NCBI GenBank assembly: GCA_944363045.1
Contig: CALVTT010000006.1
Span: 1 to 49,284 of the forward strand
DNA from: an uncultured Clostridia bacterium
GTDB lineage: Bacteria > Bacillota > Clostridia > Christensenellales > Borkfalkiaceae
DNA: 49,284 nt
Direction: 5' to 3'
Shown here: positions 1 through 49,284 of the stretch, piece after piece
Position numbering within the stretch: position 1 is the first letter of the stretch
Layout: each line of letters starts with the position of its first letter
The notes under the pieces: generated by a model
The model's database searches: none
Seen by the model: only the letters and a program-made list of their open reading frames with translations
What the model was told of the DNA's origin: nothing
Translations under genes and position numbers: made by a program

Positions 1-633
1 GACGGCGAACGCACCGACTTGACCGACATTATGCACGATATAGAAAACGGAATGAGTTTTTACGACCTTTCCAAAAAGCACGGCAACCGCTTTATCCGCG
101 TTATGAAATGGGCAAAGGAATACAGGCAATCGCACTTGGAAAACATATACAAGCGCACTTTTCGGAAAATGAAAGTCTATTATATATACGGCTCGGCGGG
201 GTGCGGAAAGACAAGTTATGTATTCCAAAAACACGGCTATGACGACGTGTACCGAACGACAAACTATGAATTTGGCTGGATAGACGATTACAACGGCGAA
301 AAGATATTGTTTCTCGATGAGTTCCGCAGTTCGTTCAAAATCTCGGAAATATTGGACTATCTGGACGGGCAGCCGATACGGATACGCGGGCGGCACTATA
401 ACCGCGTGGCTTGCTATGATACCGTGTATATCGTTTCTAATCTCTCATTGAAAGAGCAATACACGAATATACAGCAAACAGAGCCGAAAACGTGGGCGGC
501 GTTCTGCCGTCGTATAACGGCGGTATATAACTTTGACATAAGCAAGGATATTCCCGTAAACAAATTCACGGGAGAATTAAGAAAACCGCCTACGCTTATA
601 CCGATAGACGACGACAGCGACTTGCCGTTTTAA
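1..633 (+). CDS. CRESS-type Rep protein, helicase part (5' end outside window)
   Basis: The reading frame is open from the first base, so the N-terminus, where a HUH nickase domain would sit, lies outside the window. The visible part is a superfamily-3 helicase domain. Counting from the TTG at 19, it has Walker A GSAGCGKT (about residues 58-65), Walker B ILFLDEF (96-102) and a motif-C-like stretch VYIVSN (136-141). This arrangement is known from Rep proteins of CRESS-DNA viruses and related bacterial rolling-circle plasmids. The family match is by motif only. The gene is AT-richer than the chromosome beyond 1.1 kb and sits just beyond the 3' end of a tRNA-Ala gene, which suggests an integrated plasmid or element. 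A strong hairpin follows the stop codon. A different SF3 helicase, such as a phage or satellite primase-helicase, is possible but the small size favours Rep. Confidence 0.75.
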   Translation, partial: DGERTDLTDIMHDIENGMSFYDLSKKHGNRFIRVMKWAKEYRQSHLENIYKRTFRKMKVYYIYGSAGCGKTSYVFQKHGYDDVYRTTNYEFGWIDDYNGEKILFLDEFRSSFKISEILDYLDGQPIRIRGRHYNRVACYDTVYIVSNLSLKEQYTNIQQTEPKTWAAFCRRITAVYNFDISKDIPVNKFTGELRKPPTLIPIDDDSDLPF

Positions 634-669
634 CGGCTGTATGGGTGGGTTCTCTTGGGTGGGGAGAAT

Positions 670-706
670 GGAAAAAGCACAAGGCTTTTAACCTTGTGCT
701 TTTTCC
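670..706. terminator. Strong intrinsic terminator after rep
   Basis: This is a perfect 15-bp inverted repeat (670-684 with 692-706) around a 7-nt loop. The stem has an A-tract on the left and a T-tract on the right, so it could terminate transcription from both strands. It lies about 40 bp past the rep stop codon. Confidence 0.85.
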
Positions 707-784
707 TTAATGGTATGCGATAAAGCCCGCGACACCGTTCACGAAAATGTATTTCGTTTTCAGGTGTTCAAACTTTAACGACAC

Positions 785-860
785 TGGTGGAGATAACGAG
801 ACTCGAACTCGTGACCTATACGTTGCGAACGTATCGCGCTACCAACTGTGCTATATCCCC
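785..860 (-). tRNA. tRNA-Ala (anticodon CGC), CCA encoded
   Basis: Read on the minus strand, the sequence folds as a 76-nt cloverleaf. The 7-bp acceptor stem is GGGGATA with TATCTCC (one G-U pair), followed by discriminator A and an encoded CCA. The anticodon loop is TTCGCAA, giving anticodon CGC (Ala), on a 5-bp stem. The T-arm contains TTCGAGT between ACGAG and CTCGT. The D-stem has one A-C mismatch. The 3' end points toward the rep element, and tRNA 3' ends are classic integration targets. Confidence 0.93.
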
Positions 861-934
861 GAAGTTGTGAAAGGCGGCTTTCTCTGCCCTCACGCGCCTG
901 CGCCGGACAGCGGCACACGCCCGAAAACAAGTTG

Positions 935-963
935 ATGATACCACATTCCCCGCAGAAAAGCAA
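935..963 (-). promoter_or_regulatory. Promoter of tRNA-Ala
   Basis: On the minus strand there is a -35 TTGCTT and a -10 TATCAT separated by exactly 17 bp. Transcription would start about 65-70 bp before the mature tRNA 5' end. The rest of 861-1023 holds no gene that I can support. Confidence 0.6.
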
Positions 964-1023
964 GCGTTTTTTCGGATACGCGAAAAAAATTCCCCTCCTG
1001 CCGCTGCGGGTTTTTTTACTTTG

Positions 1024-1052
1024 TTGACTTTGTTGTCAATTTATGGTACACT
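1024..1052 (+). promoter_or_regulatory. Promoter of the HAD-plsC-gltS operon
   Basis: There is a -35 TTGACT (1024-1029), a 17-bp spacer and a -10 TACACT (1047-1052). The start codon at 1125 lies about 65 bp past the predicted transcription start. A short GC hairpin (AAGCCCGCAGGCGGGC) lies in the leader. Confidence 0.65.
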
Positions 1053-1124
1053 TTTCGGTGGAAAGCCCGCAGGCGGGCGTTCCGATTTAGTTCCGCTTTC
1101 GTTCCGCCTTAAAAGGAGACACCC

Positions 1125-1811
1125 GTGGAGCCCCTTCAACCGCATCACCTTCTAACGCATCATATGCAGGCCGCCGTGTTCGACCTCGATGGCACGCTGC
1201 TCGATTCGCTCGGGGTATGGGACGACGCCGACCGCGCCTTCCTCTCCCGCCGCGGCATCGCGCTCACGCCCGACTATACCGAAGCCGTCAAGCTCATGCA
1301 CCTCGAGGAGGCCGCCCTCTATACGAGAGCGCGCTATTCCCTCAAAGAGAGCCCGCAGGAGATCATGGCAGAATGGCTCGCCTCCATCCGCGAGGCCTAT
1401 GCGACGATGCCGCTCAAACCCTATGCAAGGGAGTACCTTCTCACCCTGCACGCAAGCGGCGTCAAGCTTGCCATCGCCACCTCGTCGGACGAGCAGATCT
1501 TTCTGCCCGCCCTCCGCCACAACGGCATCAAGGAGCTCTTTTCCGCCGCCGTCATGGTGCGGGAGGTGGAGCGCGGCAAGGAATACCCCGACGTCTACCT
1601 CGAAGCCGCCCGCCGCCTAAACGCCGCGCCCCGAGACTGCGCCGTGTTCGAGGACATCCTCCCCGCCGTCAAGGCCGCCAAAGCGGGCGGGTTTTATACC
1701 GCCGCCGTCTTTGACGAGGGCTCCCGCGGCGACGAGGAGGAGCTGCGCCGCACGGCGGATGTGTACCTCGATTCCTATGAGGAGCTGCTCCTCTCCCCCA
1801 TCCTCTTCTGA
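1125..1811 (+). CDS. HAD-superfamily phosphatase (beta-phosphoglucomutase-like)
   Basis: This 228-residue protein has HAD motif I DLDGTLLDS about 20 residues from the N-terminus, a helical cap, motif II around ATSSD, and a motif III/IV region ending in FEDILPAVKAAKAGG. These features match the small phosphatase/phosphomutase subfamily that acts on phosphorylated sugars or similar metabolites. The substrate cannot be predicted. The GTG start at 1125 is preceded by AAAAGGAG at 7-nt spacing; an internal ATG at 1164 is the alternative. It is the first gene of a three-gene operon and lies 6 bp before the acyltransferase gene. Confidence 0.88.
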   Translation: MEPLQPHHLLTHHMQAAVFDLDGTLLDSLGVWDDADRAFLSRRGIALTPDYTEAVKLMHLEEAALYTRARYSLKESPQEIMAEWLASIREAYATMPLKPYAREYLLTLHASGVKLAIATSSDEQIFLPALRHNGIKELFSAAVMVREVERGKEYPDVYLEAARRLNAAPRDCAVFEDILPAVKAAKAGGFYTAAVFDEGSRGDEEELRRTADVYLDSYEELLLSPILF

Positions 1812-1817
1812 AATACG

Positions 1818-3047
1818 ATGAAAAACCAAAAAACGGCTAAAAATAAAGGGAAAAACAAGAAAAAGAACAGATGGCGGCGCTTCCGCCACGGCGTGGTGAA
1901 GGCGCTCGTGCTGCCCTTCTCGCCGCTGTGCAAACTATGGTACGGCGCCAAAGTGGAGCGCATGAAGCGCCCCGGCAAGCGGCCCTATCTGCTCCTCAGC
2001 AACCATCAGACGCCCTTCGATCAGTTCTTTGTGGGCATGGTCTATTTGAAGCCCGTCTACTATGTGGCGAGCGAGGACCTCTTTTCCAACGGCTTTATCT
2101 CGCGCATGCTGGAGTGGGCGGTGCGGCCCATCCCCATCCGCAAGCAGACGACGGACGTGCGTGCCGTGATGAACTGCCTCAAGGTCGCCAAAGAGGGCGG
2201 CAGCATCGCCATCTCGCCCGAGGGCAACCGCACCTACAGCGGCAGGACGATGGCGATCAACCCCGCGATCGGCGGGCTCGTCAAGCTGCTGCGCCTGCCC
2301 GTCGCCTTTATCCGCTTCGAGGGCGGCTACGGCGTACAGCCCCGCTGGGCAAGCAATGTGCGGAAAGGCAAAATGCGCGTGTATGTCTCGCGCGTCATGG
2401 AGCCCGAGGAATACCGCTCCCTTACCGACGAGGAAGTGGCTAAGATCGTAAAAGACGAGCTCTATGTCGACGATCTTGCATACGGCGGCCTCTACAAGAG
2501 CAAGAAGAGCGCCGAGTATTTGGACCGCCTCCTCTACGTCTGCCCCGACTGCGGGCTCACCACTTTCCGCTCGGAGGGGGAATATCTCACCTGCCAAAAG
2601 TGCGGCAAAAAATGGCGCTATCTTGCCGATCGCACCTTTGACGGGGGCCCCTTCCCCAACGTGCCCGCCTGGTACGACTATCAGGAAAATTTTATAAACG
2701 CCCTCGACCTTTTGAGCCGCGAGGACGAGCTCTTTTACGAGGACACCGCCGCGATGAAGGAGGTCATCCTCTACAAGCATAAAGAGCTCATTGCAAAGGA
2801 CGCGCGGCTCCGCCTCTACGGCGGGCGCATGGAGGTCTCCTTCGGAGAAGAAACATACGTCTTTTCCTTCCGCGAAGTCTCCGCCCTCACCGTGCTGGGG
2901 CGCAACAAGCTCGACGTATATACGGGGGACAAGGTCTTTCAGTTCAAGGGAGACAAGCACTTCAACCCCATCAAGTATATGCACTTTTTTCACCGCTTCC
3001 AAAACCTTTTGAAAGGAGACGAACATGGAAAATTTTTGGGATTTTAG
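1818..3047 (+). CDS. PlsC-like acyltransferase with C-terminal zinc ribbon
   Basis: This 409-residue protein begins with a very basic tail (about residues 1-22). A PlsC-type acyltransferase domain follows, with the catalytic HX4D motif NHQTPFD (His63, Asp68) and the substrate motif PEGNRTYSG (about 134-142). Family members transfer acyl chains to lysophosphatidate or related lysolipids at the membrane. Unlike the usual 200-250-residue enzymes, it continues with a CPDC...CQKC zinc ribbon (Cys242, 245, 259, 262) and about 140 further residues of unknown role. The substrate is therefore uncertain. Its 3' end overlaps the symporter gene by 23 bp. Confidence 0.85.
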   Translation: MKNQKTAKNKGKNKKKNRWRRFRHGVVKALVLPFSPLCKLWYGAKVERMKRPGKRPYLLLSNHQTPFDQFFVGMVYLKPVYYVASEDLFSNGFISRMLEWAVRPIPIRKQTTDVRAVMNCLKVAKEGGSIAISPEGNRTYSGRTMAINPAIGGLVKLLRLPVAFIRFEGGYGVQPRWASNVRKGKMRVYVSRVMEPEEYRSLTDEEVAKIVKDELYVDDLAYGGLYKSKKSAEYLDRLLYVCPDCGLTTFRSEGEYLTCQKCGKKWRYLADRTFDGGPFPNVPAWYDYQENFINALDLLSREDELFYEDTAAMKEVILYKHKELIAKDARLRLYGGRMEVSFGEETYVFSFREVSALTVLGRNKLDVYTGDKVFQFKGDKHFNPIKYMHFFHRFQNLLKGDEHGKFLGF

Positions 3048-4473
3048 CGTCTGGGGTTCCTTCAACGTCATCGCCATCCTGCTCATCAGCCTGCTGGTGG
3101 CGAACGCGCTCAAGCGGCTCATCAAACCGCTCGGCAACTCCCTCATCCCCACCTCGGTGCTGGGTGGCATCATGCTGCTCATCATCTCCTCCATCTATAC
3201 GGGGGTGACGGACGAATACCTCTTCGATACCACCTTCTTCGGCGGCAACGGGGCGGCGTTTTTGGAGATCCTCACCTATCACACGCTGGCGCTCGGCTTT
3301 ATCGCCTCCACCTTGAAGAGCACCAAGGGCAAGATGAACAAACAGCGCGGCATAGAGATCTTCAACACGGGCGTGACGACGGTGGCGAGCTATCTTTTGC
3401 AGGGCATCTTCGGCCTTGCCATCACCATTTTCGCGGCGTACGTCCTGATGCCCGGCTTCTTTAAGGCGGCGGGCATTCTGCTCCCCTTCGGCTACGGGCA
3501 GGGCTCGGGGCAAGCCATGAACTACGGCAACATCTACGAGACGCAGTACGGCTTTGAGGGCGGCAAGAGCTTCGGTCTCTCGGTGGCGGCCCTCGGTTTC
3601 CTAAGCGCGGCCATCGGCGGCGTCATCCACCTCAATATCATAAGAAAGAGGGGCAGGATGCGCCGCGTGGGCGACGAGAAGGACTTTATCCCCAGCTCCG
3701 AAGTGCACAACGAGGGCGACATCCCCATGAACCAGGGCATCGACAAGATCACCATCCAGATAGCCCTTGTCGCCCTTGCCTATGTTCTGAGCTATCTCCT
3801 GATGTACGGTCTCGGGCTGCTTCTGCCCTCGATGAAGGCGACCGTCTACGGCTTCAACTTCTTCCTCGGCGTGCTCGCCGCTGTGCTCGTGAAGGCCGTC
3901 CTCAACCTCTTCCATAAGAAGAACGTCATCAAGAAGCAGTACACCAACAACTTCCTCTTGACGCGCATCAGCAACTTCTTCTTCGACATCATGATCGTGG
4001 CGGGCATCGCCGCCATCAAGCTGGATACCCTCAAACAGTATTGGCACATTCTGCTCGTGCTGGGCGTCGTGGGGCTCGTCATCACCTACTTTTACAACCT
4101 CTTTGTGGCGCGCAAGCTCTTTAAGAGCTATTCCGAAGAGCAGTTCCTCGTCATGTACGGCATGCTGACGGGCACGGCGTCGACGGGCGTCATCCTTTTG
4201 CGCGAGCTCGACCCCCACCTTTCCACCCCCGCGGCGGAAAACCTCGTCTATCAGAACTTCCCCGCCATGGTGTTCGGCTTCCCCATGATGCTTTTGGCGA
4301 CCTTCGCGCCCGAAAACCCTGAATGGACGCTTCTCATCCTCGTGGGCTTCTTCATCGCGATGAACGTCATCCTCTTCCGCAGTCAGATCTTCCGCCGGCG
4401 CGGCAAGGGAGGGGCTTCGGGTGCTTCCGATGCTTCCGCCCCGCCCGCTTCCCCCGCTCCCCCCGCCGAGTGA
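3025..4473 (+). CDS. gltS: Sodium:glutamate symporter, GltS-like
   Basis: This is a 482-residue polytopic membrane protein with about ten to twelve hydrophobic segments. The glycine-rich stretch GYGQGSGQAMNYG near residue 155 and the later GMLTGTASTGVILLREL match conserved features of the ESS (glutamate:Na+ symporter) family. The true substrate may be another dicarboxylic amino acid. It starts with ATG after AAAGGAGA, inside the end of the acyltransferase gene, so translation is probably coupled. The last 25 or so residues are a low-complexity Ala/Pro/Ser tail. A terminator follows. Confidence 0.85.
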   Translation: MENFWDFSVWGSFNVIAILLISLLVANALKRLIKPLGNSLIPTSVLGGIMLLIISSIYTGVTDEYLFDTTFFGGNGAAFLEILTYHTLALGFIASTLKSTKGKMNKQRGIEIFNTGVTTVASYLLQGIFGLAITIFAAYVLMPGFFKAAGILLPFGYGQGSGQAMNYGNIYETQYGFEGGKSFGLSVAALGFLSAAIGGVIHLNIIRKRGRMRRVGDEKDFIPSSEVHNEGDIPMNQGIDKITIQIALVALAYVLSYLLMYGLGLLLPSMKATVYGFNFFLGVLAAVLVKAVLNLFHKKNVIKKQYTNNFLLTRISNFFFDIMIVAGIAAIKLDTLKQYWHILLVLGVVGLVITYFYNLFVARKLFKSYSEEQFLVMYGMLTGTASTGVILLRELDPHLSTPAAENLVYQNFPAMVFGFPMMLLATFAPENPEWTLLILVGFFIAMNVILFRSQIFRRRGKGGASGASDASAPPASPAPPAE

Positions 4474-4492
4474 CAAAACCGCATAAAAATAC

Positions 4493-4520
4493 GCCCCGCG
4501 CTTTATGGCGCGGGGCTTTT
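4493..4520. terminator. Intrinsic terminator between gltS and degV
   Basis: A 9-bp GC stem (4493-4501 with 4508-4516) closes a 6-nt loop and is followed by TTTT on the plus strand. The flanking genes converge here, and A-tracts upstream suggest it may work in both directions. Confidence 0.8.
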
Positions 4521-4545
4521 GCTCGTTCTTTTTGGCTCGTTCTAT

Positions 4546-5415
4546 TTAGTTGAGGGCGCGCGTGACGGCGCAGGCGACGACACCGGGGCCGACGTGGCAG
4601 GCGATGCTCAAAGGCAACGGATCGCAGAAGGAGACGGGGATGTTGGGGAAGGCCGCCTCGAGCTCGCGGCGGAAGGCTTCGATCTCCTCCTCCCGCTCGG
4701 TATGGGCGAGGCAGAGGCGCATCTGCCCTGCCGCCACATAGTCTGCAAAGCGGGTGGCAAGGTCGCTCTTCAAGGCGTCCGTCATCACCTGTTTGGCCTG
4801 CTTCAAGGTCTGCACCTTCTTGAAGGCGTCGAGCTTGCCGCCCTGGATCTGCAAAACAGGCTTGACGCGCAAAATGGTGCCGATGAGCGCCGCCGCAGGG
4901 GTGAGACGCCCGCCCTTTTTCAGATACTTCAAAGTTTCGAGCGTGAGGTAGATGGAACTGTCCTCCGCCGTGTCTTCAAGTTTTTTGGCGATCTCTTTGG
5001 CGCTCATGCCGCGCTCCGCCAACGAAAGGGCGTCGTAGACGCTCTGCTTCAGGGTGATGGAGATGCGGCGGTTATCGACCACCTGCACCCTGCCCTCGTA
5101 GTCTTTGGCAAGCTGCTCTGCCGTGTGGCAGCTCTCGGAAAGGGCGCTCGACATGGGGATATGCACGACTTCGTACCCCTCCTTCAAGAGCGCTTCCCAC
5201 GCTTCCGTGACGCTCGCCGCCGAGGGCTGCGAGGTGGAAACGGAGGCATCGCCCTGCAAGTGCTCGTAAAACTGTGCCTGTGTGAGGTCTACATCCTCGA
5301 AATACTGCTCGCCGTCGATGACAAACGGCATGGGGATGACGGAAATTCCCAGTCTTTCCGCCTCCGCCTGCGAAATGCCGCTGTTCGAATCGGTGACGAT
5401 CTTCACCATTGCCAT
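4546..5415 (-). CDS. DegV family fatty-acid-binding protein (first copy)
   Basis: This 289-residue protein begins VKIVTDSNSGIS, the DegV start motif, and contains the conserved serines and SFCDPLPLSIACHVGPG near the C-terminus. DegV (FakB-like) proteins bind a fatty acid and present it to the kinase FakA for phosphorylation. The start at 5415 is preferred because GGAG lies 8 nt upstream and the family motif begins at once. An upstream in-frame ATG at 5463 would add 16 unconserved residues encoded by a tandem repeat. It has its own promoter and is divergent from nfnA. Confidence 0.9.
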   Translation of the reverse strand: MAMVKIVTDSNSGISQAEAERLGISVIPMPFVIDGEQYFEDVDLTQAQFYEHLQGDASVSTSQPSAASVTEAWEALLKEGYEVVHIPMSSALSESCHTAEQLAKDYEGRVQVVDNRRISITLKQSVYDALSLAERGMSAKEIAKKLEDTAEDSSIYLTLETLKYLKKGGRLTPAAALIGTILRVKPVLQIQGGKLDAFKKVQTLKQAKQVMTDALKSDLATRFADYVAAGQMRLCLAHTEREEEIEAFRRELEAAFPNIPVSFCDPLPLSIACHVGPGVVACAVTRALN

Positions 5416-5447
5416 GATCTTTTCTCCAATTCTTTGTTTTTGTTCAC

Positions 5448-5481
5448 TTCGTGACTTATTCATTTTCGTGACTTATTCATT
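5448..5481. repeat. Perfect 17-bp tandem duplication at the degV transcription start
   Basis: Two identical head-to-tail copies of a 17-bp unit (5448-5464 and 5465-5481) begin at the -10 element of the degV promoter and run through the predicted start site into the leader. The placement suits an operator, but it could be a simple duplication. Confidence 0.8.
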
Positions 5482-5507
5482 ATAGAGGACGGAGCTCTGC
5501 TTGTCAA
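5479..5507 (-). promoter_or_regulatory. Promoter of degV (first copy)
   Basis: On the minus strand there is a -35 TTGACA and a -10 TATAAT with a 17-bp spacer, a perfect sigma-A consensus. It is back-to-back with the nfnAB promoter. Confidence 0.8.
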
Positions 5508-5551
5508 GAAAACGCGCCCGCTTTTGTGCAAGAAAAAACAAAAAAAGAAAC

Positions 5552-5580
5552 TTGACATTTTGCGGCGCGCGTTCTATAAT
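5552..5580 (+). promoter_or_regulatory. Promoter of nfnAB
   Basis: There is a -35 TTGACA (5552-5557), a 17-bp spacer and a -10 TATAAT (5575-5580), again a perfect consensus. The leader to the nfnA start is about 60 nt and ends with AGGGAGGAATT as the ribosome-binding site. Confidence 0.85.
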
Positions 5581-5646
5581 AAAAGGTGCGGACGGGCGCA
5601 CATATCGGGCGCCGCCACAGCCAAAGAGAGATAACAGGGAGGAATT

Positions 5647-6489
5647 ATGTACCGTATTCTCAAGAAAAGAAGCCTCAACCCCACCGTCACGCTGATGGAG
5701 ATCGAGGCGCCCTTCGTCGCAAGAAAGGCGCGCGCCGGGCAGTTCATCATCCTCCGCGCCGATGAGCGGGGAGAACGCATCCCCCTCACCGTCGCGGGCT
5801 GCAACAAGGAGACGGGAGCCGTGACCATCATCTTCCAGATCGTGGGCGGCGCCACGATGACCTTGAACGCCCTCAACGAGGGCGAGTGCATCGCCGACTT
5901 CGTAGGCCCCTTGGGCAACCCCACCGAAGTGGAGGGCATCAAGAAGGCGTGCGTCGTGGGCGGCGGCGTGGGCTGCGCCATCGCGCTGCCCGTCGTAAGG
6001 GAGCTGCACGAAATGGGCTGTGAAGTCACCTCCATCGTCGGCTTCCGCAACAAGGACCTCGTCATTTTGGAGGACGAATTCCGCGCCGCTTCCGACAAGT
6101 TCGTGATGATGACGGACGACGGCAGCTACGGCGAGAAGGGCAACGTCACCGTGCCCTTGAAGCGTATGCTGGAGGCGGGAGAAACATTCGACCGCGTCAT
6201 CACCATCGGGCCCCTCGTGATGATGAAGTTCGTCGCCCTTGCAACGAAGGAATACAATATCCCCACCGTCGCCTCGATGAACCCCATCATGATCGACGGC
6301 ACGGGCATGTGCGGCGGCTGCCGCCTCACCGTGGGCGGGGAAACGAAATTCGCCTGCGTGGACGGGCCCGACTTCGACGCCCACCTCATCGACTACGACG
6401 AGGCGATGAAGCGCGCGCGCACTTACGCCGAATTTGAGGCAAAAGCGCGCGAAAAGCACTGCAATCTCTACAAAAAGGAGGTCAAGTGA
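5647..6489 (+). CDS. nfnA: NfnA: FAD/[2Fe-2S] subunit of NADH-dependent ferredoxin:NADP oxidoreductase
   Basis: This 280-residue protein has the ferredoxin-reductase layout: a flavin-binding beta-barrel with GQFIILRA near residue 35, then an NAD-binding fold with CVVGGGVGCAIALP. A C-terminal cluster motif, GTGMCGGCRLTV...KFACVDGP, binds [2Fe-2S]. With the next gene it forms the Nfn/Sud family complex. Characterised members bifurcate electrons between NADPH, NAD and ferredoxin in the cytoplasm of anaerobes; some relatives act as sulfide dehydrogenase or glutamate-synthase-like enzymes. The pairing and order support Nfn. It ends overlapping the nfnB start. Confidence 0.9.
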   Translation: MYRILKKRSLNPTVTLMEIEAPFVARKARAGQFIILRADERGERIPLTVAGCNKETGAVTIIFQIVGGATMTLNALNEGECIADFVGPLGNPTEVEGIKKACVVGGGVGCAIALPVVRELHEMGCEVTSIVGFRNKDLVILEDEFRAASDKFVMMTDDGSYGEKGNVTVPLKRMLEAGETFDRVITIGPLVMMKFVALATKEYNIPTVASMNPIMIDGTGMCGGCRLTVGGETKFACVDGPDFDAHLIDYDEAMKRARTYAEFEAKAREKHCNLYKKEVK

Positions 6490-7886
6490 TGAGTAAGTTC
6501 AATATGGATCCCAAAAAGCACCCCATGCCCTCGCAGGATCCCCTCGTAAGAAACAAGAACTTCAAGGAAGTCGCCCTCGGCTACGACGAGGAGACCGCCG
6601 TGGAAGAGGCAAGGCGCTGCTTGAACTGCAAAAATAAACCCTGCGTAGCGGGCTGCCCCGTCAACGTCGCCATCCCCGAATTTATCGCCCTCGTGGCGGA
6701 AAGAAAGTTCGAGGAGGCGTACCAGGTCATCGCCCGCACCTCCTCCCTTCCCGCCGTCTGCGGCAGAGTGTGCCCGCAGGAGACGCAGTGCGAAGGCAAG
6801 TGCACGCGCGGCATCAAGGGCGAGCCCGTGGGCATCGGCAGGCTCGAGCGCTTTGCCGCCGATTGGCACAATTCTCATGCGACAGAAGCTCCTATAAAGC
6901 CCGCTCCCAACGGGCATAAGGTCGCCATCGTCGGCTCGGGGCCCGCCGGCCTCACCTGCGCGGGCGATCTTGCCAAGCTCGGCTACGACGTGACCGTCTT
7001 TGAGGCGCTGCACCTTGCGGGCGGCGTACTCGTCTACGGCATCCCCGAATTCCGTCTGCCCAAAGCCATCGTCGAAAAGGAGGTGGACAACCTTAAAGCG
7101 CTCGGCGTCAAGGTGATGACGGACATGGTCATCGGCAAAGTGCTCACCATCGACGAGCTCAAGGAGGAGTTCGGCTTCGAGGCCGTCTTCCTCGGCACGG
7201 GCGCCGGCCTTCCCCGCTTCATGAACATCCCCGGGGAGAACGCCAAGGGCGTCTTCTCCGCCAACGAATACCTCACCCGCAGCAACCTCATGAAGGCGTA
7301 TGAAGAAGGCAGCGAGACCCCCATCTTCCACGCCAAAAAAGTCGCCGTCGTGGGCGGCGGCAACGTGGCGATGGACGCAGCGCGCTCGGCAAAGCGGTTG
7401 GGAGCGGACGTCGTGTATATCGTCTACCGCCGTTCGGAGGCAGAGCTCCCCGCCCGCCGCGAGGAAGTGGAGCACGCCAAGGAGGAGGAGATCGTCTTCA
7501 AGCTCCTCACCAATCCCGTCGAAGTGCTGACGGACAGCGACGACAACGTCGTGGGGCTTCGCTGCATCGAGATGGAGCTGGGCGAGCCAGACGCTTCCGG
7601 CCGCCGCCGCCCCATCGAAAAGAAGGGCAGCGAATTCGATATGGACGTCGACTGCGTCATCATGGCGCTCGGCACCTCGCCCAACCCCCTCCTCAAAAAG
7701 ACGACGAAGGGCCTCGACACCAAGCCGCGCGGAGAGATCGTCGCCGACGAGAACGGCAAGACCTCGCTCGAGGGCGTCTATGCGGGCGGCGATGCCGTGA
7801 CGGGCGCCGCGACCGTCATCCTCGCCATGGGCGCGGGCAAGACCGCAGCAAAGGCGATGGACGAATACATCCGCTCCAAGTCATAA
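6489..7886 (+). CDS. nfnB: NfnB: large flavoprotein subunit (glutamate-synthase small-chain family)
   Basis: This 465-residue protein carries the N-terminal double [4Fe-4S] motif (CLNCKNKPCVAGCP and CGRVCPQETQCEGKC). Two dinucleotide-binding sites follow (VAIVGSGPAGLTCAG and VAVVGGGNVAMDAA), and it ends with the flavin motif GVYAGGDAVTGAATVILAMGAG. These are hallmarks of NfnB and of homologues annotated as gltA or NADPH-dependent glutamate synthase. The ATG at 6489 has AAGGAGG at 7-nt spacing; a GTG one codon earlier is less well spaced. It overlaps the nfnA stop codon by one base, so the two subunits are probably translated together. A bidirectional terminator follows. Confidence 0.92.
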   Translation: MSKFNMDPKKHPMPSQDPLVRNKNFKEVALGYDEETAVEEARRCLNCKNKPCVAGCPVNVAIPEFIALVAERKFEEAYQVIARTSSLPAVCGRVCPQETQCEGKCTRGIKGEPVGIGRLERFAADWHNSHATEAPIKPAPNGHKVAIVGSGPAGLTCAGDLAKLGYDVTVFEALHLAGGVLVYGIPEFRLPKAIVEKEVDNLKALGVKVMTDMVIGKVLTIDELKEEFGFEAVFLGTGAGLPRFMNIPGENAKGVFSANEYLTRSNLMKAYEEGSETPIFHAKKVAVVGGGNVAMDAARSAKRLGADVVYIVYRRSEAELPARREEVEHAKEEEIVFKLLTNPVEVLTDSDDNVVGLRCIEMELGEPDASGRRRPIEKKGSEFDMDVDCVIMALGTSPNPLLKKTTKGLDTKPRGEIVADENGKTSLEGVYAGGDAVTGAATVILAMGAGKTAAKAMDEYIRSKS

Positions 7887-7914
7887 ACAATGCCGAAACC
7901 CGTTCGGCACATAA

Positions 7915-7950
7915 AAACTTCCCGCAGGGTCCCCTGCGGGAAGTTTCGTT
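7915..7950. terminator. Bidirectional intrinsic terminator
   Basis: A perfect 14-bp stem (7915-7928 with 7933-7946) and a 4-nt loop sit between the converging nfnB and ferredoxin genes. AAA and TTT flanks allow termination on both strands. Confidence 0.88.
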
Positions 7951-7951
7951 T

Positions 7952-8632
7952 TCAAAGAAAGAGCCGCGTTTCATTCTTCCGTCGCCGCCGCAGATACGCC
8001 CTCAAAAGCGGGCTCAGGCGGAAGGATAGCGCTTCCTCGGGGCAGGCGCGCACACAGCGTAAACAGCGGATACAACGGCCGTTCGGCTTCCCCGCGCGCA
8101 TGGCGTGCATGGGGCAGACGCGCTCGCAGGCGCCGCACCCGCTGCAGCGGGAGGAGCGCACGAGCCTTACCCCGAGGCGGCTTCTCAGCCCCGGTGCGCC
8201 CGAAAAAAGATGCCGCCTGCCCTTGGGGATGAGGACAGTCGTCCCCTCTCCCGAGCGCACCTTTTCAAAGAGAGGCTTAAGCGCCGCCGCGTCGAAGGGA
8301 TAGCCGTCCTGCGTATAGGCGTGCTCCGTCGGCACATATGCCGCGGCGATGACCTTGCCCCGAAAGAGCGCTTGGGCATCGTACAGGGCGCGGCCATAGC
8401 TCATGCCGCCGTAGGCAGCGACAAACGCCGCTCGCTCCGCCCCGCACGCCGCGAGATAAGCAGCAACAGGCGGGGGAACGCGCTCGCAGTAGACGGGGAA
8501 AATAAGGAGCAGCACGGCGTTCTCCCGCAGGGGCTCCCCCAGCGGCAGAGCCGCCTCCCCCACCGCCTCGGCGCAGGCGAGGGCGATCGATCGCGCATGG
8601 CCGCTCCCCGTAAAATAGCGCACGTCCGTCAT
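7952..8632 (-). CDS. Flavodoxin-like plus 2x[4Fe-4S] ferredoxin protein (EFR1-like)
   Basis: This 226-residue protein starts with a flavodoxin-type phosphate loop, YFTGSGHARSIA (residues 6-17). After a flavodoxin-like domain it ends with two [4Fe-4S] motifs, CSGCGACERVCP (Cys163-173) and CIRCLRCVRACP (Cys187-197). This fusion layout is common in anaerobes, where such proteins are presumed electron carriers with unknown partners. The ATG at 8632 overlaps the stop codon of the PP-loop gene (ATGA), so the two are translationally coupled. The basic C-terminal tail is unusual. I infer that it supplies electrons to the PP-loop enzyme; nothing proves this. Confidence 0.8.
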   Translation of the reverse strand: MTDVRYFTGSGHARSIALACAEAVGEAALPLGEPLRENAVLLLIFPVYCERVPPPVAAYLAACGAERAAFVAAYGGMSYGRALYDAQALFRGKVIAAAYVPTEHAYTQDGYPFDAAALKPLFEKVRSGEGTTVLIPKGRRHLFSGAPGLRSRLGVRLVRSSRCSGCGACERVCPMHAMRAGKPNGRCIRCLRCVRACPEEALSFRLSPLLRAYLRRRRKNETRLFL

Positions 8633-10023
8633 GGCTCCGCTCCGATCTCTTCCCGCATCAGGGCGCATTCGGGGAGCTCTTCGAGGGAAAAGCCGAGGCT
8701 CTCTTTCATCTCGGCGATGACCTCCTCCTTCGGGCGGCCGCAGCGCCTGCTCGCAAGGGAAATTTCCAGCGCGCTGAAGGGGATGAGCGTGCTCTCGCAG
8801 TTATAATAGCGCACAAACTGCGTATAGTCCTTGCAGCGCTCTATCTTGCAGCTCGTATGCAGCGCCTTGTCCTTTACCGCGGGCGCCGACCAGCCGCATT
8901 CCTTGACGAGGATGTCCTTGACGCGGTTCCAATCATAGATCCCCCCGCAGGCCTTGTCCATATCGAGATGCACGAAGGCGGGGATATGCCCCGTCCACGA
9001 GGAGCTTCTTATGGCGCGCTTCAAGGGCGGCAGCAGCTCGGGCGCCGCATGGATGGCCTCGACGACGCTGTGTACGGGCTCCCCCTGCAAGCCGCTGTGC
9101 TTTTTGAAGAAGTTGTCGCCGTAGGCGAGCTGTTTCATCGTCATCAGCGTCTGGATCTGCCCCTGGCGGAGGGGCGGGTGCAGGGTGAGGACGCGCCATA
9201 CGTTAAAGAGAAAGGTGAGAAGTTTATTTTCCGCGAAGGAATAGGCGATCTTGGGCGCCATGTGGTTGTAATAGAGGGCGAGCATCTGCACGGGCTCGTT
9301 GCCCGCCATAAAATAGGGCACGCGGTTGGCGACGAGCTCGGGGTAAAAGAGCAGATAGGCGAGCGACGGGCAGGCGCAGGTACTGCCGATGAGCGAATAC
9401 AGCTTGCGGTAGACCTTATCGAGCGTCTTCTTGGCGACGGTGCGCACGATGAACTCCACCTTGGGGAAGGCTCTTTTCGCCCCCTCGATGCTTTGCTTGG
9501 CGCTGTCGGAGAGGAAGGGGATCTCCCAGGTGAGGGCGAGGACGCGAAGCCCCTTGACTTTGGAAAGGTAATACAAGAGAAAGGTGGAATCTTTGCCGCC
9601 CGTGTAGAAGAGAGCGACGTCGAAGCGGAAGCGCTTGGAAAGTTTGATCTCCTCCACGAGGGGCAGAACGCTCTTGAGCCCCATTGTCTCCTCCTCCGTC
9701 TGGCACATGGGGCAGCGCCCCTCCCCGTCAAATTCGAGGCCGGGCAAAATATAGTCGTTGGCGCAGCAGCAAGTGCAAAAACGCGCCTCGTCAAGGCTCT
9801 TGGGGATGCGCCTCAGCTCCCCTTCCGTGACGACCGCCTCCCCCATAAGGGAGCCTAACAAGCGTTTTTCTTCCGCGGTCAGCTTCTTTGGAAGGGCGGA
9901 TACGATCGCCCGCTGTTTTTTCGTCAGCCGGACGGTATTGCGGAACATATGCTCCTTATTGCGAAGCCCATAGTAGCGGAGCTTCCCCTCCTCCAATTTC
10001 CAGCGAGCCTGTAAATAGTACAT
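8629..10023 (-). CDS. PP-loop ATPase, cysteine-rich, function unknown
   Basis: This 464-residue protein contains the pyrophosphatase loop TGGKDS (about residues 141-146) found in enzymes that adenylate a carbonyl or carboxyl group, such as tRNA thiolases, GMP synthase and sugar amidotransferases. Before it lies a cysteine cluster, CTCCC (83-87) with CPMC (104-107), likely a metal ribbon. CAC (216-218) and further cysteines (SCKIERC) follow. It partly resembles N-acetyl-sugar amidotransferases (WbpG/PseA type), but no surface-polysaccharide genes are near. Start 10023 is chosen for AAGGAGGGA at 5-nt spacing; the frame is open further upstream but unconserved in character. Its stop codon is fused to the start of the ferredoxin gene. 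Confidence 0.7.
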   Translation of the reverse strand: MYYLQARWKLEEGKLRYYGLRNKEHMFRNTVRLTKKQRAIVSALPKKLTAEEKRLLGSLMGEAVVTEGELRRIPKSLDEARFCTCCCANDYILPGLEFDGEGRCPMCQTEEETMGLKSVLPLVEEIKLSKRFRFDVALFYTGGKDSTFLLYYLSKVKGLRVLALTWEIPFLSDSAKQSIEGAKRAFPKVEFIVRTVAKKTLDKVYRKLYSLIGSTCACPSLAYLLFYPELVANRVPYFMAGNEPVQMLALYYNHMAPKIAYSFAENKLLTFLFNVWRVLTLHPPLRQGQIQTLMTMKQLAYGDNFFKKHSGLQGEPVHSVVEAIHAAPELLPPLKRAIRSSSWTGHIPAFVHLDMDKACGGIYDWNRVKDILVKECGWSAPAVKDKALHTSCKIERCKDYTQFVRYYNCESTLIPFSALEISLASRRCGRPKEEVIAEMKESLGFSLEELPECALMREEIGAEP

Positions 10024-10123
10024 TTTTCCCTCCTTATGTGAAGGGGCTTCTTCATGCAGACAACGGTCCTCTCTGACTTCCCCACGTCTTCCCTTCGCAT
10101 GGGGAGAAAGGGGCGCCGAACGT

Positions 10124-10483
10124 TCAGCAGAATGCGCCCTCGAAGTACTCGATGCCCGCCTCGGTGACGGAGGCAACATCGAACCTACAAGGCACTTCCT
10201 CCCCCAGCCGCTCTGAAAGATAGAGCGCCATTTTACGGTAGCGCTCGCGCTTTTTAGCGTTCACCGCCTCGGAGGGCAGCCCGAAAGCGTCGGAAATGCG
10301 CGTCTTGACCTCGACGAGGCAGTAGGTATCCCCCTGTTTCGCGAGGATATCCGCCTCGCCGAAGGGGGTGCGGAAGTTGCGCTTTATGATCTTATAGCCG
10401 CGCTTTTTTAGGTAGGAGACGGTCAATGCCTCTCCCTTCCGTCCCAGAATTTTGTTACGAAGGTCCTGCGATGGATCGGGCAT
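10124..10483 (-). CDS. yraN: YraN family (UPF0102) putative endonuclease
   Basis: This 119-residue protein has the family's nuclease-like core: GRKGEALTVSYLKKRGY, then FGEADILAKQGDTYCLVEVKTR, where Glu-Asp and Glu-x-Lys form the restriction-endonuclease-type site. YraN proteins are widespread and poorly characterised, and usually lie beside rnhB as here. The ATG has AGGGAGGT upstream, and the gene overlaps the rnhB 3' end by 61 bp in another frame. Confidence 0.9.
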   Translation of the reverse strand: MPDPSQDLRNKILGRKGEALTVSYLKKRGYKIIKRNFRTPFGEADILAKQGDTYCLVEVKTRISDAFGLPSEAVNAKKRERYRKMALYLSERLGEEVPCRFDVASVTEAGIEYFEGAFC

Positions 10484-11034
10484 ATGCCCACCTCCCTTAT
10501 GGCGTTGATGTGCGCCGCCGTGCCGTAACCTGCGTTGCGCTCGAAGGCGTACTCGGGGTAACGTTTGGCATACTCCGCCATCAGCGCGTCACGGTAGACT
10601 TTGGCAAGGATGCTCGCCGCGCCGATGGAACAGACGAGGGCATCCCCCTTGACGATGCTCCGCTGCGGGAAAGCGATGTCGAGCGTGAGATCGCCGTCCG
10701 TCAGAACGAGCGAGGGCTGCACGGAAAGCCCTTCGACGGCGCCCTTCATGGCAAGGCGGGTCGCCTCGCGGATGTTGATGCGGTCGATGGTCCTTTCGTC
10801 CACTTCAAAGATATGATAGGAAAGGGCGTGCTCCCTGATATAGGCAGAGAGCGCTTCGCGCTTCTTTGCGGAGAGCTTCTTGCTGTCGTTGACGCCCGTA
10901 AAATCGAGATCGAGCGGCAAAATGACCGCCGCCGCCACCACGGGTCCCGCCAAGGGACCGCGCCCCACTTCGTCCACGCCCGCAACAAAGGGATACTGCG
11001 CCGCGAGTGAGCGCTCCAAATCGAGTTTATCCAT
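10423..11034 (-). CDS. rnhB: Ribonuclease HII
   Basis: This 203-residue protein has the signature GVDEVGRGPLAGPVVAAAV with catalytic Asp-Glu, then VNDSKKLSAKKR, the aspartate in LVLTDGD, and KGDALVCSIGAASILAKVYRD. RNase HII cuts RNA in RNA-DNA hybrids and removes misincorporated ribonucleotides. It lies 14 bp after rbgA and overlaps yraN, in the conserved rbgA-rnhB-yraN order. Confidence 0.95.
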   Translation of the reverse strand: MDKLDLERSLAAQYPFVAGVDEVGRGPLAGPVVAAAVILPLDLDFTGVNDSKKLSAKKREALSAYIREHALSYHIFEVDERTIDRINIREATRLAMKGAVEGLSVQPSLVLTDGDLTLDIAFPQRSIVKGDALVCSIGAASILAKVYRDALMAEYAKRYPEYAFERNAGYGTAAHINAIREVGICPIHRRTFVTKFWDGRERH

Positions 11035-11048
11035 TTTCTCTCCCGCCC

Positions 11049-11900
11049 TTAAATGAGGCCGACGGCGTTGAGATCGTCAAGGCTGTCAAAGGTGAGGCGG
11101 CCGAGCCTGCCCTTGCGCAGGTCGTCGATGAGCGCCCGCTCTCCCCGCTCGTAGTCGTATTCATCCTTTTTGAGCAAAAACCCGCGCCGACGGCACACTT
11201 CCTCGAGCATCTCAAGGGGGGTGCCCCCCTCGATGCCGTAGCGTTCGAAAAGCGCCGCGGGGGCGAGAAAGGAGAGGTCTTCGAGGAGGGCGAGGGCGAT
11301 CTCGTCCATCTCTAAAATGTCGTCGTTGACGCTGCCGATGTAGGCAAGGCGGCGGGCGAGCGTCTGATCGGCAAAGGAGGGCGGCATGGTGCCGGGGGTA
11401 TCCAGGAGCTCGAACGCCCCGCACTTGACCCACTGCTTGCTGCGCGTGACGCCCGCTTTATCGCCCGTGACGGCGCGTTTGGCGCCCGACAAGAGGTTGA
11501 TGACCGTGCTCTTGCCTGTATTGGGCACGCCCGCGACGAGGAAGCGCAGGGGGCGCGCCACGCCCTTCTCTTTGAGGCGCTGCGCCTTCTCGGCGGCGAC
11601 GGCGTTCATCGCCGCCATGAGCGCGTTTTTGCCGCGCGGCGAAGTGGCGTCCAGCGGGCAGACCGCCTTTCCCGCCCCCTTCACGGCGGCAAGGAGCGCC
11701 TCGGCATTGCCGAGGTCCCACTTGTTGAAAAGGTACAGGACGGGACGGGAGCCCGCCACCTCTTCCAGCTTACGGTTATAGGTGGAGGCGGGGGCGCGGG
11801 CGTCGAGCACGAACACCACCGCATCGCACAGTTTGACGTTTTCCTCCATCATGCGCATGGCTTTTGCCATGTGCCCGGGGAACCATTGGATGGGTTTCAT
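11049..11900 (-). CDS. rbgA: Ribosome biogenesis GTPase RbgA (YlqF)
   Basis: This 283-residue protein is a circularly permuted GTPase. The G4 motif FNKWDL comes first (about residue 58), then G1 GVPNTGKST (about 128) and G3 DTPGT. It begins with the family signature IQWFPGHMAKA. RbgA helps late assembly of the 50S ribosomal subunit. It starts 3 bp after the trmD stop. The usual rplS gene between trmD and rbgA is missing here. Confidence 0.95.
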   Translation of the reverse strand: MKPIQWFPGHMAKAMRMMEENVKLCDAVVFVLDARAPASTYNRKLEEVAGSRPVLYLFNKWDLGNAEALLAAVKGAGKAVCPLDATSPRGKNALMAAMNAVAAEKAQRLKEKGVARPLRFLVAGVPNTGKSTVINLLSGAKRAVTGDKAGVTRSKQWVKCGAFELLDTPGTMPPSFADQTLARRLAYIGSVNDDILEMDEIALALLEDLSFLAPAALFERYGIEGGTPLEMLEEVCRRRGFLLKKDEYDYERGERALIDDLRKGRLGRLTFDSLDDLNAVGLI

Positions 11901-11903
11901 CGC

Positions 11904-12569
11904 TTATTTCAAAAGATCGGGGCGCATCTTGCGGGTAATTTCCTCCGCCTGCGCGCGCCGCCACTTGTCGATCTCGGCATGATTGCCGCTCCGAAGCACC
12001 TCGGGCACGGTGAGGCCGCGGTACTCGACGGGGCGGGTGTATTGGGGGTATTCGAGGAGGTTTTCCGAAAAGCTCTCCTGCACCAGCGATTCGGGCGAGA
12101 GCACGCCCTCCACATAGCGGGCGACGCAGTCCACGACGACCATGGCAGGCAGCTCCCCGCCCGTCAAAACATAGTCGCCGATGCTGATCTCCTCGTCGAT
12201 GAAGAGGTCGATGGCGCGCTGATCGACGCCCTCGTAGTGCCCGCAGAGAAGGACGAGATGCTCCTTTTCGACGAGCTCGAAGACCTTCTCCTGGCAAAAA
12301 GTCCTGCCCTTGGGCGAAAGGTAGATGCGGCGCGCCTTATGCTCGGGGTCGACGGCTTCGATGGCGCTGCCGATGGGCTGCGCCATCATCACCATGCCCG
12401 CACCCCCGCCGAAGGGATAGTCGTCGCACTTCAAGTGCTTATCCTCGGTGTACTTGCGGATATCGACGATCTCGAGCGCAAATTTGCCGCTCTTTTGCGC
12501 CCTCCCCAAAATGCTTTGGGAGAGCGCCGTGAACATATCGGGAAAGAGCGTTAAAATGGTGATCTTCAT
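11904..12569 (-). CDS. trmD: tRNA (guanine-37-N1)-methyltransferase
   Basis: This 221-residue protein has the SPOUT-family knot motifs LLCGHYEGVDQRAID and ISIGDYVLTGGELPAMVV, plus FGGGAGMVM near residue 55. TrmD methylates G37 next to the anticodon using S-adenosylmethionine and prevents frameshifting. It follows rimM by 38 bp, as in many bacteria. Confidence 0.96.
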   Translation of the reverse strand: MKITILTLFPDMFTALSQSILGRAQKSGKFALEIVDIRKYTEDKHLKCDDYPFGGGAGMVMMAQPIGSAIEAVDPEHKARRIYLSPKGRTFCQEKVFELVEKEHLVLLCGHYEGVDQRAIDLFIDEEISIGDYVLTGGELPAMVVVDCVARYVEGVLSPESLVQESFSENLLEYPQYTRPVEYRGLTVPEVLRSGNHAEIDKWRRAQAEEITRKMRPDLLK

Positions 12570-12607
12570 AGTGATAGGTAGTTAAATGTTATACCGCTTA
12601 TTCTTGT

Positions 12608-13108
12608 TCAAAAGACTGCCACTTCGTAAAATCTTTTACGATCAATTACGATCTTTCCGCCCTCGAGGTCGACTTCCTTGACGACGCCCGAAACGGCGGG
12701 AAAGAGCACTTCCCTGCCCTCTTTTTCGAGGGTGTAGATGTCGCTCGCCGCCTGCCTTATATCGGTGAGTTTGCCCAAAAGCTCCCCCTCCTCGGTGACG
12801 ACGTCGAGGCCCAGAAGGTCGACGATGTAATATCTCCCCTCCTCGGGCTCGGGGGCTTCGTCGCGGTCGAGCTCCAAAGTTTTGCCGCGAAGAAGCTCTG
12901 CCGCGTTGCGGTCGGGCACGCCCGCAAGGCCTAAAAAGACCATGCCGTCGCCCACGCGCACCGAGAGCACCCGCCGCTTCTCGCCGTCGAGATACAAATT
13001 CTTAAACTCCTTGAAGTCCTCGGGAGCATCGGTATAGGGCTTGACTTTGAGTTCGCCGCGGATGCCCTGCGGCTTTAAGACGGTACCCACGACAAGGCGC
13101 TCTTTCAT
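12608..13108 (-). CDS. rimM: 16S rRNA processing protein RimM
   Basis: This 166-residue protein starts MKERLVVGTVLKPQGIRGELKV, the RimM N-terminal barrel, and ends with a PRC-barrel half containing YYIVDLLGLDVVTEEGE and LFPAV. It binds S19 and helps 30S maturation. The ATG at 13108 overlaps the tmk stop codon as ATGA. A GTG-like extension of five residues upstream is less likely. Confidence 0.93.
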   Translation of the reverse strand: MKERLVVGTVLKPQGIRGELKVKPYTDAPEDFKEFKNLYLDGEKRRVLSVRVGDGMVFLGLAGVPDRNAAELLRGKTLELDRDEAPEPEEGRYYIVDLLGLDVVTEEGELLGKLTDIRQAASDIYTLEKEGREVLFPAVSGVVKEVDLEGGKIVIDRKRFYEVAVF

Positions 13109-13740
13109 ACGCTCTCCCCCCACAGCTTCAAGGCGGCGGCGCGGATGTTTGCCTGCGTCACCTCTTTATTTTCGTCGCTCTCGATGATGACGATATGATC
13201 GCGCTCCTGAAACTTATCAAAGAGCGCAAAATAGCGCTCGCGGATGAGGCGCTGGCGTTCGAGCGTCTCGTAGCGCTCCGTCTCCCCGCGGCGGGCAACG
13301 CGGCGGAAGCTCTCCTCCGTCGTGAGATCGAGGAAGATGGTAAGATCGGGCCGCACGGCGTTCATCGCGGGCTCGTTGAGGGCGTACACCCACTCGGGCG
13401 CGACCATGCCGCCGTTGTAGGCGAGCGACGAAAGATAAAACCTGTCGCACAGCACGGTGATGCCGTCCTGGAGCTTCTTTATGATGCCGTTGACGGAATT
13501 GAAGATGTGATCGAGCCTGTCCGCCGCAAAGAGCGCCGCCACGGTGTGTTCGTTGGTCTCCACCCTGCCCGTAAGGCAGGAGCGCAGCATCGCCCCGAAG
13601 GGGGAATCGGTGGGCTCGCGCGTGGCGTACACCTCGATGCCCTTCGCCTTCAAATACTTTCCGAGCTGCTTGAGCTGCGTGCTCTTGCCGCTGCCGTCCG
13701 CACCCTCAAAGACGATAAATTTTCCTCTCTCGTTGTTCAT
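13105..13740 (-). CDS. tmk: Thymidylate kinase
   Basis: This 211-residue protein has the P-loop FEGADGSGKST (about residues 11-21), the TREPTDSP motif and the CDRFYLSSLAYNG segment of dTMP kinase. It makes dTDP for DNA synthesis. No methionine other than the first precedes the P-loop, so the start at 13740 is firm. The promoter -10 lies only 6 bp before the ATG, so the mRNA should be leaderless or nearly so; no Shine-Dalgarno sequence is possible. It heads the run tmk-rimM-trmD-rbgA-rnhB-yraN. Confidence 0.95.
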   Translation of the reverse strand: MNNERGKFIVFEGADGSGKSTQLKQLGKYLKAKGIEVYATREPTDSPFGAMLRSCLTGRVETNEHTVAALFAADRLDHIFNSVNGIIKKLQDGITVLCDRFYLSSLAYNGGMVAPEWVYALNEPAMNAVRPDLTIFLDLTTEESFRRVARRGETERYETLERQRLIRERYFALFDKFQERDHIVIIESDENKEVTQANIRAAALKLWGESV

Positions 13741-13746
13741 ATGCCC

Positions 13747-13775
13747 ATTATAACAAACGCCCGCGGGAAAGTCAA
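13747..13775 (-). promoter_or_regulatory. tmk promoter, predicted leaderless
   Basis: On the minus strand there is a -35 TTGACT (13770-13775), a 17-bp spacer and a -10 TATAAT (13747-13752). Six bases separate the -10 from the ATG, so the start site should fall on or next to the A of the start codon. The -35 sits in the loop of the terminator hairpin of the upstream degV gene. Confidence 0.75.
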
Positions 13776-13784
13776 CCGCGGGCG
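13758..13784. terminator. Hairpin terminator of second degV, overlapping the tmk promoter
   Basis: A 9-bp GC stem (13758-13766 with 13776-13784) encloses a 9-nt loop. On the minus strand it is followed by GTTTGTT, and on the plus strand by CATTTTTT. It separates the degV unit from tmk. Confidence 0.7.
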
Positions 13785-13799
13785 CATTTTTTATGCCGT

Positions 13800-14681
13800 T
13801 CAGTCCTTATTGAGGGGGATGGGGCGCTTTGCCGCCGTGAAGATGACGCCGAGCGTCCCCGGGCCGCAGTGCGCGCCGATGACGGGGCCGACGATCTGGC
13901 GCACGATCTTGGCGTTCGGCCGCTTTTCGAGCACGAGGTCGCGCAGCTTGTCGCCGTCCTCCTTGCAGTCGGCGTCCACGATGTAGACGGGGATGCTCTC
14001 ATCGGTGAGCTCCTCGATGATCTTATTGGCAAGCGTGGAGATGGCCTTCTTTCTGCCGTTGAGCTTGCCGATGACGGAGAGCCCGCCCGTCTCGTTGAAG
14101 GTGAGCATGGGCTTGAGCCCCAAGAGGGTGCCGGCGACCGCCGCGATCCCCGAGCATCTGCCGCCGCGCTTCAAGTGCATGAGATCGTCCACCACGAAGT
14201 AGACGGCGACGTGGTCTGTGTACTCTTTGAGGAAGGAGAGGATCTCCTCGTCGGAAGCGCCCTTCTGCTTTAAGAGCGCCGCCTGTTCCGCCTGGATGCC
14301 CGCGCCCAGCGAGATGCTGTTGGTATCGAACACCGTGCACTTGCGCTCCGGGAACTCCTCTTTGAGTTCGCGCAGGGCGAGCTCCAGCGATTGGAAGGTG
14401 CCGCTCATGGCGTGCGAGAAAGAGACGTACAAAACGTCCTCCCCGCGCTCGAAATAGGGCGTTAAAAACTTCTTATAGTCCTCAGGGTTGAGGGCCTGCG
14501 TCTTGGGGATCTCGCCCGAACGCACCTTGTCGTAAAAGCCCTTGAAGTCGGTCGCCTTGCCTAAGTCGTAAAAATACTCCTCGCCGCCCACATAGTAGGG
14601 CATGGAGATGTAGCCAAGTCCCAGCTCTTCGGCGCGCGTATGCCACAGCTCGCCGTTGGAATCAAAGATCAAAACACTCAT
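13800..14681 (-). CDS. DegV family fatty-acid-binding protein (second copy)
   Basis: This 293-residue protein starts SVLIFDSNGELWHTRAEELG and contains SHAMSGTFQSLELALRELKEE, a DegV ligand-pocket signature, and GPVIGAHCGPGTLGVIF near the end. It is only distantly similar to the first DegV copy. DegV/FakB paralogues often bind different fatty acids, so the pair may handle saturated and unsaturated chains; this is inference. It has its own promoter and terminator, so it is a single-gene unit. Confidence 0.9.
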   Translation of the reverse strand: MSVLIFDSNGELWHTRAEELGLGYISMPYYVGGEEYFYDLGKATDFKGFYDKVRSGEIPKTQALNPEDYKKFLTPYFERGEDVLYVSFSHAMSGTFQSLELALRELKEEFPERKCTVFDTNSISLGAGIQAEQAALLKQKGASDEEILSFLKEYTDHVAVYFVVDDLMHLKRGGRCSGIAAVAGTLLGLKPMLTFNETGGLSVIGKLNGRKKAISTLANKIIEELTDESIPVYIVDADCKEDGDKLRDLVLEKRPNAKIVRQIVGPVIGAHCGPGTLGVIFTAAKRPIPLNKD

Positions 14682-14729
14682 CGTTTTCTCTTCCCGTAAT
14701 GTAGATTGAGGACGTTCGTCCTTGTCATC

Positions 14730-14758
14730 ATTGTACGCCTTTCACGGCAAACTGTCAA
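14730..14758 (-). promoter_or_regulatory. Promoter of second degV
   Basis: On the minus strand there is a -35 TTGACA, a 17-bp spacer and a -10 TACAAT. The leader to the ATG at 14681 is about 40 nt and includes a small GGACGAACGTCC palindrome. Confidence 0.7.
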
Positions 14759-14797
14759 GTACTTGGACAATCTTTCACGCCCGCAGAGGATATTTTC

Positions 14798-15793
<996 letters not shown>

Positions 15794-15795
15794 AC

Positions 15796-17460
15796 TTAGA
15801 AGAGACCGACGATCCTGCCGTCCTCGGTGACGTCGATGTTCTCCGCCGCGGGGCGCTTGGGAAGGCCGGGCATCGTCAAGATATTGCCCGTGAGCGCCAC
15901 CACGAAGCCCGCCCCTGCCGACACCTTGACGGTGCGCACGGTGACGGTGAAGTCCTCGGGCGCGCCGAGCTTTTTGGCGTCGTCCGAGAAGGAGTACTGC
16001 GTCTTTGCCATGCAGACGGGCAGCTGTCCGAAGCCGAGCTTTGAAAGCCGCGCGATCTCCTCCTCCGCCTCGGGCGTGTACGAAACGTCCTTCCCGCCGT
16101 AGATGCGCGTGACGATAGAGGCGATCTTCTCCTTAAGGGGCGCCTTTTCGTCATAGCAGAAGCGGAACGCGTTCTTCTCCCCGCACAGGCGGACGACTTC
16201 GCGAGCGAGCTCCTCTCCCCCTTCACCGCCCTTCGCCCAGACGTCGGAAAGGACGGCATTGACGCCGAGCCCCCTGCACTTTTGAATGACGAGGGCAATT
16301 TCGGCGTCCGTATCGGTGGGGAAGCGGTTGACGGCGACGACGGCGGGCAGCCCATAGACGTTCTTGATATTGCTCACATGGCGCAAAAGATTGGGGAGCC
16401 CCCTTTCGAGCGCCTGCAAATTCTCCTCTTTGAGTTCCTCTTTTAAGAGCCCGCCGTGCATTTTAAGGGCGCGCACGGTGGCGACGACGACGACCGCCGA
16501 GGGCTTTAGCCCCGCCACGCGGCACTTGATGTCGAGAAATTTTTCCGCGCCGAGGTCGGCGCCGAAGCCCGCCTCGGTGACGACGTAGTCGGCAAGCTTC
16601 AATGCCGTCTTGGTGGCGATGACCGAGTTGCAGCCGTGGGCGATGTTGGCAAACGGCCCGCCGTGCACAAGAGCGGGCGTGCCGCCCAGCGTCTGCACGA
16701 GGTTGGGCTTCAAGGCGTCCTTCAAGAGCGCCGTCATGGCGCCCGCCGCCTTGAGATCGCCCGCCGTCACGGGAGCGCCCTCATAGGTATAGCCGACGAC
16801 GATGCGCGCAAGCCGCGCCTTGAGGTCCTTCAACGAGGAGGCAAGGCATAGTATTGCCATCACTTCGCTCGCGACGGTGATGTCGTAGCCGTCCTTGCGG
16901 GGCACGCCGTTCTTGCCGCCGCCGAGGCCGTCCTCGATGCAGCGCAGCTGCCTGTCGTTCATATCCACACAGCGGTGCAAGACGATCTTTTCGGGGTCGA
17001 TATGAAGTTCGTTGCCCTGAAAGATGTGGTTGTCCAGCATGGCGCACAGGAGGTTGTTGGCGGCGCCGATGGCGTGGAAATCGCCCGTGAAGTGCAGGTT
17101 GATGTCCTCCATCGGCACGACCTGCGCATATCCGCCGCCCGCCGCGCCGCCCTTGATGCCGAACACGGGGCCGAGGGAAGGCTCGCGCAGCGCCACGACG
17201 ACGTTCTTTTGGAGGCGCTTCATGCCGTCCGCAAGGCCGATGGTGGTCGTCGTCTTGCCCTCGCCCGCAGGCGTGGGCGTGATGGCGGTGACGAGGATGA
17301 GCTTGCCGTCCTCTTTCTTTCTCTCCATCACCGAAAGGCTCACCTTCGCCTTGTACTTGCCGTAGTACTCGATGTCCTCCTCCTGAAGGCCCGCGCGCGC
17401 CGCAATGGCGGAAATGTGCTCCAACTTCGCTTCCTGTGCGATCTCGATATCCGTCTTCAT
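15796..17460 (-). CDS. fhs: Formate-tetrahydrofolate ligase
   Basis: This 554-residue protein has the P-loop [19 protein letters not shown] (about residue 62) and full family length. It makes 10-formyl-THF from formate, THF and ATP. That cofactor is used twice in purine synthesis, by PurN and the AICAR transformylase encoded in the same operon, and also in acetogenic C1 metabolism. It follows purL by 19 bp. Confidence 0.97.
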
Positions 17461-17479
17461 CTTTTCCCTCGCTTACAAT

Positions 17480-20400
17480 TTATCCTTTGAAGTATTTGAC
17501 CGCGCTCTCGAAGAGCTTCATATCGTATTCGCCCGGCACGTTTTGATAGAGCCCGAAGCCCTTGCGCTCGGAATGCCCCATCTTGCCGAACACCCTGCCG
17601 TCGGGCGAGAGGATGCCCTCGATGGCCTCCGCGCTGCCGTTGGGGTTGAAGCGGATATCCATCGTGGGCGTATCCGCAAGGTCGACGTACTGCGTCATGA
17701 TCTGCCCGTTTTCGGCAAACTTTTGAATGAGCGCATCATTTGCCACGAACTTGCCCTCGCCGTGCGAGATGGGCACGCTGAACACATCCCCCGCCTTGAC
17801 GCCCGAAAGCCAGGGCGACTTGACGGAGGCGACCCTCACGCGCACGATGCGCGATTGGTGGCGGCCGATGTCGTTATAGGTGAGCGTGGGGCAATTTTCG
17901 TCTGTTTCGACGATCTTGCCGAAGGGCACGAGCCCCAGCTTGATGAGCGCCTGGAAGCCGTTGCAGATGCCGCCCATGAGGCCGTCGCGCCGCTCCAAAA
18001 GCGATGCGACCTGCTCCTTGACTTCCTCGTTGCGGAAGAAGGCGGTGATGAACTTGCCCGAACCGTCGGGCTCGTCGCCGCCCGAGAAGCCGCCCGGGAT
18101 AAAGACGATGTTGGCATCCTTGATGCGCGCGGCGAATGCCTCCACCGAGCGCGCCACTTCCTCCGCCGTGTTGTTGCGGATGACGAAAATTTCGGGCTTT
18201 GCCCCCGCGTCCGCAAAGGCTTTGGCGGTATCGTACTCGCAGTTGGTGCCGGGGAAGACGGGGATGAGCACTTTGGGGCTTGCCGTTTTGAGGGCGGGCG
18301 CAAGGCTGCTCCTCTCTTGATAGGTGAACGTCTTTGCCCTTCCCTCCGTCTTGATATTGCAGGCATACACCGATTCGAGCTTGCTTTCGTAAATTTCCTG
18401 CAATTCTTCGAGGGAGAGCGCCTCCTCTCCCATCGAGATGGTCTCCTCCCCTGTCGTCTCGCCGAGGAGCACGCCCGCCTCCGCCTCCTCGCTAAGCTCC
18501 AGAAGGAAGGCGCCGTAATTGTAGCCGAAGAGCGTTTTGAGCCCCGTCTCTAAAAAGCGGAAGCCGATGCGGTTGCCGAGCGCCATCTTGAGCACGGCCT
18601 CCGCGGCGCCGCCGAAGCCGGGGGTATAGGCGGAGACCGCCTTGCCCGAACGCAGCAGCTTTGTGACGAGGGCGAAATTTTGAAGGAGCGAGGAAGGCAC
18701 GGGCAGCCCGTTCTCGTATTCGGGCGCAAGGAGCACCACCTTGTGCCCCGCCGCCTTGAACTCGGGGGAGACAACTTCTTTGACTTTCCCCGTCGTCACC
18801 GCGAAGGAGACGAGGGTGGGCGGAACGTCGATGTGCTCGAAGGTGCCGCTCATGGAGTCCTTGCCGCCGATGGCGGCGACCCCCAGATCGAGCTGCGCCT
18901 TGAAGGCGCCGAGGAGCGCCGAGAGCGGCTGCCCCCAGCGCTTGGGGTCGTGCCCCGGCTTTAAGAAATATTCCTGGAAAGAAAGATAGACGTCCTCATA
19001 GCTTGCGCCCGCGGCGATGAGCTTACTTACGCTCTCCACGACCGCAAGGTACGCGCCGTGATAGGGGCTCTTTTCCGTCACATAGGGGTTGCCGCCCCAT
19101 GCCATGTAGGAGACGGTATCGGTATGCCCCCTCTCCACCGAGACGAGATGCACCATCGCCTGCGGCGGGGTCATCTGATACCTGCCGCCAAAGGGCATGA
19201 GCACGGTGCCCGCGCCGATGGTGGAATCGAAGCGCTCGGAAAGGCCGCGCTTGGAGCAGACGTTGAGATCGCCCGCAAGCGCCTTCATCCCTGCCGCAAA
19301 GCTCTCGGGGAGGGGGCGTTCGTAGTCTTTACAGCCCTGCGCCTGTACACAAATGTGCTTTTCCGCGCCGTTGGAATTTAAGAACTCGCGCGAGACGTCG
19401 ACGATGGTCTTGCCGTTCCATTTCATCACGAGGCGGGGCTCCGCCGTCACTTGGGCGACGACGGTCGCCTCCAAATTTTCCCTGCCCGCGAGCTCGATGA
19501 AGCGCTCGGCTTTATCCGCCTCCACGACGACCGCCATGCGCTCCTGCGATTCGGAGATGGCAAGCTCGGTGCCGTCGAGGCCGTCGTACTTCTTGGGCAC
19601 GGCGTTGAGGTCGATGGAAAGGCCGTCGGCAAGCTCGCCGATGGCAACGGACACGCCGCCCGCGCCGAAGTCGTTGCAGCGCTTGATGAGCAGCATCGCC
19701 TCCTGATCACGGAAGAGGCGCTGGAGCTTTCTTTCCTCGGGCGCGTTGCCCTTCTGCACTTCCGCGCCGCAGTGGGTGAGCGATTCGAGGGTGTGCGATT
19801 TCGAAGAGCCCGTCGCGCCGCCGCAGCCGTCGCGGCCCGTCCTGCCGCCGAGGAGGATGACAAGATCGCCCGCCGCGGGCACTTCGCGCCGCACGTTCGC
19901 CTGCGGGGTCGCGGCAATGACCGCGCCGATCTCGAGGCGCTTGGCGACATAGCCGCTGTGGTATAATTCGTCGACCTGCCCCGTCGCAAGGCCGATCTGG
20001 TTGCCGTAGGAAGAATACCCCGCCGCCGCCGTGGTGACGATCTTGCGCTGCGGGAGCTTGCCCTTCATCGTCTCGCGGACGGGAACGAGGGGATCGCCCG
20101 CACCCGTCACGCGCATGGCGGCATAGACGTAGCTGCGGCCCGAGAGCGGGTCGCGGATGGCGCCGCCGATGCAGGTCGCCGCGCCGCCGAAGGGCTCGAT
20201 CTCCGTGGGGTGGTTGTGCGTCTCGTTCTTAAAGAGGAGCAGCCAATCTTGCTCTTGGCCGTCCACGTCCACCTTTATTTTGACGGTGCAGGCGTTGATC
20301 TCCTCCGATTCGTCTAACTTTTCCAGCATCCCGCGCTTTCTCAAAACTTTGGCGGCGAGCGTGCCGATGTCCATCAGGTTGATAGGCTTGGTGCGGCCGA

Positions 20401-21163
20401 TCTCCTTGCGCGCCGAAAGGTACTCCTCATAGGCGGACTGCAATAAAGCATCGTCGAAGGTGACGCCGTCCACCGTCGTCAAAAAGGTGGTATGGCGGCA
20501 GTGATCCGACCAATAGGTGTCGATCATGCGGATCTCGGTGAGGGTGGGGTCGCGCCCCTCCTTACGGAAGTAGTCGCGGCAGAAGCGGACGTCGTCCTCG
20601 TCCATGGCGAGGGCGTACTTTTCGACAAAACGCGCAAGCTCCTCCCCTTCCATCTGCAAAAAGCCGTGGAGCGTCTCCACTTCCGAGGGAACGGGGTGGG
20701 CAATGTGCAGCGTCTCGGGGAGAGCGAGGCTCGCCTCGCGGCTCTCCACGGGGTTGATGACGTACTTTTTGAGGGCGTCGAGCTCCTCCTCGGTGACGCT
20801 CCCGTACACCGCATAGAGCTTGGCGGTGCGCACGAGGGGGCGCTTGCCCTTGGAGATGAGCTGGATGCACTGCGCGGCAGAGTCGGCGCGCTGATCGAAC
20901 TGCCCGGGGAGATACTCCGCCGCGAACACTTTGGCGCCCGAAAGCTCAAGCTTTTCCGTCGCCCTGTCCATCTGCGGTTCGGAGAACACCGTCTTCACGC
21001 AGGCGTCGAAAAGCGGCTTTTCGATGTCCTCGGCGTCGTAGCGGTTGATGACGCGGATGGCATAGATGCCCGCAAGCCCTAAAAGTTCGCGGGCGTCCGC
21101 AAGGAGGCTTTTTGCCTCGTGGTCGAACCCCTGCTTCTTTTCCACATAGATCCTATATACCAT
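17480..21163 (-). CDS. purL: Phosphoribosylformylglycinamidine synthase, single-chain
   Basis: This 1227-residue protein fuses PurS/PurL/PurQ functions. It has an N-terminal PurS-like region, two AIR-synthase-type ATP-binding halves (FKNETHNHPTEIEPFGGAATCIGG and the GRTGRDGCGGATGSS loop), and a C-terminal glutamine amidotransferase with nucleophile GGICNGFQ and the ISHGEG histidine. It converts FGAR to FGAM. Start 21163 is chosen because GGAG precedes it and the conserved start VYRIYVEKK begins there; the open frame runs 42 codons further upstream into purD. Confidence 0.96.
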   Translation of the reverse strand: MVYRIYVEKKQGFDHEAKSLLADARELLGLAGIYAIRVINRYDAEDIEKPLFDACVKTVFSEPQMDRATEKLELSGAKVFAAEYLPGQFDQRADSAAQCIQLISKGKRPLVRTAKLYAVYGSVTEEELDALKKYVINPVESREASLALPETLHIAHPVPSEVETLHGFLQMEGEELARFVEKYALAMDEDDVRFCRDYFRKEGRDPTLTEIRMIDTYWSDHCRHTTFLTTVDGVTFDDALLQSAYEEYLSARKEIGRTKPINLMDIGTLAAKVLRKRGMLEKLDESEEINACTVKIKVDVDGQEQDWLLLFKNETHNHPTEIEPFGGAATCIGGAIRDPLSGRSYVYAAMRVTGAGDPLVPVRETMKGKLPQRKIVTTAAAGYSSYGNQIGLATGQVDELYHSGYVAKRLEIGAVIAATPQANVRREVPAAGDLVILLGGRTGRDGCGGATGSSKSHTLESLTHCGAEVQKGNAPEERKLQRLFRDQEAMLLIKRCNDFGAGGVSVAIGELADGLSIDLNAVPKKYDGLDGTELAISESQERMAVVVEADKAERFIELAGRENLEATVVAQVTAEPRLVMKWNGKTIVDVSREFLNSNGAEKHICVQAQGCKDYERPLPESFAAGMKALAGDLNVCSKRGLSERFDSTIGAGTVLMPFGGRYQMTPPQAMVHLVSVERGHTDTVSYMAWGGNPYVTEKSPYHGAYLAVVESVSKLIAAGASYEDVYLSFQEYFLKPGHDPKRWGQPLSALLGAFKAQLDLGVAAIGGKDSMSGTFEHIDVPPTLVSFAVTTGKVKEVVSPEFKAAGHKVVLLAPEYENGLPVPSSLLQNFALVTKLLRSGKAVSAYTPGFGGAAEAVLKMALGNRIGFRFLETGLKTLFGYNYGAFLLELSEEAEAGVLLGETTGEETISMGEEALSLEELQEIYESKLESVYACNIKTEGRAKTFTYQERSSLAPALKTASPKVLIPVFPGTNCEYDTAKAFADAGAKPEIFVIRNNTAEEVARSVEAFAARIKDANIVFIPGGFSGGDEPDGSGKFITAFFRNEEVKEQVASLLERRDGLMGGICNGFQALIKLGLVPFGKIVETDENCPTLTYNDIGRHQSRIVRVRVASVKSPWLSGVKAGDVFSVPISHGEGKFVANDALIQKFAENGQIMTQYVDLADTPTMDIRFNPNGSAEAIEGILSPDGRVFGKMGHSERKGFGLYQNVPGEYDMKLFESAVKYFKG

Positions 21164-21179
21164 GCTCTTTTTCTCCAAG

Positions 21180-22451
21180 TTATTTTGCGAGGGCGGCAAG
21201 CGCGCGCCTGCCGATGTCCTGTCTCTTGTAGGCGTTTTTGAAGGAGATGCGGTCCGCGAGCGCGTAAGCTGCCTTGACGGCGCTTTCAAGATTGTCCGCC
21301 GTCGCCACCGCGCCCAGCACTCTGCCGCCCGCCGTCAAAAGCTTCTCCCCTTCCCTCTTCGCGCCCGCGATGTAGATGTCCTCATTCGCTCCGCATTCGG
21401 GCAGGGTGATCTCAAAGCCCGTCTCGTACTTCTCAGGATAGCCCTCCGAGGCGAGCACCACGCAGCAGGCGGCGCCCTCGCGGAAGCGCACCATGTCCTC
21501 GCGCAGCGTTCCGCCGCGCACGGCGAGCATGATCTCCAAAAGGTCGCTCACAAGAAGGGGCAGCACGACCTGCGTTTCGGGATCGCCGAAGCGGCAGTTG
21601 TATTCGATGACCTTGGGCCCGTCCTTTGTCAGCATGAGCCCGAAGTAGAGGCAGCCCTTGAAGGTGCGCCCCTCCGCCTTCATCGCCTGCACGGTGGGCA
21701 GGAAGATCTTCTCCATGCACTCGCGGGCGACTTCCTCCGTGTAGTAGGGGTTGGGGGCGACGGTACCCATGCCGCCCGTGTTGAGCCCCTCGTCGTTGTC
21801 CTTCGCGCGCTTGTGGTCCATAGAGGAGACCATGGGCACGACGATATTGCCGTCCGTAAAGGAGAGGACGGAAACTTCGGGCCCCGTTAAAAACTCCTCC
21901 ACGAGGATGCGCCTGCCGCTCGCGCCGAAGACGTGGTCGACCATCATGTTTTTGACGGCGGCCTTTGCCTCCTCAAAGTTCTTAGCGATGACGACGCCCT
22001 TGCCGAGCGCCAGCCCGTCCGCCTTGATGACGGCGGGATAGGGCGCATCTTTCAAGTATTCAACGGCTGCCTCGGGCTCTGTGAACATCTCGCTCTTTGC
22101 CGTGGGGATGCCGTACTTTTTCATGAGTTCTTTGGAAAAGACCTTGCTGCCCTCGATGACGGCGGCGTCCTTGGTGGGGCCGAAGCAGGGGATGCCCGCC
22201 GCCTCCAACGCGTCCACGCAGCCTAAAACGAGCGGATCGTCGGGCGTGACGACGGCAAAATCTACCTTCTTCTCGCGGGCGAAGCGCACGGTATTTTCGA
22301 TGTCCGTCGCCTTGACGGGGATGCACTCCGCATCCGCCGCGATGCCCCCGTTGCCGGGCAGGGCGTAAATTTTGCCCGCGCGCCTGCTCTTATTGAGCGC
22401 CTTGATGACGGCGTGCTCCCTGCCGCCGCCGCCTACGACTAAAATATCCAT
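21180..22451 (-). CDS. purD: Phosphoribosylamine-glycine ligase
   Basis: This 423-residue ATP-grasp enzyme starts DILVVGGGGREHAV and contains PAVIKADGLALGKGVVI and EYNCRFGDPETQVVLP, typical GARS motifs. It makes GAR, the second step of purine synthesis. It lies 16 bp before the purL start and 77 bp after the transformylase gene, with a strong hairpin in between. Confidence 0.97.
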   Translation of the reverse strand: MDILVVGGGGREHAVIKALNKSRRAGKIYALPGNGGIAADAECIPVKATDIENTVRFAREKKVDFAVVTPDDPLVLGCVDALEAAGIPCFGPTKDAAVIEGSKVFSKELMKKYGIPTAKSEMFTEPEAAVEYLKDAPYPAVIKADGLALGKGVVIAKNFEEAKAAVKNMMVDHVFGASGRRILVEEFLTGPEVSVLSFTDGNIVVPMVSSMDHKRAKDNDEGLNTGGMGTVAPNPYYTEEVARECMEKIFLPTVQAMKAEGRTFKGCLYFGLMLTKDGPKVIEYNCRFGDPETQVVLPLLVSDLLEIMLAVRGGTLREDMVRFREGAACCVVLASEGYPEKYETGFEITLPECGANEDIYIAGAKREGEKLLTAGGRVLGAVATADNLESAVKAAYALADRISFKNAYKRQDIGRRALAALAK

Positions 22452-22480
22452 AGTAAATTCCTCTTTTATAAAATGCTAAT

Positions 22481-22510
22481 GCGCAAACCCGCAAAGAGGC
22501 GGGTCTGCGC
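22481..22510 (-). terminator. Strong hairpin between purH' and purD
   Basis: A 12-bp stem (22481-22492 with 22499-22510, one G-U pair) with a 6-nt loop lies in the 77-bp gap. On the minus strand it is followed by an AT-rich stretch but no clean T-run. It may be a partial terminator or an RNA-stability or processing element that lowers expression of purD-purL-fhs-mutY. Confidence 0.55.
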
Positions 22511-22528
22511 CGTAAAATGTGCCAAAAT

Positions 22529-23713
22529 TTAGTGGTGGAAGAGGCGCATCCCCGTGAACGCCATCACCATGTTGTGGCTGTCCGCCGCCTCGATGACGAG
22601 GTCGTCGCGCACCGAGCCGCCCGGCTCCGCCACATAGGTGACGCCGCTCCGATAAGCCCGTTCGATGTTGTCGGAGAAGGGGAAGAAGGCGTCGCTGCCT
22701 AAAGAAACGCCCGAAATGGTATTAAGATAGGCGCGCTGTTCCTCCTTGGTGAAGGGCTCGGGGCGCACCTTGAAGCAGCTCTGCCATGCACCGTCTTTGA
22801 GCACGTCCTCGCAGTCCTCGGAGAGATAGATATCGATGATATTGTTCATCTCCGGCCTGCCCACGCCCTCGGCAAATTGGAGGGAAAGCACTTTCTCGTG
22901 CTGGCGCAGGTGCCAAAGATCTGCCTTCTGCGCCGCAAGGCGGGTGCAATGGATGCGCGACTGCTGCCCCGCGCCCACGCCGATCGCCTGCCCGTCCGCC
23001 GCGAAGCAGACGGAGTTGCTCTGCGTATATTTGAGCGTGATGAGCGAGATGATGAGATCGACCGCCTTGTCTTCGGGAAGCTCCTTATTTCTCGTGACGA
23101 TATTGGAAAGCAGGCTCCTGTCGATCTTGAAATTGTTGCGTCCCTGTTCGAAGGTGACGCCGAACACCTGCTTGCGCTCGATCTCCTCGGGCACATAGTC
23201 CCTGTCGATCTGAACGATGTTGAAGCCGCCCTTGCGTTTGCTCTTTAAGATCTCGAACGCCTTGGGGGTATAGCCGGGAGCGATGATGCCGTCGGAAACT
23301 TCGCGCTTGATGATGTTGGCGGTCACCTCGTCGCACTCGTCGGAGAGAGCGATCCAATCGCCGAAGGAGGACATACGGTCGGTGCCGCGGGCGCGCGCAT
23401 AGGCGCAGGCGAGCGGCGAATCGTCGAGGCCCTCGATGTCATCGACAAAGCAGCTCTTTTTGAGCGCCGCGGAGAGCGGCTTGCCCACGGCGGCAGAGGT
23501 CGGGGAGACGTGCTTGAAGCTCGTCGCCGCCACCATGCCCGTGTTTTCCTTGATCTCCTTGACGAGCTGCCAGGAATTGAAGGCATCCAAAAAGTTGATG
23601 TAGCCGGGTCGCCCGTTCAGGATTTCAACGGGCAGGTCGGCGCCGTTCGCCATAAAGATGCGCGCGGGCTTCTGGTTGGGGTTGCAGCCGTATTTTAAGG
23701 AAAATTCTTTCAT
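22529..23713 (-). CDS. purH: AICAR formyltransferase (stand-alone PurH transformylase domain)
   Basis: This 394-residue protein starts KYGCNPNQKPAR and contains SFKHVSPTSAA with the catalytic Lys-His, SFGDWIALSD, and ends with AADSHNMVMAFTGMRLFHH. It is the transformylase half of PurH without the N-terminal IMP cyclohydrolase domain. It transfers the formyl group from 10-formyl-THF to AICAR, giving FAICAR. The missing cyclohydrolase activity is supplied by the upstream gene, whose stop overlaps this start as ATGA. Confidence 0.93.
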   Translation of the reverse strand: MKEFSLKYGCNPNQKPARIFMANGADLPVEILNGRPGYINFLDAFNSWQLVKEIKENTGMVAATSFKHVSPTSAAVGKPLSAALKKSCFVDDIEGLDDSPLACAYARARGTDRMSSFGDWIALSDECDEVTANIIKREVSDGIIAPGYTPKAFEILKSKRKGGFNIVQIDRDYVPEEIERKQVFGVTFEQGRNNFKIDRSLLSNIVTRNKELPEDKAVDLIISLITLKYTQSNSVCFAADGQAIGVGAGQQSRIHCTRLAAQKADLWHLRQHEKVLSLQFAEGVGRPEMNNIIDIYLSEDCEDVLKDGAWQSCFKVRPEPFTKEEQRAYLNTISGVSLGSDAFFPFSDNIERAYRSGVTYVAEPGGSVRDDLVIEAADSHNMVMAFTGMRLFHH

Positions 23714-24435
23714 GCGTTCACCTCTTTTGTAAATCTGTTGATCAAAACATTTTCGTACGCACCGCTTGTGAGATCATAAGCGCGGCAATAGAGCGAAATT
23801 TTGTTGTTCTTGTCCAAGTTCTCCCAGATCTCCGCGGCGAAGGCGTGAAGGTCGTTGGGGATCAAGACGCGCTCAGGCTCGCCCGTAAAGGTAGGCAGCG
23901 GGTCGCCGTCCGTCACATAGGTGTGGATGAAGTGTCCGAGGCCGCACAAAGGCTCGTAATCAAAGGTATAGCGGTCACAGGCAGAGCCCTTCTCGTCCGC
24001 ACTCTTCAAAATGGAGAGGGAGTACTTGAAGTCCTTGAGATCGAAGATGCCGCTGATGCGGGGGGTATAGTTGGGGGCGTCGGGCTCGAAGCAACGGCTC
24101 TTCAAGGCATGGCGGAAGCACTTGCCGTTTTTGAGCGCCTCTTCGATGGTGTCCGTCTGGTCGCCGTTGGTGACGATGACCTTGTCCCCCACCCGCTTGA
24201 CGGGGGAGTAGATGATGAGGGAGGGATCCTTCACCTTGCTCTCGTCATAGGGATAGATGGTGACCTCCTCGCCCTTTTCCACAAACACGCGGTTGCGGCT
24301 GTTCTCGCTCCTGCCCATGATGAAATAGGCAAAGACGGCCTTTTTCCCGTCCTCGGACTTGCCGATGACGATGCCCCGCCCCACATAGGGGTTGCCAAAA
24401 AGCGCCTCTTTCATGGTCTTGACTTCGTAACTCAT
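23710..24435 (-). CDS. purO: IMP cyclohydrolase, archaeal PurO type
   Basis: This 241-residue protein has features of the IMP_cyclohyd family: GNPYVGRGIVIG near the start, FAYFIMGRSENSRNRVF, and PNYTPRISGIF. PurO closes FAICAR to IMP, the last step of the pathway. It replaces the cyclohydrolase domain of bifunctional PurH. The ATG at 24435 follows CCGGAGGAGAG; an upstream in-frame start would add nine residues. Coupling with purH' by a 4-bp overlap supports joint function. Confidence 0.9.
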   Translation of the reverse strand: MSYEVKTMKEALFGNPYVGRGIVIGKSEDGKKAVFAYFIMGRSENSRNRVFVEKGEEVTIYPYDESKVKDPSLIIYSPVKRVGDKVIVTNGDQTDTIEEALKNGKCFRHALKSRCFEPDAPNYTPRISGIFDLKDFKYSLSILKSADEKGSACDRYTFDYEPLCGLGHFIHTYVTDGDPLPTFTGEPERVLIPNDLHAFAAEIWENLDKNNKISLYCRAYDLTSGAYENVLINRFTKEVNA

Positions 24436-24517
24436 ATCTCTCCTCCGGATGTGATATTTCAAAAAAACTTGGATAACTTGGGTAACTTCTAAAAAGCAGA
24501 TGCGAGCAAGACGAGGA

Positions 24518-24714
24518 GCGCGAGGAAAACTTGAGGGAGCTTACAGGGATCCCGCAAAGATTTTGCGAAGCAAAAGATTTGTGGGAAGAGGAGGAGCAGG
24601 CGTTATAGGCGCGGCGTTTGCCGATAGGCGGACGCCCGCAAAATCCGCCTTGCTCCGACGAGTAAGCGACCGAAAGTTGCGCAACGCGACAAAGTATTGC
24701 GACGCAGATGCTTT
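24518..24714. repeat. Degenerate intergenic repeat between purN and purO
   Basis: The 279-bp gap has no gene. It shares two exact blocks with the repeat at 31.4-31.7 kb: 24 bp at 24578-24601 (also at 31495-31518) and 18 bp at 24687-24704 (also at 31664-31681). The order of the blocks is the same. It includes several small palindromes and ends against the purN stop codon. Confidence 0.75.
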
Positions 24715-25320
24715 TTACGCTTGAGATAAGCTCTTACACACCAGCTCGACGGCTTCGGGCAAAATGACCCACTCCGCCTCGCGCATGACGCGCTTTTGCA
24801 GCGTCTCGGGGGTATCGCCCTCTTTGACTTCGACGGCGCGCTGCAAGATGATGGGGCCGCCGTCGCACTCTTCTGTGACAAAGTGCACGGTCGCGCCCGT
24901 CACCTTGACGCCGCGGGCAAGCGCCGCCTCGTGGACGTGCAGGCCGTAATACCCCTTGCCGCAGAAGCTGGGGATGAGCGAGGGATGCACGTTGATGATG
25001 CGCCCCTCGTAGGCGCGGATGAAGCGCGCGCTCAAAATGGACATGAATCCCGCAAAGACGACAAAGCCGATCTGCTTTTCGCGCAAGATCTCGAGGATGC
25101 GCTCCTCGCGCTCATTGCGGTCGGGCACCTCGCGGAGATCGACGACGGCGCTCTCCACGCCGTTCCTTTTTGCCCGCGTCAGAACGTAGGCGTCCTTATG
25201 GTCGGAGATGACGAGCACGACCTCCCCGTGGGGGATCATGCCCGCCTGCCATGCGCTCATGATGGCCTGAAAGTTGGTGCCGCCGCCCGAACAGAGCACG
25301 GCGATGCGCACTTTGCTCAT
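24715..25320 (-). CDS. purN: Phosphoribosylglycinamide formyltransferase
   Basis: This 201-residue protein starts VRIAVLCSGGGTNFQAI and has the catalytic block INVHPSLIPSF with GATVHFVTEECDGGPII. It formylates GAR using 10-formyl-THF. The start overlaps the purM stop by 4 bp. The repeat element abuts its 3' end, so the last codons border repeat sequence. Confidence 0.96.
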   Translation of the reverse strand: MSKVRIAVLCSGGGTNFQAIMSAWQAGMIPHGEVVLVISDHKDAYVLTRAKRNGVESAVVDLREVPDRNEREERILEILREKQIGFVVFAGFMSILSARFIRAYEGRIINVHPSLIPSFCGKGYYGLHVHEAALARGVKVTGATVHFVTEECDGGPIILQRAVEVKEGDTPETLQKRVMREAEWVILPEAVELVCKSLSQA

Positions 25321-26354
25321 ACGAGGATCACCCCGTCTTCGCTTTCAACGATGGTGCCGAGGATGTACGCCTCCTCGCCGTTTGCCTTGAAGAGCTCCAC
25401 GGCGCGGTCTGCATCCTCCTTTGAAACGACGACGCTCATGCCCACGCCCATGTTAAAGGTGTTGAACATATCGTGTTCGGAGATATTGCCCCTCTTTTGG
25501 ATGAGAGAAAAGATAGGCGGCACTTTGACGTCGCTCTTTTCTATCTTCACGCCCAGCCCCTTGGGGATGGAGCGGGGCATATTCTCATAGAAGCCGCCGC
25601 CCGTGATGTGGGAGATGCCCTTGACGGCGATCTCTTTCAAGACGGCGAGGACGGGCTTCACATAGATGCGGGTGGGAAAAAGCAACGTCTCGCCGAGGGA
25701 AGCGCCATTAAGCTCTTCGACAGGGGCTTGCAAATCGCAGTGCTCGACGTCGAACACCTTGCGCACGAGGGAAAAGCCGTTGCTGTGCACGCCCGAGGAG
25801 GGCAGCGCGATCATCACGTCGCCCGCCTGCATCTTAGAATTGTCGATGACCTTTTCCTTATCGACGATGCCCACCACAAAGCCCGCGAGGTCATAGTCGT
25901 CCTCCGCCATGGTGCCGGGATGTTCGGCGGTCTCGCCGCCGACGAGCGCACAGCCCGCCTGCACGCAGCCTTCGGCGACGCCCCCCACGATCTCGGCAAT
26001 GCGCTCGGGCACGTTTTTGCCGCAGGCGATGTAGTCGAGGAAGAGAAGGGGTTTGGCGCCGCAGCAGATGATGTCGTTGACGCACATGGCGACGCAGTCG
26101 ATGCCGATGGTATCGTGCCTGTCGAGGAGCTGGGCGATGCGCAGTTTGGTGCCGACGCCGTCCGTGCCCGAGACGAGCACGGGCTCCTTCATGCCCGCAA
26201 GGTCGAGGGGAAAGAGGCCGCCGAAGCCGCCGATATCCGCCTTGCCGCCCGGCATGGTGCGCGCGACGTGCTTCTTCATCAGCTCCACCGCGCGGTAGCC
26301 CGCGGTGATGTCGACGCCTGCCTCCTTATAGCTTTCCGAAAAACTCTTTTCCAT
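25317..26354 (-). CDS. purM: Phosphoribosylformylglycinamidine cyclo-ligase
   Basis: This 345-residue protein has the AIR synthase motifs VSGTDGVGTKLRIAQ (about residues 62-76), ALVGGETAEHPG and IALPSSGVHSNGFSLVRK. It closes FGAM to AIR. The ATG follows AAAGGAG, and the gene sits 9 bp after purF. Confidence 0.97.
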   Translation of the reverse strand: MEKSFSESYKEAGVDITAGYRAVELMKKHVARTMPGGKADIGGFGGLFPLDLAGMKEPVLVSGTDGVGTKLRIAQLLDRHDTIGIDCVAMCVNDIICCGAKPLLFLDYIACGKNVPERIAEIVGGVAEGCVQAGCALVGGETAEHPGTMAEDDYDLAGFVVGIVDKEKVIDNSKMQAGDVMIALPSSGVHSNGFSLVRKVFDVEHCDLQAPVEELNGASLGETLLFPTRIYVKPVLAVLKEIAVKGISHITGGGFYENMPRSIPKGLGVKIEKSDVKVPPIFSLIQKRGNISEHDMFNTFNMGVGMSVVVSKEDADRAVELFKANGEEAYILGTIVESEDGVILV

Positions 26355-26363
26355 GGTGCTCCT

Positions 26364-27809
26364 TTACACGTTCTTTTGGAACTTGGGGTTATTGCTGATG
26401 GGCCGCTCGAAGCGGTTCTTATCCGCCTCGACGGGCTCCTCGGTGGGATAGATGCCGTCAAAGCAGGCCATGCAGAACTCCGCACCGTCCGTACCCGCGA
26501 TGCGCTTGGCGTGCGCGAGGCTTAAATACCCCACCGAATCGGCGCCGATGATCTTAGCTATCTCCTCCGTCGTGTGGTGGCAGGCGATGAGGTTATCGCG
26601 AGAGGCGATGTCCGTGCCGTAGTAGCAGGGATTGAGGAACTTGGGCGCGGAGGAAAGGAAATGCACTTCGGTGGCGCCCGCGTCGCGCAGCTGCTTGACG
26701 ATGGGGATAGAGGTAGTGCCGCGCACGATGCTGTCGTCGACGAGGATGACGCGCTTGCCCCTCACTTCCGAGGCGATGACGTTGAGCTTGATGCGCACCC
26801 TGTCCTCGCGCATCTTCTGATCGGGGGCGATGAACGTCCTGCCGATGTACTTATTCTTCAAAAAGCCGATGCCGTAGGGGATGCCCGAAGCCTGCGCATA
26901 GCCCATGGCGGCGTCGAGCCCCGAATCGGGCACGCCGACGACGACGTCGGCATCGATCTTATACTCCTCTGCAAGGAACCTGCCCGCCTGCAAGCGCGCG
27001 TCATGCACATAGCAGCCGTCGATCTCCGAATCGGGGCGGGCGGTGTAGAAGTACTCAAAGACGCAGAAGGCCTTCTTCTGTCCGCAGTAGTCGCGGCAGC
27101 TCTTGACGCCGTCCTTGGTGAAGACGACCATCTCGCCGGGCTCCACCTCGCGGATCTTGTGCCCGCCGACGGCGTTGATGGCGCAGGACTCGGAGGCGAT
27201 GAGCCAGCTCCCGTCCTCCCGCTGCCCGTAGCAGAGCGGCCTGAAGCCCTGCGGATCACGCGCGGCGATGAGCTTTGAGGGCGACATGACGACGAGCGAA
27301 TACGCCCCGCGGATGCGGCCCATGGCGTGGAGCACGGCCTCCTCGATGGAGCGCGTGCGCACGCGCTCCTTGGTGATGATGTAGGAGATGACCTCGGTAT
27401 CGGAGGTCGTGTGGAAGATGCTGCCCTCGTTCTCGAGCGCCGTCCTCAATTCATAGGAATTGATGAGGTTGCCGTTGTGCGCGAGCGCCATATTGCCCTT
27501 CAAGTGGTTGACGACGATGGGCTGCGCGTTCTCCCTGCCGCCCGTGCCCGTGGTGCCGTAGCGCACATGGCCGATCGCCATGTTGCCCTCGCCCAGCTTC
27601 TCGAGCGTCTCGTGCGAGAAGACGTCGTTGACGAGCCCCACGTCCTTATGGGTCTTGAAGACGCCGTCGTCATTGACGACGATGCCCGCCGACTCCTGCC
27701 CGCGGTGCTGCAGGGCAAAGAGAGCATAGTAGGCGGTCGAGGCGACCGCCTGCTTTTCGGGGGCAAAGATGCCGAACACGCCGCACTCTTCGTGAATGTG
27801 TCCCGTCAT
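26364..27809 (-). CDS. purF: Amidophosphoribosyltransferase
   Basis: This 481-residue protein begins with a short propeptide (MTGHIHEE) before the nucleophile in CGVFGIFAPE. The PRPP motif VILVDDSIVRGTTS follows. Cysteines in AFCVFEYFY, NPCYYG and FCMACF match the [4Fe-4S] ligands of the Bacillus subtilis-type enzyme, an oxygen-sensitive form. It commits PRPP to purine synthesis. It starts 1 bp after the purC stop. Confidence 0.97.
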   Translation of the reverse strand: MTGHIHEECGVFGIFAPEKQAVASTAYYALFALQHRGQESAGIVVNDDGVFKTHKDVGLVNDVFSHETLEKLGEGNMAIGHVRYGTTGTGGRENAQPIVVNHLKGNMALAHNGNLINSYELRTALENEGSIFHTTSDTEVISYIITKERVRTRSIEEAVLHAMGRIRGAYSLVVMSPSKLIAARDPQGFRPLCYGQREDGSWLIASESCAINAVGGHKIREVEPGEMVVFTKDGVKSCRDYCGQKKAFCVFEYFYTARPDSEIDGCYVHDARLQAGRFLAEEYKIDADVVVGVPDSGLDAAMGYAQASGIPYGIGFLKNKYIGRTFIAPDQKMREDRVRIKLNVIASEVRGKRVILVDDSIVRGTTSIPIVKQLRDAGATEVHFLSSAPKFLNPCYYGTDIASRDNLIACHHTTEEIAKIIGADSVGYLSLAHAKRIAGTDGAEFCMACFDGIYPTEEPVEADKNRFERPISNNPKFQKNV

Positions 27810-27810
27810 A

Positions 27811-28521
27811 TCACTCCCCCATCAGGCGCTTGAAAACTTCCTTGTAGGCGTCCTCGACGCCGCCCATATCGCGGCGGAAGCGGTCTTTGTCCAGCTTCTC
27901 GTTGGTGTTGATGTCCCAAAGCCTACAGGTATCGGGGGAAATTTCGTCGGCGAGCACGATGGTGCCGTCCGGAAGGCGCCCGAACTCCAGCTTGAAGTCG
28001 ACAAGGCGGATGCCCAGCGTCTTGAAGTACTCGGTGAGCACTTCGTTCACCTTGAAGGCAAGCTTCTTGATGGTCTCGACCTCCTCTTTCGTCGCCAGCT
28101 TCAAGGCGAGCGCGTGGTAGGAGTTGAGCAGAGGATCGCCGAGCTCGTCGTTCTTATAAGAGAACTCGATGGTGGGCTCGTCAAAGACGATGCCCTCCTC
28201 GACGCCGTAGTGCTTGGCAAAGGAGCCCGCCGAAACGTTGCGGATGATGACTTCGAGGGGCACGATCTGCACCTTCTTGACGAGGGTGTCGCGGTCGGAG
28301 AGCTCCTCCACGAAGTGCGTGGGCACGCCGCTCTTTTCGAGCAGCTGCATCAGAAGGTTGGACATACGGTTGTTGACGACGCCCTTGCCTGCAATGGTGC
28401 CCTTTTTGAGCCCGTTGAACGCCGTCGCGTCGTCCTTGTACGAGACGATGCAGAGCGCGGGATCTTCGGTCGCGAAAACCTTCTTCGCCTTGCCTTCATA
28501 GAGCTGAACGGTCTTTTCCAT
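27811..28521 (-). CDS. purC: SAICAR synthetase
   Basis: This 236-residue protein has [12 protein letters not shown] at the start, [15 protein letters not shown] and [24 protein letters not shown]. It joins CAIR and aspartate. The gene lies 83 bp after purE; the gap holds two small GC hairpins. Confidence 0.97.
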
Positions 28522-28604
28522 GGTAATATATCTCCTAAAAAATTGATTTCTCGTGTAGACTGCGGCGCCTTCCGCCGCACAGGGAGGGGCAGCCGCCCCG
28601 CAGC

Positions 28605-29099
28605 TTATAAGTGATATTTCGCCTCGATCTCGGCGTTCTTAGAGAGCACCTTTTCGGCAGCAGCCTTCCGTGCCGAAAGGAGCTTTTCGCGCAGCGCCTC
28701 GTCGGAGACGGCCAAAATTTCCACTGCCAAGAGCGCCGCGTTCTGCGCGCCGTCGATGGCGACGGTCGCCACGGGGATGCCCGAGGGCATCTGCACGGTG
28801 GAAAGGAGGGCGTCGAGCCCGTCGAGCGTGGAGCTCTTGACGGGGATGCCGATGACGGGCAGCACGGTATTGGCAGCGAGCGCGCCCGCAAGGTGCGCCG
28901 CCTTGCCCGCCGCCGCGATGATGGCGCCGAAGCCGTTCTCCGCCGCATGGGAGGAGAAGACCTTGGCCTCCTCGGGCGTGCGGTGTGCGGAATAGACGTG
29001 CACCTCGAAGGGAACGCCGTACTCACGAAAGACGGAAAAGGCCTTTTCGACAACGGGGAGATCGCTGTCGCTCCCCATGATGACTGCAACTTTCTTCAT
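28605..29099 (-). CDS. purE: N5-carboxyaminoimidazole ribonucleotide mutase
   Basis: This 164-residue protein has [17 protein letters not shown] and the active-site YSAHRTPE, with [15 protein letters not shown]. Class I PurE uses N5-CAIR made by PurK; no purK is in this window, so either it is elsewhere or this PurE uses AIR and CO2 directly. Start 29099 is chosen for AAGGAG 5 nt upstream. It is the first gene of the purine operon. Confidence 0.95.
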
Positions 29100-29105
29100 A
29101 AGAAC

Positions 29106-29266
29106 TCCTTCCTCTTTAACGATCTGCGGCCGCCCCGCCGCGAAAAAAATTAACAAGGGGCAGTCCTATCCGTATGGATAGAATTGCCCCCGGGCATTCA
29201 TTGGTACTTCTTTTTGCTGCCGCGGAAGCAGACGCCCCGCAAAGAGACATAAAAGATGGACTTCAT
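29106..29266 (-). promoter_or_regulatory. Structured leader of the purine operon, possible attenuator or riboswitch
   Basis: From the predicted transcription start near 29266 to the purE ribosome-binding site there are about 160 nt with no ORF. On the minus strand a GGGC...GCCC-closed domain with an inner CTGC...GCAG hairpin is followed by an unpaired A-rich stretch. Then comes a hairpin at 29158-29191 (GGGGCA...TGCCCC outside, CTATCC...GGATAG inside) and TTGTTAATTTTTTT. The 5' segment GTCCATC can pair with GATAGGAC of that hairpin, so two exclusive folds are possible. I do not recognise a purine, ZTP or PRPP riboswitch consensus. Confidence 0.5.
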
Positions 29267-29272
29267 AGCGTC

Positions 29273-29301
29273 ATTATATCAAGTTCCTTACTTTAAGTCA
29301 A
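29273..29301 (-). promoter_or_regulatory. Purine operon promoter
   Basis: On the minus strand there is a -35 TTGACT (29296-29301), a 17-bp spacer and a -10 TATAAT (29273-29278). It precedes purE by about 170 bp and is the only clear promoter before the pur run. Confidence 0.85.
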
Positions 29302-29392
29302 GCGTTAAAGAGGAGATTTCTCCCCCTTTCCGCATGAAAAACGTGCGAGAGCATTCTATCATGTTGAGCGGGAAGGCTTTCGGAAAGAGAGC

Positions 29393-29419
29393 GCGCCCGT
29401 GCAGGGCGCCGCGTTTTTT
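29393..29419. terminator. Hairpin with T-run in the 29.3-29.46 kb gap
   Basis: GCGCCC (29393-29398) pairs with GGGCGC (29404-29409), followed by TTTTTTT on the plus strand at 29413-29419. In the minus direction, which the neighbouring HAD gene uses, the tail is a weaker GCTCTCTTT. The rest of 29302-29459 shows nothing else. Confidence 0.4.
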
Positions 29420-29459
29420 TGCACCAAGAGGCAGCGCGCCCGCTCCCGCCCAAGACGGC

Positions 29460-30287
29460 TCACCCGAACAGCTGCGCCAATTTTTGCGCCACGCCGTCCG
29501 TTTTGTTGCTGCCGATGACCTCCGTCGCCAGCGCCTTCAAGGCGGGCACGGCGTTTTCGACGGCATAGCTCTCGTCGGCAGTTTCAAAGAGGGGGATGTC
29601 GTTCTCGGCATCGCCGAAGACGACGAGCCTCTGCGCACCCAGCCTCTCTTTGAGGGCGAGCGCCGCCTGTGCCTTGCTGACGTCTTTTTTGACGACTTCC
29701 AGCCACTGCGCTTTAAGGTAGATGTCGGGCGCAAAGAAACAGCGGAAACGCTCCTTTAAGGCCGCGTAAACGGGCGCGAGCTCCTCCTTCTCCCCGAGGC
29801 AGGCGAAGTAGAAGACGTCGCCCTCTAAAATGCCGTCGGGGGTAAAAATCTCGCGGGCGCGCTCGCTGCCCGCCGCACTTCCCGTGCGCGTTTGGATGAA
29901 TGCCCGCTGTTCCTTCCCGCTGCGCTCCCAAAGATAGGAGAAGCGGTTCCTGCCCCCGATGAAGGAATAGGTGATGGGAAAGAGCCCCCGATGAAGGAAA
30001 GCAGAGAGTATTTCTTCCTTCTCCTCCACTAAAAAACGGGCGACAGAGAGCGGCTGCCTTGTGACGGGGTCTGAGAGGACGGCGCCGTTGTGCAGGATGA
30101 CGGGGCAGCGGAAGGCGATGCCGCGCGTGACGAAGGAGGAAGTCTCCAACGAGCGCGCCGTGGCATAGGAAAGGAGCGCGCCCCTTGCAATGAGCGCATT
30201 GAACGTCTCTGCGGTGTACTCGCTCACCGCCTGCGCGGGCGTTAAGAGCGTGCCGTCGAGGTCGGCAAGATAGAGGGTTTCAAACAT
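29460..30287 (-). CDS. Cof-type HAD-IIB phosphatase
   Basis: This 275-residue protein has motif I LADLDGTLLTP at residue 7, SYATARS (motif II), a lysine near VKKDVSKAQAA (motif III) and VVFGDAENDIPLFE (motif IV). This is the layout of Cof/YidA phosphatases, which act on sugar phosphates, nucleotides or flavin precursors. The substrate is unknown. It is followed by the purine operon promoter and preceded by a palindromic repeat. Confidence 0.88.
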   Translation of the reverse strand: MFETLYLADLDGTLLTPAQAVSEYTAETFNALIARGALLSYATARSLETSSFVTRGIAFRCPVILHNGAVLSDPVTRQPLSVARFLVEEKEEILSAFLHRGLFPITYSFIGGRNRFSYLWERSGKEQRAFIQTRTGSAAGSERAREIFTPDGILEGDVFYFACLGEKEELAPVYAALKERFRCFFAPDIYLKAQWLEVVKKDVSKAQAALALKERLGAQRLVVFGDAENDIPLFETADESYAVENAVPALKALATEVIGSNKTDGVAQKLAQLFG

Positions 30288-30308
30288 CCTTGGCCTCCTT
30301 TACAGCGC

Positions 30309-30536
30309 ACTCCTTCCGCCTCGCCTCCGCTCGGCACCTCCCTCGGGGAGGGAGGCAAGGGAAAACAACAGCCCCCTTGGCTCCCTCTTAGAGGGTGAGC
30401 AAGTGCTTTCTTGGCAAAGCCACGGTGTGGCTTTGACCACTTGCGAACTTGGAAACGGCACATTGTGCGTGCCGTTTCCTGACCGAGCGCGGGCTCTACC
30501 GCGCGAGAAGCTGTCTGCGAAGCAGACTGAAGGAGT
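30309..30536. repeat. Palindromic intergenic repeat, copy A
   Basis: It starts with ACTCCTTC and ends with GAAGGAGT, which are inverted termini. Inside are CACCTCCC...GGGAGG, CTTGGCTCCCTCTTAGAGGG, and a GAAACGGCAC...GTGCCGTTTC stem. It shares the ends and the GGCTCCCTCTT...GACTGAAGGAGT part with copy B at 31.4 kb. It fills almost the whole gap between the two neighbouring genes and probably folds strongly in RNA. Confidence 0.75.
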
Positions 30537-30556
30537 AAAAAGTATATTCGAGCCTG

Positions 30557-31393
30557 TTATATCGAAATAACTAAGCCATCGTAGGCAGCAGTCACATTAA
30601 GCTCCTTTTCCGCGCGGCAGAGCTTTTCCTCCGTGGGCGCGCTGTTGTGCGAAAAGTGGGTGATGACCGCCTTTGTATGGCCGTCCGCAAGCCCCCTCTC
30701 CCGCAGCCGCCGCAGGAGTTCCGCGTTCTCTTTGACGCCCATATGGCGGGCGGAGTGCGGCGCATCGTCGTAGAGGAAGGTGCAGTCGAGGGTGATAAGG
30801 TCGTATGCCGCGCCGCCCAAATGCTCTAAATAGGCATAGCTCTCCTCGGGCAGCGGACCGGTGTCCGTGAGGTGCAGGATGCGCTTGCCCTTCCCCTCGA
30901 GAAAAAAGACAAAGGGCTCTTGAGAGGAATGGCGGGCAGGCAAAGGGTGCGCCGTCCAATCGCCGAAGGCACAGGGCACAAAGGCGGAGAGCTGCGTGAG
31001 GGCAAACTGCGCCGCCACTTCGGGACGCATCTCGCGGCGCACGCTCTCGCGGAAGACCTCTAAAACTTCCGCATTGCCCAAAATGTGCAGGGCGGGGGAA
31101 GTCATGTTTTTGGCGTACTTATAGCCGCGCAAAACAAAGTCGTGCGCGTAGAAGTGGTCGCAGTGGGAGTGCGTGACGAGCAGATAGCGGAGGGCGGAGA
31201 GGTCGACGCCCGCCCTTGCGCCGTGGGAGAAAGCATCGGGCGGAAAATCGACGGAGAGCTCGCCGTCGAGAATGACCTGCGCGCGCGAACGCACCCCCTT
31301 GCCGCCTGCGCGCACGCCGCGGCAGAAGTCACAGTTGCAAAAGAGCGCGGGGATGCCCTCCGCCGCGCCCGTCCCGAGAAATTGGATGTTCAT
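30557..31393 (-). CDS. MBL-fold metallohydrolase, PhnP-like
   Basis: This 278-residue protein starts IQFLGTGAAEGIPALFCNCDFC, where the Cys cluster resembles the structural zinc site of PhnP. It has the metal motif THSHCDHF (about residue 74), the aspartate in LHLTDTGPLP and late histidines in ITHFSHN. PhnP is a cyclic phosphodiesterase linked to phosphonate breakdown, but no phn genes are nearby, so it may act on another cyclic phosphate or nucleotide. It is flanked by repeats on both sides. Confidence 0.85.
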   Translation of the reverse strand: MNIQFLGTGAAEGIPALFCNCDFCRGVRAGGKGVRSRAQVILDGELSVDFPPDAFSHGARAGVDLSALRYLLVTHSHCDHFYAHDFVLRGYKYAKNMTSPALHILGNAEVLEVFRESVRREMRPEVAAQFALTQLSAFVPCAFGDWTAHPLPARHSSQEPFVFFLEGKGKRILHLTDTGPLPEESYAYLEHLGGAAYDLITLDCTFLYDDAPHSARHMGVKENAELLRRLRERGLADGHTKAVITHFSHNSAPTEEKLCRAEKELNVTAAYDGLVISI

Positions 31394-31431
31394 CGTTTTT
31401 CTAAAAAATTAGCTGTCGTTTGGGGAGCTTC

Positions 31432-31690
31432 ACTCCTTCCGCCCCTTCGGGGCACCTCCCATAATAGGGCTCCCGCAAAAATCGCGCAGCGAGTTTTGTG
31501 GGAAGAGGAGGAGCAGGCATCAAAGCCCTGCCCCGACGCAGGAGGGGCAGGCGAAATTTGCCTTGCTCCGACGCGGGAGGCAAGGAATGACGGCAACCCT
31601 CTTGGCTCCCTCTTTGAGGGAGCTGTCGAGCGCAGCGAGACTGAAGGAGTTTTGCGGGCAGTTCGACAAAGTATTGCGACGAAAATCTTC
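31432..31690. repeat. Palindromic intergenic repeat, copy B, with inserted block
   Basis: The inverted ends ACTCCTTC (31432) and GAAGGAGT (to 31650) match copy A. The interior contains a second type of block with exact 24-bp and, just past the right end, 18-bp identity to the repeat near 24.6 kb. So at least two repeat families are nested. The 309-bp gap holds no gene. Confidence 0.78.
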
Positions 31691-31702
31691 CTTGCGCCCC
31701 TC

Positions 31703-32140
31703 TTAACACTCAAAGATAATCGTTACGGGGCCGTCGTTATGCTGTGATATCTGCATATCCGCGCCGAAGACGCCCGTCTTGACGGGCACGCCCAGAGAGC
31801 GCAGATAAGAGACGGCATGCTCATATAGAGCATCGGCGCGTTCGGGGCGCTCCGCCTCGGTAAAGGAGGGGCGGTTGCCCTTTTTCGCATCGCCGTAGAG
31901 GGTGAACTGCGAAACGAGCAGCACCTCTCCCCCCACATCGCGGACGGAGAGATTCATTTTTCCCGCTCCGTCTTCAAAGACGCGGAGAAGAGCGACTTTT
32001 TCCATCGCCTTTTCTGCCTGCTTTTCGCTGTCGCCCGTTTTCACCCCCAGATAGACGACGAGCCCGCGCCCTATTTCGGACACGAGCTCACCGCTCACAC
32101 ACAGGGCCGCGGAGGCGACGCGCTGTGCCACAAATTTCAT
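31703..32140 (-). CDS. dtd: D-aminoacyl-tRNA deacylase
   Basis: This 145-residue protein has the start KFVAQRVASAAL, the catalytic SQFTLYGDAKKGNRPSF and the NDGPVTI cis-Gly-Pro motif. It frees tRNA from wrongly attached D-amino acids or glycine. It begins 2 bp after efp ends. Confidence 0.96.
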   Translation of the reverse strand: MKFVAQRVASAALCVSGELVSEIGRGLVVYLGVKTGDSEKQAEKAMEKVALLRVFEDGAGKMNLSVRDVGGEVLLVSQFTLYGDAKKGNRPSFTEAERPERADALYEHAVSYLRSLGVPVKTGVFGADMQISQHNDGPVTIIFEC

Positions 32141-32142
32141 AC

Positions 32143-32706
32143 TTAGACTCTGCCCATGTACTCGCCCGTGCGGGTATCGATGCGGATGGTGTCGCCCTCG
32201 TTGACGAACATGGGGACCTGGAAGGTCGCACCCGTTTCGACCTTGGCAGCCTTGGTGACGTTGGTCGCCGTGTTGCCGCGCACGCCGGGCTCTGCCTCGA
32301 TGACCTTGAGCTCGACGAAGTTCTCGGGCTCGACGGAGAACGCGCTGCCGTACAGGAACTTGACGGTGACGGTGTCGTTCTCGCGGATGTAGCGGAGCGC
32401 ATCCTCGACCTGCGAGAAGTTGAGGGGGGTCATGTTGAACTCTTCGTCCATGAAGTAGTAGAACTCGCCGTCCGTGTAGGAATAGGTCATCTTCTTGGTC
32501 TCGACCTGCGCCGTCTCGAGCTTTGCGGTGGGGTTGAAGGTCTCGTCGGAGAGCACCTGCCCCGTCACCACGTTCTTGAGCGTGCAGCGGACGAACGCCG
32601 CGCCCTTGCCGGGCTTGACGTGCTGGAATTCCGTCACGGTGTAAACGCCGCTCTTGTATTCGAAGGTAACGCCCTTTCTGATGTCGCCTGCCATGATCTG
32701 TGCCAT
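32143..32706 (-). CDS. efp: Elongation factor P
   Basis: This 187-residue protein has three barrel domains: the N-terminal one with [18 protein letters not shown], where the modifiable residue loop lies, then the middle [15 protein letters not shown] region, then the C-terminal one with [20 protein letters not shown] rescues ribosomes stalled on proline runs. A second ATG four codons in (MAGDIRKGV) is an alternative start. It follows a Xaa-Pro peptidase by 36 bp, a common pairing. Confidence 0.96.
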
Positions 32707-32742
32707 AATTCGTTCTCCTTGTTTATCTAAATTCTTATGATC

Positions 32743-33798
32743 TTACAAAATTAAGAGGCCGTGCTGCGTCTTGCTCATGAAGGAGCGCACTCTGCCGTCC
32801 TTCAAGCACACCGTATCCTCGATGCGGATGCCGAACGCGCCCGCTTCATAGATGCCGGGCTCATCGGAAAACACCATGCCGTCTAAAAGCACTTCCGAGC
32901 TTGTGGGGGAGAGGCGGGGAAATTCGTGGATGAGAAGCCCCACGCCGTGACCCAGAGAGTGGGTAAAGAGTTTGTCGAGCCCCGCTGCCCGCAGGGAGCC
33001 GCGGGCGATCTCGTCCGCCTCTTTGCCCGTCATGCCCGAGGTGAGCTTTTCTTTGACGAGCTCGTGCGCCTTCAGAACTTCCTGATAGGCGCGCTTGAAG
33101 TCCTCGTGCTTTTTATCGTCGCCGAAGAGGAAGGTGCGCGTGATGTCCGAGCAGTACCCCTCCGCCTTGCAGCCGAAGTCGATGAGGATGGGATCGCCGA
33201 ATTTGAGCTTTGTATCCCCCGTCTCGTGATGGGGCACGCTGGCGCCCGCCCCGAAGGCGCAGATGGTCTCGAACGAGGTGCCGCTCGCGCCGAATTTTCT
33301 CATATTGTATTCGAGAAGGGCAGAAAGTTCCGACTCCGTCATGCCCTCCTTGATCTCGGGCAGCGTTGCAAGGAATCCCTCCTCGGCGATATTGCACGCC
33401 CTTTGGATGAGGGCAAGCTCTCTATCGGACTTTACGATCATCGCCTCTTTCAAAGCGGGCATGCAGTCTACAAGGGCAAAGCCCTCTCTTTTGAGCTCCT
33501 CCGCCCGCGCAAGGTCGATGTAAGGGTAGGGCACGCCGAGCGTTTTATACGCCTTTGCAAGTTCCAGGGCCTCCTTATAGGAGCCCTCGACGACCTCGAT
33601 GCAGCTGCCTTTGAGGGCCTTTTCCGCCGCCTCGAAATAGCGGAGGTCGGCCACATAGCGGCAGTGCTCGCCGTCGAGAAGAACAAAGCCGTCCGTCGAA
33701 TAAAATCTTGTGAGGTATCTGCGCAGGAAATCTGCCTCGACAAAGAGCGCCTCCGCGCCCGATGCCGCAAAAATACGCCTGAGTTTTTCTTCCAACAT
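32743..33798 (-). CDS. M24 family Xaa-Pro aminopeptidase
   Basis: This 351-residue protein has a creatinase N-domain and a pita-bread metallopeptidase domain. Metal ligands are visible in IDFGCKAEGYCSDITRTF (two Asp), SLGHGVGL (His), SDEPGIY (Glu) and IRIEDTV (Glu). It removes an N-terminal residue next to proline. The promoter -10 ends 6 bp before the ATG, so its mRNA should be leaderless, and no Shine-Dalgarno sequence exists. The family N-terminus aligns with this start. Confidence 0.93.
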   Translation of the reverse strand: MLEEKLRRIFAASGAEALFVEADFLRRYLTRFYSTDGFVLLDGEHCRYVADLRYFEAAEKALKGSCIEVVEGSYKEALELAKAYKTLGVPYPYIDLARAEELKREGFALVDCMPALKEAMIVKSDRELALIQRACNIAEEGFLATLPEIKEGMTESELSALLEYNMRKFGASGTSFETICAFGAGASVPHHETGDTKLKFGDPILIDFGCKAEGYCSDITRTFLFGDDKKHEDFKRAYQEVLKAHELVKEKLTSGMTGKEADEIARGSLRAAGLDKLFTHSLGHGVGLLIHEFPRLSPTSSEVLLDGMVFSDEPGIYEAGAFGIRIEDTVCLKDGRVRSFMSKTQHGLLIL

Positions 33799-33804
33799 AG
33801 CTTT

Positions 33805-33833
33805 ATTATAACAAAGCGGGGCGGCAAAGTCAA
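33805..33833 (-). promoter_or_regulatory. Promoter of the peptidase-efp-dtd operon, predicted leaderless
   Basis: On the minus strand there is a -35 TTGACT (33828-33833), a 17-bp spacer and a -10 TATAAT (33805-33810). Six bases then lead straight to the ATG at 33798. The arrangement is the same as at tmk. Confidence 0.8.
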
Positions 33834-33910
33834 TGATTTTTGAGATTTTCTTGCCCCTTCCCCGCGATTTGCGCCCCTTTTGCGGCGGAAATGCCGCTCA
33901 TTCGCCCGCC

Positions 33911-34188
33911 ATACTGTAAGGGAACAGTACGAACCACGCTTTTGGCGGCATCTTTTGTGCGCCTTGCCGTTCATCGTCTTTGCAATACGCGGGTATTGCT
34001 GCATCCTCTTCACGGCAAGGCATCCCAAAATCTACTCGCCAAAAGTGCGAAGCAATCAAAAGCTGCGGTTTTGCTCCTAGACAAGGCAAGGGCCGCAGGC
34101 CGTGCCGAGCGCACGGTCAAGGACCTTAACGCAGTATCGGGGCAAAACACGCGCTTTTGATCGGGTTCCTATTATTCCCTTACAGTAT
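33911..34188. mobile_element. MITE-like element with perfect 14-bp inverted ends
   Basis: The ends are ATACTGTAAGGGAA (33911-33924) and its exact reverse complement (34175-34188). The outer TA at each side could be a TA target duplication, as made by IS630/Tc1-type transposases. The 278-bp interior has subterminal similarities and palindromes but no transposase. The right end provides the last codons and stop of the neighbouring gene at 34180-34182. The rest of the 33834-34179 gap shows nothing else. Confidence 0.65.
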
Positions 34189-35028
34189 AGCCAAGTAGAT
34201 GCGCTTCATCTCGGCGGCGTCCTCCGCCTGCGTGCCGTCCGACTCGCTGACGATATAGGGCTCGAGCTTGAGATCAAAGAGCACCTTTGCGAGCGGCTCG
34301 AACTCGGGGCCGTACACCTCGTCCTCAAAGGTGAGGTGCTTGATCTCCCCTTTCGCGCCGTACATGATCTTGGAAAAATGCACATGGAAGTGCTTCATGC
34401 GCTCATAGCCCAAAACGTCCAGAAAGCCCTCCAAAAGGCGGCGGTAGTCCTCCTCCGTTTTCAGGCTCCCCTGCGTGCGGGCGTTGACGTGCCCGAAGTC
34501 GATACAGGGCGTGAAGACGGGGTCGATGGAGCAGAAGGCTGCAATTTCCTCGGGCGTGCCGATCTGGGCGAGCTTGCCCATCGTCTCGGGGCAGAACATC
34601 ATGTCCTGCATCCCGTTGAGATAGATATAGTCGCGCAGCACTTTCAGCCTGTCCGCGCAGCGCATGACGGCGACGGAGCGCGCGTCCTTTCCCTGCGCCG
34701 CGGGGTGGAAGACGATGCGCTTCCCCCCCATCAGCCGCATCATCTTGGCGCTGTCGAGGACGTAGCCGAAGGACTTTTGCGCCATCTCGTCGTCGGGGTT
34801 TGCAAAGTTGATGAAGTAGGGCGCGTGCACGGAGAGCTCGACGCCCTCCTTTTCAAAGGCGCTGCCGATGGAGCGCGCTTTCTCCGCCCCCATGCGCACG
34901 CCGCGCCCGAAGGAATATTCAAAGCAGTCGAGGCCGCGCTCCCTCACATAGTGCGCCGCCTCCTCGGTGTGTTCGTATCCTTCCCGGAAGAAGCTCTCGG
35001 AATTGCCGCTGGGGCCGAATTTGATCAT
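34180..35028 (-). CDS. Endonuclease IV-like TIM-barrel protein
   Basis: This 282-residue protein has the AP-endonuclease family 2 fold. Metal-ligand-type motifs in order are VHAPYFINFA, RIVFHPAA, CPETMGK, CIDFGHVNA, HVHFSK and VSESDG. Endonuclease IV cuts DNA at abasic sites; sugar-phosphate isomerases share the fold, so the DNA-repair role is likely but not certain. It starts 1 bp after ribF ends and is the last gene of the nusA-infB operon. Its last residues (AIL, then TAA) are encoded in the inverted end of the MITE-like element. Confidence 0.8.
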   Translation of the reverse strand: MIKFGPSGNSESFFREGYEHTEEAAHYVRERGLDCFEYSFGRGVRMGAEKARSIGSAFEKEGVELSVHAPYFINFANPDDEMAQKSFGYVLDSAKMMRLMGGKRIVFHPAAQGKDARSVAVMRCADRLKVLRDYIYLNGMQDMMFCPETMGKLAQIGTPEEIAAFCSIDPVFTPCIDFGHVNARTQGSLKTEEDYRRLLEGFLDVLGYERMKHFHVHFSKIMYGAKGEIKHLTFEDEVYGPEFEPLAKVLFDLKLEPYIVSESDGTQAEDAAEMKRIYLAIL

Positions 35029-35029
35029 A

Positions 35030-35911
35030 TCATTTCTCCTCTTTTGCGCCGACGAGCTCCAAAGCCGCCGCGCGGTCGCGCTCGAGCTGTCTTTCGAGCG
35101 CCTCCTTCCCCTCAAACTTTTGGATAGGACGCAGAAAGGCGCGGGGAAAGAGCGTCACTTCCTCGCCGTAGAGATCGCCCTCAAAGCCCACAAGGTGTGC
35201 CTCCGTCCTGCGCTCTTCGACGTCGAAAGTCGGGCAGGGGCCGAAGTTGACGATGGCGGGGAACTCTCCGCCGCCTGTAAGCTTCGCCTTTGCCGCATAG
35301 ACGCCCTCTTTTAAGGGAAATTTGCCCGCGGGGAGGCACAGATTGGCGGTCGGAAAGCCGTAGGTGCGCCCCACCGCCCTGCCGTGTTCCGCTCGCCCGC
35401 GCACGAAGTAGGGCGAGCTAAGGAGCGCGTTGGCAGCCGCGATCTCCCCCGCCGCCAAACAGCGCTTGATGCGGGAGACGGCGATCTTCTCCCCGCCGAG
35501 AGCCGCCAGCGGCAGCACGGTGACGGGGCAGGGCGCCAGCCGCTGTAAGAGGGCGGGCGTACCAAAAGCGCCCTTGCCGAAGCGGAAGTCCTCGCCGCAG
35601 AACACCGCCCCCGCGGGGATGCGGGCAAAGAGGTCCTTCAAAAAGTCCTCGGCGGAAGTCTCCTTAAAGGCGCCCGACAGCAGGTGTTCGTCGGCAAAGG
35701 CAAAGCCGAGGGCGCGGAAGATGTCCTCGCGCTCTTCAAGGGGGAAGAGTTCGCCCCCCTTGCCGCCCGAGAGCGCCGTCAGCCCCACGGGGAGCCCCGT
35801 CTCCTTCGCCGCCCGCAGCAAACATTCGTGCCCCTTATGGAAGCCGTCAAATCCGCCCAAGAGCAGGGCGCAGGGCTTGCCTTTCGCCCCTTCGTCAAAG
35901 TATTTCAGCAT
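35030..35911 (-). CDS. ribF: Bifunctional riboflavin kinase / FAD synthetase
   Basis: This 293-residue protein has the N-terminal nucleotidyltransferase motif LLGGFDGFHKGHECLL and the C-terminal flavokinase motif GRTYGFPTANLCLP with GVYAAKA. It makes FMN and FAD. It overlaps truB by 7 bp, as in many Firmicutes. Confidence 0.95.
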   Translation of the reverse strand: MLKYFDEGAKGKPCALLLGGFDGFHKGHECLLRAAKETGLPVGLTALSGGKGGELFPLEEREDIFRALGFAFADEHLLSGAFKETSAEDFLKDLFARIPAGAVFCGEDFRFGKGAFGTPALLQRLAPCPVTVLPLAALGGEKIAVSRIKRCLAAGEIAAANALLSSPYFVRGRAEHGRAVGRTYGFPTANLCLPAGKFPLKEGVYAAKAKLTGGGEFPAIVNFGPCPTFDVEERRTEAHLVGFEGDLYGEEVTLFPRAFLRPIQKFEGKEALERQLERDRAAALELVGAKEEK

Positions 35912-36738
35912 AGTTTTTTCTCGGGGCGGAGCTCCCCGCCCTCCACGCGGCCGAGGCCGTAAAAGCCCGCCGCCGAGTAGATCTTATACAGCCCGTCCTC
36001 GCGCTTTACGGGCAGCCTGACGCCCTGAAAGTAGCGCTCGTCCTCCACCGTCATGGACGGAAAGGGCAGCACGCTGTCCGTGGGGATGAGGTGCCCCGAA
36101 ACAGTCTCGGGGGTAAGGTCTTTAAGGCGCACCGCCGTCTCTATCTGAAAGGGCCCGCTCTCTTCGCGCACGAGCGCGCTCATATACGCCGCCGTGCCGA
36201 GCGACGCCGCGATGTCGCGGGCGAGCGCACGGATGTAGGTGCCGCCGCCGCAGCCGATGCGGAAGGAAAATTCGTCCGCCCCCGTCTGTTCTAAAAGCTC
36301 GATGCTCTCGATGCGCACGCGCTTGGGGGAAAGCGCCACTTCCTTTCCCGCCCGCGCCAGCTCGTAGCTGCGCCGCCCGTTCACGCTCTTGGCGCTGTAT
36401 TTGGGGGGGAGCTGGTCTATCTCGCCCACGAACTGCCCCAAAGCGCCCGCGATCTCCGCCGCCGAGGGAACACGCCCCGCGGGGCGCACGACGCCCTCGC
36501 CGTCCAGTGTGTCGGTGGTGACGCCGAAGCGGAAGCGCGCCAGATACACCTTCTTTTTATCGAGGAAGAAGTCAAAGAGGCGCGCCGCATTGCCGATGCC
36601 GACGGGCAGCACGCCCGAGGCCAAAGGGTCCAGCGTGCCCATATGCCCGCAGGGGGCGTGCACGAGCTTCCTTACGCGCGAGACGACAAAGGCAGAGGTA
36701 TCCCCCTCCTCCTTGCAGATGTTCAAAAAGCCCGTCAT
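35905..36738 (-). CDS. truB: tRNA pseudouridine-55 synthase
   Basis: This 277-residue protein starts TGFLNICKEEGDTSAFVV and has the catalytic aspartate in HMGTLDPLASGVLPVGIG, then QLPPKYSAKSVNGRRSYELAR. It modifies U55 in the tRNA T-loop. It overlaps nrnA by 4 bp. Confidence 0.96.
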   Translation of the reverse strand: MTGFLNICKEEGDTSAFVVSRVRKLVHAPCGHMGTLDPLASGVLPVGIGNAARLFDFFLDKKKVYLARFRFGVTTDTLDGEGVVRPAGRVPSAAEIAGALGQFVGEIDQLPPKYSAKSVNGRRSYELARAGKEVALSPKRVRIESIELLEQTGADEFSFRIGCGGGTYIRALARDIAASLGTAAYMSALVREESGPFQIETAVRLKDLTPETVSGHLIPTDSVLPFPSMTVEDERYFQGVRLPVKREDGLYKIYSAAGFYGLGRVEGGELRPEKKLC

Positions 36739-37706
36739 ATCTCCCCCATGTGGCTGTAAACGGCATAGCGGAGGCGGTCGACGACCTCCTCCAATTCGCC
36801 GAAGACCATGCAGCCCGAGGCGAGGATATGCCCGCCGCCGCCGAAGACGGCAGCCACCTCGTTGACGTTGACCTTGCCCTTGGAGCGGAAGGAGGCCTTA
36901 TACTGCCCCTTCTTGACCTCCATCAGGCAGATGCTCACCTCCACGGGATCGACGGTGAGGGCGTAGTCGACGATGCCCTCGGTATCCGCCTGCGAAAGCC
37001 CGCCCGCCGTCAGCGCCGCCTGCGTGACGACGGCGACCGCCAATTTATCGTCCAAAAGATAGCGCAGGCGGGACAAGACGCCGATGTACATCTCCGAGCG
37101 CGCCTTGCTCTGGCGGCGGAAGAGCTCGTTGGTGATAAAGTCGGGGCGGGCGCCGCCCTCCGCCGCTTTGGCTGCCGCGCGGAAGGTGCCGCCGTTGACG
37201 TTGTTGTGCGAAAAGCTGCCCGAATCGGTGAAGATGCCCGTCATGAGGGCGTTTGCCATCACTTCGTCGAGGGGCACGCCCAACGCCTCGATGAGCTCCA
37301 TGATGTTCTCGCAGTTGCTCGCCCTGTCCGCAACGCAGTTATACCTGCAAAAGCGCGTGTTGGAGATGTGGTGATCGATATTCACCGTCACCTTGCCCCT
37401 GCCCGCGCCCTTCATGAAGCACTTATACAGTTCGCCGAGGCGGCGCTCGTCACTCGAATCGACGCAGATATACCCCTCCGCGTCCAGCGTGGGGCGCGTT
37501 AAAAACTTTTCCGTGCCCGCAAGGAAGCGGAATTTTTGCGGCAGCTCGCTCTCGTTGACGAGCTGATTTTCGATGCCGAGCACATCGAGCGCGCGCGAAA
37601 GCGCCACGCCGCAGCCCACGGCATCGCCGTCGGGGCGCATATGCGTGAAGATGACGGCGCTCTTCAAGGAGCGGATGATCTGTGCGATCTCGGAGATGGT
37701 ATTCAT
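36735..37706 (-). CDS. nrnA: DHH/DHHA1 phosphoesterase, NrnA type
   Basis: This 323-residue protein has FTHMRPDGDAVGCG, CVDSSDERRLG and the DHH signature NIDHHISNTRF, plus a DHHA1 domain ending in GGGGHILASGCM. NrnA degrades nanoRNA and removes phosphate from pAp. Start 37706 follows CAGGAGG; the open frame extends into rbfA but is not conserved. It lies between rbfA and truB as in Bacillus relatives. Confidence 0.93.
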   Translation of the reverse strand: MNTISEIAQIIRSLKSAVIFTHMRPDGDAVGCGVALSRALDVLGIENQLVNESELPQKFRFLAGTEKFLTRPTLDAEGYICVDSSDERRLGELYKCFMKGAGRGKVTVNIDHHISNTRFCRYNCVADRASNCENIMELIEALGVPLDEVMANALMTGIFTDSGSFSHNNVNGGTFRAAAKAAEGGARPDFITNELFRRQSKARSEMYIGVLSRLRYLLDDKLAVAVVTQAALTAGGLSQADTEGIVDYALTVDPVEVSICLMEVKKGQYKASFRSKGKVNVNEVAAVFGGGGHILASGCMVFGELEEVVDRLRYAVYSHMGEI

Positions 37707-37767
37707 GAGGCCTCCTGAAAAGTGCCGAGGGGACGCCGAAAGCGCGCCCCCTCGGACCGAGAAGTTG

Positions 37768-38124
37768 TTATTTTTGGTTGAGTTCGTCCAAAAGTTTATC
37801 CATATGAGCGCCGTATGCCACGCTCTCGTCCTCGATGACGGTGAGCTCGGGCACCGTGCGCATACGCATGACGTGCGCCAGCTCGTGCCGCAAGAACCCC
37901 GCATTGGCGCGGAGGATGGAGAAGGTCTGCTTCTTGTCCTCCTCGTTCTTCGCGAGCACGCTCACATAAATCTTGGCAGTCTTGAGGTCGGGCGCGACGT
38001 CCGCCCCCGTGACGGAGATGAGCCCCTTCAATTCGGGCTCCTTATTTTTGAGAGGGCCCTGAATGAGCTCTGAAAGCTCCTTCTGCATCTCGCTGTTCAC
38101 CCTCTTGGAACGCTGTCCTTTCAT
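37768..38124 (-). CDS. rbfA: Ribosome-binding factor A
   Basis: This 118-residue protein starts [21 protein letters not shown] and has the KH-like core with ISVTGADVAPDLKTAKIYVSV. It aids 30S maturation. The ATG overlaps the infB stop by 4 bp. Confidence 0.94.
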   Translation of the reverse strand: MKGQRSKRVNSEMQKELSELIQGPLKNKEPELKGLISVTGADVAPDLKTAKIYVSVLAKNEEDKKQTFSILRANAGFLRHELAHVMRMRTVPELTVIEDESVAYGAHMDKLLDELNQK

Positions 38125-40736
38125 ACCGGCTTGATCTCCTCGATGAGATAACATTCGATGAAGTCGCCCACGCGGATCTCGTTGAAGCCCTCGATGGCGC
38201 AGCCGCACTCGAAGCCGCCCGAAACTTCCTTGGCGTCGTCCTTGAAGCGCTTGAGCTGCTTGACGTTGCCCTCGACGATCATCACGTTGTCGCGGTAGAT
38301 GCGAAGTTTCCCGCCGCGCACGAGCTTGCCCTCCGTCACATAGCAGCCGGCGACCGTGCCGACGCCCGTGATGTTGAAGGTTTGGCGGACTTCCGCCTTG
38401 CCCATGTAAATTTCCTGATACTTGGGCGAGAGCATGCCCTTGAGCGCCGCCTCCATGTCGTCGAGGAGCTCGTAAATGATGCGGTAGAGCCTGACGTCCA
38501 CCTTGCTGTGCTCGGCGAGCTGCTTTGCCTTGGTATCGGGGCGCACGTTGAAGCCGATGATGACGGCGTTCGCGGAAGAGGCGAGCATGACGTCGCTCTC
38601 GGTGATGGCGCCCGCGGCGGCGTGGATGACGCGTACGCGCACTTCCTCGTTCTCGAGCTTTTCGAGCGCGCCCTTGACGGCCTCCACCGAACCCTGCACG
38701 TCCGCCTTGACGATGAGCTTGAGCTCCTTCATCTTGCCTTCGGCGACCTGCGCAAAGACGTCGTCGAGGGTCACCTTCTGCGTCTCCTTGATCATGGACT
38801 CGCGCTGCTTGTTCTTGCGCTCCTCCTGCACCTGCTTCATGAGCGCCTGGTCGACGGCAAAGATGGTATCGCCCGCGTTGGGCACGTCCTCGAGGCCGAG
38901 GACGGAGACGGCGGTCGAAGGACCTGCCTCCTTGACCGTCCTGCCCTTGTCGTCGATCATGGCGCGCACGCGGCCCATGGTGGTGCCCGAAATGAGGTTG
39001 TCGCCCGTGTGCAGCGTGCCGTTCTGCACGAGCACGCTCGCCATGGGGCCCTTGCCCTTATCGAGCTTGGCTTCGATGATGACGCCCTTCGCCTTGCGGT
39101 CGGGGTCGGCTTTGAGCTCCTGCATTTCGGCGACGAGCCAGATGTTTTCCAGAAGGTCGTCTATCCCCTGCCCCGTCTTGGCGGAGACGGGCACGACGAT
39201 GACGTCGCCGCCCCACTCCTCGGGCACGAGGTCGTATTTCATCAGGCCCTGTTTGACCTTATCGGGATCGGCCTGCTGTTTATCCATCTTGTTCATGGCG
39301 ACGATGATGGGAACATCTGCGGCTTTTGCATGGTTGATGGCCTCCACCGTCTGCGGCATGATGCCGTCGTCCGCCGCCACGACTAAAACGACGATGTCGG
39401 TGACGGAGGCGCCGCGCGCACGCATGGCGGTGAACGCCGCGTGGCCGGGGGTATCGATGAAGGTGACCTTTTTGCCCTCGCCGAAGGAGACGGTGTAAGC
39501 GCCGATGCTCTGCGTGATGCCGCCCGCCTCGCCCTCCGTGACATTGGTCTTGCGGATGGCGTCAAGCAGGGAGGTCTTGCCGTGGTCGACATGGCCCATG
39601 ACGGTGACGACGGGTGCGCGCGTGACGCTCGTTTCGGTGTCGTCGGCGCTGTCGTACTGTTCGGCGAGCGCATCCTCCGCCGTCTTCGGGGGCTTGTATT
39701 CGAGGTCGATGCCGAGCTCTAAGGCGATATAGGCGGCGTTGTCGTAGTCGACGGACTCGTTCACCGTCTTCATCACGCCCTCGCGGAAGAGGCGCTTGGT
39801 GATCTCCACCGCCGAGATGCCCAGCTTCTCGGAGAGCGTCTTGATGGGGATCTCACGGCTCGTGACGACGGCGTGGTCGATCTTGACGGCGCTCGCCTCG
39901 CGCTTGATGCCCTTCTTATTGAAGCGCGCCTTGCGGTAGCCGCTCTTATCCTCGTCGAAGTCGCCCACATCCATACCCTGCTGGCGCTGCAATGCCCGCT
40001 TGTTGACGGGGTGCTTTTCGACGTACGTCTTTTCAAATTTCTTGGGCGCGGAGAACTCCCTCCTCGGCGCCGCGGGCTGCGGCGCGGGCGCGACGGGGCG
40101 CGGGATACGGGGAGCCCCCGTGCCCGTACCCATCGGACGGGGCCCTCTTGCAAGGCCGCCCTGCCCCTGCGGGCGGGCGCCCTGACCCTGTGCGCGCTGA
40201 GGCCCGCCCTGCCCCTGCGGACGGGGGCCGTTCTGCGGACGCTCGGGCCGATAGGTGGGGCGCTGACCCTCACGGGCGGGGCGCTCTCCCCTCTGGCCGT
40301 TCTGCGGACGGCCCTCCTGGCGGGCAGGACGCGGCGCTCCCTGCACGGTGCTCTCGCGGCGCTCGCTTGCGGGCGCGGGAGCGGGAGCGGCCTCTGCGGC
40401 GGGCGCGGGGCGTTCCTCCTTCGGCTGAGGAGCGGGCTCTTCCTGAGGCACGGGCGCAGGCGCGGGTGCGGCGGGCAGGGGCTCTTCCTGAGGCGCGGGA
40501 AGCTCCTCCCTCTGCTCCTCTTTCGTCTTGGCCTCCGCCTCGGCGGCGCGCGCCTCCTCTTCCCTGCGGCGCGCCTCTTCCTCCGCACGCTGACGGCCGA
40601 TGACAGCCTCCCACTCGGTGAGCTTTCTCGAGACCTCGCCGAGTTTCTTTTCGCTGCCCGACACCGCCTTCATCAGCGCGCGGATCTCATTGTCCCCCAA
40701 AAGGGAGCTCAATTTTTCGATGTTCTCGTATGCCAT
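38121..40736 (-). CDS. infB: Translation initiation factor IF-2
   Basis: This 871-residue protein has a long N-terminal part rich in Glu/Ala, then Pro/Arg/Gln/Gly (GQGG-type repeats at about residues 140-215). The GTPase domain follows with [24 protein letters not shown] and AMNKMDK, then beta-barrel domains II-IV. It places initiator tRNA on the 30S subunit. The RGG-like low-complexity stretch is longer and more repetitive than in Bacillus. Confidence 0.97.
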
Positions 40737-40817
40737 GGATCCTCCATACCCTCTCGCGGAACGCTCCGCTTGACTTAAACTTTACTCTGCCCTTTTCGGG
40801 GCTGCCCTCATCGGGCT

Positions 40818-41108
40818 CTATTTTGCGGCCGCCTCTTTCAAGATCGCCTCGGCGAGCCCCTCATCGCGCACGGCTGCCAGCCTGCAGCCCTCCTTGCCCG
40901 CCATGGAGCCGAGGTCCTCGACCCACACGAGCGGGCAGCCAAAGCGCGCTCTGAGCTTTTGTATCTCTTTTTTGGAATTTTCGCTCGCCCCTTCGTCGGC
41001 GACGAGGAGAAAGACTTTCTTCGCGGCGGCCGTGCCGTTGATGCCGAGCGTCAGTTTGCCCGCCCGCCTTGCAAAGCCCAAGTAGCTCGCGGTCTTACTG
41101 CGCGGCAT
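40818..41108 (-). CDS. ylxQ: L7Ae-like RNA-binding protein YlxQ
   Basis: This 96-residue protein has the L7Ae/L30e fold signature: YLGFARRAGKLTLGINGT, then VFLLVADEGASENSKKEI. YlxQ probably binds a kink-turn RNA. It overlaps ylxR by 14 bp and is followed by infB, the usual order. Confidence 0.9.
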   Translation of the reverse strand: MPRSKTASYLGFARRAGKLTLGINGTAAAKKVFLLVADEGASENSKKEIQKLRARFGCPLVWVEDLGSMAGKEGCRLAAVRDEGLAEAILKEAAAK

Positions 41109-41367
41109 GGAATTCCTCCTCGATGGCGGCGTACACCTCTTCGGGCACCTCGCAGGAGAAAGTCTTGTGCAGCAGTTTCTGCTTTTTCAGCTTCGCGATG
41201 CAGGCCGCCGAGTTGCAGATGTACGCTCCCCGCCCCGGGAGCTTGCCCGAAAGGTCGAGCCGTATCTCCCCCGCGGCATTCCTCACGATGCGCAGCATCT
41301 CCTTCTTGGGCTTTTCCGTGCGGCAGGCGATGCAGGTGCGCATGGGGATCTTCTTTTGCGCGGGCAT
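41095..41367 (-). CDS. rnpM: YlxR family RNA-binding protein (RNase P modulator RnpM)
   Basis: This 90-residue protein has MRTCIACRTEKPKKEMLRIV and LPGRGAYICNSAACI, the YlxR cysteine motifs. Work in Bacillus links YlxR/RnpM to RNase P binding. It starts immediately after the nusA stop codon. Confidence 0.92.
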   Translation of the reverse strand: MPAQKKIPMRTCIACRTEKPKKEMLRIVRNAAGEIRLDLSGKLPGRGAYICNSAACIAKLKKQKLLHKTFSCEVPEEVYAAIEEEFHAAQ

Positions 41368-42579
41368 TTATTCCTCCGTGCCCTCGGCGGGCACTTCTTC
41401 AATCTCGGGCGAGGCGGGCTCAACGCCCTCCCCTTCCTCTGCCGCGGGCACTTGCGCTTCCGCAGGCATCTCTTCAAGCGCCGAGGAGAGCGCATCCGAA
41501 AGCCCCTCTAAGGCCTCCCTTGCCTGCTGTTCCATCTTGGCTGCCGCCGACTCGCTCTTGACGTCGATCTTCCAGCCCGTGAGGCGGGCGGCGAGGCGGG
41601 CGTTCTGCCCGTCGCGGCCGATGGCGAGGGAGAGCTTGTCGTCGGGCACGACGGCGATCGCCGACTTTTCGCCCGTCTGCGTCACCGAGACGACGGTCGC
41701 GGGCGAGAGCGCCTTGGCGATGAATTCGAGGGGATCTTCGCTCCAGAGGATGATATCCACCTTCTCGCCGCCCAGCTCCTGCACGACGGCGTTGACGCGC
41801 GCCCCCTTGTTGCCCACGCAGGCGCCCACGGCGTCCACGCGCGCATCTTCGGAAGCGATCGCCATCTTCGTCCTGTGGCCCGCCTCGCGGGAGATGGCTT
41901 TTATGAGCACCGTGCCCTGCTTTATCTCGGGCACTTCCTCCTCAAAGAGGCGCTTGACGAGTCCGGGCGCCGTGCGGGAGACGAGCACCTGCGCGTTCCT
42001 GCTGCCGCTGCGCACCCGCTTTACGAACACTTTGATGCGGTCGCCCGCCTCGTACTTTTCGCCGGGGACCTGGTCCTGCGGCAGCATCACGCCCTCGATC
42101 TGCCCCTTGCCGAGCTCGACGTAGACGTTCTTCATGTCGATCTTGCGCACGAGCCCGCTCATCAGCTCCCCTTCCTTGTCGGAGAACTCGGAGAGGGTGT
42201 TGTCGCGCTCCGTCTCGTGGATCTTCTGCAAGATGACCTGCTTGGCGGTCTGCGCGGCGATGCGCGTGAAGTCCTTGGGCACGAATTCTTCGGAAATGAC
42301 GTCGCCGGGCTTGACGTTTTTCTTCTTCAAGAGGGCATCTTCGAGGGTGATCTCCCCCTCGCCCGCCTCCTCGCTGTCCACGACGACGTGCGTCAAAAAG
42401 AAGCGGAGGGTGCCCTTCTCCTCGTCCGCGCGCACCTCCACGGTGCCCGTCTCGCCCTCGAACTGCTTTTTATAGGCAGAGGCGAGCGCAGAGGAGAGCG
42501 CATCCAGGAAGACCTGTTCGCTGATGCCCTTCTCCCGTTCCAGATCGGCCAGCGCCGCAAAGAAATCTTTATTGATCAT
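41368..42579 (-). CDS. nusA: Transcription termination/antitermination factor NusA
   Basis: This 403-residue protein has an N-terminal RNA-polymerase-binding domain (NKDFFAALADLEREKGIS), an S1 domain, and two KH domains with CVGNKGARVNAVVQEL and AIGRDGQNARLAARLTGW. A variable acidic Glu/Ala/Pro tail ends the protein. Start 42579 follows GGAGTATATAGT; the frame stays open far upstream through rimP but does not look coding there. Confidence 0.96.
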   Translation of the reverse strand: MINKDFFAALADLEREKGISEQVFLDALSSALASAYKKQFEGETGTVEVRADEEKGTLRFFLTHVVVDSEEAGEGEITLEDALLKKKNVKPGDVISEEFVPKDFTRIAAQTAKQVILQKIHETERDNTLSEFSDKEGELMSGLVRKIDMKNVYVELGKGQIEGVMLPQDQVPGEKYEAGDRIKVFVKRVRSGSRNAQVLVSRTAPGLVKRLFEEEVPEIKQGTVLIKAISREAGHRTKMAIASEDARVDAVGACVGNKGARVNAVVQELGGEKVDIILWSEDPLEFIAKALSPATVVSVTQTGEKSAIAVVPDDKLSLAIGRDGQNARLAARLTGWKIDVKSESAAAKMEQQAREALEGLSDALSSALEEMPAEAQVPAAEEGEGVEPASPEIEEVPAEGTEE

Positions 42580-42628
42580 ACTATATACTCCTTCCGAAAC
42601 GTTCGTCCCGTGGTATTTTGCGTAAAAT

Positions 42629-43084
42629 TCAAATTTCGATATAGAGGCTGACTTTGGCGGCCTTCTCGCGCTCGAAGGTGCGCTCGCACCCGCCCGATAT
42701 AATGGTGAAAGTCTTCTCGTCGAAGCAAACGAGCTCGCCCACGAACTCCTTCCTGCCATCGACGGGCGCATAGAGGCGCACTTCCACCTTGTCGTGCAGG
42801 CGGCGCGCAAAGTCGCGGTCGCTCTTGATGGGCCGATCGAGCCCGAGCGAAGAGCAGTTGAGCGTGTACGCCGCCCCGAAAGTGGGGTCGAGCTCGTCGA
42901 GGATGGCGTCCGCCGCGTGGTGAAAGCGCTCGCAAAGGTCCATATCCACGCCGTCCTCCGCGTCGATCCAGATGGTGAGCGAACGCTCGCGCATGTTCCA
43001 GGCGGCGTCGACGATCTCCGCGCCCGTCTCTTCCGCCGCGGGCGCCAGCGCCTCCAATACTTCGGCAATGGGTTTGACTTTCAT
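42629..43084 (-). CDS. rimP: Ribosome maturation factor RimP
   Basis: This 151-residue protein has the RimP layout: GAEIVDAAWNMRERSLTIWIDAEDGVDMDLCERF, followed by a C-terminal Sm-like barrel with VGELVCFDEKTFTI. (The first motif is given in part; key residues are the Asp-Glu-Asp-Gly-Val block.) It helps early 30S assembly. It follows a strong AAGGAGG site and heads the nusA-infB operon. Confidence 0.93.
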   Translation of the reverse strand: MKVKPIAEVLEALAPAAEETGAEIVDAAWNMRERSLTIWIDAEDGVDMDLCERFHHAADAILDELDPTFGAAYTLNCSSLGLDRPIKSDRDFARRLHDKVEVRLYAPVDGRKEFVGELVCFDEKTFTIISGGCERTFEREKAAKVSLYIEI

Positions 43085-43103
43085 AAGCGGCCTCCTTGCT
43101 GGG

Positions 43104-43129
43104 AAAAAGAGCGCACGCGGGGCGCGCTC
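43104..43129 (-). terminator. Terminator-like hairpin in the rimP leader
   Basis: On the minus strand GAGCGC and GCGCTC pair around a 9-nt loop and are followed by TTTTT. It lies between the promoter and the rimP start, about 20 bp before the ATG. This suggests attenuation of the nusA operon. Confidence 0.5.
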
Positions 43130-43151
43130 CCCTGCCCCATATAACAAATTT

Positions 43152-43171
43152 GAGAGCGGCTTCCCGCTCTC
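43152..43171 (-). other. Second hairpin in the rimP leader
   Basis: GAGAGCGG and CCGCTCTC form a perfect 8-bp stem with a tetraloop, upstream of the terminator-like hairpin in the same leader RNA. Confidence 0.6.
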
Positions 43172-43200
43172 AATCTCTGTTTCATCGATTAAGCAAGTCG

Positions 43201-43229
43201 ATTATAGCACGCTTCCCGCAAAATTGCAA
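43201..43229 (-). promoter_or_regulatory. Promoter of the rimP-nusA-infB operon
   Basis: On the minus strand there is a -35 TTGCAA (43224-43229), a 17-bp spacer and a -10 TATAAT (43201-43206). The leader to rimP is about 110 nt. Confidence 0.8.
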
Positions 43230-43276
43230 GCATTTTTTTGCATTGTTGCGCATTTTCCTTGCAGGACGTCCGCCCC

Positions 43277-43305
43277 TTGACAGCAGAGCCGCCGCAGTGT
43301 ATAAT
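43277..43305 (+). promoter_or_regulatory. Consensus promoter in front of the tetR remnant
   Basis: TTGACA (43277-43282), a 17-bp spacer and TATAAT (43300-43305) form a perfect consensus. The sequence is also part of repeats found at 44695-44725 and 45700-45722, so it may have arisen from RHS-associated sequence that moved here. Confidence 0.65.
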
Positions 43306-43329
43306 ATAGTCAAGCGCAGCCGCGTTTGG
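43299..43329 (+). repeat. 31-bp direct repeat, first copy
   Basis: This stretch (GTATAATATAGTCAAGCGC followed by a variable base and GCCGCGTTTGG) recurs at 44695-44725 with one mismatch. In the second copy it encodes the entry into the RHS core. Confidence 0.85.
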
Positions 43330-43885
43330 AACTTACGGCAGATACAATCATAGAGCTGTCGCGCAAATGGCGAACGAAATCGGAATAGATAAAATTTCTA
43401 TCAAGTTACTTGCGGAAAAGTTCAATATCAAATCGCCGTCCTTTTACAATCATTTTACAAACTTGGACGAAATCAAAAACGGCGTTATGCTTTACGGTTG
43501 GAAACAATTAGAAGAAAAGGCGTTGCGTGCGGCCGTCGGCGTTTCAGGATATGATGCTGTGAAGGCGATTTGCTATGCGTTTTACGATTATGCCACGAAC
43601 AATGCGGGCATATTCGACGCCATGCTTTGGTACAACAATTTTCAGGACGAAAGAGCTCATAAGGCGACACAAAATATGTTCGATGTGATTTATAAAATAA
43701 CCGCGTCGCTGAACATATCCGAACAGAACAGTCGCCATCTCGTGCGTATGTTCCGCTCCTTTTCGGAAGGCTTCTGCCTACTCGTCAATAAAAAGTCTTT
43801 CGGCAACCCGTTGCCCGTATCGGATACCTTTGCTCTTTCGGTCGATACCCTGATTGTCGGCATGAAATCTTTGGAAAACAAATAA
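43323..43885 (+). pseudogene. TetR/AcrR family regulator, frameshifted near the N-terminus
   Basis: The long frame from the ATG at 43367 encodes 172 residues with a TetR helix-turn-helix ISIKLLAEKFNIKSPSFYNHF and a ligand-binding domain. It lacks the first helix. That helix is encoded just upstream in another frame: 43323-43367 reads RLELTADTIIELSRK. One extra base near 43366 would join the two into a normal TetR N-terminus. No start codon is seen before the upstream part. Translation from the ATG at 43367 would give a truncated protein. It lies 18 bp before the MBL gene, which it may once have controlled. Confidence 0.75.
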
Positions 43886-43903
43886 TGCAGGGAGCGAAAC
43901 AAT

Positions 43904-44635
43904 ATGATACAGAATTTAGGCGGCAGGATCGTAAATAATTGGCTGTATCACTATGCGGACGGCTACGTTCTGATCGATACCGGATACGAGAACGGCTACA
44001 AGCATTTTTGCAAACAACTCAAAAAGAAAGGCATTGCCCCGCAGGACATTCGCTACTTGTTTCTGACACATGCCCACGATGACCATGCGGGTTTTCTGAA
44101 CGAGCTGCTGGCGGCTATTCCGAATTTGACTGTGATCGCGGACGAGAAGGCACTCGCTGTCTTACGCAAGGGGCAGAACCCTTTTACGGGCGGCTGCACG
44201 GGCAGGTTGGCTCTCACTTTCTGCAAATTGATGGCTTTGCTCGGAAAGGGCGAGCATCTCTTTCCCCCTTTGAAGAAAGAGCATGAAAACAGGCTCATTC
44301 TGATTTCGGACGAGAACATTCATGATTTAGACGAAGTATTGGGCGGCAAAATAATACGCACGCCCGGCCACACCGCCGATTCTATGTCCCTGCTTTTGAA
44401 CGACGGCACCTTGTTTTGCGGCGATGCCGCCATGAACGGTTTTCCGAGCGCAAACAACGTGACGATCTGGGCGGAAGATATGCGGGACTTTGCCCGCTCG
44501 TGGGAGAAAATCATCGCTTTGAAGCCGAAGAAGATTTACCCCGGCCACGGCAAGCCGTTTTCCGTTTCCGCACTGCAAAAGAATTTGACAAAGCTGAACA
44601 AAGTCAAATTGTATCCTTTGGAGCAAAGGAACTAA
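43904..44635 (+). CDS. MBL-fold metallohydrolase
   Basis: This 243-residue protein has the zinc motif THAHDDHAG (about residue 50), TPGHTADS, the aspartate in LFCGDAAM and a late histidine in YPGHGKP. These are the marks of an active metallo-beta-lactamase-fold enzyme. The substrate is unknown; it may be a lactonase, thioesterase or similar. It follows GGAGCG, and its base composition is closer to the accessory region than to the nusA operon. It is paired with the tetR remnant. Confidence 0.87.
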   Translation: MIQNLGGRIVNNWLYHYADGYVLIDTGYENGYKHFCKQLKKKGIAPQDIRYLFLTHAHDDHAGFLNELLAAIPNLTVIADEKALAVLRKGQNPFTGGCTGRLALTFCKLMALLGKGEHLFPPLKKEHENRLILISDENIHDLDEVLGGKIIRTPGHTADSMSLLLNDGTLFCGDAAMNGFPSANNVTIWAEDMRDFARSWEKIIALKPKKIYPGHGKPFSVSALQKNLTKLNKVKLYPLEQRN

Positions 44636-44694
44636 TCAAATCTATGCTCCTTTTGGCGTATTTTGGGGTATCAAGAACGGCGGCGGGCGCAGGC

Positions 44695-44725
44695 GTATAA
44701 TATAGTCAAGCGCGGCCGCGTTTGG
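44695..44725 (+). repeat. 31-bp direct repeat, second copy
   Basis: Same stretch as 43299-43329 with one base changed. Here it is read as AYNIVKRGRVWG and leads into the RHS core. Confidence 0.85.
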
Positions 44726-44989
44726 GGCAATTTGTTAGAGGAGCCGGAAAGCGGTGTTTTACTTGCCAATCCCTTCCGTTACCGCGGGTACTATTACGAT
44801 ACGTCCATCGGGCTCTACTATCTGAACAGCCGCTACTACGACCCCGAGACGGGCAGATCCTTAAATGAAGATCTTATCAGCTATCTCGAGCCCGAGACGA
44901 TCGGCGGCATCAACCTTAGAGGCCTGCATATTGTGGATGATCTTGTGGAAAACAGATTTGGGTTTGTTATTTCTGTGCGTTGGTGGTAA
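44696..44989 (+). pseudogene. RHS repeat-associated core remnant
   Basis: From about 44720 the frame reads WGNLLEEP...NPFRYRGYYYDTSIG and then LYYLNSRYYDPETGRSLNED, the canonical conserved core found before the variable toxin tip of RHS/WapA proteins. It goes on to ISYLEPETIGGINL and then leaves the usual pattern: YAYCNNNP is expected but RGLHIVDDLV is found, and the frame stops 23 residues later. No N-terminal repeats or secretion signal precede it. It is a displaced or decayed C-terminal piece. Confidence 0.8.
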
Positions 44990-44992
44990 AAA

Positions 44993-45637
44993 ATGAAAAC
45001 AATGCTGTGGCTACTAACCATTGCCGATATCGGACTTTTGATTGCTTCCATCCTCTGTTTTGCCCTGTGCAGTCCTGCTGCGATTGGGATCGTCCCGTTT
45101 TTGGCGATGTTGATCGGCTTAATTGCGACCGTTATACTGTTTATAAATTATACAAATCGATACCACGACAGGAATGCTGAGCAGACGCTTGACCTGTTTC
45201 GGTCTTGGCGGGGAATACAGGATCGCTATGATTGCACCGAGGCAGAGGCAGGGATTTTCGAGATCAAGTTCAATGACTATGTACTCAGGCTGAATTTGGT
45301 CGGATATCCATTCAAAAAAGCCTTTGTTGCCGCATTGATGATCCGGTTGCTCAATTATGCTTCACTTCCGAAAAAGGGTCGTTTTATTGATTTCTTTAAG
45401 CGGCGTTTCGTTGGGGATAAGTTAAAAAAAGATGATATTTATCTTTGCTTCCTTTCAGCACATCGCAAGAAGAATACAACTATTTTAAGGCGAGGGAAGA
45501 TCCGGTTTGGTTTCTTAGTAGAGTTGATCTTATTCTCGAAGTTTAGATTATTCGTGATCGGCTACAATGATTATTATTTATACAAGAAAGCCATTGTGAC
45601 TTACAGCGAAAAATGGTTTTTGCGTGGTGAAGGATAA
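44993..45637 (+). CDS. Small membrane protein, possible immunity protein
   Basis: This 214-residue protein has two hydrophobic segments at the N-terminus (about residues 4-26 and 31-51). A basic, mostly soluble part follows with RSWRGIQDRYDCTEAEAG and an aromatic/basic end. I do not recognise the family. It starts 3 bp after the RHS remnant on the same strand, where immunity genes normally lie. That position is the only reason to suggest an immunity role. A hairpin terminator follows. Confidence 0.6.
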   Translation: MKTMLWLLTIADIGLLIASILCFALCSPAAIGIVPFLAMLIGLIATVILFINYTNRYHDRNAEQTLDLFRSWRGIQDRYDCTEAEAGIFEIKFNDYVLRLNLVGYPFKKAFVAALMIRLLNYASLPKKGRFIDFFKRRFVGDKLKKDDIYLCFLSAHRKKNTTILRRGKIRFGFLVELILFSKFRLFVIGYNDYYLYKKAIVTYSEKWFLRGEG

Positions 45638-45653
45638 CGAACTGCAGCCTCAT

Positions 45654-45694
45654 GAGGAGCATGGATCATTCCATGCCCCTCTTGCCGTGTTTTT
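45654..45694 (+). terminator. Terminator after the membrane-protein gene
   Basis: A 12-bp stem with one mismatch (45654-45665 with 45670-45681) and a TCAT loop is followed by TTGCCGTGTTTTT. Confidence 0.65.
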
Positions 45695-45699
45695 GAGTA

Positions 45700-45722
45700 T
45701 TGACAGCAGAGCCGCCGCAGTG
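45700..45722 (+). repeat. 23-bp repeat identical to 43277-43299
   Basis: TTGACAGCAGAGCCGCCGCA plus GTG is identical in the two places. Here it is followed by unrelated sequence and no -10. It can be read as IDSRAAAVHHL in a short frame that stops at about 45787. The rest of 45723-45928 has no gene I can support. Confidence 0.85.
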
Positions 45723-45928
45723 CATCATCTGCGGATCAAAGTCAAATACCGGGATGAGGCGCCGAAAAAAAGTGATCCTGTAGGATAAATTGCTCTATGG
45801 CGGCGTGAGCGAGCTCGCTTACAATGCATTCGTGTATGGGTATCGCAACGAGTTCAAGATAGAGCCGTTCCAAAATCAAAAAATGTTGGAGCGATCTTCT
45901 TTCATCCCAACGTTTATTATAGAGCCTC

Positions 45929-45970
45929 TAAGAAAAGCAGATAGGAAGTACTACCTATCTGCTTTTCTTA
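45929..45970. terminator. Bidirectional terminator closing the immunity array
   Basis: A perfect 17-bp stem (45929-45945 with 45954-45970) with an 8-nt loop and A/T-rich arms lies just past the end of the WapI-like gene. It can also stop transcription arriving from the plus strand. Confidence 0.85.
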
Positions 45971-45991
45971 CTTACAAAAAACATTCCTATT

Positions 45992-46381
45992 TCATTTGTT
46001 TAAGAGACATTGTATGCCTTCCGATAGCGTTTTCGTTATCGTTTGATCTACTAATATATCCCTAAATATTGCTTTAATATTTCCATCCAAAGAGTTTAAT
46101 TCTGTAGAAAGATAAAATCCATTTTTGTCTCCTCGCAGCAGAAAATATGACTCTGAATCGGTATCTTGCAACATGATAGTTCCGTGCAAATGTTCAAAAA
46201 TATATTTTAAATCCAATAAAGCCTTTTCCAACAATGCAATGGAAATACAAAAAGAACAGCCACCTGAAAAGCCATCAGAATAAACTTCGATTTTAAATGT
46301 TATATAATGATCAATTTCATATATTTTTTCAAACGCCAACGAGAGCAAATCGCTGTTAAATATTTCGATTTTTTCAGACAT
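45992..46381 (-). CDS. WapI-like immunity protein (fourth cassette)
   Basis: This 129-residue protein resembles WapI-family immunity proteins in pattern: a short acidic protein with YSDGFSGGCSFCISIALLEKALLDL followed by alternating strands. (Key features are the F-S-G-G-C-S-F core and the following amphipathic helix.) Start 46381 follows GAGGAGTT. The TAA of a decayed toxin tail lies 16 bp upstream, the typical toxin-immunity order. The assignment is from pattern memory and is moderate. Confidence 0.6.
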   Translation of the reverse strand: MSEKIEIFNSDLLSLAFEKIYEIDHYITFKIEVYSDGFSGGCSFCISIALLEKALLDLKYIFEHLHGTIMLQDTDSESYFLLRGDKNGFYLSTELNSLDGNIKAIFRDILVDQTITKTLSEGIQCLLNK

Positions 46382-46397
46382 GCCTAACTCCTCATCT

Positions 46398-46563
46398 TTA
46401 AAAAACAAATTTGAAATCATCCACAAGTTTAAGCATTGGATTATAATTAAAATGTATTTTTGTTGTATGAGTTCCCGACCTCACAATTCTTTGAATTTTT
46501 TAGCCGCCCATCACTTGCCAACCATCTTTTGTCGCTTAACTTATACCGATACGTTAATATCCC
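46398..46563 (-). pseudogene. Frameshifted toxin tail (fourth cassette)
   Basis: On the minus strand one frame reads LTYRYKLSDKRWLASDG. A second, shifted frame then reads KIQRIVRSGTHTTKIHFNY and ends LVDDFKFVF-stop at 46398. Joined, this resembles a common RHS/WapA tip end (SDGWVKM..., then VDDFKFK). One or more small indels break it. It overlaps the end of the upstream immunity gene by about 10 bp and is followed at once by the WapI-like gene. Confidence 0.55.
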
Positions 46564-47039
46564 TTATATTTATCAAGGAACTCAATTACACTTAACTTTT
46601 GCACATCATGTAATATTTCCTCATCTTCGTACCACCAAGTATCACCTATATACAACCGGCTATCCGCATAGTACCATGGGATTATTTTAGTGTAGGTCTC
46701 GTCTTTAGGAATTAGATGATACAAATAAATATTTTTATCCAGAAAGATAGCAAAATCATCGTGAACTCGATATGCCAATAGATAGTCATCCGAGGAGTGC
46801 AATTTGTCGTCTTCTTTAGATAATTTTTGCATAGTTAAATACTCTTGATAAAGCCTGCACTCTTCTAAAACGTTAGAATCCCAAGTTTCCTTATATAAGG
46901 TATTCATTAAAACCGGATACCCATAGTCTGCAATCAATTTACTTGCGCTGGAGTAGTGTTTCCCATCAGTGAGTTGAATAAAAGAAGAATTTACCCAACC
47001 TCTTCCCAAAACTTGATTCCTTATAATAATTTTCTTCAT
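46554..47039 (-). CDS. Putative immunity protein (third cassette)
   Basis: This is a 161-residue soluble, acidic, aromatic-rich protein starting MKKIIIRNQVLGRGWVNSSF. It has no motif that I recognise. It begins 12 bp after the stop of a Hint-toxin remnant on the same strand, and is AT-rich like the rest of the array. The immunity role is inferred from position and size only. Confidence 0.6.
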   Translation of the reverse strand: MKKIIIRNQVLGRGWVNSSFIQLTDGKHYSSASKLIADYGYPVLMNTLYKETWDSNVLEECRLYQEYLTMQKLSKEDDKLHSSDDYLLAYRVHDDFAIFLDKNIYLYHLIPKDETYTKIIPWYYADSRLYIGDTWWYEDEEILHDVQKLSVIEFLDKYKGY

Positions 47040-47051
47040 CTTTTAACCCCA

Positions 47052-47363
47052 TTAAATATGCACATTAAACCGCATAACCTTACTGTATATATTTATATGT
47101 TCGACAAAGTTCAAGCTGCCATTTATCGGATGCAAATCAAAATGCCGCCCTTGAGCACTTCTATGATGAGCCGTTTCCTGTGCAAAATCTCTAAATTTCC
47201 TCTTTATCAAATTATTCACGAGCACGCAGGCGTCGGAGACGTAGTAGGTATGGAAATCGGCAACTTCGAGGTTGTAAGTCGTTTCGGGCGTTTCGAGCTG
47301 CTTCAGCGTTACGCCTTCTACTTCGCAGAGCGTGCCGTCGGAAAGAAGGACTTTATCGCCGCA
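47052..47363 (-). pseudogene. Hint C-terminal half plus toxin tail, N-truncated (third cassette)
   Basis: On the minus strand the frame reads CGDKVLLSDGTLCEVEGV, then TPETTYNLEVADFHTYYVSD and VLVNN, the C-terminal half of a PT-HINT domain. About 50 residues follow (RDFAQETAHHRSAQGRHFD through FNVHI-stop). A stop codon lies directly before the Cys, so no start or secretion part exists. The Hint part is nearly identical to that of the toxin at 49.1 kb, which suggests recombination at Hint. Confidence 0.75.
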
Positions 47364-47489
47364 TCATTCTTGAACACTTGAAATAATTATGCTCGATATC
47401 TTTCAATTTGTCAATGCAATAAGGAAAACAGATAAGAGCATAAATTGTTGCACTTAATAGTATAATTCACCAACAATTCATCCGACAAC

Positions 47490-47918
47490 TCATATGTTTA
47501 AATAGTCTAACAATTTTGTGGATGACATATTATATAGATTTTGGTGCTGTAGCGTGAAATTACGCAATTTTTCTATGTTAGAAAAACCATTCACATAATA
47601 ATCTATGTCCGCCAAACACGCTTCCAAGGATCCTTTATCTTCTAATCTAACAAAATTGCATCTATCTCTATCAAATAATGGAGCAGCCGTATTGTTACAT
47701 ATCGCTTTTACAACACATGCAACATTGACATAGTAATCAACAGGATCATAGCAAGATGTTTGAACCTGAATCATAGCGATCGTTTCTGTAAATTCTTTCA
47801 TGAAAGATACAGCGGTACGAGAAGTAAATCCTCTTGAAAATAATTCTTTTTTTAAAAGCATTAAAAAAGACTTCTTCTCCAACCCTGCTATACCATATTT
47901 TTGCGTTCCTAATTCCAT
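47490..47918 (-). CDS. Putative immunity protein (second cassette)
   Basis: This 142-residue protein starts MELGTQKYGIAGLEKKSF. It looks helical and has no motif that I recognise. Start 47918 follows GAAGGGAATAGA; the open frame extends 16 codons upstream. It lies 68 bp after a PD-(D/E)XK-like toxin tail, so immunity is the best guess. Confidence 0.6.
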   Translation of the reverse strand: MELGTQKYGIAGLEKKSFLMLLKKELFSRGFTSRTAVSFMKEFTETIAMIQVQTSCYDPVDYYVNVACVVKAICNNTAAPLFDRDRCNFVRLEDKGSLEACLADIDYYVNGFSNIEKLRNFTLQHQNLYNMSSTKLLDYLNI

Positions 47919-47986
47919 TCTATTCCCTTCAAATTTTATTTGTAAGTTACAATTTTTCCTGTCCAACCTTTCCCTGATCCTTTTAA

Positions 47987-48139
47987 CTATCGCTCCAATT
48001 GTTTTAATCCACGAGCGATTGCTCTGGGGTTATCTGGCTTTAATTCATATACAATTTTATTAACATCATCAATTGCATCAGTTCTGCGATTTCTTAATGG
48101 ATTATCTCGAAAATCTGAACCTCCAAAGTTCCTTTGAGG
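47987..48139 (-). pseudogene. PD-(D/E)XK-like toxin tail (second cassette)
   Basis: A 50-codon frame reads RNRRTDAIDDVNKIVYELKP then DNPRAIARGLKQLER-stop. The Asp...Glu-x-Lys pattern and the following NPRAI match the end of restriction-endonuclease-fold toxin domains in RHS proteins. It starts after an in-frame stop, so everything upstream has been lost, and it also stops early compared with family members that continue past the QLER helix. It overlaps the end of the first immunity gene by 46 bp in another frame. Confidence 0.65.
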
Positions 48140-48666
48140 TTACCCTTGTTATAGATCTGTCGAAATGGACTGGCACTCTCATAGTAGCTTAAGATTTGGA
48201 TACGGTTCTTCTCCATCATGTTGCCTGTAACAATATCTTCGTAATTTTTTTGCGTTAAAACAATATTTATAGCCTGTTCAAAAAGATTTTCAGTGATTTT
48301 ATTTTCTAATACGAAAATCGAATAAGGATACGTATGTAGGAAATCTACTATCGTGCTATAATCGAAATCAAATTGTAACAATCCGAAATAATTATCTTTC
48401 CCTTCTTTCCTTATTTTCTTATGAAAAATGACCTCTCCATATTTTAGCAAGCTCTTGTCTATAAAAGCGCTTATACCGATATGATCTTGTGTCTTATTCA
48501 CAAGCTCAGGAATTTCCCATAAAAACAGATAAGAATATTGCTTCACGGGCATATTTTCTTTAAGAAAGGCCTCTTGCCCCTCTATTACATCCTTACTATT
48601 TGGATCGATTCCTTGCTGACAAAGCCGCAAACTGTGGATACTTTCTTCAATCCAATAATTAAACAT
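48094..48666 (-). CDS. Putative immunity protein (first cassette)
   Basis: This 190-residue soluble protein starts MFNYWIEESIHSLRLCQQG. It has no recognised motif. It starts 24 bp after the Hint-nuclease toxin gene on the same strand, with AAGGAGA upstream, the usual immunity position. The last residues run into the remains of the next toxin tail, so the C-terminus may have been changed by the recombination that placed it there. Confidence 0.62.
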   Translation of the reverse strand: MFNYWIEESIHSLRLCQQGIDPNSKDVIEGQEAFLKENMPVKQYSYLFLWEIPELVNKTQDHIGISAFIDKSLLKYGEVIFHKKIRKEGKDNYFGLLQFDFDYSTIVDFLHTYPYSIFVLENKITENLFEQAINIVLTQKNYEDIVTGNMMEKNRIQILSYYESASPFRQIYNKGNLKGTLEVQIFEIIH

Positions 48667-48690
48667 ATCTTCTCCTTATCTCACTCCAAA

Positions 48691-49239
48691 TTAATAGAAA
48701 AAATGCAAGCCACTTGATACAAATCTTCCCAAGCCATCTATAATCCCAGCATTAAAATGTCTACCGAAGGAAACTCCATCCGAAAAAACATGTCCCACAA
48801 CATCATCTCGTATCATCTTATTGCCAAACGCGTAAATTCTTTGAGTGTACGTTTTTCCACCTTGTCTAATTGTTTCTTTAATGACCTGTGTGGGTTGTTG
48901 CGACTGAGCAATACCCAGGCTCTTCTTTGCTGCTCTAAAAGCACCTTTTCTTCCAGCATTAGCAGGAGAATTATTGGCTGGAATTGAACACGCATTATGT
49001 ACCAGCACACCGGCATCGGGGACGTAGTAGGTATGGAAATCGGCGACTTCGAGGTTGTAAGTCGTTTCGGGCGCGGCAAGCTTTTTGCAGGAGACGCCCT
49101 CTACTTCGCAGAGCGTGCCGTCGGAGAGAAGGACTTTGTCGCCGCACTTCAAGTCGCAGGCGGAAACCCACTTTTCGCTCAGGCCCGCATAGCTTGCATG
49201 CTCCAAGGCTCGGCTATCCTTGCGCAGAGCCACCCCCAT
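48691..49239 (-). CDS. Hint - HNH/EndoVII-like nuclease toxin tip, N-truncated
   Basis: This 182-residue frame starts with 24 unconserved residues, then has the C-terminal half of a PT-HINT domain (WVSACDLKCGDKVLLSDG through FHTYYVPDAGVLVHN). The tip domain has AGRKGAFRAAKKSLG, SQQP, then IRDDVVGHVFSDG and FGRHFN. This resembles HNH/endonuclease-VII-fold polymorphic toxins. An in-frame stop lies four codons before the ATG, so the secretion and RHS body is absent. The ATG has GAAGGAAG upstream, so an intracellular tip could be made. It is followed by a probable immunity gene. Confidence 0.65.
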   Translation of the reverse strand: MGVALRKDSRALEHASYAGLSEKWVSACDLKCGDKVLLSDGTLCEVEGVSCKKLAAPETTYNLEVADFHTYYVPDAGVLVHNACSIPANNSPANAGRKGAFRAAKKSLGIAQSQQPTQVIKETIRQGGKTYTQRIYAFGNKMIRDDVVGHVFSDGVSFGRHFNAGIIDGLGRFVSSGLHFFY

Positions 49240-49284
49240 GGTCTTCCTTCTTCATCTAGTTGCTATAATAGATTGCAAAATCTT

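What the first reader, a model, noticed from the sequence alone, without database searches (positions are those of the whole stretch)
45929..49239. Four serial toxin-tip/immunity cassettes, three of them decayed
Reading the minus strand, each likely immunity gene is preceded by a toxin C-terminal piece: Hint-HNH-like, PD-(D/E)XK-like, Hint plus an unknown tail, and a DDFKF-type tail. Three pieces are too short or broken to appear as ordinary genes. The pattern fits successive replacement of the tip of one polymorphic toxin while all old immunity genes are kept and co-transcribed up to one terminator. It would protect against kin that still carry the older tips. None of the three middle immunity candidates belongs to a family that I recognise.
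Basis: partly seen in the sequence, partly recalled or inferred. Interest (0 to 1): 0.72.

Follow-up and report, generated by a model that had tools for sequence, protein, structure and literature searches.

The report
Eroded toxin tips, retained immunity genes
A bacterial genome, apparently an uncultured relative of gut Clostridia, carries a row of four discarded toxin ends, three of them broken, each still followed by an intact gene that looks like its antidote; this is a known way for bacteria to stay protected against relatives, seen here in an unusually readable half-decayed state.

Summary
On the minus strand, 49239-45992 holds four toxin-tip pieces, each followed by one intact short gene, ending at a strong hairpin (45970-45929). 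Piece A is a 5'-truncated pretoxin-Hint domain plus an uninterrupted tip; B, C and D are 3' stubs. Relatives support three of the four as toxin tips: B is Pfam Tox-REase-9; C matches intact tips in a Vallitalea RHS protein and a Roseburia non-RHS protein, each directly followed by an ImmC homologue; D matches an intact Hint-linked tip with an ImmD homologue in a genome of the same family, and ends of DUF637 (CDI-type) proteins. A relative (L042) keeps ImmB (84%) and ImmC (73%) in the same order with no tip detected; ImmB dN/dS is 0.13. Pairing for A and B was not seen elsewhere. New here: two tip/immunity pairs without a Pfam match, DUF4304 as a candidate immunity family, and a decay series in which the surviving toxin stub overlaps the presumed ribosome-binding region of the immunity gene. 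Protection and co-transcription are inferred.

The parts
48691..49239 (-). Cassette A: 5'-truncated pretoxin-Hint (49203-48991) joined in frame to an uninterrupted C-terminal tip, Tox-HNH-EHHH-like
   Evidence: Pfam PT-HINT E 4e-13; Tox-HNH-EHHH 16.2 bits, below cut-off; Hint coordinates; DNA homology to the RHS gene on contig C42 starts at 49226
48094..48666 (-). ImmA, 190 aa, putative immunity gene
   Evidence: ORF with AAGGAG before ATG; no relative found in 346 other genomes of the order, plasmids or viral contigs
47942..48091 (-). Cassette B tip remnant: C-terminal part of Tox-REase-9 (profile 35-88 of 88) with one in-frame TAG
   Evidence: two bases lie between the ImmA stop codon and its start
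47490..47918 (-). ImmB, 142 aa, DUF4304 family, putative immunity gene
   Evidence: Pfam PF14137 31.8 bits; 84% identical relative in L042, dN/dS 0.13
47445..47471 (-). 27-base dispersed repeat, insertion-sequence-end-like
   Evidence: 35 listed places in 23 other family genomes, a lower bound (my count); assignment inferred
47211..47363 (-). Cassette C: remnant of pretoxin-Hint
   Evidence: PT-HINT E 8e-8; 97% identical over 150 bases to the RHS gene on C42; 85% to the Hint piece of A
47052..47207 (-). Cassette C: C-terminal half of a toxin tip
   Evidence: 60-65% identical over 53-54 aligned positions to intact tips in L047 and L048, E 2e-19 and 5e-21
46554..47039 (-). ImmC, 161 aa, immunity gene of tip C
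   Evidence: 7 relatives; directly downstream of the intact tip in L047 and L048
46404..46539 (-). Cassette D tip remnant, in two frames (46539-46498, 46532-46404)
   Evidence: matches the tip in L021; 14 bases lie between the ImmC stop codon and its start
45992..46381 (-). ImmD, 129 aa, immunity gene of tip D
   Evidence: 30% identical, E 3e-10 by tblastn, to the gene after the same tip in L021
45929..45970 (-). terminator-like hairpin closing the array
   Evidence: 21-base arms; -27.5 kcal/mol, z -5.55; not listed by the terminator scan
44663..44989 (+). RHS core remnant on the opposite strand
   Evidence: TIGR03696 Rhs_assc_core E 9e-12
44993..45637 (+). 214-aa ORF, hydrophobic N-terminal stretches by eye, after the RHS remnant; possible further orphan gene
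   Evidence: no family match at or above cut-off

Best explanation
The region is the displaced tail of an RHS-type polymorphic toxin locus. Each time a new Hint-tip-immunity cassette recombined onto the parent RHS gene, the old tip was pushed downstream with part of its Hint domain and its immunity gene. The loose tips, no longer under selection as weapons, then lost their 5' parts (B, C and D keep only C-terminal stubs), while the immunity genes stayed intact and under purifying selection. They are presumably read from upstream to the hairpin at 45929-45970 and neutralise the same toxins when delivered by neighbours that still carry them. Shown: anatomy, homology of tips B, C and D, pairing for C and D elsewhere, selection on ImmB and ImmC. 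Inferred: displacement and its order, transcription, protection.
For: Hint pieces that start inside the domain and keep most of its 3' half. G082 (L021): RHS frame of 1760 aa with its own Hint and tip, then three cassettes with Hint pieces 59-135, 86-137 and 89-136 (the second with one TGA), one of them the D pair. Pair C in L047 and L048, pair D in L021. L042: RHS core remnant followed by five immunity-like genes, no tip detected, including ImmB and ImmC in the same order, with a possible 15-residue Hint-end scar after ImmB (E 0.085). ImmB dN/dS 0.13 (bootstrap 0.065-0.235); ImmB amino-acid changes 22 against a null mean of 42.8 (lowest 32 of 300), ImmC 43 against 88.5 (lowest 76 of 300), ImmC dN 0.19 with synonymous sites saturated. 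L046/L047 ImmC relatives, stub-only against tip-paired: dN 0.21, dS 1.22. Tip stubs directly before ImmC relatives in L044 and L046.
Against: The parent RHS gene is not in the contig. Pairs A and B are seen nowhere else; ImmA has no relative in the searches made. A published table, seen as a passage, lists Imm54 as a partner of Tox-REase-9, so DUF4304 would be a new partner. The C Hint piece is 97% identical to the RHS gene on C42 while the A piece, nearer the presumed parent, is 83%, so the row is not a simple newest-first order. DUF4304 genes in two other phylum genomes show no evident toxin in about 1.5 kb each side, plus-strand frames read by eye. One ImmC relative (L045) stands apart from recognised toxin pieces. 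For this locus, selection was measured against one relative, L042; of 28 ImmC pairs, 12 have saturated synonymous sites and the other 16 all have dN below dS.
Confidence: 0.85

Rival explanations
1. The immunity genes were collected from outside as defence (acquired orphan immunity), the toxin stubs being hitch-hiking ends of the donor toxin genes rather than displaced tips of a local RHS gene.
For: Stubs B and D carry no Hint and begin 2 and 14 bases beyond the previous immunity stop; L042 and L043 hold rows of immunity-like genes with no tip detected; the ImmB-ImmC pair occurs at a locus whose flanks, apart from an RHS core remnant, show no DNA homology to the window.
Against: Cassettes A and C carry Hint pieces 83-97% identical in DNA to the genome's own RHS gene; such rows lie behind an RHS gene in L021 and among RHS pieces in L023.
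Confidence: 0.1
2. Silent-cassette store: the downstream tips are kept so that they can recombine back onto the parent gene and change the weapon.
For: Tip A is uninterrupted and joined to a Hint piece that could recombine; Koskiniemi 2014 showed such switching in Salmonella (abstract).
Against: Tips C and D lack their 5' part and B the first 34 of 88 profile positions, and B and D lack Hint, so only A looks able to serve.
Confidence: 0.15
3. Plain decay of a dead locus: immunity genes are intact only because there has not been time to break them.
For: The tips are broken; a dispersed repeat sits inside the array. For ImmB alone, 10% of null placements also give no stop.
Against: ImmB dN/dS 0.13, and no stop in ImmC over 149 differences, where 1% of 300 null placements have none.
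Confidence: 0.04

Closest known systems
Rhs and CDI C-terminal displacement / orphan module arrays (Jackson 2009 PMC2935791; PMC3150448; PMC5727410)
   Same: full toxin gene, then rows of 5'-truncated tips each with an immunity gene
   Different: junction lies in a pretoxin-Hint domain, not in the Rhs core motif or VENN; host apparently an uncultured clostridium; three of four tips are stubs
Vibrio cholerae T6SS immunity gene arrays by sequential effector displacement (Kirchberger 2017 PMC5361080)
   Same: old effectors replaced, old immunity genes retained 3'; protection from kin that kept the old effector is proposed there too
   Different: T6SS effector modules, not RHS-Hint tips
Polyimmunity loci (PMC3482391)
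   Same: rows of unrelated immunity genes in one orientation, likely one transcript; L042 and L043 resemble them
   Different: described there as never interrupted by toxin genes or cassettes, whereas this array still has tip stubs between the genes

Membership tests
Rhs/CDI orphan toxin-immunity array | tip fragments lacking the N-terminal delivery part, downstream of a full-length toxin gene | tested here: inconclusive
   fragments present; parent gene beyond the contig end; seen directly in the relative L021
Rhs/CDI orphan toxin-immunity array | conserved pretoxin junction motif or domain retained at the 5' end of the tips | tested here: inconclusive
   PT-HINT pieces in A and C, none found in B and D: 2 of 4 cassettes
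[quoted passage not shown]
   pairs C and D found elsewhere with intact tips; A and B only by position
Rhs/CDI orphan toxin-immunity array | immunity protein neutralises the cognate tip | not testable with these tools
   needs an expression test
Polyimmunity locus | run of immunity genes uninterrupted by toxin cassettes | tested here: not met
   tip remnants lie between the genes
Tox-REase-9 toxin (tip B) | match above Pfam cut-off, full domain | tested here: inconclusive
   42.1 bits, cut-off 27.3, but only positions 35-88 of 88 and one stop
Tox-HNH-EHHH toxin (tip A) | match above Pfam cut-off | tested here: not met
   16.2 bits, cut-off 25; resemblance only
DUF4304 (ImmB) | match above Pfam cut-off | tested here: met
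   31.8 bits, cut-off 23.2, positions 2-56 of 115 only

The most novel reading that the evidence does not exclude
Polyimmunity loci arise by erosion of displaced tip arrays, and this window is caught midway. Deletions run from the stop codon of one immunity gene into the next tip and halt before that tip's last codons, because those codons overlap the ribosome-binding region of the next immunity gene. The ImmC family gives the series: whole tip (L047, L048), half tip (window), 15-16-residue stub (L044), about 45-base stub (L046), nothing found (L042, L043, L045).
Probability: 0.45. Interest if true: 0.55.

Novelty: new member of a known kind. Interest (0 to 1): 0.4.

Why it matters
It links two things described separately, displaced toxin-tip arrays and toxin-free polyimmunity rows, through half-eroded intermediates, and gives sequence evidence that immunity genes without a working toxin beside them are under selection in uncultured Clostridia-like bacteria. 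It also names two toxin-tip/immunity pairs (C and D) in which neither tip nor immunity gene has a Pfam match, and puts forward DUF4304 as an immunity family, all directly testable in laboratory E. coli.

Tried and rejected
ImmA as a distant ImmC relative (a 31% stretch): profile comparison gives probability 0.75 of 100, rejected. ImmD against the gene after the same tip in Arsenophonus: no similarity. Relatives of ImmA, ImmB, ImmC and tip A in plasmids: none; tip A in phages: none; tip C in plasmids and phages: none. Viral contigs, by short exact peptide patterns that reach close relatives only: none for tip A, ImmC (single and alignment), ImmB, ImmA, tip C; one hit for tip D, not followed up. 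Tip A in genome contigs: none. Tip A in solved structures: best E 0.39. PADLOC models: none. PHROGs: only matches at E 0.02-0.07, to families of unknown function. Tox-REase-9 plus DUF4304 pairing in the phylum: no genome but our own has Tox-REase-9 among 348. Promoter scan: no excess over shuffles (14 against 13.7).
Full report
What is there. The window is a whole contig (C6, 49284 bases) of a 1.77-Mb, 99-contig genome, 79% complete. The last 3.3 kb on the minus strand are 33-36% G+C against about 60%. Reading leftwards from the contig end: a pretoxin-Hint domain cut inside its N-terminal half and fused to an uninterrupted tip (A); ImmA; a Tox-REase-9 stub (B); ImmB; a 27-base dispersed repeat; a shorter Hint piece with half a tip (C); ImmC; a tip stub in two frames (D); ImmD; and a hairpin of -27.5 kcal/mol (z -5.55). 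The terminator scan lists 5 sites, all on the plus strand, against 3.5 in shuffles; it does not list this hairpin. The four short genes have purine-rich sequences before ATG: AAGGAG, GAAGGG, TGGGG (weak) and GAGGAG. Their lengths are beyond chance: 0 of 1000 shuffles have four ORFs of 129 aa or more.

Are the pieces toxin tips? B: Pfam Tox-REase-9 at 42.1 bits (cut-off 27.3) over 31 residues. C: a search with an alignment of three ImmC sequences returned 7 loci. In L047 (Vallitalea MAG) the ORF before the ImmC relative, open at the contig start, has an RHS core (TIGR03696, E 1e-25) and ends in a tip 60% identical to piece C over 53 positions; in L048 (Roseburia sp. 1XD42-69) the same tip (65% over 54) ends a protein with no Pfam or NCBIfam match. 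The ImmC relative starts right after the tip's stop codon in L047 and one base later in L048. D: in L021 an intact Hint-linked tip matches piece D (65.6% over 32 residues, E 6e-12) and the next gene matches ImmD (30%, E 3e-10 by tblastn). The same tip has relatives in 7 plasmid-collection records; in 5 of them it lies in a DUF637 protein (identity 44-47%), in 2 nothing is annotated; in Arsenophonus it ends that protein, a haemagglutinin-repeat gene overlaps upstream and a short gene follows. A: only a sub-threshold Tox-HNH-EHHH match.

The arrangement elsewhere. PT-HINT occurs in 10 of 101 family genomes searched, own included; 4 of 101 have two or more separate Hint places on one strand of one contig (own C6, G004 C28, G050 C15 and C44, G082 C26), my count from the table. 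G082 (L021) shows the full model: RHS frame of 1760 aa with Hint and tip, then a gene with sub-threshold leucine-rich-repeat matches, then three Hint-truncated tip-immunity cassettes. In L042 (uncultured Clostridia MAG) an RHS core remnant is followed by five immunity-like genes, three so called by position alone, and no tip was detected; two of the five are ImmB (84% aa) and ImmC (73%) in the window's order, with a Hint-end-like stretch of 15 residues after ImmB (E 0.085 only, but at the expected place). The rest of L042 shows no DNA homology to the window except the RHS core.

Selection. Between window and L042, ImmB has dN 0.083, dS 0.647, ratio 0.13 (bootstrap 0.065-0.235); amino-acid changes 22 against a null mean of 42.8, though 10% of null placements are also free of stops. 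ImmC has dN 0.19 with synonymous sites saturated (pS 0.86), so no ratio; changes 43 against a null mean of 88.5 (lowest 76 of 300), and 1% of null placements avoid a stop. Across all 28 pairs of 8 ImmC sequences, 12 are saturated and 16 have dN below dS; L046 (stub only) against L047 (tip-paired) gives dN 0.21, dS 1.22. Selection may date partly from when the toxins were present.

Erosion series. Of the 7 ImmC relatives, two have a whole tip directly upstream (L047, L048), two have a stub (L044: 15-16 residues, E 0.001-0.011; L046: about 45 bases) and three have none found (L042, L043, L045). Compared with the intact tips of L047 and L048, the 60 bases upstream score above all of 2000 base shuffles for the window, L044 and L046; for L042, L043 and L045 between 83 and 1723 of 2000 shuffles do as well, the 83 being L042 against L048. 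These shuffles keep base composition only. In all five with tip or stub a TGGGG or TGGAGGG, equivalent to the tip's last codons, ends 5-17 bases before the immunity start (17 in L044, where an AGGAG follows). So the last tip codons may survive because they serve the immunity gene; that is inference. The 5' ends of B and D lie 2 and 14 bases beyond the preceding immunity stop: two cases only.

Against a simple story. The parent RHS gene is not seen; the one other RHS gene found in this incomplete genome (C42, open at the contig start) has a different tip and is followed by its own short gene and unrelated genes. Its Hint is 97% identical to piece C over 150 bases but 83% to piece A over 235, so position does not give age, unless gene conversion acted. 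ImmA and ImmB were found in none of 346 other genomes of the order, ImmC in 1 of 346; a further family genome with ImmC (G068) turned up by way. DUF4304 in 2 of 248 other phylum genomes shows no evident toxin neighbour, and a published table passage gives Imm54 as a Tox-REase-9 partner.

Literature. The model is published: C-terminal displacement (Jackson 2009 PMC2935791, abstract and outline), orphan modules (PMC3150448, passages; Koskiniemi 2014 PMC3967940, abstract and outline), strings of immunity genes as remnants of replaced tips, and polyimmunity loci never interrupted by toxin cassettes (PMC3482391, passages and section 41), retained immunity perhaps protecting against kin with the old effector (Kirchberger 2017 PMC5361080, passages), orphaned immunity genes after toxin pseudogenisation, some later broken themselves (PMC5727410, passages), and arrays and orphaned immunity in bee gut bacteria (PMC8125069, passages). 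PMC12247911 was seen only in listings. No paper in the held library has both DUF4304 and immunity. Searches were not aimed at stubs kept as ribosome-binding regions, so I make no claim that this is absent from print.

Verdict. Observation confirmed, interpretation supported, kind already known; moderate interest for the readable intermediate state and the two pairs without a Pfam match.

Noticed in passing
window 47445-47471 (-): Dispersed repeat of about 27 bases: 35 listed places in 23 other family genomes (a lower bound: two candidates scored per genome), at least 10 of them starting within 200 bases of a contig start (my count); some copies follow hairpin-T terminators by eye. Looks like an insertion-sequence end, here without its element.
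   Followed up: partly
window 43299-43329 and 44695-44725; 43277-43305 and 45700-45728: Two short direct repeats (31 and 29 bases, 97% and 93%) around the plus-strand RHS remnant; possible recombination scars.
   Followed up: no
L038 (G128:C2:5000-22000): About 17 kb dominated by short minus-strand genes, immunity-like by appearance and including an ImmC relative (26 frames of 100 aa or more on minus, 11 on plus): apparently a large polyimmunity locus.
   Followed up: partly
L023 (G050:C15:22000-35440): Long tandem array with several nearly complete Hint-tip-immunity units and RHS pieces over 13 kb, including two very similar neighbouring immunity-like genes.
   Followed up: partly
L048 2961-4996: Tip C rides on a non-RHS carrier preceded by two mutually similar small proteins; no Pfam (carrier) or NCBIfam (all three) match; perhaps another delivery system.
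   Followed up: no
window 44993-45637 (+): 214-aa ORF with hydrophobic N-terminal stretches directly after an RHS core remnant, convergent with the array; possible orphan gene of a second RHS remnant.
   Followed up: no
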